From: Bacteroidia bacterium
GTDB lineage: Bacteria; Bacteroidota; Bacteroidia; B-17B0; Aurantibacillaceae
DNA: 64,000 nucleotides
NCBI GenBank assembly: GCA_016787445.1
Contig: JAEUTQ010000043.1
Coordinates: forward strand, 1 to 64,000
Direction: 5' to 3'
Each line of letters opens with the position of its first letter. Position 1 is the first letter of the stretch. Shown here piece by piece: positions 1-64,000 of the stretch. The position numbers and the translations under genes are program-made. The notes under the pieces are model-generated. The model saw nothing but the letters and a program-made list of their open reading frames with translations, made no database searches and was not told the origin of the DNA.

Positions 1-228
1 GCTAAAGATTTCATTGTAGAAAAAGGTTACGATGTTAACTATGGTGCTCGTCCGTTAAAACGTGCGATTCAAAAATACCTTGAAGATCCTATGGCTGAAG
101 AAATCATCAAAAGTAATTTAACTGAAGGTGATGAAATTGAAGTAGACTACAACAAAGAAAAAGATGAAATCGTTGTAAGCACTCATAAACCTAAAGCTAA
201 AAAAGGTAAGAAAGAAGATAAAGCGTAA
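1..228 (+). CDS. clpC: ATP-dependent Clp protease ATP-binding subunit (ClpC type), C-terminal end only
   Basis: This is an open frame from the left edge to TAA at 226-228, about 75 residues; the start lies outside the window. The residues GYDVNYGARPLKRAI and the following LEDPMAEEII match the small C-terminal subdomain of the second AAA+ module of Clp/Hsp100 unfoldases, which packs between neighbouring subunits of the hexamer. The LEDPMAEEI wording is closer to ClpC than to ClpB. The protein ends in a lysine-rich tail. By family knowledge ClpC unfolds substrates for the ClpP protease in the cytoplasm. A GC-rich terminator follows at 279-310. Family assignment is firm; ClpC versus ClpB rests only on this tail. 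Confidence 0.8.
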   Translation, partial: AKDFIVEKGYDVNYGARPLKRAIQKYLEDPMAEEIIKSNLTEGDEIEVDYNKEKDEIVVSTHKPKAKKGKKEDKA

Positions 229-278
229 GTGGTGGAAGGTGAAAGGTTAAAGGTGAAAAGTTGAAAGTATAATGTGAA

Positions 279-310
279 GGCCCCGGAGAAATTCGGGGCT
301 TTTCTTTTTA
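279..310 (+). terminator. Rho-independent terminator after the Clp gene
   Basis: Stem GCCCCG (280-285) pairs with CGGGGC (294-299) across an 8-nt loop and is followed by a T-rich run. It sits about 50 bases after the Clp stop codon. Confidence 0.8.
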
Positions 311-312
311 TG

Positions 313-349
313 GTCGCTGACCCGATAGCTATCGGGATGTCGAAGCGAC
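313..349. repeat. REP-like nested palindrome
   Basis: A perfect 16-bp palindrome, CCCGATAGCTATCGGG (321-336), is enclosed by a second inverted pair, GTCGCT (313-318) and AGCGAC (344-349). The outer arms resemble the dispersed GTCGA-type repeats at 4298-4322 and 34888-34912. It lies between two genes and is probably an intergenic dispersed repeat. Confidence 0.6.
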
Positions 350-394
350 TTACTAAACCTTTGTTGAAGTTAGTTCAATCTTTATCTTTATAGC

Positions 395-739
395 ATGAAA
401 AAAATCTACTACCTCTCCTCTTGCAGCACCTGCGCCAGAATTATAAAAGACTTAAACCTCGATAAACACAAATTCGTTTTTCAGGATATAAAAACAGACA
501 AGATAACAGCCGCGCAATTAGAAGAAATGAAAGAAATGGCCGGTAGTTATGAAGCATTGTTTAGCCGCGTGGCATTAAAATACAAAACCCTCGATCCAAA
601 ACCCGCGAAGGAAAGCGAATACAAAAAACTGATACTCGAAGAATACACGTTTCTGAAACGCCCGGTTATTATTAACGGTAAACAGATTTTTGTAGGCAAC
701 AGTAAAAAGGTAGTTGAAGCGGCAGCTGCGAGTCTTTAG
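395..739 (+). CDS. ArsC/Spx-family thioredoxin-fold protein
   Basis: This 114-residue protein has the length of the ArsC/Spx/YffB family. A CxxC pair (C10, C13) follows the first beta strand in YLSSCSTCAR. The cis-proline signature R89-P90 in KRPVIINGKQIFVG is the usual end of the fold. Family members either reduce arsenate with glutathione or thioredoxin, or, like Spx, bind RNA polymerase. A CxxC is commoner in Spx-like and YffB-like proteins than in classical ArsC, and no ars genes lie nearby, so arsenate reduction should not be assumed. It is a cytoplasmic monocistronic gene. The fold is sure; the activity is not. Confidence 0.8.
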   Translation: MKKIYYLSSCSTCARIIKDLNLDKHKFVFQDIKTDKITAAQLEEMKEMAGSYEALFSRVALKYKTLDPKPAKESEYKKLILEEYTFLKRPVIINGKQIFVGNSKKVVEAAAASL

Positions 740-744
740 CCACG

Positions 745-901
745 AATGGCGCTACTATCACTAACCATTTGTGTTCATTCCTGTAATTAGTGGCTATATC
801 AATTTACTTCTGCGAAAATCCGCGTTATCTGCGGGAGACCAAGCAGCCGAATGGCACTAACTATCACTAATCATTTGTGTTCATTCGTGTAATTAGTGGC
901 T
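745..901. repeat. Pair of imperfect direct repeats, about 52 bp each
   Basis: Two related units (745-796 and 849-901) share the core CATTTGTGTTCATTC and end in GTAATTAGTGGCT. Between them is a different short sequence (about 812-840, containing AATCCGCGTTATCTGCGGG). The stretch 740-986 has no other gene-like content. I read it as intergenic dispersed repeats; two units are too few for a CRISPR array. Confidence 0.6.
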
Positions 902-986
902 TCAATTAATACTAAAAAATGTTTTTTTGATATACATCAAATGTTCCTCCTTTTTCATGGTTCATCTTTGCTTAAAATTTTAAACC

Positions 987-1460
987 ATGAAAACAATTAA
1001 ATTAGTATTCGCAACTTGTATCACGTATCTGTTATTTATTTCCTGTGCGCCATGGGAAGTACCTACTCACTTAGTTGGTAATTGGCAAGCCAAACAAAAA
1101 GTAACGGTACGTCAAAAGCAAAACGGCAAATTCGTTTTTATTGCAGCCCCCGACTCTATTCCAGTAAAATTCAGTATTGACAAAGACGGGAAAGTAAGCG
1201 GACAAATCGGAAACGCTACGTTTGAAAATTGTAAAGTAGTAAAGAACCGTGGCGATTTAGGACGCAAATTAAATTTGGCAACCGATTATGTAATTAAAGG
1301 TGAATTAAACGGCGCTATCTTTGAAGGTGATCCTCATTTGAAAAAAGAAATAAGCGCACCTTTTGATGTAAACGAAAATAAAATGAAGGGCAGTTTATTT
1401 CAAATGTTCGGAATAGATTTATACCCTATGACAGGAATGGATGCGAAGAAGGAGGATTGA
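987..1460 (+). CDS. Small lipoprotein of unknown function
   Basis: This 157-residue protein starts with a basic tip and hydrophobic segment ending in a lipobox, FISC, with C20 as the likely lipidated residue. The mature part is lysine-rich and predicted mostly beta: it has KFSIDKDGKVSGQIGNATF, a pattern seen in small lipocalin-like or META-like barrels, but I cannot assign it to a family. It probably sits at the inner face of the outer membrane. Upstream are direct repeats; the downstream gap holds nothing recognised. Export is likely; function unknown. Confidence 0.75.
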   Translation: MKTIKLVFATCITYLLFISCAPWEVPTHLVGNWQAKQKVTVRQKQNGKFVFIAAPDSIPVKFSIDKDGKVSGQIGNATFENCKVVKNRGDLGRKLNLATDYVIKGELNGAIFEGDPHLKKEISAPFDVNENKMKGSLFQMFGIDLYPMTGMDAKKED

Positions 1461-1586
1461 GTTTTTTTAAATGATTGCATAGATTAGATCACGATTGTTA
1501 TCTGAACTGCACCAACAGGGTAGTTTATCCATGATAAAGTTATTAAAATCCCAACTGTTAAATTTTAATTTGATTAATTTAGTATT

Positions 1587-1856
1587 ATGAAGAAAAATCA
1601 AAATACAAAAACAGATAAGTCAGGATTTACACGTCAAGAAAAGGAACTCTATAAAAAGCTTGGTAAAGATAATGTTGTAATTGAAATTAAGGCTAAAGTA
1701 AACGGAAAAATGAAAGTAATTACCGGAATTCAATTTAAGTACGACACAACTTGGCAAATTGGCAGATGGCCAATTGAGAAGGATATGAAAAACGCTAAAG
1801 AGAACGGACGAATTTATAATAATGTAAAAAAATATTTTAGAACAGATAAGGCTTAG
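1587..1856 (+). CDS. Small basic hypothetical protein
   Basis: An 89-residue lysine-rich protein without signal peptide or membrane segment. I do not recognise a family. Its middle (VVIEIKAKVNGKMKVITG) looks like two short beta strands and the C-terminus is helical and basic, so nucleic-acid binding is possible but unproven. It ends six bases before the cREC-domain gene at 1863 and is probably cotranscribed with it. It lies in the accessory-looking stretch downstream of dnaK. Confidence 0.6.
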   Translation: MKKNQNTKTDKSGFTRQEKELYKKLGKDNVVIEIKAKVNGKMKVITGIQFKYDTTWQIGRWPIEKDMKNAKENGRIYNNVKKYFRTDKA

Positions 1857-1862
1857 ATTTGT

Positions 1863-2195
1863 ATGGGGTATAAATTGTTTTTGGATGACTTACGAACCGT
1901 TGAAATGGTTTATACCTCAAATGATTTTGTTGTGGTACGTACCTTCAATGAATTTGTGAATTATATTAAAGAAAATGGATTACCTGATTTTATAAGTTTC
2001 GATAATGATTTAGGAGAAGATAACGAAGGCAAAATTTTACCAGATGGCTATGCTTGCGCCAAATGGTTGGTAAATGAAAGTAACCTAGATTTATCTTCTT
2101 TGAACTTTAAGGTTCACTCAGCAAATCCTGTGGCAAAAATTCAAATTGAAAGTTTTTTGAATAATTACTTAAAATTTTTAAACTCTGAAAAATGA
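1863..2195 (+). CDS. Cyclic-phosphate processing receiver (cREC) domain protein
   Basis: The 110-residue protein is a single receiver-like domain. It begins YKLFLDDLR, with the acidic pair D8-D9, has the strand FISFDNDLG (D47, D49) where a receiver carries its phospho-acceptor, and ends with VHSANP (85-89). These are the signatures of the cREC family, which comparative genomics has linked to RNA 2',3'-cyclic-phosphate processing and conflict systems; biochemical proof is thin. It follows the 89-residue gene by six bases. No RNA ligase or cyclase gene is adjacent, so its partner is unknown. Confidence 0.75.
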   Translation: MGYKLFLDDLRTVEMVYTSNDFVVVRTFNEFVNYIKENGLPDFISFDNDLGEDNEGKILPDGYACAKWLVNESNLDLSSLNFKVHSANPVAKIQIESFLNNYLKFLNSEK

Positions 2196-2269
2196 ACTAT
2201 TTATGTAAACTCAATTTTGTTTTCAGATGTCTTAATGGTGCTGCTTTAATAGATTCGATCTAATTGATT

Positions 2270-2710
2270 CTATTTCTTTTGATGTCTTTTTAAATCACTT
2301 GGCTTATACTCTGTCACTTTACCATTTTCGCTAACCGAAAACACATGAAGCTTTAACTCATTTGCTAATTGATAAGGTATTCTTCGAATTGCAATTTTTG
2401 CACTTGATGCAGGTAACGATAGTCCATAGTAATAACCCTTTTTTCGAGTAGTAATACGGGTTTGAATTTGCCCAAATCCAACAACAAAATTATTTTCGTC
2501 TTTTGATTGCCCAGATTTTTTGCCATCGCCTTTGGTTTCAATAATGAAATATCGTGCAACTTTGGTGTTTCTAACTCGAATATCTTCTCCTTTTTCACCA
2601 TCAATGGTATAGTGCAGGTTTTTCGTCCAACCATTTGACAAGAGCCATTTAATAGTTGCTCGTTTTACAAATTCTTCAGAAATTGGTTTTTTGGCTTTTT
2701 TTGTTTTCAT
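2270..2710 (-). CDS. Orphan PD-(D/E)XK nuclease-like protein
   Basis: This is a 146-residue cytoplasmic protein. After an N-terminal helix (EEFVKRATIKWLLSNGW) come the elements of a PD-(D/E)XK core: GEDIRV with D43, then a strand ending in ETKG with E58 and K60. The later GQIQTRI and YGLSLP segments resemble solitary nuclease-fold proteins seen in Bacteroidota. It has no adjacent methyltransferase, specificity subunit or helicase, so it is not an evident restriction enzyme. The start is ATG with an A-rich leader. The fold call comes from motif spacing; the biological role is unknown. Confidence 0.6.
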   Translation of the reverse strand: MKTKKAKKPISEEFVKRATIKWLLSNGWTKNLHYTIDGEKGEDIRVRNTKVARYFIIETKGDGKKSGQSKDENNFVVGFGQIQTRITTRKKGYYYGLSLPASSAKIAIRRIPYQLANELKLHVFSVSENGKVTEYKPSDLKRHQKK

Positions 2711-2753
2711 GTTTAAGTGTTTAGTTTTATTATTGTTTTGTTTTGCGAATTAC

Positions 2754-3179
2754 TTAAACTTCAGGATTAAACAACCCTCGTTCTTCAAATTCTACATTCA
2801 ACTTTTCCCAGTCAACCATTGCCCTTTTTATGCTTACACCATTTTTTAATGGTATACCTTCACAAACATCATCAATAAAAATGCGCTTGGTTTCAAAATG
2901 AAGATTCCAATCCCACTTGGTCGGATCATATTTATAATCTGTGTGAATCAGTGAATATTTATTTGTGCTATTGTTCAAGTCAGACAATGATTTATTTAAA
3001 AATTCAATCGCTTCTTTTAGCAATGTTTTATCATATTCAGCGCGCATTGAATTTATCACTATTTCATGCCCCGTCTTACATAGTTTATCAATAACCTCAA
3101 TACAACCTATGTTTAACGGCCCAATTAGCGGGTATTGATGCTCAACAACTGTACCATCAAAATCTAAGTAAATTGTCAT
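2754..3179 (-). CDS. HAD-superfamily phosphatase-like protein
   Basis: The catalytic DxD motif of haloacid-dehalogenase hydrolases is at the N-terminus in YLDFDGTVV. A Ser-containing motif II (INSMRAE) and an acidic motif IV (IFIDDV) follow, with almost no cap domain. Such minimal HADs are phosphatases or nucleotidases of unknown substrate, and close relatives occur in phages and accessory regions. I place the start at the ATG at 3179, four residues before the catalytic strand and preceded by an A-rich stretch. An in-frame ATG at 3209 would add ten polar residues. It is divergent from nothing and follows the SIMPL gene on the same strand after a terminator. Confidence 0.7.
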   Translation of the reverse strand: MTIYLDFDGTVVEHQYPLIGPLNIGCIEVIDKLCKTGHEIVINSMRAEYDKTLLKEAIEFLNKSLSDLNNSTNKYSLIHTDYKYDPTKWDWNLHFETKRIFIDDVCEGIPLKNGVSIKRAMVDWEKLNVEFEERGLFNPEV

Positions 3180-3308
3180 TTTTGTTTTTGAAGATTGTTC
3201 ATGTATCATTCTGTAGTTTTCTCAATATTGTATAAGGGCGCAATAACTATAACTTCGGGTTTAGCGCCACAAAAAAATATTCAAAAAATTATTTGTTTTG
3301 CTTTCCTT

Positions 3309-3350
3309 AAATAAACCTACAAAAAAAACCGCAGCTTTTCAACTGCGGTT
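3309..3350 (-). terminator. Terminator after the SIMPL gene (copy 1 of a 42-bp duplicate)
   Basis: Stem AACCGCAG/CTGCGGTT (3327-3334 with 3343-3350) with an 8-nt loop gives an eight-T run on the minus strand. The 42 bases 3309-3350 are identical to 4224-4265. Confidence 0.85.
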
Positions 3351-3405
3351 ATAATTTATTATTGCTTTACATCTCGGCATCGTGGCAATATATGTATATG
3401 GCTGT

Positions 3406-4140
3406 TTATTTTATTTCAAACTTAACGTAAATAGCTGATTGTAGTTTGATTTTCTGGAATTGAAGAATCTTGTCTTTGTCCGATTCACTCATTTTTATTC
3501 CGTCAACATAATAAATGGAACTCTCACTTCTTCCGCCCCGAACATTCAAATAAGCGTCGTCAATTTTGTATGATGGAGATTGTTCGTAAACCTTTAATGC
3601 CTTTCCTGTTTGCTCGCCAATTGCAGTCAGTAGATAGTCCGCCTTTTCTTTTGCTGCTTTAATTGCCATAATTCGTACTTCCTTTTTGAATTCTTCAAGT
3701 TTTGAATGACTAACTCTTGAAATATTTGCCTCAACAATTTTAAGTTCGTCAAGTTTCTCAAATACTTTCCCTATAGTCAATGCGTCACCAACTTTCAAAA
3801 CGTATTCATTTTTAGTGATTACATCTTTCTTCGTCCATTTTACTCTAATGTAATTTGCATTTGCATCAGATAAGGAAAGATTGTCAAGCGAAACACCTAT
3901 ACTTTTCAATGCTTCTTTTAAGTCCGCTTCTTGTTTGTCAATCGTTATTTTTTCTTTTCCCTCTTGTCGTTCGCGAATTGTTATGGTAATGTAAATTTCG
4001 TTCGGTATGATTTCCTTTTCTGCTGTTCCAGTCACTTCGATATAAGGTTTTTCTATTTCTTTGTCCGAAGTGGCCTGTCCGAAAACTGTCTTGGTCGCTA
4101 TTAAAAGTAACAAAATGGTTATTGATTTAAATGTCTTCAT
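3406..4140 (-). CDS. SIMPL (DUF541) domain secreted protein
   Basis: This 244-residue protein has a clear signal peptide (hydrophobic run to VFGQ, about residue 22). The mature part opens with YIEVTGTAEKEIIPNEIYITITI, shortened here in sense as the classic SIMPL opening in which a beta strand is followed by a proline and a second strand. Long amphipathic helices and a C-terminal strand complete the DUF541 fold. Family members are periplasmic or outer-membrane-associated oligomers (BP26/OMP28, YggE-like) of unclear function, sometimes linked to oxidative stress. It is a single gene with its own terminator, which is a copy of the dnaK terminator. Confidence 0.85.
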   Translation of the reverse strand: MKTFKSITILLLLIATKTVFGQATSDKEIEKPYIEVTGTAEKEIIPNEIYITITIRERQEGKEKITIDKQEADLKEALKSIGVSLDNLSLSDANANYIRVKWTKKDVITKNEYVLKVGDALTIGKVFEKLDELKIVEANISRVSHSKLEEFKKEVRIMAIKAAKEKADYLLTAIGEQTGKALKVYEQSPSYKIDDAYLNVRGGRSESSIYYVDGIKMSESDKDKILQFQKIKLQSAIYVKFEIK

Positions 4141-4223
4141 ATTCTATTTGGTTTTTGCCCTGGGTTTACACATAACTACTTAACAAGCGCAAGAAATATT
4201 TAAAATTGCACTACGATTTTATA

Positions 4224-4270
4224 AAATAAACCTACAAAAAAAACCGCAGCTTTTCAACTGCGGTTTTTTG
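4224..4270 (-). terminator. Terminator after dnaK (copy 2 of the 42-bp duplicate)
   Basis: Stem AACCGCAG/CTGCGGTT (4242-4249 with 4258-4265) is flanked by an A-run on one side and a T-run on the other, so it can work in both directions. It is identical over 42 bases to 3309-3350. Confidence 0.85.
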
Positions 4271-4297
4271 TTTTTTGTTCTTGTGTATCGATAAACT

Positions 4298-4322
4298 CGG
4301 CGTCTCGACAAGCTCGACGACC
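4298..4322. repeat. Dispersed GTCGA-type intergenic repeat
   Basis: The core CTCGACAAGCTCG recurs at 34888-34912, with 21 of 25 positions equal over the aligned unit. It sits just after the dnaK stop codon, between gene and terminator. Confidence 0.55.
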
Positions 4323-4327
4323 GTTTA

Positions 4328-6235
4328 TTACTTCACTTCTTCGTAATTTACATCTTGTACATTGTCGCCATTACCGTTAGCGCCTTGTTGTTGCTGTTGG
4401 TTGGCTTCTCCTCCACCTTGTTGTTGGTTTTGGTTCATCGCATTGTACATATCTTGCGAAGCGGCTGTCCAAGCTGTGTTTAAGGCTGCTAATCCTGCTT
4501 CTACTTTCGCCATATCTTTTGCAGCGTGTGCAGCTTTTAAGTCTGCCAAAGCACTTTCAATTGGCGCTTTTTTCTCAGCAGGAATTTTATCGCCGTATTC
4601 TTTCATTTGCTTTTCCGTTTGGAAAATCATTGCATCCGCCTGATTTAATTTTTCAATTTCCTCTTTGGCTTTTGCATCAGCATCCGCATTGGCTTCGGCT
4701 TCACGCTTCATTTTATCAATCTCTTCTTTGCTTAATCCTGAAGAAGCTTCGATACGAATGTTTTGTGCTTTACCTGTTGCTTTATCTTTCGCTGAAACGG
4801 ATAAGATACCATTCGCGTCAATATCAAAGGTCACTTCAATTTGAGGTACACCACGTGGTGCCGGCATAATGCCATCCAAATTAAATTGTCCGATAGTGCG
4901 GTTATCTTTTGCCATTGGACGCTCACCTTGTAATACATGTAATTGTACACTTGGTTGGTTATCGCTGGCCGTTGAGAACGTTTCTGATTTTTTAGTCGGA
5001 ATGGTTGTGTTGCTTTCAATTAATTTAGTGAACACTCCACCATACGTTTCAATACCTAAGCTAAGCGGTGTTACGTCTAACAATAACACGTCTTTTACTT
5101 CTCCGGTTAAAACTCCACCTTGAATTGCTGCACCTAAAGCTACTACTTCATCCGGGTTCACACCTTTGCTTGGTGCTTTACCGAAGAATTTTTCTACCGC
5201 TGCTTGTACTGCAGGAATACGAGTTGAACCTCCTACTAATATAATTTCGTTGATATCAGAGGTGCTTAATCCCGCGTTTTTTAAAGCTGAGCGACAAGGC
5301 TCAATGGTGCGCTGAATTAAACTGTCGGCTAATTGCTCAAATTTAGCACGGCTTAAGGATTTCACTAAGTGTTTAGGAATTCCGTTTACCGGCATGATGT
5401 AAGGTAAGTTGATTTCTGATGATGTGGTACTTGATAATTCAATCTTAGCTTTTTCAGCAGCTTCTTTTAAACGCTGTAAAGCCATTGGGTCCTGACGTAA
5501 ATCTACACCTTCTTCTTTTTTGAATTCATCTGCTAACCAATCGATGATAACTTGATCGAAGTCGTCACCACCTAAGTGTGTATCACCATCGGTTGATTTT
5601 ACTTCGAATACACCGTCACCTAATTCAAGAACTGAAACGTCGTGTGTACCACCACCGCAGTCGAACACTACAATCTTCATGTCTTTACCTTTTTTATCAA
5701 GGCCATAAGCTAAAGCTGCAGCAGTTGGTTCGTTGATGATACGTTTTACTTTTAAGCCTGCAATTTCACCGGCTTCTTTTGTAGCCTGACGTTGCGCGTC
5801 GTTAAAGTAAGCAGGAACTGTAATAACAGCTTCTGTAACTTCTGTCCCCAAATAATCTTCGGCTGTTTTCTTCATCTTTTGTAAGATGATAGCAGAGATT
5901 TCTTGCGGCGTATATTTTCTATCGTCGATTTGAACGCGAGGTGTGTTGTTGTCACCTTTTACCACTGCATACGGTACGCGTGCGATTTCTTTTGTTACTT
6001 CATCATAAGTTTGTCCCATAAAACGTTTAATAGAGTAAACAGTTTTACGTGGGTTGGTGATAGCCTGGCGCTTTGCAGGGTCTCCTACTTTGCGCTCGCC
6101 ACCTTCCACAAATGCCACTACAGATGGAGTTGTGCGTTTGCCTTCGTTGTTAGCTATAACAACTGATTCGTTACCTTCCATTACTGCTACGCAGCTGTTG
6201 GTGGTTCCTAGGTCTATTCCAATTATTTTTGCCAT
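4328..6235 (-). CDS. dnaK: Molecular chaperone DnaK (Hsp70)
   Basis: The 635-residue protein is full-length Hsp70. The ATPase domain opens with [14 protein letters not shown] and carries the second phosphate loop [13 protein letters not shown]. The substrate-binding beta domain, helical lid and glutamine/glycine-rich linker follow, ending in the EEVK-type tail. DnaK binds exposed hydrophobic segments and cycles with DnaJ and GrpE in the cytoplasm. The histidine in GGGTHDV, where many bacteria have phenylalanine, I believe is a lineage feature and not a defect. Neither dnaJ nor grpE is adjacent. A sigma-54-like promoter with TGNCAG repeats lies upstream (6261-6343), and the gene ends at the terminator at 4224-4270. 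Confidence 0.98.
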
Positions 6236-6260
6236 AGTTCTAAAGTTTTTCCTTTATATA

Positions 6261-6343
6261 GTCAATAGTTATGCCAAAGCCCGAATAGGCTTATTTTTCT
6301 GACAGGCTGGCAGAATGTTAAAAAAGGACTATAATTTTGACAG
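6261..6343 (-). promoter_or_regulatory. Sigma-54-like promoter and TGNCAG repeats upstream of dnaK
   Basis: On the minus strand TTGGCATAACTATTGAC (6277-6261) keeps the -24 GG and -12 G at exactly ten bases' spacing; the final C of the -12 GC is A here. Upstream are three TGNCAG-type motifs: a tandem pair CTGCCAG-C-CTGTCAG (6313-6299) and CTGTCA at about 6343. Their position suits an enhancer-binding activator. No TAnnTTTG box is seen near the gene. This is inference from pattern only. Confidence 0.4.
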
Positions 6344-6372
6344 TAAAGCCTTGGTTTTAAGGCAAATTGGCA

Positions 6373-7473
6373 TTAGTTACAAATGGCAGAAACATTGCCA
6401 TCGCTCTTCAAAAATCTCAGGTTGCAGGTTGGTTTGGTGGTAGCCATATAATCAATCCAGCTCACTGAAATTTGTTTAGAAACGTGTAAACGTGAACGGC
6501 TGCTGAATATACCAAAGCCTCCTTCTATATTGGAATAAACGGGTTTATCCTGTGCTACTGAAGTTGATGGAGCGCTAATTTTTAAGAAGTCAACAAAATC
6601 CTGAGCGCCTGCATAGACAATGAAATCTACTTTAAGAATTTTTCTAAACAATAAGTTCGAAGGTTCATCAGCATTTAATTTACTTACTAATACACTATAA
6701 AATTCACCGGAAGTAAAGGTTAAAGCGAGCTGTTCGCCACCGCTTAAATCAGCTGTTGAAACTGTAGGAAAATTAAAATCTACAAATTTTGGAACTAATG
6801 CACCGGTGTTTAAAGAATCTGCATAATGAAAGCGCATAACAAGATCATAGTCACGCGCACCGGGAACTGAATTAAAGCGAATGACACGATTCACAGTAGG
6901 TAAAGAAAAATCGATGTAATACGAAGATGGATTACTTGGATTATACGCTACAGGATAATACGGCGGTGCAATTGGAGGAAATGGAAATGGTTTAACGCTA
7001 TCAATAATCGCACCTTTAGAAGTAAAAACATTACCCGTTTTATTATTGGTGATGGTTAATTTGTAATCGCCCCATGTATATAATTTATCATCTGTATAAA
7101 ATAATCGTTGGTTGGAATTAAATACACCCGACTGAGTTTGAATTACTGTATCATTTAAGGTAATTAATTTTTTCGTTGGATTTCCTACAGTGGTTAAAGC
7201 TAATACGCCATTATCATAACGCTCTAAGGTTACAGTTAATTCTCCTTTTTTATAATTGATGGAGTCGTTAACCTGCGCCATTTGAAAAGCATTTCCTTCT
7301 CCTAAAAATATGCGATTTACTCTAACATAATTACGGGTTTCTTGCGGATTTAATACCGCATATACCGATATTGATTCTTTGTATGGGGCTAATATATTAA
7401 GCTCGTTTTTGCAGCTGTTGAAAATAACGGCAACAAAACAAAATGCTGATACTATTTTAAATTTTAATGACAT
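6373..7473 (-). CDS. Outer-membrane lipoprotein of unknown function (DUF4249-like)
   Basis: A 366-residue protein with a signal peptide and lipobox (FNSC, about C21). The mature start (ISVYAVLNPQETRNYVRVNRIF) is like the opening of DUF4249 proteins, where an extended strand is followed by a description of a bound or displayed beta-sandwich; I rate this only as similar. It is the last gene of the polysaccharide operon, 46 bases after the deacetylase. A -7 box, TATTTTTG (7485-7478), lies four bases before its ATG, so it may also be transcribed alone, almost leaderless. Confidence 0.65.
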   Translation of the reverse strand: MSLKFKIVSAFCFVAVIFNSCKNELNILAPYKESISVYAVLNPQETRNYVRVNRIFLGEGNAFQMAQVNDSINYKKGELTVTLERYDNGVLALTTVGNPTKKLITLNDTVIQTQSGVFNSNQRLFYTDDKLYTWGDYKLTITNNKTGNVFTSKGAIIDSVKPFPFPPIAPPYYPVAYNPSNPSSYYIDFSLPTVNRVIRFNSVPGARDYDLVMRFHYADSLNTGALVPKFVDFNFPTVSTADLSGGEQLALTFTSGEFYSVLVSKLNADEPSNLLFRKILKVDFIVYAGAQDFVDFLKISAPSTSVAQDKPVYSNIEGGFGIFSSRSRLHVSKQISVSWIDYMATTKPTCNLRFLKSDGNVSAICN

Positions 7474-7477
7474 AAAG

Positions 7478-7485
7478 CAAAAATA
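7478..7485 (-). promoter_or_regulatory. Bacteroidota -7 box directly before the 7473 ATG
   Basis: TATTTTTG matches TAnnTTTG. Only CTTT separates it from the start codon, predicting a leaderless or nearly leaderless mRNA. No clear -33 TTTG is seen. Confidence 0.35.
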
Positions 7486-7519
7486 GTATTAAATGAGGGA
7501 TTAAAAAAGCGGATTTTCG

Positions 7520-8890
7520 CTATTTTATCAGGTGGTGAATTTGGCTATATAAGCGGTGCCATCCCCGGTATAATTGCTCGGCAAAGCTCCGTTCGTGAAA
7601 TACGGTAACGAAGAGTCCGTTTACTGTTTTTGTCTCTTCTATCAGCAATTCAATATCTTGTTTGGCTTCCTCAATTTTAGCGTTAGCATATATGTAATAG
7701 GCCCCATCCATTAAGGCAAAAGGCACAGCCATCACATGTAAGGCTTCTTCTTTATCGAAATTATAATAGTAAAACGGCAAGGTGGTTCCTGCCCTAAATC
7801 CGGAAGCAGAAGCAAATCCCATGGTGAAATCAAACTGTATGCCGGCCGCCTCTAAATAAAGCGGTGTTGTTTTAATGTTAAATCGTAAATAATGCTGACG
7901 CGATAAAATGGTTTTTTGTTTGGCATGTTCGCTTAATAAATCTGATTCGGTTTTAATGCCATCATGAGTGTCGGATGAAAAATAAGAAGGATGTATGCCG
8001 AAACTTATCTTTTCCTGCTTTAGCTTATCAAACAGTTGTTGGAATAACGGATGACCCGGACGAATGGTCCGATCGAACTCTGTATTGTTTTTATAAAGAA
8101 AGAAATAAATGAGCGGTATTCCCGTTTCCTTTGAAAGCTTTATTTGCTCATCATATTTATCAAATGGGTCTTTCTTACCAAATAACACAGATGCTAATCT
8201 GGCCATAAACATGGACGTATCAAAACGCATTAAATCTTTTATGGCGCCGCCGGCATTTCGAAGAAGCGGTTTTCCTCTAAAAGCGTAAAGATTATCGACA
8301 TCAATGGTGGAGATAAATTTAAATTCACGTTTTGGGAAATTAATTCCGGAGAACTTTTTACTTAAGCCTGATTTAAATTCTTCCATCCAGAGATCAACTA
8401 CCGGCTTTTTTAATACCGACAACTTATATAATATAGAATTCCTTTCTTCAAAACGACCATGCCTGTCTTTCACAAATTTCTGCCATTCTTCATAACGGGA
8501 GATAAAGTAAAATACGGCTGCAAAAATATCAAAAGAAATATCGCCACTTTGTTGCGGAAAAAAATAAGGAATGCCTTTGTCGGATTTTATCGGCGTAGGT
8601 GTTTCTTCAACACCTACTCTATCCAAAAAACCTGAAGGGTTTACATGAAAACTACCTTCAATTTCAGATGAAGTATAATTGACTTTATAAAGTTTGGATG
8701 ATTTGAAATCGCTGCTATTATCGGTAATCACATAGTTACATAAAAGCGCTTGATGAAAAACAAAATCACAAACATAACTTAAACGATTACTTTTCTTATT
8801 AACCAAAACGATAAACTGAGCCTCTGCTTGTTTTCCTTCGTATAGAAAACCGCTTAACTCAGAAACTTTATCGTTTTGCTTGTTGATCAT
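7520..8890 (-). CDS. Polysaccharide deacetylase family protein
   Basis: This 456-residue cytoplasmic protein has an N-terminal all-beta/alpha region of about 180 residues, then a NodB-like deacetylase barrel starting at FISTIDVDN, which supplies the metal-binding acidic residues. A later GIHPSYFSS supplies the conserved histidine. Relatives in Bacteroidota lie in polysaccharide loci beside wecB, as here. Its ATG overlaps the wecB stop codon by one base (TAATG), so translation is coupled. The likely substrate is an N-acetylated sugar of a surface glycan or its lipid-linked precursor; the exact substrate cannot be read from sequence. Confidence 0.8.
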   Translation of the reverse strand: MINKQNDKVSELSGFLYEGKQAEAQFIVLVNKKSNRLSYVCDFVFHQALLCNYVITDNSSDFKSSKLYKVNYTSSEIEGSFHVNPSGFLDRVGVEETPTPIKSDKGIPYFFPQQSGDISFDIFAAVFYFISRYEEWQKFVKDRHGRFEERNSILYKLSVLKKPVVDLWMEEFKSGLSKKFSGINFPKREFKFISTIDVDNLYAFRGKPLLRNAGGAIKDLMRFDTSMFMARLASVLFGKKDPFDKYDEQIKLSKETGIPLIYFFLYKNNTEFDRTIRPGHPLFQQLFDKLKQEKISFGIHPSYFSSDTHDGIKTESDLLSEHAKQKTILSRQHYLRFNIKTTPLYLEAAGIQFDFTMGFASASGFRAGTTLPFYYYNFDKEEALHVMAVPFALMDGAYYIYANAKIEEAKQDIELLIEETKTVNGLFVTVFHERSFAEQLYRGWHRLYSQIHHLIK

Positions 8891-9987
8891 TACAGTTTGG
8901 AAATGGCTTCAAATATTCGTTCGGTTGCTTTTCCATCCCATAATGGAGGAATTTCGCCTTTTTTATACGTTCCTTTTTCAATGGCATTAATATAATCCAA
9001 TACAACCGGCACATCAAAAGGAATTAAAGTATTAGTACCAATCGTACATGTAACAGGTCTTTCGGTATTTGGTCGTAAGGTTAAACATGGTATTTGAACG
9101 AATGTGGATTCCTCCTGAATGCCTCCACTGTCAGTCAAAATAAATTTACTGTGTTTAATTAATTTCTGAAACGCAAAGTAATCGAGCGGTGGTGTAAAAA
9201 TTAATCCGTTTAAACTTTCGAAGTCTTTTTTGAGTCCGTGTAACTCTATATTTTTTGTAGTACGCGGATGTACCGGGAAAAGTATTTTGTATGTTTTATT
9301 GACTTCCTTTAAAATCTGTAACAACTTATCCAAACCTTCTTTACTGTCAACAGTCGCCGGACGATGCATAGTCATTAATACAAATGCTTTGCTCTTCAGA
9401 TTTAAATCATCTAATACCGGTGAAGCTTCAATTTCATTTTTAAAAGCCACCATGGTATCAATCATCGTGTTGCCAACAAAGAATATATTCTCATTCTTTA
9501 CACCATCAGCTTTTAAATTATCTAATCCGCTTTGTTCGGTTACAAAGAAGTAGTCGGTTATTTTATCCGTTTCTATCCGGTTAATTTCTTCAGGCATGGT
9601 TAAGTCATTACTTCTCAGACCACTTTCAACGTGTGCTAACTTTATGTTCAATGATTTACCGGCCAAAGCACCTGCAAGGGTTGAATTAACATCACCCACA
9701 ACAACTAGCAAATCGGGTTTAAATTGCGTTTGCATGAGTTGAATTAACTCTTTGGAAATGGTTTGAATTAATTCTTCTCTCGATAAGTTTTGTGGAATAT
9801 TTAAAAAGAAATCGGGTACTAAATTAAATTGTCGGAAAAACACATCCGCCATTTTATCATCGAAATGCTGACCGGTGTGTACAATTTTAAGTTCACTATT
9901 TTTTAGCTGTGCCACCCGTTTAAACTGGGTCACTTTAATAAAATTAGGACGAGTGCCTACAACAACCAGAATTTTTTTATTTGTCAT
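8890..9987 (-). CDS. wecB: UDP-N-acetylglucosamine 2-epimerase (non-hydrolysing)
   Basis: A 365-residue protein of normal family length. It opens VVVGTRPNFIKV and carries the C-terminal nucleotide-binding signature DSGGIQEES followed by LRPNTERP. The enzyme interconverts UDP-GlcNAc and UDP-ManNAc in the cytoplasm, giving ManNAc for surface polysaccharides. It starts six bases after the GT4 gene and overlaps the deacetylase by one base. That arrangement supports a common pathway making a ManNAc-containing glycan. Confidence 0.93.
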   Translation of the reverse strand: MTNKKILVVVGTRPNFIKVTQFKRVAQLKNSELKIVHTGQHFDDKMADVFFRQFNLVPDFFLNIPQNLSREELIQTISKELIQLMQTQFKPDLLVVVGDVNSTLAGALAGKSLNIKLAHVESGLRSNDLTMPEEINRIETDKITDYFFVTEQSGLDNLKADGVKNENIFFVGNTMIDTMVAFKNEIEASPVLDDLNLKSKAFVLMTMHRPATVDSKEGLDKLLQILKEVNKTYKILFPVHPRTTKNIELHGLKKDFESLNGLIFTPPLDYFAFQKLIKHSKFILTDSGGIQEESTFVQIPCLTLRPNTERPVTCTIGTNTLIPFDVPVVLDYINAIEKGTYKKGEIPPLWDGKATERIFEAISKL

Positions 9988-9993
9988 CTTAAA

Positions 9994-11253
9994 TTACGCT
10001 TCAATTACCTTTATTAATTTATCTGTTAATGATTCAAGTGAATATTGTTCGATATCATATGTTGAATTCCAAATCTGCGATTCGCCGTTTAGTCTTTTAT
10101 CAAGTACATCTGTTAGATTTTTAAAGGCCTCGCCCGGATTAATCCAGTATCCTAAATTGTTACTTACAATGAATTCAGGTGCGGTTCCTTTATTTGAAAG
10201 CACCACTACTTTTTTCCTCAACGCGATATATTCAAAAAATTTTGTGCTTAAATTAAAACTGTACACATCGTTGAGAACAAGCAAGCAATAATCTGATTTT
10301 TTAATTTCAGATAAAACCTCACGCAGTGGTTTATTTCCTTTGATACAAATCGCCTCTTTGATGTTATATTTCTTTATGTATTCTAAGTACTCTGAAGGAA
10401 ACTTCCCGATAAAATTAAATTTAATCTTTTTATATAATTCAGGTTTTTCGGATTTAATTTTTCCTATGGTCGCGAATAAAGGATCTAAAACATAATGTAA
10501 ATTCAAATATAGTGTGCCGGCATAAGTGAAAATTATTTCATCCTTATTATCACGTTCAGTATTTTTTAAATCAGAAAAATCATCTTTATCAAAACCATTT
10601 GTAATGGTATGAATTTTATTTCTATCGGTTAAATTGGAATAGTAATCCGACATACTTTCCATGGTAGTGATCACCTGATCCGCCCATTGAACAGTTTGCT
10701 TTTCCATTTCCAGCTCCAAAGTTTTTCGACGCTGTGGCATTACCGAGAAAAAAGTAATTTCAGAATCCTGAGTCCACAAGTCCCGGAAATCAACAATGAA
10801 TTTTACCTCTGGAAACTTCGGTTTTAGTGAGCTTACGTGATGCGTTAATTGAAATGGTCCTCCGGTAACAATCACACAATTAATTCCTTTGGATTTTATT
10901 AAATCAGAAATTTTACGTTGTACAGATTCTTTCCAAAGCGCTGTTCTATCAAAATAGTTTCCTTTAACGAGTAATTGTAATTTTTTAATGGTGGCAAAGT
11001 ATTTAAATTTGTTTATCAACCCGGGTTGCGGATTTGAAACAATGCTTGGATAATTCGTAGGAATGCGTTCAATGCTCAATCCATCGATGTCAGATGTCCA
11101 TTCAGATTTTTGTTCAGAAGAAATATCGGCAGCTAACACCGTTAAGTCATATCCTTTTCTTTTGAGATACTTTGCAAACTTTGCCCATCGTCTTCCACCA
11201 ATCCCGGAAGTTGGAGGAAAAGTATAAGAAACTATGAGGAGCTTTTTTGGCAT
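9994..11253 (-). CDS. Glycosyltransferase family 4 protein
   Basis: The 419-residue protein has the GT-B layout. The N-terminal domain begins YTFPPTSGIGGRRWAKFAKY, a loop typical of GT4 enzymes. The C-terminal nucleotide-sugar domain ends in STKFFEYIALRKKVVVLS, the EX7E-like region. It transfers a sugar from a nucleotide donor to a polysaccharide intermediate at the cytoplasmic face of the membrane. An internal -7 box (TAACTTTG, 11309-11302) precedes it. It is followed by wecB, which suggests the acceptor pathway uses ManNAc; donor and linkage are unknown. Confidence 0.88.
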   Translation of the reverse strand: MPKKLLIVSYTFPPTSGIGGRRWAKFAKYLKRKGYDLTVLAADISSEQKSEWTSDIDGLSIERIPTNYPSIVSNPQPGLINKFKYFATIKKLQLLVKGNYFDRTALWKESVQRKISDLIKSKGINCVIVTGGPFQLTHHVSSLKPKFPEVKFIVDFRDLWTQDSEITFFSVMPQRRKTLELEMEKQTVQWADQVITTMESMSDYYSNLTDRNKIHTITNGFDKDDFSDLKNTERDNKDEIIFTYAGTLYLNLHYVLDPLFATIGKIKSEKPELYKKIKFNFIGKFPSEYLEYIKKYNIKEAICIKGNKPLREVLSEIKKSDYCLLVLNDVYSFNLSTKFFEYIALRKKVVVLSNKGTAPEFIVSNNLGYWINPGEAFKNLTDVLDKRLNGESQIWNSTYDIEQYSLESLTDKLIKVIEA

Positions 11254-11301
11254 TTACCTATAAAAATCCACAATCTTAACGCGATTTTCATGAATAAATT
11301 G

Positions 11302-11309
11302 CAAAGTTA
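11302..11309 (-). promoter_or_regulatory. -7 promoter box upstream of the GT4 gene
   Basis: TAACTTTG fits TAnnTTTG and lies 49 bases before the ATG, in the only sizeable gap of the polysaccharide operon. No -33 TTTG at proper spacing is visible. Confidence 0.4.
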
Positions 11310-11328
11310 TTAAAAGAGGAAAGTTAGT

Positions 11329-13182
11329 TTAGTTATTCACTTTAAACCATGCTCCTAAAGCATACTTTAAAAATGGATCCTTCACGTTTGAAAGATTGTA
11401 GGTTTCAGGTATAAATTTCAAATATTTTTCGAAATCACTTTTATATAAATTAAGCCATTTGTTTTGAGGGGTAGTATAGCCTTTTTTATCCTTTCTATAT
11501 CTGATTTCAGGATGCATGGTATCAATCGATTCGCGTAGAAGATATTTTTGCCAACCATCATTGATTTTCATACTATCCGGTAAACTATAACAAAAATCAA
11601 CTAATCTGTAATCCAGAAACGGATGACGGGATTCAATATGGAAAGCCATTGAATTTCTGTCGTCAGCTCTTAAATAAAACGGAATATTGGTTTCGGTTAA
11701 ATCGGTTTTTAATAGCTCAATCAGCTTATTGGCTTTATTCCATTTATCGGAAAGTACGCCTCCTGTTTTAGCAATTCCCAATTTAAATTTAAAGGCCAAT
11801 TTAACATCATTTAAAATTAAACGGTGAAGCTTATTTGAATCGATTCCCTTAATCTCGGCGTATTTTTTCAATTCCGATAAATACTTAAGAATATGTCCGC
11901 CCAAAATCAATTGGCGTGAATAGCGATAAAAATGATGATGATAACCCGCTAAAATCTCATCGGCTCCCTGCCCTACCATTAACACAGTAACATTTTGCTT
12001 ACGTGCCAATCGTGCTACACTCCAGCCAGCGTAAAATGCCGTTGTTAATACCGGTTCATCCTGGTGATAAATATGTTTCTCGAAATCTTCAATTGAAAAT
12101 TCTTCAACAGGATTTACATAATAGGATTTAATGTTCAAATCCTTTTCTACCAATTTAATAAAATAGGATTCATCGCCTTCCTCACCCGGGAAAATAGCCG
12201 AGAAAGTATTTACATTGGAACCAACATTTAAATCGCTTAAAATTTTATGCGATAAATAAAGAATAGCACTCGAATCTAATCCACCTGAACTTGAAAAACC
12301 CACCGGCACATCACTACGCATTCGCAAGCGAATTGCACTTAGTAATAATTCACGAAACTTTTCTTTAGCTTCATTAAGCGTACAATTCAAGTTGTTGTTA
12401 AGTGACACGTCATAATAAGCCGTTTCACTGATTTCAATTCGGTTTTTTAAGGATACCTTTGCGTACGATGATGGCTTGTGTCGACTAACCTCCTTGTAAA
12501 ATGTTTCGCAATTGTAATTAATATAATGCTCTTGTAAAAAAACATTCACAGCATTGCTGTTAGTACTTAGATTTAATTTGTATTCCTTTAATTGTTTTAA
12601 TTCGGAAACATAAATTAAGGCATGTTCGTCTTTATATTGATATAAAGGTTTAACTCCAAAGCGATCATTCGCTACAAACAATTGTTGCTGTTCACTATCA
12701 AATAATACAATGGCGAACATACCATTGAATTTTTTTACGCAATCGGCTCCCCAAACACGGTACGCCGCCAAAATTACTTCGGTATCCGATTCGGTTTTGA
12801 ATGTACAACCTGTTGCTTTTAATTCTTCGCGTAACTCTAAATAATTATACACCTCTCCGTTAAACACAATCCAGTTACCCGACTCATCCGACATTGGTTG
12901 ATGTCCGTTAGCTGTTAAATCAATGATGCTTAAACGACGGTGACCAAACAATAAATCAAATTGAAAGTTTTGAGCTTCGTTTAATGAAATGGTATTCTTA
13001 AAATTACCGGCCGGTGTTTCGTCGGTAATTAAATTGCGAAATTCGCCTGTTATCGAATTAATCAGCGTTACCCCTTCTCCATCAGGTCCGCGATGATTGA
13101 TTTTTTTTAAAGCCGATAAAGATTGATTTAGCTTTTCGCCAGTGATGCCAGTGCGGTTATAATATGCTAATATACCGCACAT
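11329..13182 (-). CDS. asnB: Asparagine synthase (glutamine-hydrolysing)
   Basis: 617 residues, the usual AsnB length. Cys2 in MCGILAYYN is the glutamine-amidotransferase nucleophile, and NHRGPDGEG and the NGEVYNY segment complete that domain. The synthetase domain has the pyrophosphate loop SSSGGLDSSA. The enzyme makes asparagine from aspartate, ATP and glutamine-derived ammonia; relatives in polysaccharide loci may instead amidate sugar acids. It starts three bases after the DUF4270 gene and precedes the GT4 gene on the same strand, so a role in glycan modification is possible here. Confidence 0.93.
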   Translation of the reverse strand: MCGILAYYNRTGITGEKLNQSLSALKKINHRGPDGEGVTLINSITGEFRNLITDETPAGNFKNTISLNEAQNFQFDLLFGHRRLSIIDLTANGHQPMSDESGNWIVFNGEVYNYLELREELKATGCTFKTESDTEVILAAYRVWGADCVKKFNGMFAIVLFDSEQQQLFVANDRFGVKPLYQYKDEHALIYVSELKQLKEYKLNLSTNSNAVNVFLQEHYINYNCETFYKEVSRHKPSSYAKVSLKNRIEISETAYYDVSLNNNLNCTLNEAKEKFRELLLSAIRLRMRSDVPVGFSSSGGLDSSAILYLSHKILSDLNVGSNVNTFSAIFPGEEGDESYFIKLVEKDLNIKSYYVNPVEEFSIEDFEKHIYHQDEPVLTTAFYAGWSVARLARKQNVTVLMVGQGADEILAGYHHHFYRYSRQLILGGHILKYLSELKKYAEIKGIDSNKLHRLILNDVKLAFKFKLGIAKTGGVLSDKWNKANKLIELLKTDLTETNIPFYLRADDRNSMAFHIESRHPFLDYRLVDFCYSLPDSMKINDGWQKYLLRESIDTMHPEIRYRKDKKGYTTPQNKWLNLYKSDFEKYLKFIPETYNLSNVKDPFLKYALGAWFKVNN

Positions 13183-13185
13183 GTA

Positions 13186-14550
13186 TTATTTGTCGTAAGG
13201 CAATCTTACGAAGTGTAATTTAAACGTTGGTTTGTAAGCGCTGTTGATTCCACCTAAAACAACACGTTCGCCTTTGTTATCGCGACGCGCTACTTGCAGT
13301 AAACTTGTATTTGCCACCACTAAATAGAATCCGTAATTTTCAAGCTTACCACTCATAATATCCTGAACATGGCGCGCAATATTGAAAACATATTCTTTAG
13401 TAACCGGATTATAAGCTCCTCCGTAACGGGTTAAATCGGCTGTGTAATATTGGTCCTTCACATATATTTCTTTTCCGGAAGCGTCCACCGCTACAAGCGA
13501 TATATAGGAAGGAGGTTCGTAAGTTCCAATAGAAGATACAAAGCTTTGATCTACTTTAAAAACAACTTCGGCACGGTTCACTGCAATCGGACAAGAATCA
13601 ACATAATTTTTAATGTACGGTAAGCGATAAACAACTTTCGTTCCACCTACGCCTTTTAAAAATAAATTTTGTTTTCCTTTTAAGGAATCTTTATCGGCAA
13701 TCTGTTGTACTAACTGACTATTTGCTCCTGAAGAATAATTGTATTCAATATTATTGAAACGAGACGAATTGCTACCACTGAAAGGAAAACGATACTGTTT
13801 GGGTTCTTTAGATGCAGAAGAAGAACCGTTGTGATAATAAACAAACAAACCTGAGATACCATTATCCAAATCTATTTTAAGCAAAGCTCCGGGTTTGGAA
13901 ACTGGATTTAAATTATTGGTGTTTTTTGTTGTGATATAAAAACCTTTGTAAACGGATTGAAATATGGTATTGTTAACTAAATATTGAGGGTTAGTTATCA
14001 AAGCAGATGCAAACGCGGCATCAATCGGAATTTTTATTGAGTAATAACTTCCGGTTTTACTGATTCTGCGCCATGAACTTCCTAATGGTAAAGTATTGTA
14101 GGTTAAGTTTTGATCCATATAGTAGGATGAGTCTTTACTCATGGATTGGGTAAGCTGATGAACCTGATAATACATGGCATTAGTACTATCGCCAATGAAA
14201 TTTTGTGTAAATGCAATCACAATTTCTGCCGAATCTAAAACAGCGTCCTCACCAAATGAAATATTTGAAACATTATTCGGTAATGAAAGGTTTGTGTAAA
14301 CACTGGCGTTGGTGCGGCCAAAAACAGGATCCTGATTAGAGCCGAGATATTTGAATTGATCCTGGAACGAACGCGCTTGTTGATGAATGATAGTATGAGC
14401 CTGAATGGTAGCTGTATCTGAAATTTCGACATTCAGTTCATCAATTTCAGGCTGAACATCTGTTCCTAAAGTTGTATTCTGTTTCTTTTTACAAGATAAA
14501 AAGGCTATGACTAGAATCAGGACAAAAGCTTGTATGAATTTCAACTTCAA
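13186..14550 (-). CDS. DUF4270 family lipoprotein
   Basis: A 454-residue lipoprotein with lipobox FLSC (C20). The mature region shows the family pattern: LGTDVQPE near the start, then ILG-like FKYLGSNQDPVFGRTNASVY and repeated beta-strand segments. DUF4270 proteins are Bacteroidota surface lipoproteins of unknown function. The start is TTG at 14550: an in-frame TAA lies three codons upstream and no ATG occurs before the lipobox. The -7 box TACTTTTG (14582-14575) precedes it. It heads the polysaccharide operon, three bases before asnB. Confidence 0.87.
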   Translation of the reverse strand: MKLKFIQAFVLILVIAFLSCKKKQNTTLGTDVQPEIDELNVEISDTATIQAHTIIHQQARSFQDQFKYLGSNQDPVFGRTNASVYTNLSLPNNVSNISFGEDAVLDSAEIVIAFTQNFIGDSTNAMYYQVHQLTQSMSKDSSYYMDQNLTYNTLPLGSSWRRISKTGSYYSIKIPIDAAFASALITNPQYLVNNTIFQSVYKGFYITTKNTNNLNPVSKPGALLKIDLDNGISGLFVYYHNGSSSASKEPKQYRFPFSGSNSSRFNNIEYNYSSGANSQLVQQIADKDSLKGKQNLFLKGVGGTKVVYRLPYIKNYVDSCPIAVNRAEVVFKVDQSFVSSIGTYEPPSYISLVAVDASGKEIYVKDQYYTADLTRYGGAYNPVTKEYVFNIARHVQDIMSGKLENYGFYLVVANTSLLQVARRDNKGERVVLGGINSAYKPTFKLHFVRLPYDK

Positions 14551-14574
14551 GGTGTGTTATAATTTATTAGGTAT

Positions 14575-14582
14575 CAAAAGTA
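14575..14582 (-). promoter_or_regulatory. -7 promoter box for the DUF4270/asnB operon
   Basis: TACTTTTG matches TAnnTTTG, 25 bases before the TTG start. The -33 position is only TTTA-like. This is the likely main promoter of the polysaccharide operon. Confidence 0.4.
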
Positions 14583-14663
14583 GTAAAATCTAATTCAGTT
14601 AAACTATAAACGCCAATTAAATTAAATTATTTTATGAAATAGAAATTGTGAGTTAAACGCATT

Positions 14664-14690
14664 AAAAAAGCCCCTTTTTGAGGGGCTTTT
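14664..14690 (-). terminator. Terminator after the GT5-like gene
   Basis: Stem AAAAGCCCCT/AGGGGCTTTT (14666-14675 with 14681-14690), loop of five, with a T-run on the minus strand. Confidence 0.85.
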
Positions 14691-14694
14691 AGTT

Positions 14695-15519
14695 TTATAC
14701 ATTTACTTCTTCCAGAACCATATCGTAGAAATCGTTACATGCATCCATGTACTCGGTTTCATTTTTAAAGGCTAGGAATGGTTTTCCTGATTTTTTAATG
14801 CACTTTTCCAATTCAGCGTTAATTGTTTCGCTTCCCTGAATAATACCATCTGCAAAATCGAGAGATTGCTTTACAAAATTCACGTAATTCGCTTCTTCGG
14901 CAATAGATTTAAGGTCTTTTTTGGTAAAACCATCATGCCCTAATTTATCCACTAATTTTTTATTTAACGCTTTAGGAAATTCCTCATCATAAATAGACAC
15001 CACAATTTTGGTATCAGCAAATAATGGATCCTCAGCATAATATTTCTTAATGTAAAGAGGCATTAATGAAGTAAACCAACCATGGCAATGGATAACATCC
15101 GGAGCCCAGCCTAATTTTTTAACGGTTTCAACAACACCACGTACAAAGAACATCGCACGCTCATCGTTATCATCAAAATACTTTCCGCTGGTTTTATCGG
15201 TTAATATTGATTTGCGTTGAAAAAACTCTTCATTATCAATAAAATACACCTGCATACGTGCACTAGGGATGGAAGCAACTTTAATGATTAGCGGATGGTC
15301 AACATCATTAATCACTAAGTTCATCCCCGAAAGGCGAATTACTTCGTGTAATTGGTGACGGCGCTCATTAATACAGCCGTACTTAGGCATAAATGTTCTG
15401 ATTTCTTTACCTCGTTCCTGAATTCCTTGCGGTAATTTCCTCGAAATTTTACCTACATACGTCTCGTCTAAATAAGGGGTGATCTCCTGCGACACGAAAA
15501 GCACTTTAGCTTTCTTCAT
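14695..15519 (-). CDS. Glycogen/starch synthase-like protein, GT5 N-terminal domain only
   Basis: 274 residues, about half the length of GlgA. VLFVSQEITPYLDETYVGKISRKLPQG aligns in sense with the GlgA opening, and PDVIHCHGW is the conserved GT5 motif. The KxGG ADP-glucose loop has become VGKISRK, and the C-terminal GT1 domain is absent. It is therefore unlikely to be a normal glycogen synthase. The promoter at 15547-15578 lies inside any longer frame (TTG 15570), which fixes the start at ATG 15519. It is divergent from panC, an arrangement I recall as common in the phylum. Confidence 0.8.
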   Translation of the reverse strand: MKKAKVLFVSQEITPYLDETYVGKISRKLPQGIQERGKEIRTFMPKYGCINERRHQLHEVIRLSGMNLVINDVDHPLIIKVASIPSARMQVYFIDNEEFFQRKSILTDKTSGKYFDDNDERAMFFVRGVVETVKKLGWAPDVIHCHGWFTSLMPLYIKKYYAEDPLFADTKIVVSIYDEEFPKALNKKLVDKLGHDGFTKKDLKSIAEEANYVNFVKQSLDFADGIIQGSETINAELEKCIKKSGKPFLAFKNETEYMDACNDFYDMVLEEVNV

Positions 15520-15546
15520 AATTGTATGGGGGTTTTGATTAGTATA

Positions 15547-15578
15547 CAAAATTAATAAAAAAATCCGCAAATTTCAAA
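15547..15578 (-). promoter_or_regulatory. Full Bacteroidota promoter for the GT5-like gene
   Basis: On the minus strand TTTG (15578-15575), 20 bases, then TAATTTTG (15554-15547) matches TTTG-N18-20-TAnnTTTG. It predicts transcription from about 15543 and excludes the TTG start at 15570. Confidence 0.65.
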
Positions 15579-15606
15579 GTAAATTGTAGCTTTAGCCCGT
15601 TTTTTA

Positions 15607-16452
15607 ATGATTATTGTAAGAAATAAAGCCGAATTAATGCCCATTCTTGAAAGGCAAAGGGTAAATGGGAAAATAATAGGATTTGTTCCAACCATGGGTG
15701 CCCTTCACGCCGGACACATTTCCTTAATCGAAAATTCATTAAAACAAAGCGATTTTACAGTTTGCAGCATATTTGTAAATCCAACCCAGTTTAATGATAA
15801 GGCCGATCTGGAGCGCTACCCTCGTATGCCCGAAAAAGACGCGGCTATGCTCGAAAAAGCGGGCTGCCATATGCTTTATATGCCGGAGGTGATGGATATT
15901 TATCCGGAAACTGACACCCGCGTTTTTGATTTTGGGCATCTAGATAAGGTTTTGGAAGGCGCACACCGGGCAGGACATTTCAATGGAGTCGGACAAGTAG
16001 TAAGCCGATTGTTTGATATAGTAAAGCCGCAAAAAGCTTTCTTCGGGTTAAAAGATTATCAGCAAGTAGCAATCATTAAAAAGCTTTGTGAAATTCAGAA
16101 TTACCAAATTGAAATTATTCCTTGCCCTATCTTACGCGAAACAGACGGTTTAGCCATGAGTTCAAGAAATATGCTGCTTAATGAAGAAGAACGCAAAGCA
16201 GCTTCTCTTATCCCTCAATTAATGCAGGAAGCTCAAGCCAGACTAAAAAACGCCGAACCCATCGATTCCGTTAAAAAATACGTTTTTGAAAAATTAAGCC
16301 ACAACCCCATCTACAAACCCGATTATTTTGAAGTTTGTGATGCTAATACGCTTCTGCCTCTTAATTCCCTAACTATCAAGGGCCCATCAATCATTTTAAT
16401 AGCCTGTTTTGTCGGGAAAATCAGATTAATTGATAACTTAGTTATGAATTAA
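15607..16452 (+). CDS. panC: Pantothenate synthetase
   Basis: 281 residues, the normal length. GFVPTMGALHAGHISLI carries the HxGH-type nucleotide-binding motif (H34, H37), and IFVNPTQF and the late MSSRN segment are also typical. The enzyme joins pantoate and beta-alanine with ATP, the last step of pantothenate synthesis, in the cytoplasm. The partner panD often follows in Bacteroidota but not here; an ECF sigma gene comes next. The gene is divergent from the GT5-like gene with an 87-base shared promoter region. Confidence 0.96.
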   Translation: MIIVRNKAELMPILERQRVNGKIIGFVPTMGALHAGHISLIENSLKQSDFTVCSIFVNPTQFNDKADLERYPRMPEKDAAMLEKAGCHMLYMPEVMDIYPETDTRVFDFGHLDKVLEGAHRAGHFNGVGQVVSRLFDIVKPQKAFFGLKDYQQVAIIKKLCEIQNYQIEIIPCPILRETDGLAMSSRNMLLNEEERKAASLIPQLMQEAQARLKNAEPIDSVKKYVFEKLSHNPIYKPDYFEVCDANTLLPLNSLTIKGPSIILIACFVGKIRLIDNLVMN

Positions 16453-16511
16453 GTAATACACCCAACCTTTTGGCGTTATTACCCGTACAGTTATTTAATT
16501 GAATTCAAGGA

Positions 16512-17072
16512 ATGAACATTCAGCCTCAACTGATAAAGGATTGTATTAACCGAAACAGAAGGTCTGAATATGAACTGTACAAACTAACCTATAGTTATTT
16601 AATGAGTATTTGCGTGCGTTATACACGCAACCAGGATTTGGCCAAGGAAATCCTCAATGTTGGATTCCTTAAAATTCTGAATAACCTCGATAAATACAAG
16701 GAAGAAATTCCGTTTAAGGCATGGATCAGACGCATTATGATTAATACGCTGATTGATGAGTACAGAAAAAACAAAAAACAAAGCGAGGTGATTGATTATG
16801 TGGAGGAGTATTACGATAACAGCGAGTATGCCGAATTAAACTCAGCTCTCGACCGTATCAATACTGCAAAAATCCACGAATTAATTACCAAACTGCCGCC
16901 TATGGCACAGCAGGTTTTTAACTTGTTTGTGGTGGATGGCTATTCGCATAAAGAAATTGCCGAAATGTTAAGTATAGAAGAAGGAACCTCTAAATGGCAC
17001 CTTAACTCGGCACGTACTAAACTAAAAGAAATGTTGGAACAAATTGTTGCACCGTATAAAGTAGAATTATGA
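16512..17072 (+). CDS. ECF-type RNA polymerase sigma factor
   Basis: 186 residues with sigma region 2 (about 20-90; RYTRNQDLAKEI, then FKAWIRRIMINTLIDEYR for -10 recognition) and region 4 (about 120-175; LPPMAQQVFNLFVVDGYSHKEIAEML for -35 binding). It directs RNA polymerase to a small envelope-type regulon. No FecR or zinc anti-sigma gene is adjacent. The next gene, 85 bases on, encodes a protein with a cytoplasmic N-terminus and one inner-membrane anchor that could fill that role. The intervening sequence holds an inverted repeat. Confidence 0.92.
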   Translation: MNIQPQLIKDCINRNRRSEYELYKLTYSYLMSICVRYTRNQDLAKEILNVGFLKILNNLDKYKEEIPFKAWIRRIMINTLIDEYRKNKKQSEVIDYVEEYYDNSEYAELNSALDRINTAKIHELITKLPPMAQQVFNLFVVDGYSHKEIAEMLSIEEGTSKWHLNSARTKLKEMLEQIVAPYKVEL

Positions 17073-17073
17073 A

Positions 17074-17123
17074 ATAACCATGTTTCCTTAAACACAAACA
17101 TTAAATAAAAACAACATGGTTAT
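17074..17123 (+). promoter_or_regulatory. Inverted repeat between sigma factor and its downstream gene
   Basis: ATAACCATGTT (17074-17084) and AACATGGTTAT (17113-17123) are perfect 11-base complements with a 28-base loop, followed by the palindrome CCATATGG (17125-17132). There is no T-run, so it is not a terminator. An operator or an mRNA hairpin adjusting expression of the second gene are both possible. Confidence 0.45.
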
Positions 17124-17157
17124 ACCATATGGCCTTTAAGAAACAAATTATAAACAC

Positions 17158-18777
17158 ATGAAAAAGGATTTACACGAATTCGAAAGCAAGTTAAAGCAGA
17201 AACTCGATAATGCTGAGTTTCCGTTTGATGAACAAAACTGGGAAAAGGCCCGCGCCATGATTGATGCCTCGCGCAGTAACAACAGGCCTAAATGGATATT
17301 TTTCCTTTCAGGAATAGCCTTAATTGTTAGTCTTGGTGTTGTTTACTATGCACAAAGCGGCAGCTCACAAAACGAGCAACCGCTTTTGGCGTTAAACGAT
17401 GTGAGAAATAATGAGAATAAACTTCAACCTTCCGATATGCAAACCGTAAATCCTGCAGCATCTGAAGTTGAATCTAATTCTATTAACGAAAATTCATCTC
17501 ATTCAAATAGTGCACTGTCAAATATAAATAGCACAGAAAACAATACGTCAAGCTTAAACGAAAAGCATAAAAAATCCTTTGGAGGTAAATCTTCAACTGA
17601 TGTTCAGCAAACGGAATTAACGAGTGATAAAGTAAAATCGAGTAACAACACAACTACTGAGAATACGACTAACACAAGTTCATCCAATTCTGGTTCATCT
17701 AATTCTTCGAACCCTGGCAATCAGGGTTCCGGTTCTACTTCACCTAACGGAACAGCTGCCGGAAAGGAAAGTTCTGAAACTATCAAGCTTGCTAAATCTG
17801 AAAAACCAAAAAGCACTACGCAAACTGAAATTCCTGTTATACTAGGCAGTAATTTAAGTGCCCCAAATAAAAATAACACTGTAATAATTTCAGAAAACAA
17901 AGGCGATAACAGTAACCGTGAAGGCAACTTAAAATCGGAAGGAACAGTTGTAATGACCAATAACATTTCCGGTAACGATTCGAAGGTAACCGACTCCTTA
18001 GCGGCAGTTGTAACAAAAGATGTCATTGAAACGGGCTCTGCTATTGCCGATACAAACAATACACTAGCACCGGTAGTGGCCAAAGTAGATAGCTCGTCAA
18101 CTGCCAGCGACCTAAATCTTGCTTCTTCGGTTAAACCAAAAATCCGTCCGAAGTTTTTATTTGCGGAAGCTGGTGCTACTTATTTATTTGGCTGGAATGT
18201 AAATGGCAGTCAGGAAGCTAATGGTTTCAATGCAGTGGCAGGAATCAACTATCAGCAATATATCAGTCCTAAAGTTTCTTTAACTGCAGGTTTACAATAC
18301 AACAGCATTGGTAATTTATGCAATAGTACCTACACCGCCAGTACAACCGAATATAATTTTGGTGTACAACGTGATGTAACTGCTATTAAATACATACGCG
18401 TACATTACATTTCTGTGCCAATTAAATTGGGTGTTGATTTGGGCAAAAACAATACCATTGGTTTTGGTGCAAACACCGGATTCTTATTAAATAGCGATAG
18501 TCAGACTGAAAAATACCGCACCAATAACGCAGAGCCGATGAACGAGAGCAATCGTTTAAGCACAAAGAAAGAAACCGGTTATGTAACAGGGTTTAACAGT
18601 TTAGATATTCAGGCATCTGTGTTTTACCGCCGCCGTATTTACAAAGGCTTAAGCGCGAATGCTGAGTTTATTTACGGCTTTACAGATATTAAGAAAAACG
18701 ATCATTTTAAAAACAATACAAACGAAAGAGCCATGGGTGTTAAATTTACACTATGTCTCGATTTATTTAAAAAGTAA
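17158..18777 (+). CDS. Membrane-anchored, linker-containing outer-membrane beta-barrel protein
   Basis: 539 residues with three parts. Residues 1-45 are charged, helical and signal-less (FESKLKQKLDNAEFPFDEQNW). Residues 46-65 are one hydrophobic segment. Residues 66 to about 330 are low-complexity Ser/Asn/Thr-rich linker. About 331-539 alternate as a porin-like beta barrel (FLFAEAGATYLFGW onward). This suggests a cytoplasmic tip, an inner-membrane anchor, a periplasm-spanning linker and an outer-membrane barrel. Position after an ECF sigma gene suggests the tip holds or senses the sigma factor; that is inference. Confidence 0.75.
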   Translation: MKKDLHEFESKLKQKLDNAEFPFDEQNWEKARAMIDASRSNNRPKWIFFLSGIALIVSLGVVYYAQSGSSQNEQPLLALNDVRNNENKLQPSDMQTVNPAASEVESNSINENSSHSNSALSNINSTENNTSSLNEKHKKSFGGKSSTDVQQTELTSDKVKSSNNTTTENTTNTSSSNSGSSNSSNPGNQGSGSTSPNGTAAGKESSETIKLAKSEKPKSTTQTEIPVILGSNLSAPNKNNTVIISENKGDNSNREGNLKSEGTVVMTNNISGNDSKVTDSLAAVVTKDVIETGSAIADTNNTLAPVVAKVDSSSTASDLNLASSVKPKIRPKFLFAEAGATYLFGWNVNGSQEANGFNAVAGINYQQYISPKVSLTAGLQYNSIGNLCNSTYTASTTEYNFGVQRDVTAIKYIRVHYISVPIKLGVDLGKNNTIGFGANTGFLLNSDSQTEKYRTNNAEPMNESNRLSTKKETGYVTGFNSLDIQASVFYRRRIYKGLSANAEFIYGFTDIKKNDHFKNNTNERAMGVKFTLCLDLFKK

Positions 18778-18786
18778 GAACGAATA

Positions 18787-19905
18787 ATGAAGCCAAAACA
18801 CCTGTTCCTTTTAATCGCAGTAAGCCCCGCTCTATTAACGAACTGTAAGAAAAAGGAATTACCCACCGACAACGAAACCAACGACCCGCAGTTTTATTTT
18901 TCTGCGCAAGTAAACAACGTACCTGTTCAATTAAAAGCAGGCGTTGATAATTATTATATGTACTCGTCGTATGAGCAAGATGTAAATAATTTATATGGAT
19001 TTAAAGCCAATTTAAAATCGCACAATTGCAGCGGTGTTTGTCCAAACAGCATCGAGATACAAATTAATGATCATCGCATCAGCACATTTAACGGAACCTC
19101 CGGCGCCGATTCGGCTTTCATGTATAAATATTATCCGTTAATGGCTGGTAATCCAATGCCGGTGTTACACAATGTTCAGTTTTATTCACTCTTCAATAAA
19201 TATTCTACCAATTACTTATGGAACTTTGGGGATGGCGCTACTTCTACCATGCCTAACACATCCCATGTTTTCAGAACCGGACAATACAATGTTTGTTTAA
19301 GTGTTCAGGATACCGCAGGTTGCACGAACTCTGTATGTAACATGCAAAGTTTCGGAAATACCGGTGCTGATTGCCGTACTTCCATTACCGCCAGCTCTAC
19401 TTCTACTCTTACCGCAACATTTACGCATTCCACCTTAGGTGTGCCGCCTTATAATTTCTTATGGAATTTCGGTGATGGTAATACATCCAACATGGCTATT
19501 CCTTCGCATAGCTACGCATTGCAAGGACGATACCCGGTAAGTTTACGCGTTATTGATGCAGCGAATGATACTGCCTTCGCTCATTTGAATTACTTAACGC
19601 CAAACGGACTCGATTGCACCACCAATTATTTAATAGTTGGTGTAACCCCGATCCAAAATCCTAAAGGTTATTCTAATATTATTATTAAATATACCGATGC
19701 GGCAGGTAATGTTTATTCTTCTGATGATTTCGGTCAACCTGCAAACAGTTATTTTAAAATTGTTGGCGTAGAGAATTATGAGAACAATGGTAACGGACAA
19801 AAAACAAAGAAGTTAACCTTAGAGTTTAGCTGTAAGGTATTCAGTGCAACAGGTTCATTAACAATCGAAAAAGCTAAAGCTGTTGTTGCCGTTGCTTATA
19901 AGTAA
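18787..19905 (+). CDS. PKD-domain lipoprotein
   Basis: 372 residues with a lipobox LTNC (C20) after a short signal. An N-terminal beta region (about 35-110) of unknown fold is followed by two PKD domains, each marked by WNFGDG (145-150 and 226-231), and a C-terminal beta region of about 90 residues. PKD domains are immunoglobulin-like adhesion or spacer modules of surface proteins. It starts nine bases after the barrel gene and may belong to the same operon, making it a possible partner of that envelope system. Confidence 0.82.
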   Translation: MKPKHLFLLIAVSPALLTNCKKKELPTDNETNDPQFYFSAQVNNVPVQLKAGVDNYYMYSSYEQDVNNLYGFKANLKSHNCSGVCPNSIEIQINDHRISTFNGTSGADSAFMYKYYPLMAGNPMPVLHNVQFYSLFNKYSTNYLWNFGDGATSTMPNTSHVFRTGQYNVCLSVQDTAGCTNSVCNMQSFGNTGADCRTSITASSTSTLTATFTHSTLGVPPYNFLWNFGDGNTSNMAIPSHSYALQGRYPVSLRVIDAANDTAFAHLNYLTPNGLDCTTNYLIVGVTPIQNPKGYSNIIIKYTDAAGNVYSSDDFGQPANSYFKIVGVENYENNGNGQKTKKLTLEFSCKVFSATGSLTIEKAKAVVAVAYK

Positions 19906-20010
19906 TCGACATTAAAAAAACGACCACTTATTAAGCCAAAGCTATCCTTGGAATGAAAACTGATTTTTAAATGAGTAAATAAAATAAATTAGTCTCCATA
20001 AATATCAACC

Positions 20011-21423
20011 ATGAAAAAAAATTACTTTCTTTTAATTCTATTTATTGCCTTATCCATTCGATTGAATTCTCAATGTAATGCTTCATTTAATTATACAGTT
20101 GGAGCAAACGGTAATGTAACATTTAGTAGTACTTCAACAGGAACAAATAGTATTACACACTATGGATGGTCTTTTGGAGATGGCGGACAAACCGGTGGCA
20201 TTGCTTCAAGTACGGTTAATCACACATATTTAAATAATGGTGCCTTTACTGCCACTTTAACCATACAGGATTCTTTATTTGTGTGTTATAGCAGTGTTGC
20301 CGTTACTTTAACTGTTACCACTGCGCCTTGTACTGGTTCAGTTTCCATTTTCTCAACGCCACTCCCAAGTGGAGTTTATGGCTTCTCAACACCAACAGGA
20401 CCTTCGTTCGCCTTTAACACATCTTATACATGGAATTATGGCGATGGTAATTTTTCAAATGGTTTAGGATTAAGTTCAGTATCGCACACTTACATGGCTT
20501 CCGGTAATTATACCGTAACATTAAGCGTTACTGATCCGTTTTCTATTTGTACTTATACCACGAGTACAGTTGTAACTGTGAGTGTCGCTCCTTGTAATGT
20601 GAATTCAAACTTCACCTATTCTACCGGTTCAAACGGACTGGTCACATTCAATAACACAACAACAGGAACAACTGCTACCACAAATTATTTATGGAACTTC
20701 GGTGATGGAGGTTTTTCAACACTCATGAATCCAAGTCACACCTATACCGCTAACGGTACTTACACCGTAAGTCTGATAGCGTCAGATTCTATTTCCTTCT
20801 TTTGCCAAAGCGCATTTACAACAACCGTTCTGGTCAACTCCATTCCGTGCCTTGCTGTATCTAATTTCACAGTTAGTAAAGACAGCTCTATGGCCTTTAC
20901 GTGGAATGCTTACGCAAATTATAATCCAAATACTGTTAGCGCTATGTGGAATTGGGGTGATGGAAATACAAGTTTTGGTTTATATCCTGCGCACACTTAT
21001 TCTGCCGCCGGATTTTATAATATATGTTTAACCGTAACCGTAAATTGTTTAAGCGGACCTCTCACCTCAAGTACCTGTGTGAATACCAATATTTATAAAA
21101 TGAGCGGCAACAACGCATTAATCTATTTAAATGTAAAACCCGCATCACTTTTATCAGTTAATGAACCAATATCTATTCCGGAACAATTAATTGTAAGTCC
21201 AAACCCTACTTCTGGCCAAATAACTCTTCAAACAAACACAACGGTAAGTTCTACAGAAATTTATGTATATAATTTATTGGGAGAATTGGTTTACAAAAAA
21301 GAAGCAGAAGTAATTAACGGAGAAATTCATATGGAATTGCCATCTCAGGAGTTACAATCCGGTAGTTATTTTCTTAAACTTAAAGACCATTCACTTTCTC
21401 AGAAAATAATACTAATCAAGTAA
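20011..21423 (+). CDS. Multi-PKD protein with T9SS type A sorting domain
   Basis: 470 residues. A signal peptide ends near residue 20 (RLNSQC). Four PKD-like repeats follow, marked WSFGDGG (53-59), WNYGDG (141-146), WNFGDG (228-233) and WNWGDG (313-318). The end, about residues 392-470 (IVSPNPTSGQITL to IILIK), is a classic type A sorting domain, which directs export through the type IX system and anchoring at the surface. It is a likely adhesin or structural surface protein. It is 105 bases after the PKD lipoprotein and is followed by two terminators. Confidence 0.9.
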   Translation: MKKNYFLLILFIALSIRLNSQCNASFNYTVGANGNVTFSSTSTGTNSITHYGWSFGDGGQTGGIASSTVNHTYLNNGAFTATLTIQDSLFVCYSSVAVTLTVTTAPCTGSVSIFSTPLPSGVYGFSTPTGPSFAFNTSYTWNYGDGNFSNGLGLSSVSHTYMASGNYTVTLSVTDPFSICTYTTSTVVTVSVAPCNVNSNFTYSTGSNGLVTFNNTTTGTTATTNYLWNFGDGGFSTLMNPSHTYTANGTYTVSLIASDSISFFCQSAFTTTVLVNSIPCLAVSNFTVSKDSSMAFTWNAYANYNPNTVSAMWNWGDGNTSFGLYPAHTYSAAGFYNICLTVTVNCLSGPLTSSTCVNTNIYKMSGNNALIYLNVKPASLLSVNEPISIPEQLIVSPNPTSGQITLQTNTTVSSTEIYVYNLLGELVYKKEAEVINGEIHMELPSQELQSGSYFLKLKDHSLSQKIILIK

Positions 21424-21548
21424 TTATAAATTTTTCTGTTATTTTTTTAATCTTCACCCAACCTTTCAAAAACTACTGGCGTATAGGTTATTAATGATGG
21501 TAAAATACGGTTGGCCATTCATAAATAAATAATCTGATACCAACCAAC

Positions 21549-21584
21549 AAAAAAGCTGCCTTTGGGGATGGAGGCAGCTTTTTT
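21549..21584. terminator. Bidirectional terminator after the PKD/T9SS gene
   Basis: AAAAAAGCTGCC and GGCAGCTTTTTT pair over a 12-base loop, giving T-runs on both strands. Confidence 0.85.
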
Positions 21585-21613
21585 AAACGAATGCTCTTAT
21601 TGTTTTGTTAGTG

Positions 21614-21644
21614 AAAAAGCCCGGTGTTTGTTCCGGGCTTTTTT
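21614..21644. terminator. Second tandem terminator
   Basis: AAAAAGCCCGG and CCGGGCTTTTT pair over an 8-base loop. It lies 30 bases after the first terminator and only seven bases before the left end of the structured element. Confidence 0.85.
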
Positions 21645-21650
21645 ATTTTT

Positions 21651-22099
21651 ACTTTTTTCCTTGATGAAAAAAGTAAACAAAAAAATCAAGACGCCGAAAG
21701 GCATTGCGGCGGTAGCCGCACCGTTCCAAAAAGCAGGCCCCAACTCGGCAGTGCCGAGCCGGGAGACCCCACCCTGCTTTTTGTTCACTATGCTGCCCGG
21801 CGTCGGTTCCTCCAATTAGCATTTTACTCCATTTTATCTGAACATTCCCAATATTCAACAGTACTCCATTCGGAGGCATCCTCGAAGACGATATTACCGA
21901 AAACCGGCCTCATTTTATCCGGTTTTTTATGCGCAACAAATTGCGTTAAGCCAAATGGGAAGCTCCGCAGGCGGGCCAAGGAGATCACCCATTTGGTAGC
22001 AATTTGTAAGCATAAAAAATTATGACCGTAGGGAGTAAAGGATAAAATGAAGCCTTGATTTCTTTTGTTTCTTTTCTGCATCAAGGCAGAAAAGAAAGT
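21651..22099. mobile_element. Non-coding element with terminal inverted repeats and two nested cruciform cores
   Basis: The left end (21651-21690) and the reverse complement of the right end (22054-22099) match over about 40 bases with small gaps, both running ACTTT...CTTGATG...AACAAAA...ATCAAG. Each end also folds on itself: ACTTTTTTC/GAAAAAAGT on the left, TTTCTTTTCTGC/GCAGAAAAGAAA (12 bp perfect) on the right. Core 1 (21690-21804) nests GACGCCG/CGGCGTC around TGCGGC/GCCGCA, AAAAAGCAGG/CCTGCTTTTT and CTCGGC/GCCGAG. Core 2 (21910-22050) nests five stems. Core 1 is richer in GC than its surroundings. No transposase is encoded; it may be a MITE-like element or a structured RNA locus. Confidence 0.65.
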
Positions 22100-22153
22100 A
22101 AATAATACAATTACATCTTCTAATATTTCCCTAGGCAAATAAGCTAAAATCCC

Positions 22154-22161
22154 TATTTTTG
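22154..22161 (+). promoter_or_regulatory. -7 promoter box for glyS
   Basis: TATTTTTG fits TAnnTTTG, 19 bases before the ATG. Only a weak TTTC stands near -33. Confidence 0.4.
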
Positions 22162-22180
22162 TGGCTCAAAGTTTATTAGC

Positions 22181-23722
22181 ATGTCACAGAAGCCTGAAGA
22201 TTTTTTTAAGAATGTTATCTCTCATTGTAAAGAGTACGGTTATATTTTCCCATCCAGCGAAATTTACGACGGACTAAGCGCCGTTTACGATTATGGTCAA
22301 TATGGTGCCGAATTAAAGAAAAACATCCGTGAATACTGGTGGCGCGCCATGGTGCAAATGCACGAAAACATTGTTGGTATCGATGCGGCCATTTTCATGC
22401 ACCCTACCACTTGGAAAGCCAGCGGACACGTAGATGCTTTTAACGACCCTTTAATCGATAACAAAGACAGTAAAAAACGCTACCGTGCTGATGTGCTTAT
22501 TGAAGAGCATGTGGTTAAGATTGAAGATAAGATTAATAAAGAAGTTGAAAAGGCGGCGAAACGCTTCGAGAATTTTGATGAAGCCATGTTCAGGAGCACC
22601 AATGCACGTGTAAAGGAATATCAGGATAAAATTGACAGCATTAATAACCGTTTTAAAAACGCCATGGACAAAGGCGATTTAGCGGAAGTGAAACAGATTA
22701 TTGTTGACTGTGAAATTGTTTGTCCGATTAGCGGAAGCCGTAATTGGACGGACGTTAGACAGTTTAATTTAATGTTCTCAACCAGCATGGGCTCGGTAGC
22801 TGAAGAAGGTAACACCATTTATCTTCGTCCTGAAACTGCACAGGGTATTTTCGTTAACTTCCTGAATGTGCAAAAAACAGGACGCATGAAAATTCCGTTT
22901 GGTATTGCTCAAACCGGTAAAGCTTTCCGTAATGAGATTGTTGCCCGTCAGTTTATTTTCCGCATGCGCGAATTCGAACAAATGGAAATGCAATTTTTTG
23001 TTCGTCCGGGTACTGAAATGGAATGGTACGAATACTGGAAAAAAGCCCGTTTAAAATGGCATCAAAGTTTAGGATTAGGGAATGAAAAATATAAGTATCA
23101 CGACCATTTAAAACTGGCGCATTATGCTAACGCTGCTTGCGATATTGAATTTGCTTTTCCATTTGGATTTAAAGAATTAGAAGGCATTCACTCACGCACC
23201 GATTTCGATTTAAAACAACACGAACAATTCAGCGGAAAAAAATTACAATACTTCGATCCTGAATTAAATCAGAATTATGTGCCTTATGTTGTAGAAACAT
23301 CTGTTGGTCTGGATCGTTTATTCTTAGCCATCTTAAGCGCAGGATTAAAAGAAGAAGAACTGGAAGGCGGAGATAAGCGCACCGTATTAAACTTACCTCC
23401 TGCTCTCGCCCCAATAAAAGCAGCCATTTTACCATTAGTGAAAAAGGACGGCTTACCGGAATTAGCAGAGAAAATCATGAAAGAATTAATGTTCGATCAT
23501 ATCGTAACTTACGACGAAAAAGATACTGTAGGTCGCCGTTACAGACGACAAGATGCCATTGGTACACCGTATTGCATTACGGTTGATCATGATAGTTTAA
23601 ATGACAACAGTGTAACGATTCGCGAACGTGATACCATGAAACAAGAACGCGTAAAAATCAGCGAACTTGCCAGAATTCTTGATGAAAAAGTAAGTCTGAA
23701 AAGTTTACTCAAACAATTATAA
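22181..23722 (+). CDS. glyS: Glycine--tRNA ligase (single-chain, class II)
   Basis: 513 residues, alpha2-type GlyRS as in Bacteroidota and eukaryotes. Class II features are present: IYLRPETAQGIFVNF near motif 2, then FRNEIVARQFIFRMREFEQMEM in sense as the motif 2 loop region, and a C-terminal anticodon-binding domain (about 400-513). It charges tRNA-Gly in the cytoplasm. It stands alone with its own -7 box and a terminator at 23751. Confidence 0.97.
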   Translation: MSQKPEDFFKNVISHCKEYGYIFPSSEIYDGLSAVYDYGQYGAELKKNIREYWWRAMVQMHENIVGIDAAIFMHPTTWKASGHVDAFNDPLIDNKDSKKRYRADVLIEEHVVKIEDKINKEVEKAAKRFENFDEAMFRSTNARVKEYQDKIDSINNRFKNAMDKGDLAEVKQIIVDCEIVCPISGSRNWTDVRQFNLMFSTSMGSVAEEGNTIYLRPETAQGIFVNFLNVQKTGRMKIPFGIAQTGKAFRNEIVARQFIFRMREFEQMEMQFFVRPGTEMEWYEYWKKARLKWHQSLGLGNEKYKYHDHLKLAHYANAACDIEFAFPFGFKELEGIHSRTDFDLKQHEQFSGKKLQYFDPELNQNYVPYVVETSVGLDRLFLAILSAGLKEEELEGGDKRTVLNLPPALAPIKAAILPLVKKDGLPELAEKIMKELMFDHIVTYDEKDTVGRRYRRQDAIGTPYCITVDHDSLNDNSVTIRERDTMKQERVKISELARILDEKVSLKSLLKQL

Positions 23723-23750
23723 AACCGAAGAGTCAATTATAAACATTCAA

Positions 23751-23782
23751 AAAAAAGGAGTCTTAGTCAAGGCTCCTTTTTT
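23751..23782 (+). terminator. Terminator after glyS
   Basis: AAAAAAGGAG (23751-23760) pairs with CTCCTTTTTT (23773-23782), and the T-run continues. Confidence 0.85.
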
Positions 23783-23901
23783 ATTTTAAATTGAAAGTAA
23801 GGCTTACTAAATCAGCCTTCTGTTTTAGATTCATCAATAAAAACAGCATGAACTCGTATAAATCTCAGGTTTAATTGTATTTTTAATGCATAAAACTAAA
23901 A

Positions 23902-23917
23902 GGTTGTTAAAACAACC
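23902..23917. promoter_or_regulatory. Perfect inverted repeat upstream of the desaturase (candidate operator)
   Basis: GGTTGTT-AA-AACAACC is a perfect 7-2-7 palindrome ending 15 bases before the desaturase ATG. It has no T-run. The position suits a repressor site; the regulator is unknown. Confidence 0.45.
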
Positions 23918-23932
23918 ATACTTAAATAAAGC

Positions 23933-25027
23933 ATGGACTATAAAGACGTAAAATATAAAAAGGAAGAAAAAGACAGTTTTTTTTATACCGTTAACAAACG
24001 CGTAAATGATTATTTCGTTTCCAATAAAATTTCCAAAAAAACTAACGCCTTTGGCATTTTTAAAGCAATTCTTTTTCTAGCAGCATTTGCCGTAACCTAT
24101 ACGTTTATCTTACGTGCAAATGGTAATTCACCATTACTTTTAACTTGCTTTGCTTTGTTGGGATTTATACAAATTTGCCTGGTGCTTAATCTCGGGCATG
24201 AAGGTGTACACAGTTCTTTTTCTAATAACAGAATCATTAATCATCTTTTCACATATACCTTTGATTTGTTAGGTTCTTCCGGTTATTTATGGAAAATGCG
24301 TCATGTTTATTCGCATCACCCAAATCCGATGGTGCCTGAGCATGACGTGGATATACAGCAAACAGGCATGTTAACATTTCAACCGCTTGAAAATCCTCCA
24401 CCAAGTTATAAATACCAAAAAATTTACGCGCCTATACTTTATTGTTTTTATTCGTTGAATGCTATTTTGAGAAGAGACTGGACCGATTTCTTTTCTTATA
24501 AAATCGGATCTAAAGAAGTTAAGCACTCTAGAGGGCAAGTGATTTCATTCATAGTTTCGAAAATTATTTATTTCAGCTATGCTCTTATTCTTCCATTAAT
24601 TTTTTCGGGATGCAACTGGCCAATCGTTTTGTTAGGATTCTTTTTCATGCATGTTGTGGCAAGTTTAGCAGCGGCAACAGCATTGTTTCCCGCTCATTTA
24701 TATGAGGAATCTATTTTTCCGGAGCCGGATAAAAATGGCGACATGTCTTCCACATGGGCCGAGCATCAAATGAGTGTAACCATGGATTTTGGTACTAAAT
24801 GGCCATTTGCAAGTTTCTTTTTTGGAGGGATTAACTACCACGCGGTACATCATTTGTTTCCTGCTATGGCACATGTTCATTTTCCGGAAGTAAGAAAAAT
24901 TATGGTTGAAACAGCTGCCGAATACGCTATTCCATATCGCCATATGCCAACCTTATCACAGGCCATGGTTTCGCACTGGAAACTTCTTCGAAAGAACGGC
25001 GTAGCGCAATTGAATGAGATTTTTTAA
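23933..25027 (+). CDS. Membrane fatty acid desaturase
   Basis: 364 residues with all three histidine boxes: HEGVH (89-93), HVYSHH (124-129) and HAVHH (303-307), which bind the di-iron centre. Hydrophobic pairs around 43-90 and 205-250 are the usual membrane hairpins. The enzyme introduces a double bond into a membrane acyl chain using oxygen and reduced electron carriers. The HxxHH third box places it with acyl-lipid/linoleoyl-CoA-type desaturases; regioselectivity cannot be told. It is a single gene with a palindrome upstream that may control it. Confidence 0.93.
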   Translation: MDYKDVKYKKEEKDSFFYTVNKRVNDYFVSNKISKKTNAFGIFKAILFLAAFAVTYTFILRANGNSPLLLTCFALLGFIQICLVLNLGHEGVHSSFSNNRIINHLFTYTFDLLGSSGYLWKMRHVYSHHPNPMVPEHDVDIQQTGMLTFQPLENPPPSYKYQKIYAPILYCFYSLNAILRRDWTDFFSYKIGSKEVKHSRGQVISFIVSKIIYFSYALILPLIFSGCNWPIVLLGFFFMHVVASLAAATALFPAHLYEESIFPEPDKNGDMSSTWAEHQMSVTMDFGTKWPFASFFFGGINYHAVHHLFPAMAHVHFPEVRKIMVETAAEYAIPYRHMPTLSQAMVSHWKLLRKNGVAQLNEIF

Positions 25028-25188
25028 ACCATAAGTAAGAATCCTGTTTTCTTATTTTTAATACTACGAGTTGATTTTACAATTTAAAGTAAGACACTAA
25101 TTAACTTTTCTTTTAAATAATTAACGGTTACGGATTAAGGTAATCTATATCTTTATTCACATCGTTTTCTAATCTGCGATTTTCAAAA

Positions 25189-26289
25189 ATGAAGTTAAAC
25201 ACACTTTTATCTTTTAGCTTATTGCTTATGGTCTCTTGTACGGGGCAGAATTCGCATACGGTTGAAACTACTTATAATACTACGCCGCCAACCATAGCCG
25301 ATACTGTGAAAAATTTAAGTAATAACATTATGATTACATATCAGGATAAAAAAAACAATTATTGGTTCGGGAGTTGGGAAGATGGCTTATATAAATATGA
25401 TGGTAAAGTAATACTACACTATACAAAAAAATCGGGTTTAAGTAACATTAGTATACGAGGCATACAAGAAGATAAAGCGGGTAATATTTACATAACAACA
25501 CTTGATCGTATCCACAAATTTAACGGACAATTTTTTAGCACGTTAAATGTTATAGAAAGCTCCCCGTTAAATAGTAATTGGAGGCTAAACCCCGACGACT
25601 TATGGTTTACTGCCTTGGGAAAAAATGGAGTGAATGGTCCTTGTCGCTATGATGGAGAAAATCTATATCAACTCACTTTTCCCAAACATTTTATGGCAGA
25701 TGAATATTACGAAAAGTATCCTAACAACCCTTGGAGTCCATATGATGTATATTATACTTACAAAGACCAAAAGGGCCATCTTTGGTTTGGAACCTCTAAT
25801 TTTGGATTGTGCAGATACGACGGTCAATCGATATCCTGGTTATATGAAGATCACTTAACCAATACGCCAAACGGAGGGTCTTTTGGAATTCGATCAATCA
25901 TAGAGGATAAAAATGGGAAATTCTGGTTTTGTAATACAAAATATCGCTATTCAATATTTTCGGATACTAAAAAGGAAATGGGTGCATCACTAATAAACTA
26001 TCAAAGAGAAAAGGGAATTGGCGATATTAAATCCAATAAAGGTGTCGATTTTATTTATTTTCTGTCGGCTATTGAAGACAATAATGGGAATCTTTGGTTA
26101 GTCACATATGATGAAGGTGTTTGGTGCTATAATGGAACATCAACGAAACATTATCCGGTTAAAAAAGACGAGTTAGATGTAAAACTATTTTCAATATATA
26201 AGGATATTAAAGGTGATTTGTGGTTAGGTACCCAGAACGATGGTGTGTATAAATTCAATGGTCGTGATTTCGAAAAATTTGTACCGTAA
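25189..26289 (+). CDS. Lipoprotein with two-component-regulator-type propeller repeats
   Basis: 366 residues with lipobox MVSC (C17). The rest is about six repeats of the Reg_prop type, each with a D..G..WFG...G...YDG pattern (for example KGHLWFGTSNFGL and NGNLWLVTYDEGV). These fold as blades of a beta-propeller, known from the sensor part of hybrid two-component systems. Here no kinase or regulator follows, so it is a stand-alone exported propeller. A paralogue lies on the other strand at 27739. Confidence 0.85.
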   Translation: MKLNTLLSFSLLLMVSCTGQNSHTVETTYNTTPPTIADTVKNLSNNIMITYQDKKNNYWFGSWEDGLYKYDGKVILHYTKKSGLSNISIRGIQEDKAGNIYITTLDRIHKFNGQFFSTLNVIESSPLNSNWRLNPDDLWFTALGKNGVNGPCRYDGENLYQLTFPKHFMADEYYEKYPNNPWSPYDVYYTYKDQKGHLWFGTSNFGLCRYDGQSISWLYEDHLTNTPNGGSFGIRSIIEDKNGKFWFCNTKYRYSIFSDTKKEMGASLINYQREKGIGDIKSNKGVDFIYFLSAIEDNNGNLWLVTYDEGVWCYNGTSTKHYPVKKDELDVKLFSIYKDIKGDLWLGTQNDGVYKFNGRDFEKFVP

Positions 26290-26334
26290 GGTGATTAGTA
26301 AGTTTTTAATTTTGTATTATTAGATCTTTAACGA

Positions 26335-26964
26335 ATGACAACGAATAACAGACAAGTTGATCAATACCTTATTGACGGCTGTGGCCGATGTAAGCTCTAT
26401 AAAACACCTCAATGTAAAGTCCATGCCTGGTCAACCGAATTAAAAGTATTAAGAGCAATTATACAAGAATGTGGACTCACTGAAGAATTAAAATGGAGTG
26501 TACCGTGCTATACTTTTGAAAATAAAAACATATTGATATTAGCGGCTTTTAAAGAATATTGCTCTGTTAGTTTTTTTAAAGGTGCACTTTTAAAAGATGC
26601 TAAAAAACTATTGAGTACACCCGGCGAAAACTCACAAGCTGCCCGTCAGTTTAGATTTACAAGTGTAAAAGAAATTGAGAAACTTTCCACTAATATTAAA
26701 GCTTACATTAAGGAAGCCATCGAGTTGGAAAAGCAAGGAAAGAAAATAGAATTCAAACAAACGGCAAATGATTTAATGATTGAAGAATTGGAGAATGCCT
26801 TTAAGAAGAATGCCCATCTAAAGAAAGCCTTTTATGCTTTAACGCCGGGCCGACAAAGAGGTTATTTACTTTTTTTCTCACAAGCTAAACAATCTGCCAC
26901 ACGTGCTTCGCGCATAGAGAAATGCACGCTTGCCATACTTAAAGGAAAAGGTTTAAACGATTAA
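26335..26964 (+). CDS. YdeI/OmpD-associated, DUF1801-type protein
   Basis: 209 residues. The middle (LKWSVPCYTFENKNILILAAFKEYCSVSFFKGALL) is the DUF1801 fold, and the C-terminus, with SATRASRIEKC, is the YdeI tail. It lacks a signal peptide and is likely cytoplasmic. The biochemical role of the family is unknown. The N-terminus has an extra cysteine cluster, CGRC followed by QC (C16, C19, C27), which could bind metal. It follows the propeller lipoprotein by 45 bases but the two need not be linked. Confidence 0.82.
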   Translation: MTTNNRQVDQYLIDGCGRCKLYKTPQCKVHAWSTELKVLRAIIQECGLTEELKWSVPCYTFENKNILILAAFKEYCSVSFFKGALLKDAKKLLSTPGENSQAARQFRFTSVKEIEKLSTNIKAYIKEAIELEKQGKKIEFKQTANDLMIEELENAFKKNAHLKKAFYALTPGRQRGYLLFFSQAKQSATRASRIEKCTLAILKGKGLND

Positions 26965-27038
26965 TATTTTACATTTTTTATCAATTCAAATACAATTCAC
27001 GAATTGCTTTCAACGTTAAAACCAAAACTCAACGTGTC

Positions 27039-27323
27039 ATGGAAAACAAACGACTTATAATCATTTTAAGTATTGCTACTACTCTTCTTCTTGCTCCGCT
27101 TGCAGCCATGCAATTCAGCAGCGAGGTAAATTGGAGTTTATTTGATTTTGTTATTGCCGCTATTTTACTTTACGGTACCGGACTTAGCATTGAGTTTATT
27201 CTACGAAAAGTAAAACAAACTAAATTGCGTGTCATCATCTCTCTTCTGATACTGGCAGCACTTGTTTTAGTATGGGCCGAATTGGCTGTAGGAATTTTCG
27301 GAACGCCTTTTGCAGGCAGTTAA
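27039..27323 (+). CDS. Small membrane protein with three transmembrane helices
   Basis: 94 residues with hydrophobic segments at about 6-26, 35-55 and 65-87. The short loops and the basic segment RKVKQTKLR fit an inner-membrane protein. Small proteins of this design occur widely in Bacteroidota and Proteobacteria but have no function I know. Its stop codon is two bases from the stop of the convergent PPIase gene, so the two mRNAs have no room for separate terminators. Confidence 0.7.
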   Translation: MENKRLIIILSIATTLLLAPLAAMQFSSEVNWSLFDFVIAAILLYGTGLSIEFILRKVKQTKLRVIISLLILAALVLVWAELAVGIFGTPFAGS

Positions 27324-27324
27324 T

Positions 27325-27693
27325 TTATTTTGGAATAACCAAAATATGTCTTAAATCTAATTCATCTCCTCTGCGGGCTATGAGTTGTATAAAATGAAAT
27401 CCATATTTGGTTTCAAAAACTTCTGAAACATCTCCCGGTTTTAAACTGAAAGCCACATCTTCAAACTCTTTCACCATCATTCCCTTTACAACATTTTTAT
27501 AAATGCCTCCATTTTTCGCAGAACCGGTATCATCGCTATACAAAGCTGCAATACTTCCAAAAGATTCGCCTCTCAAAACTTTCCTTCGGTAACCTTCGAT
27601 ATCTTCTTTAGCACGCTGTTTCATTTCCTCCGTTCCCGGACTCTGCGCGTTGATCATAAATGATAAAAGCAGAAACAATAGAACTCTTTTCAT
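27325..27693 (-). CDS. Secreted parvulin-type peptidyl-prolyl isomerase, short form
   Basis: 122 residues with a signal peptide to INAQ (about 17). The parvulin core is plain: GESFGSIAALYSDDTGSAKNGG, then MVKEFEDVAFSLKPG, then TKYGFHFIQLIARR. What is odd is the first strand. Parvulins open with RHIL, but here that strand (LRHILVIPK) is at the very C-terminus, residues 114-122. The protein may be circularly permuted, a cut-out from a two-domain SurA-like isomerase, or strand-swapped as a dimer. It would aid folding of exported proteins in the periplasm. Confidence 0.85.
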   Translation of the reverse strand: MKRVLLFLLLSFMINAQSPGTEEMKQRAKEDIEGYRRKVLRGESFGSIAALYSDDTGSAKNGGIYKNVVKGMMVKEFEDVAFSLKPGDVSEVFETKYGFHFIQLIARRGDELDLRHILVIPK

Positions 27694-27738
27694 GTTACAA
27701 ATCTAAACAAATAAACATTATGCTGAACTTGCAATTTA

Positions 27739-28827
27739 CTATCTGAAATCTTCAAATTTTTTCCCATCGTAAAGCAACACACCACTTGCATTGGCAAACC
27801 AAACGTTTCCATTTTTATCGCCATAAATACAAAACACATTTGTACTATTTTGAACTTCCTTTATTTTTAGAGGTGTAAACTTTTTTCCGTCGTAAAAACA
27901 TATATCCCCGCCAAACCATAAATTACCTTTAGTATCTTCAGTGATACAAGTAACAAAATCATCACTCAATCCATCCTTCTTTGTAAATAGACTAAATGCT
28001 TTTCCTTTACCGATTCCATCGGGCAATTTATTATCATAACATAACACTCCACTTTGTGCCGTACCCATCCAAATTCGTCCGATTTTATCTTTATACATTA
28101 AACGTACATCGGCGAATGGTCCTTCTTTCTTTATTATTTTTACCGGACCATTAGTTACTGATGCAGATGGGACATGATAACATAAAGCTCCTTTAGTGCC
28201 TAACCAAATAATTCCATGATTATCCTGAATAATTGTGTTTACAACATTGTTAGTAAGGCCATCATTAGTTGTGTAATTGGCGAATGTTTTGCCGTCGTAA
28301 ATACTCACTCCATTATTTGTTCCAATCCATAACAGTCCTTTATTATCTTCAAAAATGCAATACACGAGATTGCTTGCCAATCCGTCTTTAATCGTGTAGC
28401 GGGTAAAAGAAGAACCATCGAAACGATATAAGCCTCCTTCTACCGTACCAATCCAAATATGCCCTGCTTTATCTTCCCTTAAGGATAAAGCATGAAAACG
28501 TTCAAGGTTTTCTTTTACTGTGTAATTTGTAAAAACTTTACCGTCGTATTTAATAATACCACACCAACTCGCGAACCAAAAATTACCATTTCTGTCTTGA
28601 ATTAAATTGCGGGTAATGTTATCCGGTCCGTTTACTGAAATTGCTTCTTTTGGCTCTATAAAAGAAGGATCTCTTTCCAAAGGCTTCGTCGCTTTCTTTA
28701 CTTCTTGCTTTGTACTTTCAGTTTTAGTTTCAATAGCTTTTACTTCGGTAATCGAAGGTATGTTCTCAGGTGTAGAATTACAGGCAGATAAAACCAATGC
28801 TATTGATAGAAACTTAAAATAATTCAT
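27739..28827 (-). CDS. Seven-bladed Reg_prop propeller lipoprotein
   Basis: 362 residues with lipobox LSAC (C16). After a lysine/threonine-rich spacer (about 17-55) there are seven repeats with the D..G..W.G...G...YDG pattern, among them KAGHIWIGTVEGGLYRFDG. Seven is the standard number for a closed beta-propeller. No kinase, HTH or effector domain is attached. It is a clear paralogue of 25189-26289, and the pair brackets three unrelated small genes. It is presumably a periplasmic or surface binding protein. Confidence 0.87.
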   Translation of the reverse strand: MNYFKFLSIALVLSACNSTPENIPSITEVKAIETKTESTKQEVKKATKPLERDPSFIEPKEAISVNGPDNITRNLIQDRNGNFWFASWCGIIKYDGKVFTNYTVKENLERFHALSLREDKAGHIWIGTVEGGLYRFDGSSFTRYTIKDGLASNLVYCIFEDNKGLLWIGTNNGVSIYDGKTFANYTTNDGLTNNVVNTIIQDNHGIIWLGTKGALCYHVPSASVTNGPVKIIKKEGPFADVRLMYKDKIGRIWMGTAQSGVLCYDNKLPDGIGKGKAFSLFTKKDGLSDDFVTCITEDTKGNLWFGGDICFYDGKKFTPLKIKEVQNSTNVFCIYGDKNGNVWFANASGVLLYDGKKFEDFR

Positions 28828-28935
28828 GTCTAAATGTAATGAAAGTGATTTTTTGAAGCTTGTTAATATTGTTAAACAATTATAAATGCAATTTGATTTT
28901 AAAAAACAAAAAAAAGAATTTTATACATTTATTTT

Positions 28936-29535
28936 ATGAAGAAAATCTTATTACTAATCTGTTTGGGTGTTGTTATTACACTTTGCTCATTTTTCACCAC
29001 TAAAAAATCATCCAAAAACATTGATCAGCTTTATATTTTAATGGAATCCATTGACCTTAAAACCTGTCAGGGAATCGATTTTGAAGAAGGTGGTATACAA
29101 GGCGGTTTGTATTTCACTCCTAATGGTCATGTTATTTTTGCACCAATGAGTTTGGCAAATGACACGGCACGTTACTATTGGGGTACGTATCAATTGACAG
29201 AAGGTTCTTTTACCTACGAGTTAACGAATGAATATTATACTTATCTCACTAATCTTAATTATATGAAAAACGGTAGTGATACCGAAATGAATCCCGAATA
29301 CCTGAATGGTAAAACCAGAAAAATTAAACCAATTAAGCGAAGTTTGACAAAACACAGCTGCAAGGATGTGAGCTACGCCTACAACTATACTAATGAGGAA
29401 AAAGCACAGGCAAAAAAACGATTTAATAATAGATTTCATCCGGATGGCTTTACTCTAATGCCCTATACTGAAACTAAAGACATGAAGTTCTATACCTGGC
29501 TATTTAAAAAAATTCCTTGCTTATCTAACTTGTAA
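28936..29535 (+). CDS. Exported hypothetical protein
   Basis: 199 residues. A hydrophobic segment at 3-22 (ILLLICLGVVITLCSFF) is a signal peptide or membrane anchor. The rest is polar with a beta pattern (GGLYFTPNGHVIFAP) and a basic C-terminal half. I do not recognise a family. It stands alone, divergent from the propeller lipoprotein. Confidence 0.6.
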   Translation: MKKILLLICLGVVITLCSFFTTKKSSKNIDQLYILMESIDLKTCQGIDFEEGGIQGGLYFTPNGHVIFAPMSLANDTARYYWGTYQLTEGSFTYELTNEYYTYLTNLNYMKNGSDTEMNPEYLNGKTRKIKPIKRSLTKHSCKDVSYAYNYTNEEKAQAKKRFNNRFHPDGFTLMPYTETKDMKFYTWLFKKIPCLSNL

Positions 29536-29594
29536 TTTAGAAGATCCAAGCCATCTATAAATTCAACAATTAATGTTAAACGGTCATGGCTAAA

Positions 29595-29608
29595 TTGTTA
29601 ATTAACAA
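29595..29608. promoter_or_regulatory. 14-bp palindrome upstream of the haem lipoprotein (candidate operator)
   Basis: TTGTTAATTAACAA is a perfect palindrome, followed at 29629-29636 by the near -7 box TATCTTTT. The spacing, with its centre about 38 bases before the predicted start, suits an activator. AT-rich palindromes arise by chance, so confidence is low. Confidence 0.3.
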
Positions 29609-29674
29609 AACAACAATCAGGTTCTTTGTATCTTTTCTGAAATAATTGAATTTACAATATCACACATAATAAAT

Positions 29675-30091
29675 ATGAATTTAAAATCTATCGCTTTAGT
29701 ATTATCAGGACTTGCTATAATTGTTGCCTGTAACAGTAAGAAAAAATCAACTACATCCACGGCTGTGGCACCAGCCACTCCCACTACTCCTTCATCACCC
29801 GCTGTTGCCAGTAAACCGGCCAATGGTGTATATGCACCTGGAAATGATGAATTAGTAGCTATTCAATCCAAATTTCCGGATGCAACTTTAGAGAAATTAA
29901 AGGAGGGTTACGCTCTCTATGCACAGGGTCCGTGTACCAATTGTCATGGCGTTAAAAATATTTACGCCGGCAGTGATGCGCATTGGAAACCGGTCATTGA
30001 TAATATGGCAGAGAAAGCCGGTATTAGTGCTTCACAGAAAGATGCTGTTTTTAAATATGTAATGGCCATCCGTGCCGCCCAAACAAAATAA
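29675..30091 (+). CDS. Small c-type cytochrome lipoprotein
   Basis: 138 residues. The lipobox VAC ends at C19. A Ser/Thr/Pro/Ala-rich spacer (about 25-50) leads to one haem site, C87-TN-C90-H91 in GPCTNCHG. M111 or M130 may be the sixth ligand. It is therefore a membrane-tethered single-haem electron carrier. The next gene starts two bases after its stop, so both are cotranscribed. A palindrome lies upstream. Confidence 0.88.
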   Translation: MNLKSIALVLSGLAIIVACNSKKKSTTSTAVAPATPTTPSSPAVASKPANGVYAPGNDELVAIQSKFPDATLEKLKEGYALYAQGPCTNCHGVKNIYAGSDAHWKPVIDNMAEKAGISASQKDAVFKYVMAIRAAQTK

Positions 30092-30093
30092 AC

Positions 30094-30747
30094 ATGAAAA
30101 GAAACCTGCTTTTATCTTTAATTGTAATAGGTTCAGGCCTGTTATATTATCAATGTAACAACTTATCCGGCAATCATAATCAGGCTAACATTCAAACTGA
30201 TAATAAAGAATATTTAAGCAGTGTAAAGAAAGAGAATGGCTTTTATAAAATTGACACGAGTTTAATCGTGGCTAAAAAAAACAAATTCACATTATTAGCG
30301 GAGCTTGATAAAGAAAATTTAGCGGAGATAACTGATGTGAAGCAAATCCCAACTTTTATTAAAGTTTTTTTATTGATGAAAAACTTTAAGTGCATTAACG
30401 ACATGGCCAACCCCGGGGAAGAATGGAATGCAGGTAGCATAACCGATTTCCGTGATCAGGTTATTAAAAACATTTATGATCCGGTGAAAAAAGACTCCGT
30501 TCCAACCGTTCTATGGGTTGGAAATTCATTACCGAAAAACCAGATGGTTTATTTTGGCATGGGTAAAAACATAGCATTGTTCACTTACTTTAAAGGCGGG
30601 TATTTTAAGCGGGAATATTCTACCATCATTAAATTTAATGGCGAGGAAATAATTGATTTTTGGTATGAAGATCATCCGGAGGATGTAATTACTAAAGAAG
30701 AAATAATTAAGGATATTCATATCGTTAAACGCCGTAACAATTGTTAA
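30094..30747 (+). CDS. Exported hypothetical protein, partner of the haem lipoprotein
   Basis: 217 residues. An N-terminal hydrophobic run (LLLSLIVIGSGLLYYQCNN) resembles a lipoprotein signal, but YYQC is a poor lipobox, so lipidation at C21 is uncertain. I do not recognise the mature domain. It starts two bases after the cytochrome gene, suggesting a shared role, perhaps in redox at the envelope. Confidence 0.6.
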   Translation: MKRNLLLSLIVIGSGLLYYQCNNLSGNHNQANIQTDNKEYLSSVKKENGFYKIDTSLIVAKKNKFTLLAELDKENLAEITDVKQIPTFIKVFLLMKNFKCINDMANPGEEWNAGSITDFRDQVIKNIYDPVKKDSVPTVLWVGNSLPKNQMVYFGMGKNIALFTYFKGGYFKREYSTIIKFNGEEIIDFWYEDHPEDVITKEEIIKDIHIVKRRNNC

Positions 30748-30803
30748 TTATACGAGTGTTTTACTGCTATTTTTAACTATATTTAGTGCAGTTTTAAAGC
30801 TGC

Positions 30804-31949
30804 ATGCTTCCTTACAAAATCGCTTATATAACAGTTACCGATCCACATAACAAACATTCGTGGAGCGGTACCGACCATTACATCTGGAAAAGCTTACAAA
30901 CACAATTTAAACAAGTTGATTTATTAGGGCCTGCCGAACCGCGCTTTACTGTTTTTATTTGTAAAATCATTCATGCCTTTTCTCTGTTGGTTGGTAAACG
31001 ATTTGATTACCGACATTCTACTCTTTACGCAAAGGCATGCGGTCGTTTATTTGGCGAAAAACTAAAAGGCAAAAACTACGATTTAATTGTTTCTCCGGCG
31101 GGTGTTGCTTATATAGGCTATATAAAAACTGATATTCCAAAAGTGTTGGTGGTTGACCGAACCATTGCAGGCACTATTAATTATCACAGTATATTTAAAA
31201 AACTCTGGAATTTCAGCGAAAAGCAAAGTATCAACACAGATAAACATGCCATGCTTGGCAGTGCACTTACAGTATTTTCTTCACCCTGGGCAGCATCGAT
31301 TGCTAAAGACACTTACGGCTTACCGGATAAACAAATGGCGATAATCCCCTTTGGGGCCAACATGGATGAATTACCTTCATCCGAGTTTGTGTTTAAGCAT
31401 CAAAAAAGCGGAACTTGTAATTTACTGTTGGTAGGAACTTATTGGGAAAACAAAGGCGCTGATATTGCAGTTAATACTTTAAACGAATTAGTAAAAATGG
31501 GCGTTGATGCGAAGCTAACGGTTTGCGGATGTACCCCACCGGAGCCCATCAACAATGATAGATTAACCATTATTCCTTTTGTCAATAAAAATACAGCAGA
31601 AGGAAGAAAACAATTGGATGAATTATTTCTGAATCATCACTTTTTCATTTTACCAACCCGCTTCGATTGTACGCCTATCGTTTTTTGTGAGGCAGCAGCA
31701 TACGCACTTCCAGTTTTATCCGCTAATACCGGAGGCGTTGGAGGGCATATTACAGAAGGACAAAATGGTTATTTAATTGACTATAACGACAAAGGCATTT
31801 CTTACGCAAAAAGAATAAAAGAAATTCTAGATACACCTGGGCAATACGAAAAGCTCAGAGTTAGCACACGTAAGGAATATGACGAACGCTTGAATTGGAA
31901 TAGTTGGGCAAAGAAATTTGTGGAAGCGATAAATCCAATCATTAAATAA
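30804..31949 (+). CDS. Glycosyltransferase family 4 protein
   Basis: 381 residues of GT-B type. The donor domain is clear: NLLLVGTYWENKGADIAVNTLNEL, the later FCEAAAYALPVLSANTGG (acidic residue of the EX7E region) and a C-terminal helix returning to the N-domain. It uses a nucleotide-sugar at the cytoplasmic face. It is not near the polysaccharide operon at 7-15 kb. The Crp/Fnr gene begins three bases after its stop, which is an unusual pairing. Confidence 0.87.
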   Translation: MLPYKIAYITVTDPHNKHSWSGTDHYIWKSLQTQFKQVDLLGPAEPRFTVFICKIIHAFSLLVGKRFDYRHSTLYAKACGRLFGEKLKGKNYDLIVSPAGVAYIGYIKTDIPKVLVVDRTIAGTINYHSIFKKLWNFSEKQSINTDKHAMLGSALTVFSSPWAASIAKDTYGLPDKQMAIIPFGANMDELPSSEFVFKHQKSGTCNLLLVGTYWENKGADIAVNTLNELVKMGVDAKLTVCGCTPPEPINNDRLTIIPFVNKNTAEGRKQLDELFLNHHFFILPTRFDCTPIVFCEAAAYALPVLSANTGGVGGHITEGQNGYLIDYNDKGISYAKRIKEILDTPGQYEKLRVSTRKEYDERLNWNSWAKKFVEAINPIIK

Positions 31950-31952
31950 CGA

Positions 31953-32516
31953 ATGCAGAGTCTTATTAAATATTTAAATTCTTTTATGCCACTCAGTAAA
32001 GCCGCCAAGGAAGCTTTAGTAGGCATTTGTAAAGAATTACAATTTAAGAAGAACAGCGACATACAACCTATTGGGCATACTTGCAAAACCATATACTTTC
32101 TTAAAAAAGGATTAGCCAGAATTTATTATTTTAAAAATGACATTGACATAACGGAAAGTTTTTCGTTTGAAAATCATTTAGTGGTACGCTACGAAAGTTT
32201 ATTCACCGGACGTCCAAGTAAAAAAGCCATTCAGGTTTTAGAGGATTCTGATCTAATTGCCATTGATGCCAATCAATTATTTAAACTTTATTCTAAATTT
32301 CCTGAGCTTGAAAGTGTTTTTGCCCGGGTTTTTGAAGCCGCGCATGTAGAAACCATCAACCGCATCGAGAGCATACAGTTTCATACAGCTGAAGAACGCT
32401 ACAAAGCTCTGCTCAAAGAGGCACCTGATGTGATTAAACGCGTTCCTCTCAAATACATTGCTTCTTACTTAGGCATTACTCCCGTAAGTTTGTCGCGCAT
32501 AAGGGGACAAAAGTAA
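31953..32516 (+). CDS. Crp/Fnr-family transcription regulator
   Basis: 187 residues. The N-terminal part (about 20-120) has the cyclic-nucleotide-binding beta roll (IYFLKKGLARIYYF). The C-terminus has a short winged-helix segment ending LKYIASYLGITPVSLSRIRG, the recognition helix of the Bacteroidota Crp/Fnr group. No cysteine cluster suggests an Fe-S sensor, and the arginine-serine cAMP pocket is not evident, so the effector is unknown. A 16-bp palindrome just after it is a likely target site for itself, controlling the following MFS gene. Confidence 0.9.
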   Translation: MQSLIKYLNSFMPLSKAAKEALVGICKELQFKKNSDIQPIGHTCKTIYFLKKGLARIYYFKNDIDITESFSFENHLVVRYESLFTGRPSKKAIQVLEDSDLIAIDANQLFKLYSKFPELESVFARVFEAAHVETINRIESIQFHTAEERYKALLKEAPDVIKRVPLKYIASYLGITPVSLSRIRGQK

Positions 32517-32519
32517 TTT

Positions 32520-32564
32520 CTTATCATATGATAAGTAGTTCCGGAAGAGGCTACTGTAATTTTG
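32520..32564 (+). promoter_or_regulatory. Candidate Crp/Fnr operator and promoter of the MFS gene
   Basis: CTTATCATATGATAAG (32520-32535) is a perfect 16-bp palindrome. TAATTTTG (32557-32564) matches the -7 box. No TTTG is found at -33, where the palindrome lies. With a start site near 32568 its centre falls at about -41, the class II activator position. Confidence 0.55.
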
Positions 32565-32580
32565 TGTTAGAATTACAGCC

Positions 32581-33843
32581 ATGTCTAACGTACAACTCGG
32601 ATTAAAAGAAAACCTCAGGCAATTTATTTTACTGATTGTTGTGAATGCCTTTGTTGGCGGTATGGTTGGATTAGAACGCTCCATACTTCCACAAATAGCA
32701 GAAGCGGAGTTTCATATTGCCGCTAAGACTGCTATTCTTTCATTTATTATTGTCTTCGGTGTAGTAAAAGCGCTAACAAATTACTTTACAGGAACCTTGG
32801 CGAATAAATTGGGAAGAAAAAACTTACTGATTATCGGTTGGATATTTGCTTTGCCGGTTCCATTAATTTTAATGCTAAGCAATAGTTGGAATTGGATTAT
32901 TGCTGCCAATATATTATTAGGTATAAACCAAGGATTAACCTGGAGCAGCACGGTGGTGATGAAGATTGATTTAGTAGGTGAAAAAAGTCGTGGTCTCGCA
33001 ATGGGATTAAATGAATTTGCCGGTTATATCTCCGTGGCTTTAGTAGCCTTTGCTACCGGCTGGATAGCTTCGCATTACGGTCTGCGCCCCTACCCTTTTT
33101 ACTTAGGTATAGTTATGGCAATTTTAGGCTTAATTATTTCCATATTTTTCATTAAAGACACAAAGCATCATGTAGTAAAAGAAGCATGCGATAATAAAGT
33201 GCCACGTTTGAAAAATGTATTCTGGGACACAACTTTATTCGACCGAAACTTAGGCTCTGTAACTCAAGCCGGACTTATCAATAATTTAAACGACGGAATG
33301 GCATGGGGTTTATTTCCAATACTACTCGCGGATAAAGGATTTTCCATTTCGGAAATTGGAATTGTAACCGCTGTATACCCCGCAGTGTGGGGCATCGGTC
33401 AATTAGTTACCGGAAAAATGAGTGATCATTTTTGTAAAAAAAGTATGTTGTTTTGGGGAATGTTTTTGCAAGGCTTAGCACTATTATCTTTAATATTTGC
33501 CAATACTTTCGCTCATTACATTATAATATCTTCTTTATTGGGTTGGGGAACGGCGATGGTGTATCCAACTTTTTTAGCAACCGTTGCAGAAAACACCCAT
33601 CCAATTGACCGACCTAAAAGCCTAGGTGTATTCAGATTATGGAGAGATTTAGGTTATGCCATCGGTGCCATTTTAACAGGATTTATGGCTGATGCTTTTG
33701 GTTTAAACAGCGCGGTAATTTTAATTGGTGTATTAACCTTAGCTTCTGCATTTTTTATTGAAAAACGTATGCGCTGTAAAAATAACGCACCAAAAATTTC
33801 ATCCTTGTTCTTTCTTAAGAAACAACACGAGCTATTATCTTAA
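32581..33843 (+). CDS. Major facilitator superfamily transporter
   Basis: 420 residues with about 12 hydrophobic segments. The conserved loop after helix 2 reads GTLANKLGRKNLL, the MFS signature. The two halves are separated by a basic loop near residues 195-215. Substrate cannot be read; related genes pair with Crp/Fnr regulators in Bacteroidota. It lies in the inner membrane and is likely activated by the neighbouring regulator through the palindrome at 32520. Confidence 0.92.
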   Translation: MSNVQLGLKENLRQFILLIVVNAFVGGMVGLERSILPQIAEAEFHIAAKTAILSFIIVFGVVKALTNYFTGTLANKLGRKNLLIIGWIFALPVPLILMLSNSWNWIIAANILLGINQGLTWSSTVVMKIDLVGEKSRGLAMGLNEFAGYISVALVAFATGWIASHYGLRPYPFYLGIVMAILGLIISIFFIKDTKHHVVKEACDNKVPRLKNVFWDTTLFDRNLGSVTQAGLINNLNDGMAWGLFPILLADKGFSISEIGIVTAVYPAVWGIGQLVTGKMSDHFCKKSMLFWGMFLQGLALLSLIFANTFAHYIIISSLLGWGTAMVYPTFLATVAENTHPIDRPKSLGVFRLWRDLGYAIGAILTGFMADAFGLNSAVILIGVLTLASAFFIEKRMRCKNNAPKISSLFFLKKQHELLS

Positions 33844-33980
33844 AATCAGACGAGAGTTCACTCAGGAATTACTTTAAATAAGACTTATATCATTGTTTTA
33901 ATGAAACAGAATGATGTTGGTCATGGAGTTAGCCTGAAAGGTTTATTTGTACCTATCTTTATTAAATATAATTCTTACTT

Positions 33981-34790
33981 ATGAATGTAAATAACAAAAC
34001 AATTCTTGTTACCGGTGGTGGAAACGGTATGGGACGTGAGTTAGTTTTACTCCTTCTAAAAAAAGGTGCCCGCGTTGCAGCTTTAGATGTTAGAGAAGAT
34101 TATTTAAATGAAACAAAATCTTTAGCAGGTGCCAATGCCAATCGTTTATCACTTCATGTGGTGAACATTACAGATAAATCTGCCGTTGAAAATTTGCCTC
34201 AACAAATTATAAATACGCACGGACAAATAGACGGCATTATCAACAACGCCGGCATCATACAGCCATTTGTAAAAGTGAATGATTTGGATTACGCATCAAT
34301 TGAACGTGTGGTAAACATTAATTTTTACGGTTTACTTTACATGACAAAAAGTTTTTTACCACATTTATTAAAGCGACCGGAAGCTCATATTGTAAATATC
34401 TCGAGCATGGGTGGATTTTTACCTGTGCCCGGACAAAGCATCTATGGCGCAACTAAAGCTGCCGTAAAGCTTTTAACGGAAGGATTACGTTCAGAATTAT
34501 TAGATACAAACGTAAGAGTAACCTTGATTTTTCCGGGAGCTATTGGAACTAACATTGCGAATAACTCAGGACTAAAAATGCCAAGTGTATCCAAAGAACA
34601 AGAAGAGAAATTTAAACCATTACCTGCAACAAAAGCTGCAGAAATGATTGTTGAAGGCATGGAAAAAAACAAATACCGGGTAATGGTTGGCTCAGATTCG
34701 CGCTTTATGGATTTTCTTTACAGATTAAGTCCGAAATTTGCCGCTGAATTCATTTATAAAAAAATGAAAGATTTATTGAAGAATAATTGA
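33981..34790 (+). CDS. SDR-family NAD(P)-dependent oxidoreductase
   Basis: 269 residues, classical short-chain dehydrogenase. TGGGNGMG (11-18) binds the cofactor, NNAG (88-91) stabilises the fold, and S141/S142 with Y155 and K159 (YGATK) form the catalytic set. Aspartate in VAALDVRED after strand 2 suggests NAD rather than NADP. The C-terminal extension (RFMDFLYRLSPKFAAEFI) resembles SDRs acting on lipophilic substrates. It follows the MFS gene by 137 bases. Confidence 0.92.
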   Translation: MNVNNKTILVTGGGNGMGRELVLLLLKKGARVAALDVREDYLNETKSLAGANANRLSLHVVNITDKSAVENLPQQIINTHGQIDGIINNAGIIQPFVKVNDLDYASIERVVNINFYGLLYMTKSFLPHLLKRPEAHIVNISSMGGFLPVPGQSIYGATKAAVKLLTEGLRSELLDTNVRVTLIFPGAIGTNIANNSGLKMPSVSKEQEEKFKPLPATKAAEMIVEGMEKNKYRVMVGSDSRFMDFLYRLSPKFAAEFIYKKMKDLLKNN

Positions 34791-34793
34791 ATG

Positions 34794-35032
34794 CATGTCT
34801 CGACTCCGCTCGACATGACAATTTGTTCCAGTGTCATTCCGACCGTAGGGAGGAATCTATTAAATAAAACATCTGCAATCATTCAATCGGCTCCTCGACA
34901 AGCTCGGGGACCATCCTTAACATGACAGTCCTTATCAAATGTCATTCCGACTGTAAAGAGGAATCTGTTGGAAAAGATGTCTCGACTCCGTCTACCTTCA
35001 TCACCATTTCGGTAGATAAACTCGACATGACA
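34794..35032. repeat. Cluster of dispersed intergenic repeats
   Basis: Three repeat types alternate. Type 1 contains TGTCTCGACTCC (34796-34807, 34979-34990) and returns as CTCGACATGACA. Type 2 opens TGTCATTCCGAC and ends AGGAATCT (34832-34858, 34940-34966; 24 of 27 positions equal). Type 3 is CTCGACAAGCTCG (34888-34912), shared with 4298-4322. They fill the gap between the SDR and E1 genes. Confidence 0.65.
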
Positions 35033-35063
35033 AAAAAAAGCCCCCGAAAATCGGGGGCTTTTA
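35032..35063. terminator. Bidirectional terminator between convergent SDR and E1 genes
   Basis: AGCCCCCGA (35039-35047) pairs with TCGGGGGCT (35051-35059), flanked by an A-run and a T-run. Confidence 0.9.
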
Positions 35064-35065
35064 TT

Positions 35066-37069
35066 TTAATAATTCCACAAATCCTGAAGTTTCTTTTTGA
35101 AACGATCTTTAGGTAAAAAGTTCCATTCTAAGTCAACATTCATTGGTACCGGTGTATCTAAACTTCCTTCACGCATAACCGGTGCATCCAGATATTCGAA
35201 ACAATTTTCAGTTATCAAGGCAGCAATCTCTCCTCCTATTCCGCCTGTTAAAGTATCTTCATGCAACACTAAAACTTTACCTGTTTTACGAACGGATTCA
35301 TAAATGGTATTGGTATCTAATGGCGCTAATGTTCTTAAGTCAATTAAATCAGCACTAATATCACTGAATTCATCCAACGCTTCCAATGCCCAATGTACAC
35401 CTAAACCATACGTAACAATGGTAACATCTTTTCCATGACGTAATACTTTTGCTTGTCCGAATGGAATTGTATAATAATCATCCGGAACATCTTCTGTTAT
35501 ACTTCTGTATAATGCTTTATGCTCAAAGAACATGACAGGATTCGGATCTTCAAACGCTGTCAATAATAATCCTTTTGCATCCACCGGAAATGCAGGATAA
35601 GCAATTTTTAATCCCGGAGTTTTGAAAAACCATGCTTCATTACTCTGGCTGTGGAATGGTCCGGCTGCTACAGCACCGCCTGTTGGCATTCGCACAACTA
35701 CATCTGCGTTTTGTCCCCAGCGATAATGACTCTTTGCTAAATTATTAACGATTTGGGTAATACCCTCACTAACGAAATCAGCGAACTGCATTTCCACCAT
35801 CGCCTTATGACCATTAATAGATAAACCAAAACCGGTTCCTAAAATGGCGCTTTCACATAACGGTGTGTTCCTTACTCTTCCTTTACCAAACTCGTCTACA
35901 AAACCTTCAGTAATCTTAAATACACCGCCGTACTCCGCAATGTCTTGTCCCATTAAAACAAGATTAGGATGTTTACGCATTGCTAAACGCATCCCATCAG
36001 AAACGGCATCAATTAAACGCTTATTGGTTTTGGATCCATTTGTATCTGAAGTATCAGCCACCGAAAATGGTTTAAATATTTCAGACAATTCTTTTTGCGT
36101 ATCAGGAGCCGGATTACTTTCTGCGAAAGCAATCTCCAGACCGTTATCAATTTCTTTTTTAATATCTGCGCGAATAGATTCGATGTTTTCTTCGCTTAAT
36201 ACACCTTCGGTAATTAAGAATCTTTCATAGTTATTTACCGGATCTTTTTTACCCCACACATCAAACAATTCTTTCGGCACATATTTTGTTCCACTCGCTT
36301 CTTCATGTCCGCGCATACGGAACGTAATACATTCTAAAATTATCGGACGAGGTGTTTCACGAATCGATTCAGCTAATTGTTTCACCGTTTCATACACTTT
36401 CACCACATTATTTCCATCTACGGTTACTCCTTCAATACCGTAACCAATCGCTTTATCTGCAAATGATTTACAACGGAATTGTTCGTTGCTTGGTGTACTT
36501 AATCCGTAACCGTTATTTTCAATCACAAAGATTACAGGCAAATCCCAAACAGCAGCTGTATTAATACTTTCATGGAAATCACCTTCACTGGCTCCACCAT
36601 CTCCACTAAAAACAACTGTTACCTTTTTATCTTGTTTTAATTTATTAGCTAAAGCAATTCCATCTGCGACTCCCATTTGCGGACCTAAATGAGAAATCAT
36701 TCCCACAATTTTAAACTCTTGTGTTCCGAAGTGGAAAGAGCGGTCGCGACCTTGCGTAAATCCACCCGGCTTACCTTGAAATTGAGAAAACAAACGATTA
36801 AGTGGGATTTGACGGGTTGTAAAAACACCGAGATTACGATGCATTGGGAGGATGTATTCATCCGGATTTAAAGCGCTGGCCACTCCAACAGAAATAGCTT
36901 CCTGTCCGATGCCACTGAACCATTTTGCAATTTTACCCTGACGTAAAAGAAGGAGCATTTTCTCCTCAATCATGCGGGGTTTTAATATGTTTTTATAGAG
37001 CGTTAAAAGCGTATCGTCTTTCAGCTTTTTACGATCGTACTTAATTGGAGTTTCGGCTGTAATTAACAT
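35066..37069 (-). CDS. 2-oxoacid dehydrogenase E1 component, alpha-beta fusion
   Basis: About 667 residues from ATG 37069. The N-terminal half is E1 alpha, with thiamine diphosphate loop GDGGASEGDFHES to IENN. The C-terminal half is E1 beta (MGQDIAEYGGVFKITEGF through GGIGGEIAALI). The fused enzyme decarboxylates pyruvate or branched-chain 2-oxoacids and passes the acyl group to the lipoyl domain of E2, which is not nearby. The -7 box TATCTTTG (37081-37074) lies within the longer frame starting at ATG 37102, which favours 37069. Substrate is not settled; branched-chain is plausible. Confidence 0.93.
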   Translation of the reverse strand: MLITAETPIKYDRKKLKDDTLLTLYKNILKPRMIEEKMLLLLRQGKIAKWFSGIGQEAISVGVASALNPDEYILPMHRNLGVFTTRQIPLNRLFSQFQGKPGGFTQGRDRSFHFGTQEFKIVGMISHLGPQMGVADGIALANKLKQDKKVTVVFSGDGGASEGDFHESINTAAVWDLPVIFVIENNGYGLSTPSNEQFRCKSFADKAIGYGIEGVTVDGNNVVKVYETVKQLAESIRETPRPIILECITFRMRGHEEASGTKYVPKELFDVWGKKDPVNNYERFLITEGVLSEENIESIRADIKKEIDNGLEIAFAESNPAPDTQKELSEIFKPFSVADTSDTNGSKTNKRLIDAVSDGMRLAMRKHPNLVLMGQDIAEYGGVFKITEGFVDEFGKGRVRNTPLCESAILGTGFGLSINGHKAMVEMQFADFVSEGITQIVNNLAKSHYRWGQNADVVVRMPTGGAVAAGPFHSQSNEAWFFKTPGLKIAYPAFPVDAKGLLLTAFEDPNPVMFFEHKALYRSITEDVPDDYYTIPFGQAKVLRHGKDVTIVTYGLGVHWALEALDEFSDISADLIDLRTLAPLDTNTIYESVRKTGKVLVLHEDTLTGGIGGEIAALITENCFEYLDAPVMREGSLDTPVPMNVDLEWNFLPKDRFKKKLQDLWNY

Positions 37070-37073
37070 GTGG

Positions 37074-37081
37074 CAAAGATA
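37074..37081 (-). promoter_or_regulatory. -7 promoter box directly before the E1 ATG
   Basis: TATCTTTG fits TAnnTTTG and is separated from ATG 37069 by CCAC only. This implies an almost leaderless mRNA. No -33 TTTG at normal spacing. Confidence 0.35.
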
Positions 37082-37253
37082 GGAATTGTATTGAGGAATC
37101 ATTGACAGATAATTAACAAAAGTGATTGAAATTTAGGGCAGTTTTAGTTCGGAATCATGGGTAAATTGAGCGAAACCAAGCTTATGCTTATTGTAGGAAG
37201 AAGGAAAATGGCACGATAATTGTATTTTTACCATTAAACTAACCCCTTTAAGC

Positions 37254-38612
37254 ATGAAAAAAAATCTACATTTTATTGCTGCTTTGTTTATGGCATGTAC
37301 AATAACATCCATGGCTCAAAATAAACAATCTTTATTGAGTAACAATGTTTCTCTTTTAGAAGAATCAAATACTTTTACTTTATCGAAAGTAAAACATAAT
37401 GATTCTTTGAGCGGATTTAACGAGCAACAGGCTCGTGATCTGGCACCTTTAAAGGGAATTACTGCCGAGGAAATGGATGTATACATGGCAATTTCCAGAA
37501 GGGAATTTATTAAAAGTAAATATAATTTGATTTCGAAACCTATCAAGAACAACTCTTATTCAAATGTCACAAAATTAGCAACTGCTTCTTGCGTTAATGA
37601 GGATTTTGAAGAACAAGGACTCGTTACTTCAGTTCCTGCAGTAGTTAACGTTACTACGACTACTGATGTTAATGGCTGGACCGTTACGAGTGGAGTCAAT
37701 TCTGGAGGAAATGGCTCTTGTACTTTGAGTGGTTGCTGTACGAGTTCAACAGGATTAACCGTAGCTGAAATTGGTATTGGATCCTCTGGTTATGTTGACG
37801 CTGTAATTGGTGCATCCTATCCAATATTTTCTGTTTTTGGTAATAATGCAAACAACGGAAGTCTAATAAGCGGAAATCCTACTAATATGCGTGGCGACTG
37901 GATTGTTAGAGTTAACAATCAAACTGCCGGTGCAGGAATTTCAAGAATCACTAAAAGCTTTATTGTTAGCCCTGCCAACGCGAAATTTAAATTCGCTTCA
38001 ATTGCTGTTGCTCAAGGTGCGCACTGTTGTTGTGATAACGTTGGGATTGCTATAAACTTTAAAGATTGTTTAGGTAATATGTTAGCTACATCAGGTCAAT
38101 TTAGTGTTTCTCCTTCTGCCGGACCTGGCTGTACTCCAACAGGACCTTGCACCACCGGTGCACCACTTACATTTACAAATGCTGCAATTGCCGGATGGGT
38201 TTATAATCAATGGCGTGTTGATTCAGTAGATCTTTCGTTTTGGATTGGAAGCTGTATTTCAATTGAGGTAACCGGAATCGATTGCCCTTACTCCGGCCAT
38301 GCAGGTTACGCGTATTTTGACGCACAATGTTCACCTATTGCCGTAAGTAGCGGTGTAAGCACTTTACATCAGTCTGAAATGTTTAACCTATACCCAAACC
38401 CAAACAATGGTATTTTTAATTTAGATATTGCTAAACCTATCCAAAACGGTGAAATTGAAATACGAAATATTTTAGGACAACTTATATTGCGCGAAGAAAT
38501 CAAACAGGGCAACAATAAAATCAATTCACAGAATTTATTAAAAGGCATTTATACTTATGCCGTGTTGCAAAACAAAGAAGTGATTCATACTGGTAAAGTA
38601 ATAATTGAATAA
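37254..38612 (+). CDS. Cysteine-rich secreted protein with T9SS type A sorting domain
   Basis: 452 residues. Signal peptide to about 21 (ITSMAQ). A propeptide-like charged region (25-100) precedes a beta-rich domain with several cysteine pairs (GCCTSS, AHCCCDNVG, GCTPTGPCTTG). The last ~80 residues (FNLYPNPNNGIFNL to GKVIIE) are a type A sorting domain. It is therefore a T9SS cargo protein at the cell surface or released. The central domain I do not recognise; the disulphide richness suggests a stable extracellular binding or enzymatic module. Confidence 0.85.
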   Translation: MKKNLHFIAALFMACTITSMAQNKQSLLSNNVSLLEESNTFTLSKVKHNDSLSGFNEQQARDLAPLKGITAEEMDVYMAISRREFIKSKYNLISKPIKNNSYSNVTKLATASCVNEDFEEQGLVTSVPAVVNVTTTTDVNGWTVTSGVNSGGNGSCTLSGCCTSSTGLTVAEIGIGSSGYVDAVIGASYPIFSVFGNNANNGSLISGNPTNMRGDWIVRVNNQTAGAGISRITKSFIVSPANAKFKFASIAVAQGAHCCCDNVGIAINFKDCLGNMLATSGQFSVSPSAGPGCTPTGPCTTGAPLTFTNAAIAGWVYNQWRVDSVDLSFWIGSCISIEVTGIDCPYSGHAGYAYFDAQCSPIAVSSGVSTLHQSEMFNLYPNPNNGIFNLDIAKPIQNGEIEIRNILGQLILREEIKQGNNKINSQNLLKGIYTYAVLQNKEVIHTGKVIIE

Positions 38613-38630
38613 GTCAACTTTTACAAATGA

Positions 38631-38687
38631 AATGAAGCAATCTTAAAACAGATTGCTTCGCTTCATTACATTGCGCTCGCAATGACG
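38631..38687. repeat. Dispersed double-hairpin repeat between convergent genes
   Basis: AAGCAATCT/AGATTGCTT (38635-38643 with 38650-38658) and CATTGCG-CT-CGCAATG (38669-38684) form two adjacent hairpins. The wording GCAATGA and GAAGCAATC is that of a dispersed repeat I have seen in many bacterial genomes. It has no T-run but may act as a shared 3' end. Confidence 0.55.
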
Positions 38688-38692
38688 GTCCT

Positions 38693-40957
38693 TTAATCCT
38701 CCTTAAACTTTAGCCAAGTCAGTTCTTTTATTTTAAATCGCAAGCCTGCATAAATCATTCGTCCGTAAATTGGTCCCCACACCATACTCGCGTCGAAATA
38801 TTTACTAAACGGTGCTTCACTGGCTACAATTGGACTCTGTTGTTTAAAGTCCAGCGCGTTTTCTACCCCAACATAAATATGTAATTCCGCTTTAGGAAAT
38901 TTGGTAAGATAAGTGATTTGTCCTAATACATTATAGAAGTCAGGCGAATACGAGTTTCGTTTATAAACCTCCGGATTTGATTGTGTATCCGGTAATCGCT
39001 TTGAACCATTGTATTGTAAAGTGGCATCGAACTGCCAGTGATTCCGCTTGGTTTCGTAACTGAAATTAACAAAGGCACGGTGCATACTCACCATTGGTTT
39101 CTGCATTAATCCCTGTTCATACTTCATCTTTGTATCCACATAACGATAAGCAGTCTTAACAAAGAATCGCTTACGCGGCTCCATATTAAATTCAAACTGT
39201 GCCGTGTTGGAATAAGACGGTCCTTTAAGATTGTAAATATTTACTTCCTGTGTATTTTTATCAACATCCACAACCACCTGATTCGTAAAATCTGTTCGGT
39301 AGGCGTCGACCGTTATATAAGCCTCACGGTAATTGATTTTGAACTTCTGAGTAAAGTTAAAACCATAATTCCAACCATCTTCAGGTTTTAATCCATAAGG
39401 CATACTGAAATCCGAGGGTGTTACTACCCAAGTACGTGAGGATGCCATCAAATAAGTATTATCCGCAAAAATATTAGCTGTACGTAATGCACGGCCTCCA
39501 CTCAATCTAAAAACAGTCTTACTTTCATTAAAGGCATAACGCAAATGTAAACGCGGTGTGAAAAACAATCCGTAGTAATTATGATAATCAGCGCGCAAGC
39601 CTGCCACCAAATTAAACTTGTCTTTGGTATTATGCGCAAACTCTGCAAAGGCCCCGCCAACTTTTTCATTACGGTTATATTTAAACAATTGAAACTTTTC
39701 ATCAATCACATCATCCATATAACTCGCTCCCACTTTAAAGCTGTTATCTGTGGTTTTAATGATACCCTGATAAATATAATTGGCATAAAATGTTTTTTGC
39801 AATCCTGAATACTTACTGTGACCATAATAATTATTTTGGTTATGATTTAAATAGGATAACTGCAGCCCCATACTGGTACCCGGTTTTTTAAGAACGTAAC
39901 CTGTTTTGCTGTAGACTTCCCATTTTTCATTATTAATTCCTATTTCATAGGGATGAATAGAATCATTGTGAGCATGCGCGGTAGATAATTGTCCGCCCTT
40001 ACGTTCATCAATCATGTATCCGCCACCAAAACGCGCCTCAAAACCTTTTTTCCCTTCATAGGTATATTTTTTGATGACGTTGTATTGTCTTCCTGTTGGG
40101 ATATCCAAAAACAAATCATGATTATGATCCTCTGCGAGGGGATTAAAACTGGCATGCGCCAACCATCCGGTAGAAAAACGCTTTGTTACTTTTTGTACAA
40201 AATCCAAATTATACTCGTTACGTCCGTTTTGATTTACATACGTATTGAAATTTAATTTGTCGGCATTAGCCGGATCGTGTAACTCAGTATTGATTTGACC
40301 GGTAAAACTTTCGTAGCCATTTACAACTGAACCTGCACCCTTGCTTAATTGAATAGATTTTATCCATGTTCCGGGAATAAAAGTTAATCCATAACTATTG
40401 GCTAATCCACGCATATACGGCATGTTTTCCTTGGTAATTTGAGCGTATTGTCCGGATAAACCCAGCATTTGAATTTGCTTGGTACCGCTAACGGCATCAG
40501 CAAAATTCACATCAATACTAGGATTGGTTTCGAAGCTTTCCGACAAATTACAGCAAGCTGCTTTCATGAGTGAACGCTCGGTTAAAATTTCGGTCTTAAT
40601 TGCATTAAGGTAAGAAATTTCGGTGCCACTGCTGATGTATTCAATTTCTACCTCAGAAAGGTTTACACCACTCGATAAGATAACGGTTATCGGCTTACTA
40701 TCATCTTTTACAATCACACCTTCGGTTTTATAGCCTGTTAGTGAAAACAAAACCGTATCTCCTTTGGTTGCGTGTATTAGCTGAAAATTGCCGGCAGTAT
40801 CCGTCATGGCAATTTCACCGCGTTTAACCTGAATAATAGCGTTAGGTAATCCCACAGGATTTTTTTTGGCGTCGAGTTCAATAACACGCCCTTTGATTTG
40901 AGCTGAAGCGAACAAAGACAAACCAATTCCAATTAGGAAAAGGAATAATTTTTTCAT
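38693..40957 (-). CDS. TonB-dependent outer-membrane receptor
   Basis: 754 residues. Signal peptide to about 19 (FASAQ). A carboxypeptidase-like regulatory domain (21-95), then the plug (about 115-220; EITKENMPYMRG and GAGSVVNGYESF) and a 22-strand-type barrel ending in a hydrophobic-aromatic C-terminus. It imports a scarce ligand across the outer membrane using TonB energy. It is last in a metal operon: the HMA gene ends 15 bases upstream, and a HYC_CC_PP gene precedes that. Copper or another soft metal is thus the best guess for ligand. Confidence 0.93.
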   Translation of the reverse strand: MKKLFLFLIGIGLSLFASAQIKGRVIELDAKKNPVGLPNAIIQVKRGEIAMTDTAGNFQLIHATKGDTVLFSLTGYKTEGVIVKDDSKPITVILSSGVNLSEVEIEYISSGTEISYLNAIKTEILTERSLMKAACCNLSESFETNPSIDVNFADAVSGTKQIQMLGLSGQYAQITKENMPYMRGLANSYGLTFIPGTWIKSIQLSKGAGSVVNGYESFTGQINTELHDPANADKLNFNTYVNQNGRNEYNLDFVQKVTKRFSTGWLAHASFNPLAEDHNHDLFLDIPTGRQYNVIKKYTYEGKKGFEARFGGGYMIDERKGGQLSTAHAHNDSIHPYEIGINNEKWEVYSKTGYVLKKPGTSMGLQLSYLNHNQNNYYGHSKYSGLQKTFYANYIYQGIIKTTDNSFKVGASYMDDVIDEKFQLFKYNRNEKVGGAFAEFAHNTKDKFNLVAGLRADYHNYYGLFFTPRLHLRYAFNESKTVFRLSGGRALRTANIFADNTYLMASSRTWVVTPSDFSMPYGLKPEDGWNYGFNFTQKFKINYREAYITVDAYRTDFTNQVVVDVDKNTQEVNIYNLKGPSYSNTAQFEFNMEPRKRFFVKTAYRYVDTKMKYEQGLMQKPMVSMHRAFVNFSYETKRNHWQFDATLQYNGSKRLPDTQSNPEVYKRNSYSPDFYNVLGQITYLTKFPKAELHIYVGVENALDFKQQSPIVASEAPFSKYFDASMVWGPIYGRMIYAGLRFKIKELTWLKFKED

Positions 40958-40972
40958 TTTAAAACGAATTAA

Positions 40973-41320
40973 TTATTTCTTATCCTCACATTTATTATCG
41001 CGGTATTGGCAGCATTTAGGCAGCTTCTTGTAATTGGCATCGGAGGCTTTTACCTCCCCTACATCATGTCCCGCTTTTGCAATGGCTTGCTTTATTTGTT
41101 CGGGAGTAATTTTATCAGGACTATACACAACAGTCGCTACCTGAGTTTTTTCTTCCCAGGTGCATACTTTTACTCCTTTGATATCAGCGGCATTTTCGAT
41201 GCGCTCTTTACATTGTTCGCAATTTCCCTTAACTGTAAAAGTAATTGTTTGAGTTGATTTGGTTTGACTAAATACATTAACGGATAAAAACAATCCGATC
41301 AATAAAAATAAATTTTTCAT
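40973..41320 (-). CDS. Secreted heavy-metal-associated (HMA) domain protein
   Basis: 115 residues. Signal peptide to about 18 (NVFSQ). The domain has the metal-binding loop GNCEQC (C34, C37) and the alternating beta-alpha pattern of HMA/CopZ folds. The C-terminus has a second cysteine pair in LPKCCQY, a feature shared with the paralogue at 49986. It is likely a periplasmic copper or soft-metal carrier that hands metal to or from the TonB receptor 15 bases downstream. Confidence 0.88.
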   Translation of the reverse strand: MKNLFLLIGLFLSVNVFSQTKSTQTITFTVKGNCEQCKERIENAADIKGVKVCTWEEKTQVATVVYSPDKITPEQIKQAIAKAGHDVGEVKASDANYKKLPKCCQYRDNKCEDKK

Positions 41321-41381
41321 GTTAATTTGATTTAATGGTTAAATAATAAAATATAAACTGACGAAAGGAATCAGCTCACCA

Positions 41382-41747
41382 TTAAATTCTGAGTACGGAA
41401 GTCTTAATAATATCGCTCTGCAAGAGCTTTGGAGGTGGAATTTTAGCATCCGTTGAAACAAATGCCGTATATAAACTTAAATCATTTAAAGTAAACGTTG
41501 TTGTAAAAATCAAATCCAATGTCGGAATCTGAATATCGGAACCTGCGTTAATTTTCTTTGCAGTAAAATCAGGGGCATAACGCGCAAACGTATTCTCATT
41601 ATCGCAACAACCCGAAGGCATTTCCTCTTCTTCCTCCCCACAACAAGTATTATCCTTTACTAGAAAACTCACGGTTTCCAATTCACCGCCACAATAGTGC
41701 ATGTAAACAGGTATACCAATAGCTGTAGTTACATAAACTGCAACCAT
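41382..41747 (-). CDS. HYC_CC_PP family protein (metal-associated)
   Basis: 121 residues from the first ATG. The three name-giving motifs are all present: HYC (17-19), double-cysteine pairs at 35-36 and 47-48, and PPP near the C-terminus. This Bacteroidota family is found beside metal-transport genes, as here. The frame stays open 15 codons upstream with a basic-hydrophobic signal-like segment (TAFKKYLFG) but no ATG, GTG or TTG; a rare ATT at 41780 would give a complete signal peptide. It heads the HYC-HMA-TonB receptor operon and is divergent from ligA. Confidence 0.8.
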   Translation of the reverse strand: MVAVYVTTAIGIPVYMHYCGGELETVSFLVKDNTCCGEEEEEMPSGCCDNENTFARYAPDFTAKKINAGSDIQIPTLDLIFTTTFTLNDLSLYTAFVSTDAKIPPPKLLQSDIIKTSVLRI

Positions 41748-41851
41748 TAGTCCGAAAAGATATTTTTTAAACGCTGTAATAGTGTTAACTTCTTATTACA
41801 AATTTCGTCATTTTTTAGGTACGTTTTTCACAAATTTGTTAAATCATCTAA

Positions 41852-43879
<2,028 letters not shown>

Positions 43880-43886
43880 AATTAAC

Positions 43887-44753
43887 ATGAATCAATTGAA
43901 TAGCAGAAACACAAGCGTAGGTAGCCGAATTTTAAGAGGATTAAAAATCGGGGGATTAATTTTCATAGTTACCATCATTGGCATGTCATCGTGCAGTTAT
44001 GTAAGTGTAAACGGTGACGAAGAAGCGGTATTAATTATGAAGCCTTTTTTCTTTGGTCATGGTGGTGTGGATGAAACACCCGTAAGTTCAGGACGAATCA
44101 TGGTGGCCGCTACTACTGATGATGTGATTTTCAAAATTACACCTGTAGCCTATGCAGAGAAATTTGAAAATTTAATTTCGGATGATAATGTTCCCTTAGA
44201 CTTTGAAACGCATTTAACACTACGTATACATAAAGGCAGCACACCTGATTTATATAAAAACTTTGGTGCCGATTGGTATGAACATAACGTTTCTCCTAAA
44301 TTCAGATCATTGGTACGCGATGTGGTAAGTGCATACAAAATGCAAGATTTAATTAGTAGCCGCGAAATCTTAACTGCTATTGATGAAAAATTATTTAAAA
44401 GCATGGAAACTTATTTTAAAGCCATAAAGATTCCTGTTGAAATAATGCAAGTAACCATTGGTGCTGCTACTCCGCCTGATGAAGTATTAGTGGAAACACA
44501 AAAAACCGCTGCGCAAAATCAAAGTATTTTAACACAAGAAGCGCGCGCAAAAGCAGAGCTATCACGTAAGCAAGCAGAAATCAACAAAGCCATAGCCGAC
44601 GAAGCTTACAAACAACAAATGGGCATGAGCATCAGCGATTATTTAGAATTACGTCAGTTAGAAATTGAAAAAGAAAAAGTTGAACTTATTAAAGACAAAC
44701 AAAACGTGTCGATTATTTTCGGAGATGTTAAGCCGGTAAAAACTATTAAATAA
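43887..44753 (+). CDS. SPFH/prohibitin-domain membrane protein
   Basis: 288 residues. A single hydrophobic segment near 21-37 anchors it (LIFIVTIIGMSSC); a lipobox MSSC is also possible. The SPFH domain (about 40-190; VNGDEEAVLI to IEIMQVTIG) is followed by a charged helix (about 195-265) typical of prohibitins, used in ring formation. Such proteins organise membrane domains and modulate proteases like FtsH; the substrate is unknown. It lies between ligA and the DUF3108 gene with gaps of seven and two bases. Confidence 0.87.
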   Translation: MNQLNSRNTSVGSRILRGLKIGGLIFIVTIIGMSSCSYVSVNGDEEAVLIMKPFFFGHGGVDETPVSSGRIMVAATTDDVIFKITPVAYAEKFENLISDDNVPLDFETHLTLRIHKGSTPDLYKNFGADWYEHNVSPKFRSLVRDVVSAYKMQDLISSREILTAIDEKLFKSMETYFKAIKIPVEIMQVTIGAATPPDEVLVETQKTAAQNQSILTQEARAKAELSRKQAEINKAIADEAYKQQMGMSISDYLELRQLEIEKEKVELIKDKQNVSIIFGDVKPVKTIK

Positions 44754-44755
44754 AA

Positions 44756-45556
44756 ATGAAAGGTCGGAAAAAATATGTTCTTTTATTTTTTACCGTCTTT
44801 CTTGTATTTAATACATTTCAAGCCCAAAATCTCAGTCCTAAAATTAAAGCATTCACAGGAGGTGAAGTTTTAGAGTACGATGTATTTTACAATTGGGGAG
44901 TTATTTGGGTGAATGCCGGTTATGTTAACTTTTCAGTAAAACATGAAACGGTTAAAGACAAAACTTTGTTTCATTTTATTGGTGAAGGTTGGAGTAAAAA
45001 AAACTGGGATTGGTTTTACAAAGTGCGAGATAAATTTGAAGCCTTCAATGATACAGCTACACTGCGGCCATTTAAATACATCAGAAATAGTAATGATGGT
45101 GGTGAATGGGTGTACAATGATGTAACCTTTGACCAAAGAAACAACAAAGCTATTGGGTACATTAAAAGTAAAAAGCGCCCCACTTTAAAAATTGATACTT
45201 TAAAAATTACGCCACTTACCTTCGACCCCATGAGTATGATTTATTACGCGCGGGCATTAGACTACAATAATTTTAAAGCGAAGGATGAAATTCCAATTAG
45301 CATTTTGCTAGACAATGAAGTATTTAAACAGAAGATTACTTATTTAGGAAAGGAAACCATAAAAACCGAACTCGGCACATTTAATTGCATAAAGTTTAAG
45401 CCCACTTTAATCCCCGGAACCATCTTCAAGGAAGGAGATGAAATGACGGTTTGGGTAACGGACGATGACAGGAGATTACCTATAAAAGTAGAAACACCTA
45501 TTGTTGTAGGCAGTATTAAGGTGTATTTGAAGAAATATAGCGGCGTAGTGAAATAA
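44756..45556 (+). CDS. DUF3108 domain secreted protein
   Basis: 266 residues with a signal peptide (to FQAQ, about 23). GEVLEYDVFYNWGVIWVNAGYV is the usual DUF3108 opening, followed by beta-strand repeats and the closing VETPIVVGSIKVYL. The fold resembles lipid-binding beta half-barrels and is periplasmic; function is unproven. It completes the ligA-SPFH-DUF3108 operon with a two-base gap. Confidence 0.87.
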   Translation: MKGRKKYVLLFFTVFLVFNTFQAQNLSPKIKAFTGGEVLEYDVFYNWGVIWVNAGYVNFSVKHETVKDKTLFHFIGEGWSKKNWDWFYKVRDKFEAFNDTATLRPFKYIRNSNDGGEWVYNDVTFDQRNNKAIGYIKSKKRPTLKIDTLKITPLTFDPMSMIYYARALDYNNFKAKDEIPISILLDNEVFKQKITYLGKETIKTELGTFNCIKFKPTLIPGTIFKEGDEMTVWVTDDDRRLPIKVETPIVVGSIKVYLKKYSGVVK

Positions 45557-45656
45557 CAGATTTTGATTTTTTCAAACACTATGCTTTTCAGCCAATTAGA
45601 CTTGGTCAGTTTCTCAAAAAATTGGGGTAAAGATTTTTACAATAAAAAAAAATAAA

Positions 45657-45664
45657 TACCTTTG
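45657..45664 (+). promoter_or_regulatory. -7 promoter box of tRNA-Ser
   Basis: TACCTTTG fits TAnnTTTG, 18 bases before the tRNA. The -33 position has TTTT at the right distance. Confidence 0.5.
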
Positions 45665-45681
45665 CCATCGCTCAAAACCAA

Positions 45682-45770
45682 GGTGAAGTGGATGAGTGGC
45701 TGAAATCAACAGTTTGCTAAACTGTCATACGGGTTAAACCGTATCGGGGGTTCGAATCCCCCCTTCACCG
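45682..45770 (+). tRNA. tRNA-Ser (anticodon GCT)
   Basis: Acceptor GGTGAAG pairs with CTTCACC. The anticodon stem ACAGT/ACTGT holds loop TTGCTAA with anticodon GCT at 45716-45718. A long variable arm (class II) and TTCGAAT T-loop fit tRNA-Ser reading AGC/AGU. The 3' CCA is not encoded. Confidence 0.95.
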
Positions 45771-45771
45771 C

Positions 45772-45804
45772 AAAAAAAAGCCCTGATTTTTCAGGGCTTT
45801 TTTT
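45772..45804. terminator. Bidirectional terminator of tRNA-Ser and rimM
   Basis: GCCCTGA (45780-45786) pairs with TCAGGGC (45791-45797) between an A-run and a T-run. The T-run overlaps the end of the rimM frame. Confidence 0.85.
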
Positions 45805-46296
45805 ATTCTTCAAGGTAAAGATCGATCAAGCCTTCAGGAGCATTGTAATGTAATTGCTTTTTGGCCTTATGCACTTTGGTAATTAATTCTTCAGTAAAGG
45901 GTAATAGAACTTCTTTTCCTTTCACTTCAACGATTAATAAAGGATTAGCATCTCCGCCTTCAATTCCCTTTATCTCCCCTACTTCACCTTTAATTTTATC
46001 AATTAATACATAACCCGCGAATTCAAACTCATCTTCCTTAATGATGTATTTTTCATCGGCCAGAACTTCCTTATTCTTTAATGCCGAGGCTGCATTCACA
46101 TCATTCACCCCTTCCAGCTTGACTAAAAAACCTTTATTGAATTCTGTCATTTCCTCAATGAAATAAGGCGCCTGAGAGCCCTTGCTCTCAATAAAAACGA
46201 CATTCATACTCTCATCAAAATCGAGTGATGTGAATAAAATTAAATGACCTTTTAAACCATGTGGTTTACTAAAATATCCTATGGGCTTTAAATTCA

Positions 46297-46297
<1 letters not shown>
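45803..46297 (-). CDS. rimM: Ribosome maturation factor RimM
   Basis: 164 residues. The N-terminal barrel begins IGYFSKPHGLKGHL, the family signature, and the C-terminal PRC-barrel has VEVKGKEVLLPFTEELI. RimM binds S19 and assists maturation of the 30S head. Its ATG overlaps the pyrG stop by one base. rpsP and trmD, common neighbours elsewhere, are not here. Confidence 0.92.
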
Positions 46298-47962
<1,665 letters not shown>

Positions 47963-49948
47963 CTAAATCTTAACACCAATTACTAAGATATCATCTACCT
48001 GTTCATAACTGCCCTTCCAGTCGTAGTGGGCCCTCAAAACCTGCTTTTCCTGCTCTTCCATGGACTTTCCGGCCACGTTTAAGAGCAAAGATTTAAAGTT
48101 TTTGGTCATGAATTTCTTTCCGTCCGTTCCCCCAAACTGATCGGCGTAACCATCACTGAAAACATAGACAGCATCACCTTTATTCAACTGTACCGAGATT
48201 TGGTTAAACTCATAATGATCGGGTGTAAAGCCCGCAATAGCCACTTTATCGGCCTTAAATTCGTTAATTTGACCGTTACTTATCACAAAAAGCGGTCGGT
48301 TGGCGCCTGAAAATGATACCGTATTGGTATTTAAATTGAAGCGCAGCATAGCGATATCAAGTCCATCCTTTTGTTTAGCCTGATCATCGTGCTGTTTTAA
48401 AGCTTTTTTAATTTCAACATTAATATGACTTAAGATTTGTGATGGTTCACGCAATTTCTTCTCAAATAAAGCTTGTGTAATCTTGTCAACGCTTACAATA
48501 CTCATTAGCGCACCCGGTACACCATGTCCGGTACAATCGGCTGCCACACAGTAAAAGTAATTTTCAATTTTATGAAACCAGTAAAAATCGCCGCTGACTA
48601 CATCTTTAGGACGATAAAAAATAAAACTATCCGGAAAAACAGATTTAAGTTCATTGACGTCAGGGAAAAAGGAAGTTTGGATACCTTTAGCGTAATGAAT
48701 ACTACTTTCTATTTCCTGCTTTTTTTGGGATATAATAGTGTTTTGTTCTTTGAGTAATAAATTGGCACTATTCTTTTCTTTATTTCGTTTGTATAACAAA
48801 TATGTAATAACAACAATAACAAGTAAAATAACTCCCACTCCCATAAGCGCAAATCGATTCTTTTGGGTTTTTAACTCCTGAATTTCATTGGCTTGTTTCA
48901 ATTCCTGAATACTGGTTTCTTTCTTTTCTAATTCATAATTGTTTTTGAGATCATTTAAAGTAGAAGAATTAATTTCTTTCTGAATTGAATCATTAAAACT
49001 AGTATAGCGCTCAAGGAAAAATAAAGCTTTCTCTGTGTTTTTCTTTGCCTTATATGCATCATAATAATTTTTGTAAATGGTAATAAGAATATCCCTGTTA
49101 TCATTTCGTAAACAATGCAAATAAGACAGATGTAGCATTTCCAGAGCTTTGTCAGGCTCGCCAATCATCGTATGATATCCTGATAGATTGGCAAGATTCA
49201 GAAAATACCCTACAGAGTCTTGTGATTTATTGAAATAATACTGACTTTTTTCGGTGTAGTAAATGGCCGATTTAAAATCACCGGATAAAGACATTAACTG
49301 ACCTATATTAGAATAAAAAATAGCAAGTTTATTATTCGACTTCATTACTTTCTGTAATTCAATACCAAGGTTATAGTACTTCAAAGCCGAATCAAAGCTA
49401 GATTTTTCCTTATCTGCAGCGTACTTATCATTAAACATGTTACCAAGCGCATTGTATACTTTAGAAATTCCAAAAGTATCACTGAGGTTTCTGAAAGTAT
49501 TGAGCGCTTTATAGAAATAATGAGCCTCTGCGTATTTTTTTTGCTGAATACAAATGATCCAGCCAATGTTGTAAGAGGAATTGGCAATGCCTCTCCTGTC
49601 ATTTAACGAATCGTTGATACGGTACGATTTAAAATAATAAGATTGGGCTTTACTGTAATCAGTATGAAACCAATACGCGTCTCCTAAAGCATCATAAGCT
49701 CTAACCAGTGCTTTTACATTTCTGTTTTTTTGAGCTAAACGAATGGCTTCGCGCGAATACTCGTAGGATTGAATGAAATTTTCGTTTTGCGTAAGTTCTG
49801 CTAACCGAAGAAGGTATTCTGTTTTCTTATCTTCGTCGGTAGCGAATTCAACTGAATCGGCATAACGTTGTTTTACATCTTTTTTCTGACTGAATATCCA
49901 AACCGGAATCAGTAAAAGAAATAAAACACCTAGCCTCCTAAAATTCAT
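47963..49948 (-). CDS. TPR-containing SpoIIE-type protein phosphatase
   Basis: 661 residues. Signal peptide (1-20), tetratricopeptide repeats in the periplasm (about 35-335; e.g. NSSYNIGWIICIQQKKYAEAHYFY, in sense), a coiled region, one transmembrane segment (about 362-385), and a cytoplasmic PP2C/SpoIIE phosphatase (about 420-661; VSGDFYWFH, DCTGHGVPGALMS and YVFSDGYADQFGG). It senses a signal outside and dephosphorylates Ser/Thr proteins, often anti-sigma antagonists, inside. No such partner is adjacent. Confidence 0.92.
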   Translation of the reverse strand: MNFRRLGVLFLLLIPVWIFSQKKDVKQRYADSVEFATDEDKKTEYLLRLAELTQNENFIQSYEYSREAIRLAQKNRNVKALVRAYDALGDAYWFHTDYSKAQSYYFKSYRINDSLNDRRGIANSSYNIGWIICIQQKKYAEAHYFYKALNTFRNLSDTFGISKVYNALGNMFNDKYAADKEKSSFDSALKYYNLGIELQKVMKSNNKLAIFYSNIGQLMSLSGDFKSAIYYTEKSQYYFNKSQDSVGYFLNLANLSGYHTMIGEPDKALEMLHLSYLHCLRNDNRDILITIYKNYYDAYKAKKNTEKALFFLERYTSFNDSIQKEINSSTLNDLKNNYELEKKETSIQELKQANEIQELKTQKNRFALMGVGVILLVIVVITYLLYKRNKEKNSANLLLKEQNTIISQKKQEIESSIHYAKGIQTSFFPDVNELKSVFPDSFIFYRPKDVVSGDFYWFHKIENYFYCVAADCTGHGVPGALMSIVSVDKITQALFEKKLREPSQILSHINVEIKKALKQHDDQAKQKDGLDIAMLRFNLNTNTVSFSGANRPLFVISNGQINEFKADKVAIAGFTPDHYEFNQISVQLNKGDAVYVFSDGYADQFGGTDGKKFMTKNFKSLLLNVAGKSMEEQEKQVLRAHYDWKGSYEQVDDILVIGVKI

Positions 49949-49985
49949 ACTTGAATAAAGGAACTAATTTAATAATAAAACTGAA

Positions 49986-50336
49986 TTATTTAGCTTCGAA
50001 AGGACGGCGTTCGTACTGACAACACTGAGGAAGGTTGTCGTAAGCATAATCGTTTGCGTAGTACTTTTCGTTATCGTACCCTACTTTAGCTACTGCCTGT
50101 AATACGGCATCCACCGAAATAACATTGGTATCTAATTGTAGGGTTAAAAGTTTAGAATCAACATCCCAGGAAGCTTTAGAAACACCATTTAAGTTACAAC
50201 TGTTTTCAATGGTTGATTTGCATTTTTCACAATTCCCCCAAACATGCACCACCGACTCAGAAGAAGACGGTCCTTGCTTACAGCCTATAAAATTAAGGCT
50301 CAAGAAAAACAAAAATGCGTATACGTACTTTTTCAT
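49986..50336 (-). CDS. HMA-domain lipoprotein
   Basis: 116 residues. Lipobox IGC (C19), metal loop GNCEKC (C36, C39) and a C-terminal LPQCCQY, exactly the layout of the HMA protein at 40973, of which this is a lipidated paralogue. It likely binds copper or a soft metal in the periplasm. Its ATG overlaps the deacetylase stop (ATGA), so it is the last gene of a coupled group that is otherwise concerned with glycan and methyl transfer; that neighbourhood does not explain metal binding. Confidence 0.85.
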   Translation of the reverse strand: MKKYVYAFLFFLSLNFIGCKQGPSSSESVVHVWGNCEKCKSTIENSCNLNGVSKASWDVDSKLLTLQLDTNVISVDAVLQAVAKVGYDNEKYYANDYAYDNLPQCCQYERRPFEAK

Positions 50337-50962
50337 TTTAGATGCGATAAAGATGCAAAGTTATAATTTAATTTTAAAAAATACTCAATTGTTAAAGGTA
50401 GTGTATATTTTATATTTTTTTCGGCTTTTACATTGTCATGAAACAAGATGACACTTCCCTTTTTTACATTCTTTTTAACGTTTAAAAAGCATTGTTCCGG
50501 GCTGATTTTTTCATAATCATATGAGATTACATCCCACATAACAATCTTATAACCATGTTCTAAAAGCTTTTTGTACTGTGGCCGTTTAAGCTGGCCATAT
50601 GGGGGCCTAAAGATTTTAGTTTTGGTAAGTTCCTCACACTGGGCAGTGTTCTCTAGATAATCGGCTGTTTTGGTTTTAAAGCCCTTTACGTGATTAAAAG
50701 TATGGTTGGCCACCAAATGGCCTTCCCTTTGTATTCTTTTGAAAACATGAGGATGTTTCTCAATATTATTACCTACACAGAAAAAGGTGGCTTTTACATT
50801 GTATTGTTTTAATACATCCAACACCCATTCGGTTAATACGGGAATTGGTCCGTCATCAAAAGTGAGGTAAAGATTCTTTTCATCAGTTTTTACATTCCAA
50901 ACAGCTTTGGGATATAAAAGCTTTAACGCTCGATTAGGCTGTAATAAAACTTTACTAAGCAA
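50333..50962 (-). CDS. Polysaccharide deacetylase (NodB homology)
   Basis: 209 residues, mostly the catalytic domain. LTFDDGP gives the two metal-binding aspartates and ANHTFNH the two histidines; RPPYGQLK and LFHDN follow as motifs 3 and 5. It removes N-acetyl groups from peptidoglycan or other glycans. No ATG occurs before the catalytic core and an in-frame TAA is just upstream, so it starts with TTG at 50962. It begins six bases after the methyltransferase gene. Confidence 0.9.
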   Translation of the reverse strand: MLSKVLLQPNRALKLLYPKAVWNVKTDEKNLYLTFDDGPIPVLTEWVLDVLKQYNVKATFFCVGNNIEKHPHVFKRIQREGHLVANHTFNHVKGFKTKTADYLENTAQCEELTKTKIFRPPYGQLKRPQYKKLLEHGYKIVMWDVISYDYEKISPEQCFLNVKKNVKKGSVILFHDNVKAEKNIKYTLPLTIEYFLKLNYNFASLSHLK

Positions 50963-50968
50963 TTGAAT

Positions 50969-51730
50969 TTACTTTTCTGCGATGTAAAACAAATCGAGGC
51001 TAGCGTCATCCACTTCTTTCAGGAAAAAATCGGATGATTTGATACCCGCTGTTAAGTCGGTATTAGATTCCAATAACTTCTTACGGTTACGGCGATTCAT
51101 AATATCATAAGGTATTTGTAAAATCTGGCGTGGTAATATCCATTGGAGATTTAATACATCATACTTCATAATCTTATTCACCGACTCCTTATTCTTCTCG
51201 TAATAATCCATCACCACCTTGTTACCATAAACACCTTGTGTATTCATATTTTTGAAATGTTTCTTTAATAAAGTAACCAATTCGTTTGGTTTGTATTCAC
51301 GAATATGCCAAGGGTTGCGGCTTAATGACATATGACGGTTAGGAGTAGTGACAATAAGTTTACCTCCCGGTTTTAACACACGGGAAATTTCCTTTACGTA
51401 TAAATCATCATTCACAATGTGCTCGATAACCTGGAAGGTAACCACAAAATCAAATGTATTGTCGGCAATGCCTTTAAATGGCGGAACCGTCATTTGAAGG
51501 AACTGAACATTTGGATAGGTTTTAAAATCAACATCACAAACAAACTTATCGATGGTAACAAATTTATCGACCACCGGAGCTATGTATTTTACACCATAGC
51601 CGGAACCGGTACCAATTTCAAGGACCTGTCCTTTAACCATCTTAGCAGCTTCCAAATAAGCGAAGATGCTTCTTTGTAAAACATAATTATCAGAACTATC
51701 AGTAGCGCTTACGCGTTCGGCTGTCGACAT
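50969..51730 (-). CDS. Class I SAM-dependent methyltransferase
   Basis: 253 residues. Motif I EIGTGSGYG (38-46) binds SAM; FVVTFQVIEHI and KPGGKLIVTTPNR are motifs II and III. The substrate is unknown; the type (methyltransf_11) often acts on small molecules or quinone and lipid intermediates. It starts two bases after GT117 and six bases before the deacetylase, so a glycan-related role is plausible. Confidence 0.9.
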   Translation of the reverse strand: MSTAERVSATDSSDNYVLQRSIFAYLEAAKMVKGQVLEIGTGSGYGVKYIAPVVDKFVTIDKFVCDVDFKTYPNVQFLQMTVPPFKGIADNTFDFVVTFQVIEHIVNDDLYVKEISRVLKPGGKLIVTTPNRHMSLSRNPWHIREYKPNELVTLLKKHFKNMNTQGVYGNKVVMDYYEKNKESVNKIMKYDVLNLQWILPRQILQIPYDIMNRRNRKKLLESNTDLTAGIKSSDFFLKEVDDASLDLFYIAEK

Positions 51731-51732
51731 AA

Positions 51733-54700
51733 TTAATTTGATATTGGTTGACCTTGTTCTTGTTGCGGCATTAATTCCTCAGGAGGAACTACAGCCTGAA
51801 TTCGCGTCATAAATTCTTTTTGTAAAGCATCTTGTTTAAACTGCATGGTTAAACTCACTAAACGGCGCATAATTTCTTTAGCCTGATTAATTTCGCGTCC
51901 ATACGCAGCGCGATGAATACCTTTTTGCTTGTTATATACTTTTAAGTCGCCCTCAAAAATATCGAACAATTGCTTAGCTAGTTCATTTGCCTTTTTAGTC
52001 TCACCTAATTGATAATAACCTGCGGTGATGGTAAAAATGGTAGCATCATAAGGGATATTTGTATCCGGCATTTTTTCCAGGCACTTATCTAATACAGCTT
52101 TTGCTTTACTGTTTTTACCTTCTCCAATTAATGCATTCGCCAAAATCGACATTTGCATACGAAGGTTTCCGGCCATACGCATACAGTTTTCATCTAAGTT
52201 AACACCCGGCTTATCCATTCCACCCCACAAGAATTTATTCATGATGTTATCATACATTACTTCCGTATTTACTCTTCCTCCGCCCATTTCTTCTTGTTCA
52301 GTTTGTTTGATTGGAACCAAACGGAATGCTAAACCTTCTAATTGGAAATATTTTTCTAATCCAATATAAGCATCGCTACCGGTTGTTACCGCAAAATAAA
52401 TCGGACGCTTCCAATCGTTATGCGCTACTAAATCCAATACCATTAAATCATTTTTAGTGATGGCACCACGACCGATAGACCAGTTAATAGATTTAACCAA
52501 GCGGGCAGTGTCTTTCACATTGATTACTTTGTTTTTCATTACAGCTAAAGAATCAACCGGAGAATAGAATTGTTTGGTTGGTAGATAATCTAAATAGCCT
52601 CCACCATATTCAAACTTATTAGCAGGGTCATCGCTCTCAACAAACTCGATGGCTTTTTTGATATTCATTGGCCCTTGATTTTTATCGAACAAATAAACCA
52701 CTTCGCGTAAACGCTGCGTTAATTTTTCTTCAGGGATAGTAAATGGCACCGGTGCTGATTCATAAGCTGCACGACGCATTTGATTAATATACCAATCGGT
52801 TTGTAATAAACTTAAGTTAACAACACGCACATCCGTACGGATTCCTTCCACTTCTTGTGCATACCAAAGAGGGAATGTATCATTATCACCATTGGTAAAT
52901 AAAATAGCATTTGGAGCGCAAGACTCTAAATAGTTAATTGCACAATCACGAGATAAAGTTCTTAATGAACGGTCATGATCATCCCAGCCTTGAGCTGCCA
53001 TAATTCCGGGAACAACTAATGAAACTGCAGTGGCAATAGCTGCTGCCGATTTTGCGTTGGCTTTTTTACTTAAGAAATCGTACAAGAATAAAACACCAAA
53101 TCCAATCCAGATTGCAAATGCGTAGAACGAACCGGCGTAAGCGTAATCACGTTCACGTGGTTGATACGGTGTTGGATTCAAATAAATAATAATGGCTACA
53201 CCTGTTAAAAGGAAGAATGAACCAACTACCCAGGCACCACCTTTATTGTTTTTGTAATGCCACCAGAACCCTAATAAACCAAGAATCAATGGTAATCCGT
53301 AAAAATAATTGGCGGCTTTGTTGTTCTTCATCACGTGAGTACGTAATGAGCTATCTGAATCCAATAAAACATCGTCAACAGCCTTAATACCGGTTACGGC
53401 ATTTCCTTCGAGCGTATTATTATTCATACCCTGAATATCATTTTGTCTTCCAATGAAATTCCACAAGAAATAGCGGAAGTACATATAGTTTAACTGATAA
53501 TTCAGGAAGAAACGGAAGTTAGCACCGAATGTTGGAATTTCTATGGTTTCCACTTCTCCGGTTTGCTCATTGGTACGATTTAATGTTTTATGATTGTTAG
53601 CTACATCACCCCAATAGCGATACGATGCTTCATGGTGACTCTGACTACTCCACATACGTGGGAATACAGTACAGAAACGTTCATCATAAACCGGAATAGA
53701 ATGTTTACGGTCGTCAACAACAACGTATTTTCCTTTCTTCTCATCCTTCATATAAACCGGATTTCCGTTTTTGAATTCATTCTGAGATTTGGTTGGAGCG
53801 TTGTAGTATTGTCCGTATAAAATTGGCCAATCACCATATTGCTCACGAAGCAAATAAGAAAGCATATTCGGTGCGTTCTCAGGATCATTTTCATCCATTG
53901 GGGTATTTGCTTGTGAACGGATTACTAAAACAAAGAATGAAGAATAGCCAATTAAAATTGTAGCTAAACTCATCATGATTACATTTAGATTATTGTAATT
54001 GTCTTTGATTTTTGTGATACCATATAAAATAGCACCGAAACTTAAGGCACGGGTAAACATGGCACCACCATTTCCTGCGCTGATTACGCAAAGAATGGCA
54101 AAAGCAACGGCTGAATAAAATCCAACCTTATAATATTTTTCAGATTTGGTTGAGCTATAAGCTATGAAAGCCGCTAAAGAAGTAATTAGCAATAAGAAAT
54201 AAGCAATTGTTCCGGAGCTGAAGCCCATTCCCAATGAATTGGTGAAATAAACCTCGCTATCAGAAAGGAACATTACGATTTTAGGAATAATAAGCGACTG
54301 CACAGTACCTAGAATCAAAACAGAAACGGCACCTGCAATAAAGAAACTCTTCCAGGTAAAAGTGTATTTTTTGTAATAGTAAATGAAACAAATAGCCGGA
54401 ATAACAAGTAAGTTCAATAAATGGACCCCAATTGACAAGCCCATTAAGTAAGAGATTAAAACAATCCAACGAAGAGCGCCAACCGGATCGGTAGTGTCTT
54501 CTTCTTCCCATTTCAAAATAGCCCAGAAAACTACCGCTGTAAAGAAAGCCGACATCGCATAAACCTCCCCTTCCACAGCTGAAAACCAGAAAGAGTCGGA
54601 AAAAGTATAAGCTAAAGCACCAATTGCGCCGGCGCCTAAAACAGCCCATTGTTTTCCTTGTGAAAACTCCTCACCCTTTTTAACAATTCCCTTATAAGCC

Positions 54701-55005
54701 AAACGAGTAATACTCCAAAAAAGAAATAGAATCGTAAATGAGCTGCATAAAGCCGACATAATGTTAATCATCATACCTGCATTAGCCGGATCGCTGCCGC
54801 CAAACAAGGCGAAGAAACGTCCGATTAAAAGGAAAAACGGTGCTCCCGGAGGGTGACCAACTTCCAATTTATAGGCACAGGCAATATACTCGCCACAATC
54901 CCAGAAACTGGCTGTGGGTTCTATGGTTCTTACATAGGTAAAAGTTGCTACGGCAAAAACCAGCCATCCCAAAATATTATTTAATTTTTTAAAATCAGAC
55001 GTCAT
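51733..55005 (-). CDS. Glycosyltransferase family 117 (DUF2723) membrane protein
   Basis: 1090 residues. About ten or more hydrophobic segments in the first half, with the family motif ASFWDCGEYIACAYKLEVGHPPG in sense near the start (WDCGE and GHPPGAP), resembling protein O-mannosyltransferases. The second half is soluble, with helical TPR-like repeats toward the end (about 980-1070). It is an inner-membrane glycosyltransferase thought to use a lipid-linked sugar on exported proteins. It leads the minus-strand group MTase, deacetylase, HMA. Confidence 0.92.
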   Translation of the reverse strand: MTSDFKKLNNILGWLVFAVATFTYVRTIEPTASFWDCGEYIACAYKLEVGHPPGAPFFLLIGRFFALFGGSDPANAGMMINIMSALCSSFTILFLFWSITRLAYKGIVKKGEEFSQGKQWAVLGAGAIGALAYTFSDSFWFSAVEGEVYAMSAFFTAVVFWAILKWEEEDTTDPVGALRWIVLISYLMGLSIGVHLLNLLVIPAICFIYYYKKYTFTWKSFFIAGAVSVLILGTVQSLIIPKIVMFLSDSEVYFTNSLGMGFSSGTIAYFLLLITSLAAFIAYSSTKSEKYYKVGFYSAVAFAILCVISAGNGGAMFTRALSFGAILYGITKIKDNYNNLNVIMMSLATILIGYSSFFVLVIRSQANTPMDENDPENAPNMLSYLLREQYGDWPILYGQYYNAPTKSQNEFKNGNPVYMKDEKKGKYVVVDDRKHSIPVYDERFCTVFPRMWSSQSHHEASYRYWGDVANNHKTLNRTNEQTGEVETIEIPTFGANFRFFLNYQLNYMYFRYFLWNFIGRQNDIQGMNNNTLEGNAVTGIKAVDDVLLDSDSSLRTHVMKNNKAANYFYGLPLILGLLGFWWHYKNNKGGAWVVGSFFLLTGVAIIIYLNPTPYQPRERDYAYAGSFYAFAIWIGFGVLFLYDFLSKKANAKSAAAIATAVSLVVPGIMAAQGWDDHDRSLRTLSRDCAINYLESCAPNAILFTNGDNDTFPLWYAQEVEGIRTDVRVVNLSLLQTDWYINQMRRAAYESAPVPFTIPEEKLTQRLREVVYLFDKNQGPMNIKKAIEFVESDDPANKFEYGGGYLDYLPTKQFYSPVDSLAVMKNKVINVKDTARLVKSINWSIGRGAITKNDLMVLDLVAHNDWKRPIYFAVTTGSDAYIGLEKYFQLEGLAFRLVPIKQTEQEEMGGGRVNTEVMYDNIMNKFLWGGMDKPGVNLDENCMRMAGNLRMQMSILANALIGEGKNSKAKAVLDKCLEKMPDTNIPYDATIFTITAGYYQLGETKKANELAKQLFDIFEGDLKVYNKQKGIHRAAYGREINQAKEIMRRLVSLTMQFKQDALQKEFMTRIQAVVPPEELMPQQEQGQPISN

Positions 55006-55085
55006 ATTGTAAAAAGGTAAGTTGCGAAGTTAATAAAATGCCATTTACAGGCTAGAAATAAACGTTTAATTTTTTTCAAATATTA

Positions 55086-55115
55086 TTTGCGTAAACAGAA
55101 AATTTGTTAATTTTG
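55086..55115 (+). promoter_or_regulatory. Full Bacteroidota promoter of tRNA-Gln
   Basis: TTTG (55086-55089), 18 bases, then TAATTTTG (55108-55115). Both elements match the consensus, 24 bases before the tRNA. Confidence 0.7.
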
Positions 55116-55139
55116 CACACGCTTTAAAAAGCACGGTAC

Positions 55140-55212
55140 TGTCCGATGGTGTAACTGGCAACACGTCTGATTTTGGTTCAGAAGAGTCTAGGTTCGAAAC
55201 CTAGTCGGACAA
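55140..55212 (+). tRNA. tRNA-Gln (anticodon TTG)
   Basis: Acceptor TGTCCGA pairs with TCGGACA. Anticodon stem TCTGA/TCAGA holds TTTTGGT with anticodon TTG (55173-55175). D-stem GTGT/ACAC and T-stem CTAGG/CCTAG are intact. CCA is not encoded. Confidence 0.95.
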
Positions 55213-55222
55213 CGAAAAAGAG

Positions 55223-55253
55223 AAAAAATCGCCCCCCTAAAGGGCGATTTTTT
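55223..55253. terminator. Terminator after tRNA-Gln
   Basis: AAAAAATCGCCC pairs with GGGCGATTTTTT over a short loop. Confidence 0.85.
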
Positions 55254-55341
55254 TATTGATATCGGTTAATAAGTTTCATAAACCTGAATGGCGGCGATTG
55301 CGTATAATTGAATGTCACAAACAATTCTACAAAAACGCACT

Positions 55342-55863
55342 ATGAAGCTTTTCAAACTTACTTCATTCATTGTTCTGTTATTTATTTTCAATTGCATTAA
55401 TGCCCAGAACTTAGACTTTGATTTCATTAAAAACTGCATTAACTATTCAGATGAAGAGTTAATTGTAAATCTCACTCCTAAAGGATTCCGTTTAATTACC
55501 AAGGAACATAAAAACTTAGGTGACAAACTCATTAATAAATCGGATTATTATTCAAACAAAGCCGATAAAGAAGCTACCGTGGAAGACAATGCAGAAACAG
55601 CTATCTTTTTTAATGGTAAACGCTCGAAGAAAACCGTTTTTATATCCTTTACGCAAAGTCAATCTTTCAATAATTTTAATAACCTGGAGGTGGATATAAA
55701 GAAAAACTTCAAAAAAGAAAATGTATTTCAAAGTGAAAAATACGAATCCAGTATTTTAAAATTTTCGAATGGAGAAGTATTATATTATTTATTTAAAGAA
55801 GAAGATACCTATTACATTATCATTGCCAATTCGCCCCTAGAAGACAATTACTTCAAAGGTTAA
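55342..55863 (+). CDS. Small secreted protein of unknown function
   Basis: 173 residues from ATG 55342. Signal peptide to INAQ (about 22). The mature part has charged alpha/beta character without a family I recognise. An upstream in-frame ATG (55312) would add ten polar residues before the signal; the -7-like box TATAATTG (55303-55310) would then overlap the start, so 55342 is preferred. A terminator follows at 55866. Confidence 0.65.
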   Translation: MKLFKLTSFIVLLFIFNCINAQNLDFDFIKNCINYSDEELIVNLTPKGFRLITKEHKNLGDKLINKSDYYSNKADKEATVEDNAETAIFFNGKRSKKTVFISFTQSQSFNNFNNLEVDIKKNFKKENVFQSEKYESSILKFSNGEVLYYLFKEEDTYYIIIANSPLEDNYFKG

Positions 55864-55865
55864 AT

Positions 55866-55896
55866 AAAAAAGCCCCCTGATTGAGGAGGCTTTTTT
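55866..55896. terminator. Terminator between convergent secreted-protein genes
   Basis: AAAAAAGCCCCCT and AGGAGGCTTTTTT pair with one mismatch. It serves both strands. Confidence 0.75.
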
Positions 55897-55898
55897 CA

Positions 55899-56666
55899 TT
55901 ATTCGTTTCCGCTATCTTTATTACTTTGTATTCCTTTCTCAGGATGTTCCGGGTCAAAGAATATATCGTAAAAATTAGAGCCTTTATGATAGCTAATAGT
56001 TAATACAGATTTTTTATCCCATTCTGCAACCGGAGTCTTAGTCATATTTGTAATTGTTTTATAACAAGAACTGAATGTTTTCACTTTCCATTTTGCTTCA
56101 TTATTCTTAGGATGCCATCTTGCAAAGTATAACTTAGCCTCCTTTTCTTTGCCACAAGTATTTAAACGCTTGTTATACGCTTCTACTAATATTAACATGT
56201 AGATTGAATCTCCCACTTGCTTTTCAAACAGCACCATTTTTGTTTCAGGATCAATAATAGATGAATCATTAAAACACTTTGTAAGATTTGTGTCTTTGTT
56301 TACGATGTTGATGCAAAGCTTCCATCTTTCGCCTGCTTTTTTAGGTTTACGGTTCTTGATGTAAAAAACCTGATCTCTCATTTTCATCGCCTTCACAAAG
56401 GCAACTCGAATCGAATCATTACGCTTTTTTACATCTTTAAAATAAGAAGTTTTACCTGTTACGGGGTCTGTTTCCGACTCAGGAGGTAATTGATATTCTA
56501 AAGCAGCCGCTGCCGTCATACCTTCATAAAGAGCATAACCCATCACCGAATCTACACTTGGTCTTTCGGCAGTTTCGGATGTTTTTGTAGGGTCAATTTT
56601 TTTTCCTTTTTGTGCATTAGCAACTATGGCTAACGAAAGGAAACAAAACACTAGCAATCTTTTCAT
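55899..56666 (-). CDS. Exported hypothetical protein
   Basis: 255 residues with signal peptide to ANAQ (about 18). Lysine-rich with a mixed alpha/beta pattern; no known domain recognised. It stands alone. The 177 bases upstream (56667-56843) hold nothing that I can identify. Confidence 0.6.
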   Translation of the reverse strand: MKRLLVFCFLSLAIVANAQKGKKIDPTKTSETAERPSVDSVMGYALYEGMTAAAALEYQLPPESETDPVTGKTSYFKDVKKRNDSIRVAFVKAMKMRDQVFYIKNRKPKKAGERWKLCINIVNKDTNLTKCFNDSSIIDPETKMVLFEKQVGDSIYMLILVEAYNKRLNTCGKEKEAKLYFARWHPKNNEAKWKVKTFSSCYKTITNMTKTPVAEWDKKSVLTISYHKGSNFYDIFFDPEHPEKGIQSNKDSGNE

Positions 56667-56843
56667 AATAGTAAATTTACGTTATACAATATTAAAAACT
56701 TTGTTTCATAGGTTGGCATGCAAGTTTGATGCAGTTATTAGTCAACAAATGTTAATTTAAAGAATTCAAAAATCAAATTTACAAACAAAGCCCTGTATAT
56801 AATTGACAATCTGATAATTAAATAAATTAAAAGTTACGGGAAA

Positions 56844-57620
56844 TTAAACGAATAATTGATTTAAATAGTCCGGTACTTTTAATAAACGACTTCCATACCA
56901 GCTAAACATCTCTCCATCTACTATTTTTACTCTGCCCTTTACAAACAAATCCTCAAATTCACTGATATGTTTATCCGAAAAAGGGAAAGGCTCTGTTGAA
57001 AGCAATATCAAATCAGGATTTAACGATTTTATTTCTTGAACATCGGTAACCGGATAGCGTTCTTTTTCTGCGAATAAATTTATCATCCCAGCTGAATTTA
57101 TAATTGAATGAATAAATGTATTAGATGCAGCGGCCATCAATGGATTGTACCACATCAGATAAACAACCTTTTTATTTTTTAGATGTGTATTATTCACGAG
57201 CGAAAATTTCTTCTGAGTTTGATCCGATAATGTAGCTGCTTCCGATTTTTTCCCGGATAATTCACCAATTGATTCTATCATTCTCAACGCATCATCAATC
57301 GTATAGATATCACTCATCCATACATTAAATTCTTTGCGTAATTCTTCGATTTGTGTTTTATCGTTTTCTTCTTTATTCCCAATAATCAAATCAGGCTTTA
57401 ATGAACGTATCTTTTCCAGGTTCAATTGCTTGGTCCCGCCTACTCTTTCAATGCGCTCAAACATCTCTTTTGGATGAATGCAAAACTTTGTAATTCCTAC
57501 TAACTCATTTTCTAAACCCAAATCCCATAACAATTCACTTTGCGACGGAACCAAAGACACGATGCGCTTCGGTAATGTCTTTAATTGAATTGTATAACCT
57601 GTTTGGTCGGTATATTGCAT
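56844..57620 (-). CDS. BtuF-like periplasmic-binding-fold protein lacking a signal peptide
   Basis: 258 residues, two-lobed helical-backbone metal-receptor fold of class III binding proteins. RIVSLVPSQSELLWDLGL is the family opening, and LKPDLIIG and LNPDLILLS begin strands of each lobe. No signal peptide or lipobox is present; the protein starts MQYTDQTGYTIQL, directly into the domain. No permease or ATPase is adjacent. It may be a cytoplasmic cobalamin-type binder, or a reduced relic. Divergent from the DMT gene. Confidence 0.85.
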   Translation of the reverse strand: MQYTDQTGYTIQLKTLPKRIVSLVPSQSELLWDLGLENELVGITKFCIHPKEMFERIERVGGTKQLNLEKIRSLKPDLIIGNKEENDKTQIEELRKEFNVWMSDIYTIDDALRMIESIGELSGKKSEAATLSDQTQKKFSLVNNTHLKNKKVVYLMWYNPLMAAASNTFIHSIINSAGMINLFAEKERYPVTDVQEIKSLNPDLILLSTEPFPFSDKHISEFEDLFVKGRVKIVDGEMFSWYGSRLLKVPDYLNQLFV

Positions 57621-57717
57621 GGTCTTTGTATTCGTCTATTTACCTCGAAAATTAGCACAATTGTAGGGCTTAAAAAAGTATTTATCCAAATTATTCTTGC
57701 ATCTTTGCATACCCCTT

Positions 57718-58617
57718 ATGAGCGACGCACTCAAAGCCCATATTTCATTATTTGCTGCACAAGTTATTTACGCGCTCAATTATTCCATTGCAAAAGATTT
57801 AATGCCGGTTCATATTGGTCCTTTAGCTTTAGTATACCTTCGCATTTCAGGGGCATGTTTACTATTTTGGATTTTATCATTGTTTGCTCGAAAAGAATCA
57901 TTAGATGTGGGCGACTTAAAAAAAATGGCGATTTTGGCCATCTTCGGTGTTTTCGTTAATCAGGTGTTTTTTATTTACGGATTAAGCTTAACTATCCCCA
58001 TCAACTCCGCTATTATCATGATCTCAAATCCGATTATGGTGATTGTTTTTACGCTGATTGTTTTTAAAGAACGAATTACTTTTTTAAAAATATCAGGTTT
58101 GGGACTAGGTATTGTGGGCGCTGTATCCTTATTATTATTCAGAGGCAATTTTGAGTTTGGAAGTGAAAACATTGCAGGTGATTTAATGACACTTGTTAAC
58201 TCGGCATCTTGGGCAGTTTTTGTGGTGATGGCAAAACCTTACATGCAAAAATACCAAACCGTAACTGTTATGAAATGGATTTTTCTTTTCGGATTAATCT
58301 ATATGACGCCCATTGGCATTTACGATTTACCGCATGTAAACTGGTCGGCTTTTACACCTGAAATTATTGGCGCAATTTCCTTTGTGGTAGTGGCCACTAC
58401 TTTCCTCGCCTATCTATTAAATACTTACGCATTAAAAGCATTAAGCTCATCGGTGGTAAGCATGTACATTTACACGCAACCTTTTTTAGCAACCATTTTT
58501 GCAGTAATTTTAGGCAAAGACAGTTTAACTCCAATAAAAGTCCTTGCCGGAGTTTTAATTATTACCGGTGTGTATTTGGTGAGTTATAAACCAACAAAAA
58601 AAGAAATTATTAAATGA
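57718..58617 (+). CDS. EamA/DMT-family transporter
   Basis: 299 residues with about ten hydrophobic segments in two EamA repeats (about 5-137 and 155-290). The second repeat is marked by SSVVSMYIYTQPFLATIF. These are inner-membrane exporters of metabolites or drugs. I use ATG 57718; TTG 57697 would add seven residues. Its stop overlaps the yicC ATG (ATGA), so it heads a plus-strand operon. Confidence 0.9.
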   Translation: MSDALKAHISLFAAQVIYALNYSIAKDLMPVHIGPLALVYLRISGACLLFWILSLFARKESLDVGDLKKMAILAIFGVFVNQVFFIYGLSLTIPINSAIIMISNPIMVIVFTLIVFKERITFLKISGLGLGIVGAVSLLLFRGNFEFGSENIAGDLMTLVNSASWAVFVVMAKPYMQKYQTVTVMKWIFLFGLIYMTPIGIYDLPHVNWSAFTPEIIGAISFVVVATTFLAYLLNTYALKALSSSVVSMYIYTQPFLATIFAVILGKDSLTPIKVLAGVLIITGVYLVSYKPTKKEIIK

Positions 58618-59483
58618 TTAAATCAATGACAGGCTTTGGAAAAGCCACAAAAGAGTTTACCGATAAAACTGTGAATGTTGAAATACGTTCGCTTAATAGT
58701 AAAGGAATGGATTTAAGTCTGCGCCTGTCCAGTATTTATCGTGAGTTTGAATTGGAGTTGCGTAACGACATTGGTAAAAAATTAGAGCGCGGTAAAATTG
58801 ACTTGAGCATTTTTGTAGAAAGCAAAAACCAAGAAACGCCGGTTGATATTAATACCGATTTAGCCAAAGCCTATCATAAAAAACTGAAGGATTTAGCCAA
58901 TGATTTAAACGAAAGCAGTGATTCACTATTGTCGCAAATCATAAAACTTCCTGATGTTTTAAAATCGGAGCGCAAGGAAGCGAATGAAAACGAGTGGAAA
59001 GAAATTAAAACAGTTATTGAAGCGGCTATTGAAGGTTTGAATAAATTCAGAGACGATGAAGGAAAGTCGATAGAGAAAGATTTTACGGAGCGACTAAACA
59101 TCATTATGGATTGTTTAGAAAAAATAAAAGAACTGGATAAACTCCGCATTGATAATATTAAGAAACGTATTAAAGGGAATATTACCGAAGTAATAGGCAC
59201 CGAAAAAATCGACACCAATCGATTTGAGCAAGAGTTAATCTATTATGTAGAAAAGCTCGACATCAACGAAGAGAAGGTGCGTTTAAAAACCCATTGTGAT
59301 TATTTTCTTAAAACAATGAAAGATCCTTCGAGCGGAAGAAAATTAAATTTCATTACGCAAGAAATAGGCCGTGAGATTAATACAATTGGTTCTAAGGCTA
59401 ACGATGCCGAAATACAGAAACTGGTTGTGTTAATGAAAGATGAATTGGAGAAAATAAAGGAACAAAGTAACAACGTACTATAA
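58614..59483 (+). CDS. YicC-family endoribonuclease
   Basis: 289 residues. MIKSMTGFGKA and EIRSLNSKGMDLSLRL are the family signatures, and DUF1732 closes it with KTMKDPSSGRKLNFITQEIGREINTIGSKA in sense. YicC proteins are metal-dependent RNases, shown in E. coli to act on small RNAs. It overlaps the DMT gene by four bases and is followed by miaA. Confidence 0.93.
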   Translation: MIKSMTGFGKATKEFTDKTVNVEIRSLNSKGMDLSLRLSSIYREFELELRNDIGKKLERGKIDLSIFVESKNQETPVDINTDLAKAYHKKLKDLANDLNESSDSLLSQIIKLPDVLKSERKEANENEWKEIKTVIEAAIEGLNKFRDDEGKSIEKDFTERLNIIMDCLEKIKELDKLRIDNIKKRIKGNITEVIGTEKIDTNRFEQELIYYVEKLDINEEKVRLKTHCDYFLKTMKDPSSGRKLNFITQEIGREINTIGSKANDAEIQKLVVLMKDELEKIKEQSNNVL

Positions 59484-59484
59484 A

Positions 59485-60402
59485 TTGAGCACCGGCAAAA
59501 AATACTTGGTAGTCATTGCCGGACCAACCGGTGTTGGAAAAACTGCTCTTGCAATTCAATTGGCTAAGTATTTTAATACAGAAATAATTTCGACCGACTC
59601 ACGCCAATTTTACAAAGAAACAAGTATAGGAACAGCAAAACCTTCGCAAGAAGAATTAAATGTTGTTACACATCATTTTATTAATACATTAAGTATTCAT
59701 CAGAATTACAGCGTAGGCGATTTTGAAAAAGATGTAATAAAACTATTACATGAATTGTTTGCTAAACACAACATCGTTTTTTTGGTGGGTGGCTCCGGAT
59801 TATATATTGATGCAGTTTTATATGGTGTTGATGAATTTATAGAGGTGTCGGAAGCTACTCGTCATTTCGTAAAAGAGAATTACTCACAAAAAGGAATTTC
59901 CTGGTTACAGGAGGAAGTTAAAACTAAAGACCCTGTTTACTTTTCTAATGTCGATCAAAATAATCCGCAACGACTTATGCGTGCACTGGAAGTTTGTAAC
60001 GAGAGCGGAAAACCTTACTCTTCTTTCTTAAAAAACAACACTTCCGAAAGAGAATTCGAAACCATAAAACTTTTAATCAATCAACCACGTGAAATTTTAT
60101 ACGAGAAAATCAATAAACGTGTCGATAAAATGGTGGCAGATGGATTGGAAGCAGAAGCTCAATCACTTTATCCGTTTAAACATCTCAATGCATTAAATAC
60201 GGTCGGATATAAAGAATGGTTTATGCATTTTTCGGGTGAAATTACCCGTGAAGCGGCAATTGACCTAATCAAACAAAAAACACGCAATTACGCGAAACGT
60301 CAGTTAACCTGGTTTAACAATCAGGATAACTATGAGGAATTTGGTCCGGATGATTTTGAAAAACTAAAAGCTTATCTCGAAATAATTTTGCAGCACTCCT
60401 AA
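59485..60402 (+). CDS. miaA: tRNA dimethylallyltransferase
   Basis: 305 residues. P-loop GPTGVGKT (13-20) and STDSRQFYKE are clear; the later TVGYKEW and KRQLTWF are also typical. It transfers a dimethylallyl group to A37 of tRNAs reading U-initial codons. The start must be TTG at 59485, two bases after the yicC stop, because no ATG occurs before the P-loop. The non-ATG start may lower its level relative to yicC. Confidence 0.96.
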   Translation: MSTGKKYLVVIAGPTGVGKTALAIQLAKYFNTEIISTDSRQFYKETSIGTAKPSQEELNVVTHHFINTLSIHQNYSVGDFEKDVIKLLHELFAKHNIVFLVGGSGLYIDAVLYGVDEFIEVSEATRHFVKENYSQKGISWLQEEVKTKDPVYFSNVDQNNPQRLMRALEVCNESGKPYSSFLKNNTSEREFETIKLLINQPREILYEKINKRVDKMVADGLEAEAQSLYPFKHLNALNTVGYKEWFMHFSGEITREAAIDLIKQKTRNYAKRQLTWFNNQDNYEEFGPDDFEKLKAYLEIILQHS

Positions 60403-60403
60403 T

Positions 60404-61654
60404 ATGTCGAATTTTCTGCACGATTATATAAAGATTGAAAAGCCCGTGATGAGCGTCATCATTTCTGAGTTTTTTATTCAGTTGGTGAATGCAACATTCA
60501 TGAACATCCTGCCTCTCTACATGACCCGCGAAGGTTTTTCGGATGAAGAGATTGCTTTGTACATCACGTTTCGCTTTCTTGGTGTATTTGTTCTGGCTCT
60601 GCCATTCGGGAAATTAATTAAAGGAAAACCACTCGTTCCCCTATTCTACATATCAAATTTCTTTGTTCCGTTATTCGGATTAGTGATTGTTTTTGCCATT
60701 GCCTTAAAAATAAAATGGCTTATTCTCATCTCATTATTACTATGGGGCGCATCATTCACCTTCATGCAAATTCCAATTGCACCTTTTATTTTACGTAACT
60801 CGGCGAAGCATAATCATACAGCAGGAATATCGTTAAGCTACAGCACCTGGAGTTTTGCAGGCATATTAAGCGGAGTAGTTATTGCATTACTTGACATCAT
60901 CAATCCAATAACGTTTAACGAGAAAAACATCTTAATTATTTTTTCCATTTTGGGATTCGGTGGACTACCATTCTTAATGCGAACAAAATTTAAAGAAGTA
61001 GTAGAAACACCGAGCGAAGATGAACCTTCTTCCAATAAAAACAATACCGACTGGCCATTAATTTTTAAAGCCTTAGTCCCTACCCTTATTATTGCGACCG
61101 GCGCCGGATTAACCATTCCTTTTATAAGTTTATTCTTTGATAAGGTACATCACCTTGACAAAGGCGGATTTTCTGTTATCAGTTCCATTGCTGCTGTTTT
61201 AGTTGCCTATGGTGCGATGTTAGTTCCAAGAATTAAACACAACATCGGTTATAAAGTTGCGATTCCTACAACCCAGTCCTTGGCGGTAATTTCATTAGTG
61301 GCACTCGCCACCACACAGTTTTATAGCCAGTACTCAGTTGCGCTTTATATTGCCATTGCTTGTTATTTACTTCGTCAACCTTTAATGAATATGGCCGGCC
61401 CTATGACTTCTGAACTCGTTTTAAATTATGTAGGAAAAAATAACAGAGAAATCACCAGCGCTCTTACTTCTGCCATTTGGAGTGGCAGTTGGGTAATCAG
61501 CGGATTCATGGTAAAAATCATGTTCGGACAAGGTTATGAGTTCGTGAACATCTTTTTAATTACATCTGCACTCTATGCTTTTGGTGTATTTATGTATTAT
61601 ATGTTAATTTTAGACTATATTAAACGAGAAAAAAGCGGACTCATAGATAACTGA
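60404..61654 (+). CDS. Major facilitator superfamily transporter
   Basis: 416 residues with about 12 hydrophobic segments and a central charged loop near 200-220 (TPSEDEPSSNKNN). The loop after helix 2 reads ALPFGKLIKGKPLVP, a weakened form of the MFS signature, so it is a divergent member. Substrate unknown. It starts two bases after miaA and overlaps the next gene by one base (TGATG). Confidence 0.87.
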   Translation: MSNFLHDYIKIEKPVMSVIISEFFIQLVNATFMNILPLYMTREGFSDEEIALYITFRFLGVFVLALPFGKLIKGKPLVPLFYISNFFVPLFGLVIVFAIALKIKWLILISLLLWGASFTFMQIPIAPFILRNSAKHNHTAGISLSYSTWSFAGILSGVVIALLDIINPITFNEKNILIIFSILGFGGLPFLMRTKFKEVVETPSEDEPSSNKNNTDWPLIFKALVPTLIIATGAGLTIPFISLFFDKVHHLDKGGFSVISSIAAVLVAYGAMLVPRIKHNIGYKVAIPTTQSLAVISLVALATTQFYSQYSVALYIAIACYLLRQPLMNMAGPMTSELVLNYVGKNNREITSALTSAIWSGSWVISGFMVKIMFGQGYEFVNIFLITSALYAFGVFMYYMLILDYIKREKSGLIDN

Positions 61655-63144
61655 TGCGATATTACCTATACATATTATTTATTCCGTTTTTTTTAAACGC
61701 TCAAAGTGTCAAGAAAAACATCCTGAATGCTTCTTCTATAAGTTTTAGAAATTCTATCTATGTATTCGGACTTGAATCAGACAAGGCAGGATTAAATTTT
61801 AAACTGTACAAGACTAATATTGGCTTGAATAAAATGGATTCTGCTAAAACTTTTCTCGAAAAAGAAAAAGCAGAAAATTATCTCGACATAAGTGTAGACA
61901 CTTTACATGGCTACTTAAACTTCTATTTACAAAAAGCCAATAACAAGAATCAAGCTGTTTTAATCCGGTATAACGATTCATTGAGATTAATTGTGAAGTC
62001 TGCGCCATTTGAATCCAATAAAATAAACAGTCTCACTACTTTTGAAAACGAAATTTACACATACAGGAATTCAACTTACACTATACGTGCTTCTGAGGAC
62101 AGCTTAGGTCGTCAGTTTTTTCTGAATAAATATACTGTTGCCGATGAAAAGAAAGTGTTTGAATATAAGCAAACCTGGCAATTGCCTTTAGAAAAACGGA
62201 ACATTAACACAACCCATGTATTTTATGCAGATAATGATTTCGTATTTGTTTATGTGAACATTATTTCGGGTGAGAAAAAAGGTCAATGGGTATTAAAAAT
62301 TGACGCAAAGGCTGGAACCGTTTTGAAAGGAATAAAATTGAATCCGAAAGGAGATGCCCGTTGTTTTATCTATAATGCCCACCATTATGACACGAAAAAC
62401 AAAACATTACTAGTAACCGGAAATGCCTATACGGATGAGCAAATTGATTTTGAAAACGGAAAATCCACATTTAAAAATCTCGATAAACAAAACAATTATT
62501 TTTTCACTGTGATTGATAGTACATGTGAAAATATTCAAAGGCTGGAAAAAACCATTCCGTTTGTGTTTGCTGCAAACAAGTCAGTAACTAAAGAGATTTT
62601 CTCTTATCATGTGAAAGTAAAGGAATTAAATAAAACAGGAAATGGAGAATACAAAGCTGCATGTTCGGTTTACAAATCATTGAACAATCAGTTTACCTTT
62701 TTGTATGAAAGCAGTTTTAATTATACACTTTCTATTAGTGAGGAAGGTTTAGAACTGTATGCTGATAAATTACATTTACCATTAAGCAATTTGAAAGGAT
62801 TTACCTCCAGTGATCCTAAAGATTTAACCGGAAAAATAGAATTAGCAAGCGTTAATGAATTTGATAAGTTTTTATATAAATGGCCGGTAAGTGATATGGA
62901 AACGCATTTCGGAAAGGATGATTTGAAAAACCCGAAATGGATTTTATCGACCTCCAATTTAATCAGCGGACTAAAAACATTTCACGATGTCAGAATCGGG
63001 CTAAAAGGTGCTGAGAAAAAAACAATATTGGAATGCAGTAAATACAACCACCCAATAATTTATAAAGTGGCTGATGATAAAATTATTCTGTTTTCTGGCG
63101 ACAAAGAAACAGGAGCCGCCTCATTACAAATTAAAACCTGGTAA
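61654..63144 (+). CDS. Secreted hypothetical protein
   Basis: 496 residues with signal peptide to LNAQ (about 17). The remainder is a regular succession of beta strands and may be a propeller-like or repetitive beta fold, but I cannot place it. Translationally coupled to the MFS gene (one-base overlap). It ends directly at the convergent DUF4249 gene with no gap for a terminator. Confidence 0.65.
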   Translation: MRYYLYILFIPFFLNAQSVKKNILNASSISFRNSIYVFGLESDKAGLNFKLYKTNIGLNKMDSAKTFLEKEKAENYLDISVDTLHGYLNFYLQKANNKNQAVLIRYNDSLRLIVKSAPFESNKINSLTTFENEIYTYRNSTYTIRASEDSLGRQFFLNKYTVADEKKVFEYKQTWQLPLEKRNINTTHVFYADNDFVFVYVNIISGEKKGQWVLKIDAKAGTVLKGIKLNPKGDARCFIYNAHHYDTKNKTLLVTGNAYTDEQIDFENGKSTFKNLDKQNNYFFTVIDSTCENIQRLEKTIPFVFAANKSVTKEIFSYHVKVKELNKTGNGEYKAACSVYKSLNNQFTFLYESSFNYTLSISEEGLELYADKLHLPLSNLKGFTSSDPKDLTGKIELASVNEFDKFLYKWPVSDMETHFGKDDLKNPKWILSTSNLISGLKTFHDVRIGLKGAEKKTILECSKYNHPIIYKVADDKIILFSGDKETGAASLQIKTW

Positions 63145-64000
63145 TTATTTTATTTTCTTCCAACCAACTGAGGTATTTGCTACACTAAACCATCCTATTC
63201 CTTTGGTAGCACCATCCGGAGTTATAATATTAGTTCTCACATTTTCCGGCGTCGTAGCAAATAATCCTGAATTATTTGTTTGATTGATTACCTGTACTAA
63301 AAAGAAGTAAGTTTCCTTTGTTATTGCGTGTATTTCCACTGAGCATGAATCGCCAACTTCATAAACTTCACCGAATGGCGTAATATTGGTGATAATCGGA
63401 GGCGTAAAAAACAAGGTATCAGCAGATGGAACACTTCCATTAGTTCCATCAATTGCAATATTAATTTGATTGCTTTGATTAAATGGAATTCCGTTTTTTG
63501 AAGTTTTTACCCAGTAATAATCGGATTTAGGTCCTGGTAAATCACGTGCCCATAAAACACAATAGTATCCGGGTTCAGATGCGAAAATACTGGAACCATC
63601 TTCATATTTAGCGCTAATACTGTCTAATTTCGCAGTACGGTTCGATTCAGTGACTGAACTATAGGTTTTACCATTGTAAGTGACTTCAAGTTTATAATTA
63701 TGAAACCAATGTACTATTGTATCCGACGCTGTTGGCGTATAGATATAATCCCCATTATTGATATCTGTGAAATTATAAATTTTGCCATTCGATAAATCCG
63801 TTAACTTAACGGTTGCTCCAATTATAGCGGGAGGATTTTTAGAACTGAAATAATCATCCGTATACGTAAGCCTTACTTTTTGATTGGTTTTATTTCCATT
63901 TATAAATGCGTCGATTACAACCAAATCTTCACCTTTGTCAAGTTCAACTTGAATAACATCCTCGCAAGAAGTAAATACAATTGAAAGGACAATACTAAAT
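63145..64000 (-). CDS. DUF4249 family lipoprotein, incomplete at the window edge
   Basis: At least 285 residues are in view; the start lies beyond 64000. Reading back past the TTG at 63924, the frame runs open to the edge and gives a lipobox FTSC just before EDVIQVELDKGEDLVVI, so the true start is only a little farther out. LVVIDAFINGNKTNQKVRLTY is the typical DUF4249 opening. The family is of Bacteroidota surface lipoproteins, often beside TonB receptors, of unknown function. Confidence 0.87.
   Translation of the reverse strand, partial: FSIVLSIVFTSCEDVIQVELDKGEDLVVIDAFINGNKTNQKVRLTYTDDYFSSKNPPAIIGATVKLTDLSNGKIYNFTDINNGDYIYTPTASDTIVHWFHNYKLEVTYNGKTYSSVTESNRTAKLDSISAKYEDGSSIFASEPGYYCVLWARDLPGPKSDYYWVKTSKNGIPFNQSNQINIAIDGTNGSVPSADTLFFTPPIITNITPFGEVYEVGDSCSVEIHAITKETYFFLVQVINQTNNSGLFATTPENVRTNIITPDGATKGIGWFSVANTSVGWKKIK

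Follow-up and report, generated by a model that had tools for sequence, protein, structure and literature searches.

A probable non-autonomous mobile element built of loop-plus-guide hairpin ends and structured modules in an intergenic region of a member of the Bacteroidia

The window analysed here, a stretch of 64,000 nucleotides from contig JAEUTQ010000043.1 of a member of the Bacteroidia (assembly GCA_016787445.1), contains a 450-bp non-coding element, the limits of which were set by comparison of copies. Upstream lies a gene for a secreted PKD-domain protein (20011–21423) and downstream a gene for a class II aminoacyl-tRNA synthetase (22181–23722), probably GlyS. Two terminator-like hairpins stand immediately 5' of the element, one of them at 21614–21643, in agreement with an earlier note on this DNA, which had placed the element just after a terminator. 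The same note had described a foldable non-coding element with inverted-repeat ends, a description borne out by the sequence, by folding and by the comparison of copies (Table 1). The imperfect inverted ends of about 40 bases comprise two pairs of segments, 21648–21685 with 22060–22097 (76%) and 21669–21690 with 22054–22075 (82%). Each end was also said to form its own hairpin, with loops CTTGAT and ATCAAG; both hairpins are found, with perfect 12-bp stems, and each loop can also pair with a 6-mer (hereafter the guide) that lies inward of the hairpin to which the loop belongs, a feature absent from that note. The nested stems listed for core 2 and the nesting of core 1 are both present in the minimum-free-energy fold. 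One copy of a small palindrome, ACCCGATAGCTATCGGGA, occurs at window 320–337, outside every element studied.

Table 1 Parts of the element and the basis on which each was assigned.
Feature	Window coordinates	Strand	Basis
Whole element	21648–22097	+	Copy comparison for limits; about 10 other copies in host genome
Left terminal hairpin, loop CTTGAT at 21660–21665	21648–21677	+	Perfect 12-bp stem in sequence; in MFE fold
Left guide ATCAAG, complementary to left hairpin loop	21685–21690	+	Sequence; loop/guide covariation across genomes
Core 1, type 1a structured module	21690–21804	+	Fold z -4.4; covariation 9/36 pairs
Middle segment, non-coding, common to copies with differing cores	21805–21902	+	Copy comparison
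Core 2, type 2a structured module	21903–22056	+	Fold z -6.8; covariation 22/45 pairs, 16 sequences
Right guide CTTGAT, complementary to right hairpin loop	22054–22059	+	Sequence; loop/guide covariation across genomes
Right terminal hairpin, loop ATCAAG at 22080–22085	22068–22097	+	Perfect 12-bp stem in sequence; in MFE fold

The fold of the whole element has a z of -9.7 for the + strand and of -10.1 for the - strand, none of 100 shuffles being as stable, and z ranged from -5.1 to -11.5 in eight full elements. Pfam found no domain in the ORFs that overlap it. The middle segment was considered as a coding region, as a minus-strand peptide seemed conserved, but was rejected on account of stops and frameshifts among the copies, and the earlier view that no gene explains the element therefore holds. 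A triple helix formed by the U-rich linker and the purine arm of the end was another idea considered, but inspection failed to separate mirror from direct repeats. Rfam gave no match for the element, and just weak, low-complexity hits under gathering scores at a permissive threshold; a Flavo-1 RNA match was seen at 737–817 of locus L182, separate from the element.

The copy search that the earlier note had proposed showed the element to be multicopy in both the host and related genomes. The host genome (G000; 3.77 Mb in 83 contigs) holds 20 matches, distributed over about 14 places, of which seven lie at contig ends, and flank mapping identified three contig-end pairs (C38/C59, C19/C34 and C58/C5) as halves of single copies, which leaves about ten full or partial copies besides that of the window. 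A relative from the same genus, G007, has two copies 93–94% identical over the full length, plus several others, with further elements at C1:250k and C3:431k. Comparison of copies distinguished left ends of type A or B, core 1 of type 1a or 1b, core 2 of type 2a, 2a', 2b or 2c (type names coined in this analysis) and several right ends, around a common middle. These types are combined differently from copy to copy, and the interior modules are exchangeable. Some copies contain small palindromes such as CCCGATAGCTATCGGG, placed at a hairpin or next to one, which other copies lack, and the bases of the hairpins coincide with the limits of the copies. Palindrome-like inserts around CCGCCGCGGCGG were seen in two further loci (L322 and L324) within core 2 segments, and within the right end of L322 as well, all of which are uninterrupted in other copies.

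Ten sites of the host genome were compared with G007, in which the flanks are about 94–98% identical, and nine of them differ; the same make-up was seen only at C58/C5, the counterpart of C4:35k in G007. At three sites the element is missing in G007, its place being taken by 44 unrelated bases at the window site, 11 at C16 and 14 at C19/C34. Three others hold unrelated palindromic repeats (C38/C59, C52 and C44, the last compared by its left flank only) and a further three a differently built member of the family (C75, C64, where the orientation is inverted, and C1). No target-site duplication was seen at the three empty sites, where the spacers are rearranged, and the lack of a clean insertion junction at the compared sites counts against mobility. 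The sharp junctions may stem from functional flanks or from site preference, and transposition need not account for all turnover between the two genomes, part of which could be due to loss or to recombination with other strains. As to the other repeats of G007, one palindromic family (CCCCTTAGCAGGGGAGAAATCAGTCGTGG...) occupies two intergenic sites (L235 and L238) that hold a window-type element in the host, and a third family (ACTCACCCCCAAG...CTCTCTACGCGTAGAGAGGGGG) starts in L239 at the junction where the host's C44 has a window-type element.

The hairpin with a 6-nt loop complementary to an inner-side guide reaches well beyond this genus. A scan of one genome per species returned at least 119 stretches, no census since a single loop sequence was used, and among the matches listed nearly all came from Bacteroidota, with single records labelled as a Margulisiibacteriota MAG and a Chlorobi MAG. 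Loop and guide change together (ATCAAG, TTCAAG, GTCAAG, GGCAAG, AGCAAG and ATCAGG); when the commonest loop, ATCAAG, was set aside, 18 of 279 hairpins had a matching guide, against a mean of 2.7 and a largest value of 7 after shuffling. Stems were perfect in 60 of the 63 ends examined, none of which contained a G.U or A.C pair. Elements with two ends, 457–525 bp long, occur in other genera (L120, L144, L146 and L182), and plasmid pILYOP01 of Ilyobacter polytropus (Fusobacteriota) carries six near-full and about eleven partial copies, its two-ended elements measuring 430–460 bp. The end type is thus spread across Bacteroidota and present in one Fusobacterium, I. polytropus. A 19-mer, ACTCGCTnCGCTCARACAG, is common to copies in the window's genus, Arcicella, Cellulophaga sp. 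BC115SP, Flectobacillus loci and Ilyobacter. Intergenic positions account for 116 of 124 ends, and no protein recurred beside the ends when neighbouring genes were compared. In the pILYOP01 copies (L275–L287) a further inverted repeat, approximately TAAATTACTGAATTTAT, lies on the outside, and some of the hairpin stems are interrupted by a short insert that contains CTCCCTTCGGTCAGGGC; a lone end in NC_014633.1 338000–343500 (L305) lies just upstream of the annotated sbcD, which encodes a hairpin-cutting nuclease subunit, possibly by coincidence.

Both cores covary, although the cells counted are not independent events. In core 1 (eight sequences, all from genus g1) 98.3% of cells were paired and 9 of 36 pairs had changed on both sides, a result reached by none of 500 shuffles. 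For core 2 the alignments had been fitted to the model, which tilts them toward the structure. Nine sequences from genera g1 and g10 gave 96.3% paired cells and 18 of 45 pairs changed on both sides; with 16 sequences, which include eight copies found by the model in two other families of the class (G254 and G054), the values were 96.8% and 22 of 45 (0/500 shuffles). In this larger set doubly changed cells numbered 89, compared with 25 in shuffles, and the best slid control had 10 pairs. The earlier note had named a single copy, unconserved stems or a protein product as grounds against its reading, and none of the three applies. On the + strand of core 2, G.U pairs occupy 22 cells in 10 columns and A.C pairs 3 cells in 2 columns, an excess which suggests that this module folds as RNA from the + strand, a lean shared by the fitted alignment. 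Core 2 occurs alone in other genera and was also found with one hairpin end, so that two ends are not always needed, a point against the mobile reading. The core 1 model had no match outside the genus in 295 genomes of the class and 87 of the family; inspection by eye shows layouts resembling that of core 1 in L120, L144 and L164.

These data bear on the possibility that we are dealing primarily with a gene for a structured non-coding RNA, whose dispersal, through duplication or as a passenger of other mobile DNA, would be secondary. The strong covariation, the unpaired motifs conserved in core 2 (AAGCT..AGATC and TTCCGACGnnAGGAGGAAA) and the columns with G.U on its + strand all speak for such a gene. 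However, copies swap modules and disappear between close relatives, the inverted hairpin ends and limits at hairpins resemble DNA mobility, the G.U count is favoured by the fitted alignment itself and Rfam is without a match, so that we consider this reading doubtful. The structured RNA proposed in the earlier note is supported in part, in that both cores covary and G.U exceeds A.C on the + strand of core 2.

We regard as unlikely a second alternative, in which a Y1 HUH transposase (RAYT) mobilises an element of REP/BIME type. The hairpin ends, the base-pairing guide and the lack of a target-site duplication recall single-strand mobility of the IS200/IS605 type, Y1 genes are present in the host genome, and Bacteroidetes Y1 genes of subclass 2.6 are reported (PMC6006769) to be flanked by atypical secondary structures which are copied elsewhere in the genome. 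Nevertheless, none of 34 Y1 loci in 13 genomes was flanked by ends of the element, many having palindromes of their own, and, of 113 ends, one has GT[AG]G and three have CGTC close to the foot of the hairpin; the link was rejected. Moreover, G015 and G012 carry ends, yet gave no Y1 match. The palindromes flanking Y1 transposase genes in six loci (L061, L063, L245, L256, L266 and L271), for example CGCCCTAAAGGGCG, CGGATTATAAATCCG and TCCGAAGGATT..AATCCTTCGGA, are consistent with other REP-like systems.

It is very improbable that the element serves as a terminator of transcription or as some other regulatory structure tied to a gene: its position downstream of a terminator and the stability of its hairpins would fit, but the ends favour neither gene 3' ends nor convergent gaps (20/82 against 54/271 background gaps), as for a tolerated insertion. 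Hardly credible is a chromosome-organising site, another suggestion of the earlier note, since, although dispersed palindromes in other bacteria bind architectural proteins, occupancy here differs between genomes of one genus, which leaves the idea without support, and both orientations occur on the Ilyobacter replicon with no preference evident by eye.

We therefore favour, with a probability of roughly 0.6, the reading of the window element as a copy of a non-autonomous mobile element, modular and devoid of genes, whose working resembles that of a large MITE or BIME, or of the BOX elements of pneumococci. A trans-acting enzyme would recognise the folded ends, as single strands or as a cruciform, and move or exchange the cassette; recombination between shared ends and modules, together with nested insertion of small palindromes, could have produced the patchwork; and transcription of the + strand of core 2, with selection on the resulting RNA, is also probable. 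Against mobility counts that no enzyme could be linked to the ends, either among the neighbouring proteins or at the 34 Y1 loci. No autonomous partner with the same ends was present among the matches in the host's own genome, the neighbours of ends or three lone Ilyobacter ends, a search that rare partners could escape. Of the three options in the earlier note, a MITE mobilised in trans fits best, with copy number, boundaries, presence and absence between genomes and the lack of an internal gene in its favour, and with the missing target-site duplication and autonomous partner against it. The modular, nested and site-swapping make-up exceeds that of a plain MITE.

More tentatively, and with low confidence, the element could belong to an undescribed mobile class common to Bacteroidota and Fusobacteriota, in which a cassette of one or two structured RNA modules between loop-plus-guide hairpins would be moved or swapped in trans by an enzyme that reads folded ends, with certain intergenic sites preferred and the RNA aiding its own spread. 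We found no published description of the element in the open-access literature. A hairpin-plus-guide end found across one major phylum and in a second, with neither an enzyme nor an Rfam entry, points to an unrecognised route of mobilisation that has shaped intergenic DNA. Since close relatives carry different repeat families at corresponding sites, the way in which bacterial intergenic spacers turn over becomes directly testable.

Among known systems, IS200/IS605 elements have ends made of a terminal hairpin with guide base-pairing nearby. This likeness, a lead from general knowledge, has its limits, as the guide of the window element pairs with the hairpin loop, its ends are symmetric and inverted, and no transposase is linked to them. 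With MITEs the element shares terminal inverted repeats and the absence of coding capacity; neither a target-site duplication nor an autonomous partner, both normally to be expected in MITEs, was found, and we therefore file it as a MITE/BOX-like variant rather than a proven member. REP/BIME units with RAYT (TnpA-REP) are similar in their hairpin units, inverted pairs, intergenic position and lack of a visible target-site duplication, but the window element has no GTAG or CGTC foot, is ten times longer per unit and has no Y1 link (PMC6006769, PMC3733652). The BrickBuilt MITE of Porphyromonas gingivalis, as far as the part of PMC4596501 drawn on here describes it, is likewise an intergenic, gene-free Bacteroidota MITE with small inverted-repeat ends; unlike the window element, it is built on a 23-nt tandem minisatellite and is restricted to a single species. 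Pneumococcal BOX elements, compared by description from the portion of PMC3049150 used here, have the form boxA-boxB(n)-boxC and measure 67–637 bp. Three features ascribed to them were not found for the window element: reported duplications of the target site, a partner IS that has been proposed, and enrichment between convergent genes. For BOX, that portion describes neither loop-plus-guide hairpins at the ends nor a pair of covarying cores. They are nevertheless modular, intergenic, structured and non-autonomous, with flanking modules around exchangeable middle ones and nested insertions among repeat families. The window element has the same arrangement of flanking and exchangeable modules, and also the compensatory changes of a structured RNA in the stems of both cores; in type, BOX elements and MITEs are its nearest counterparts.
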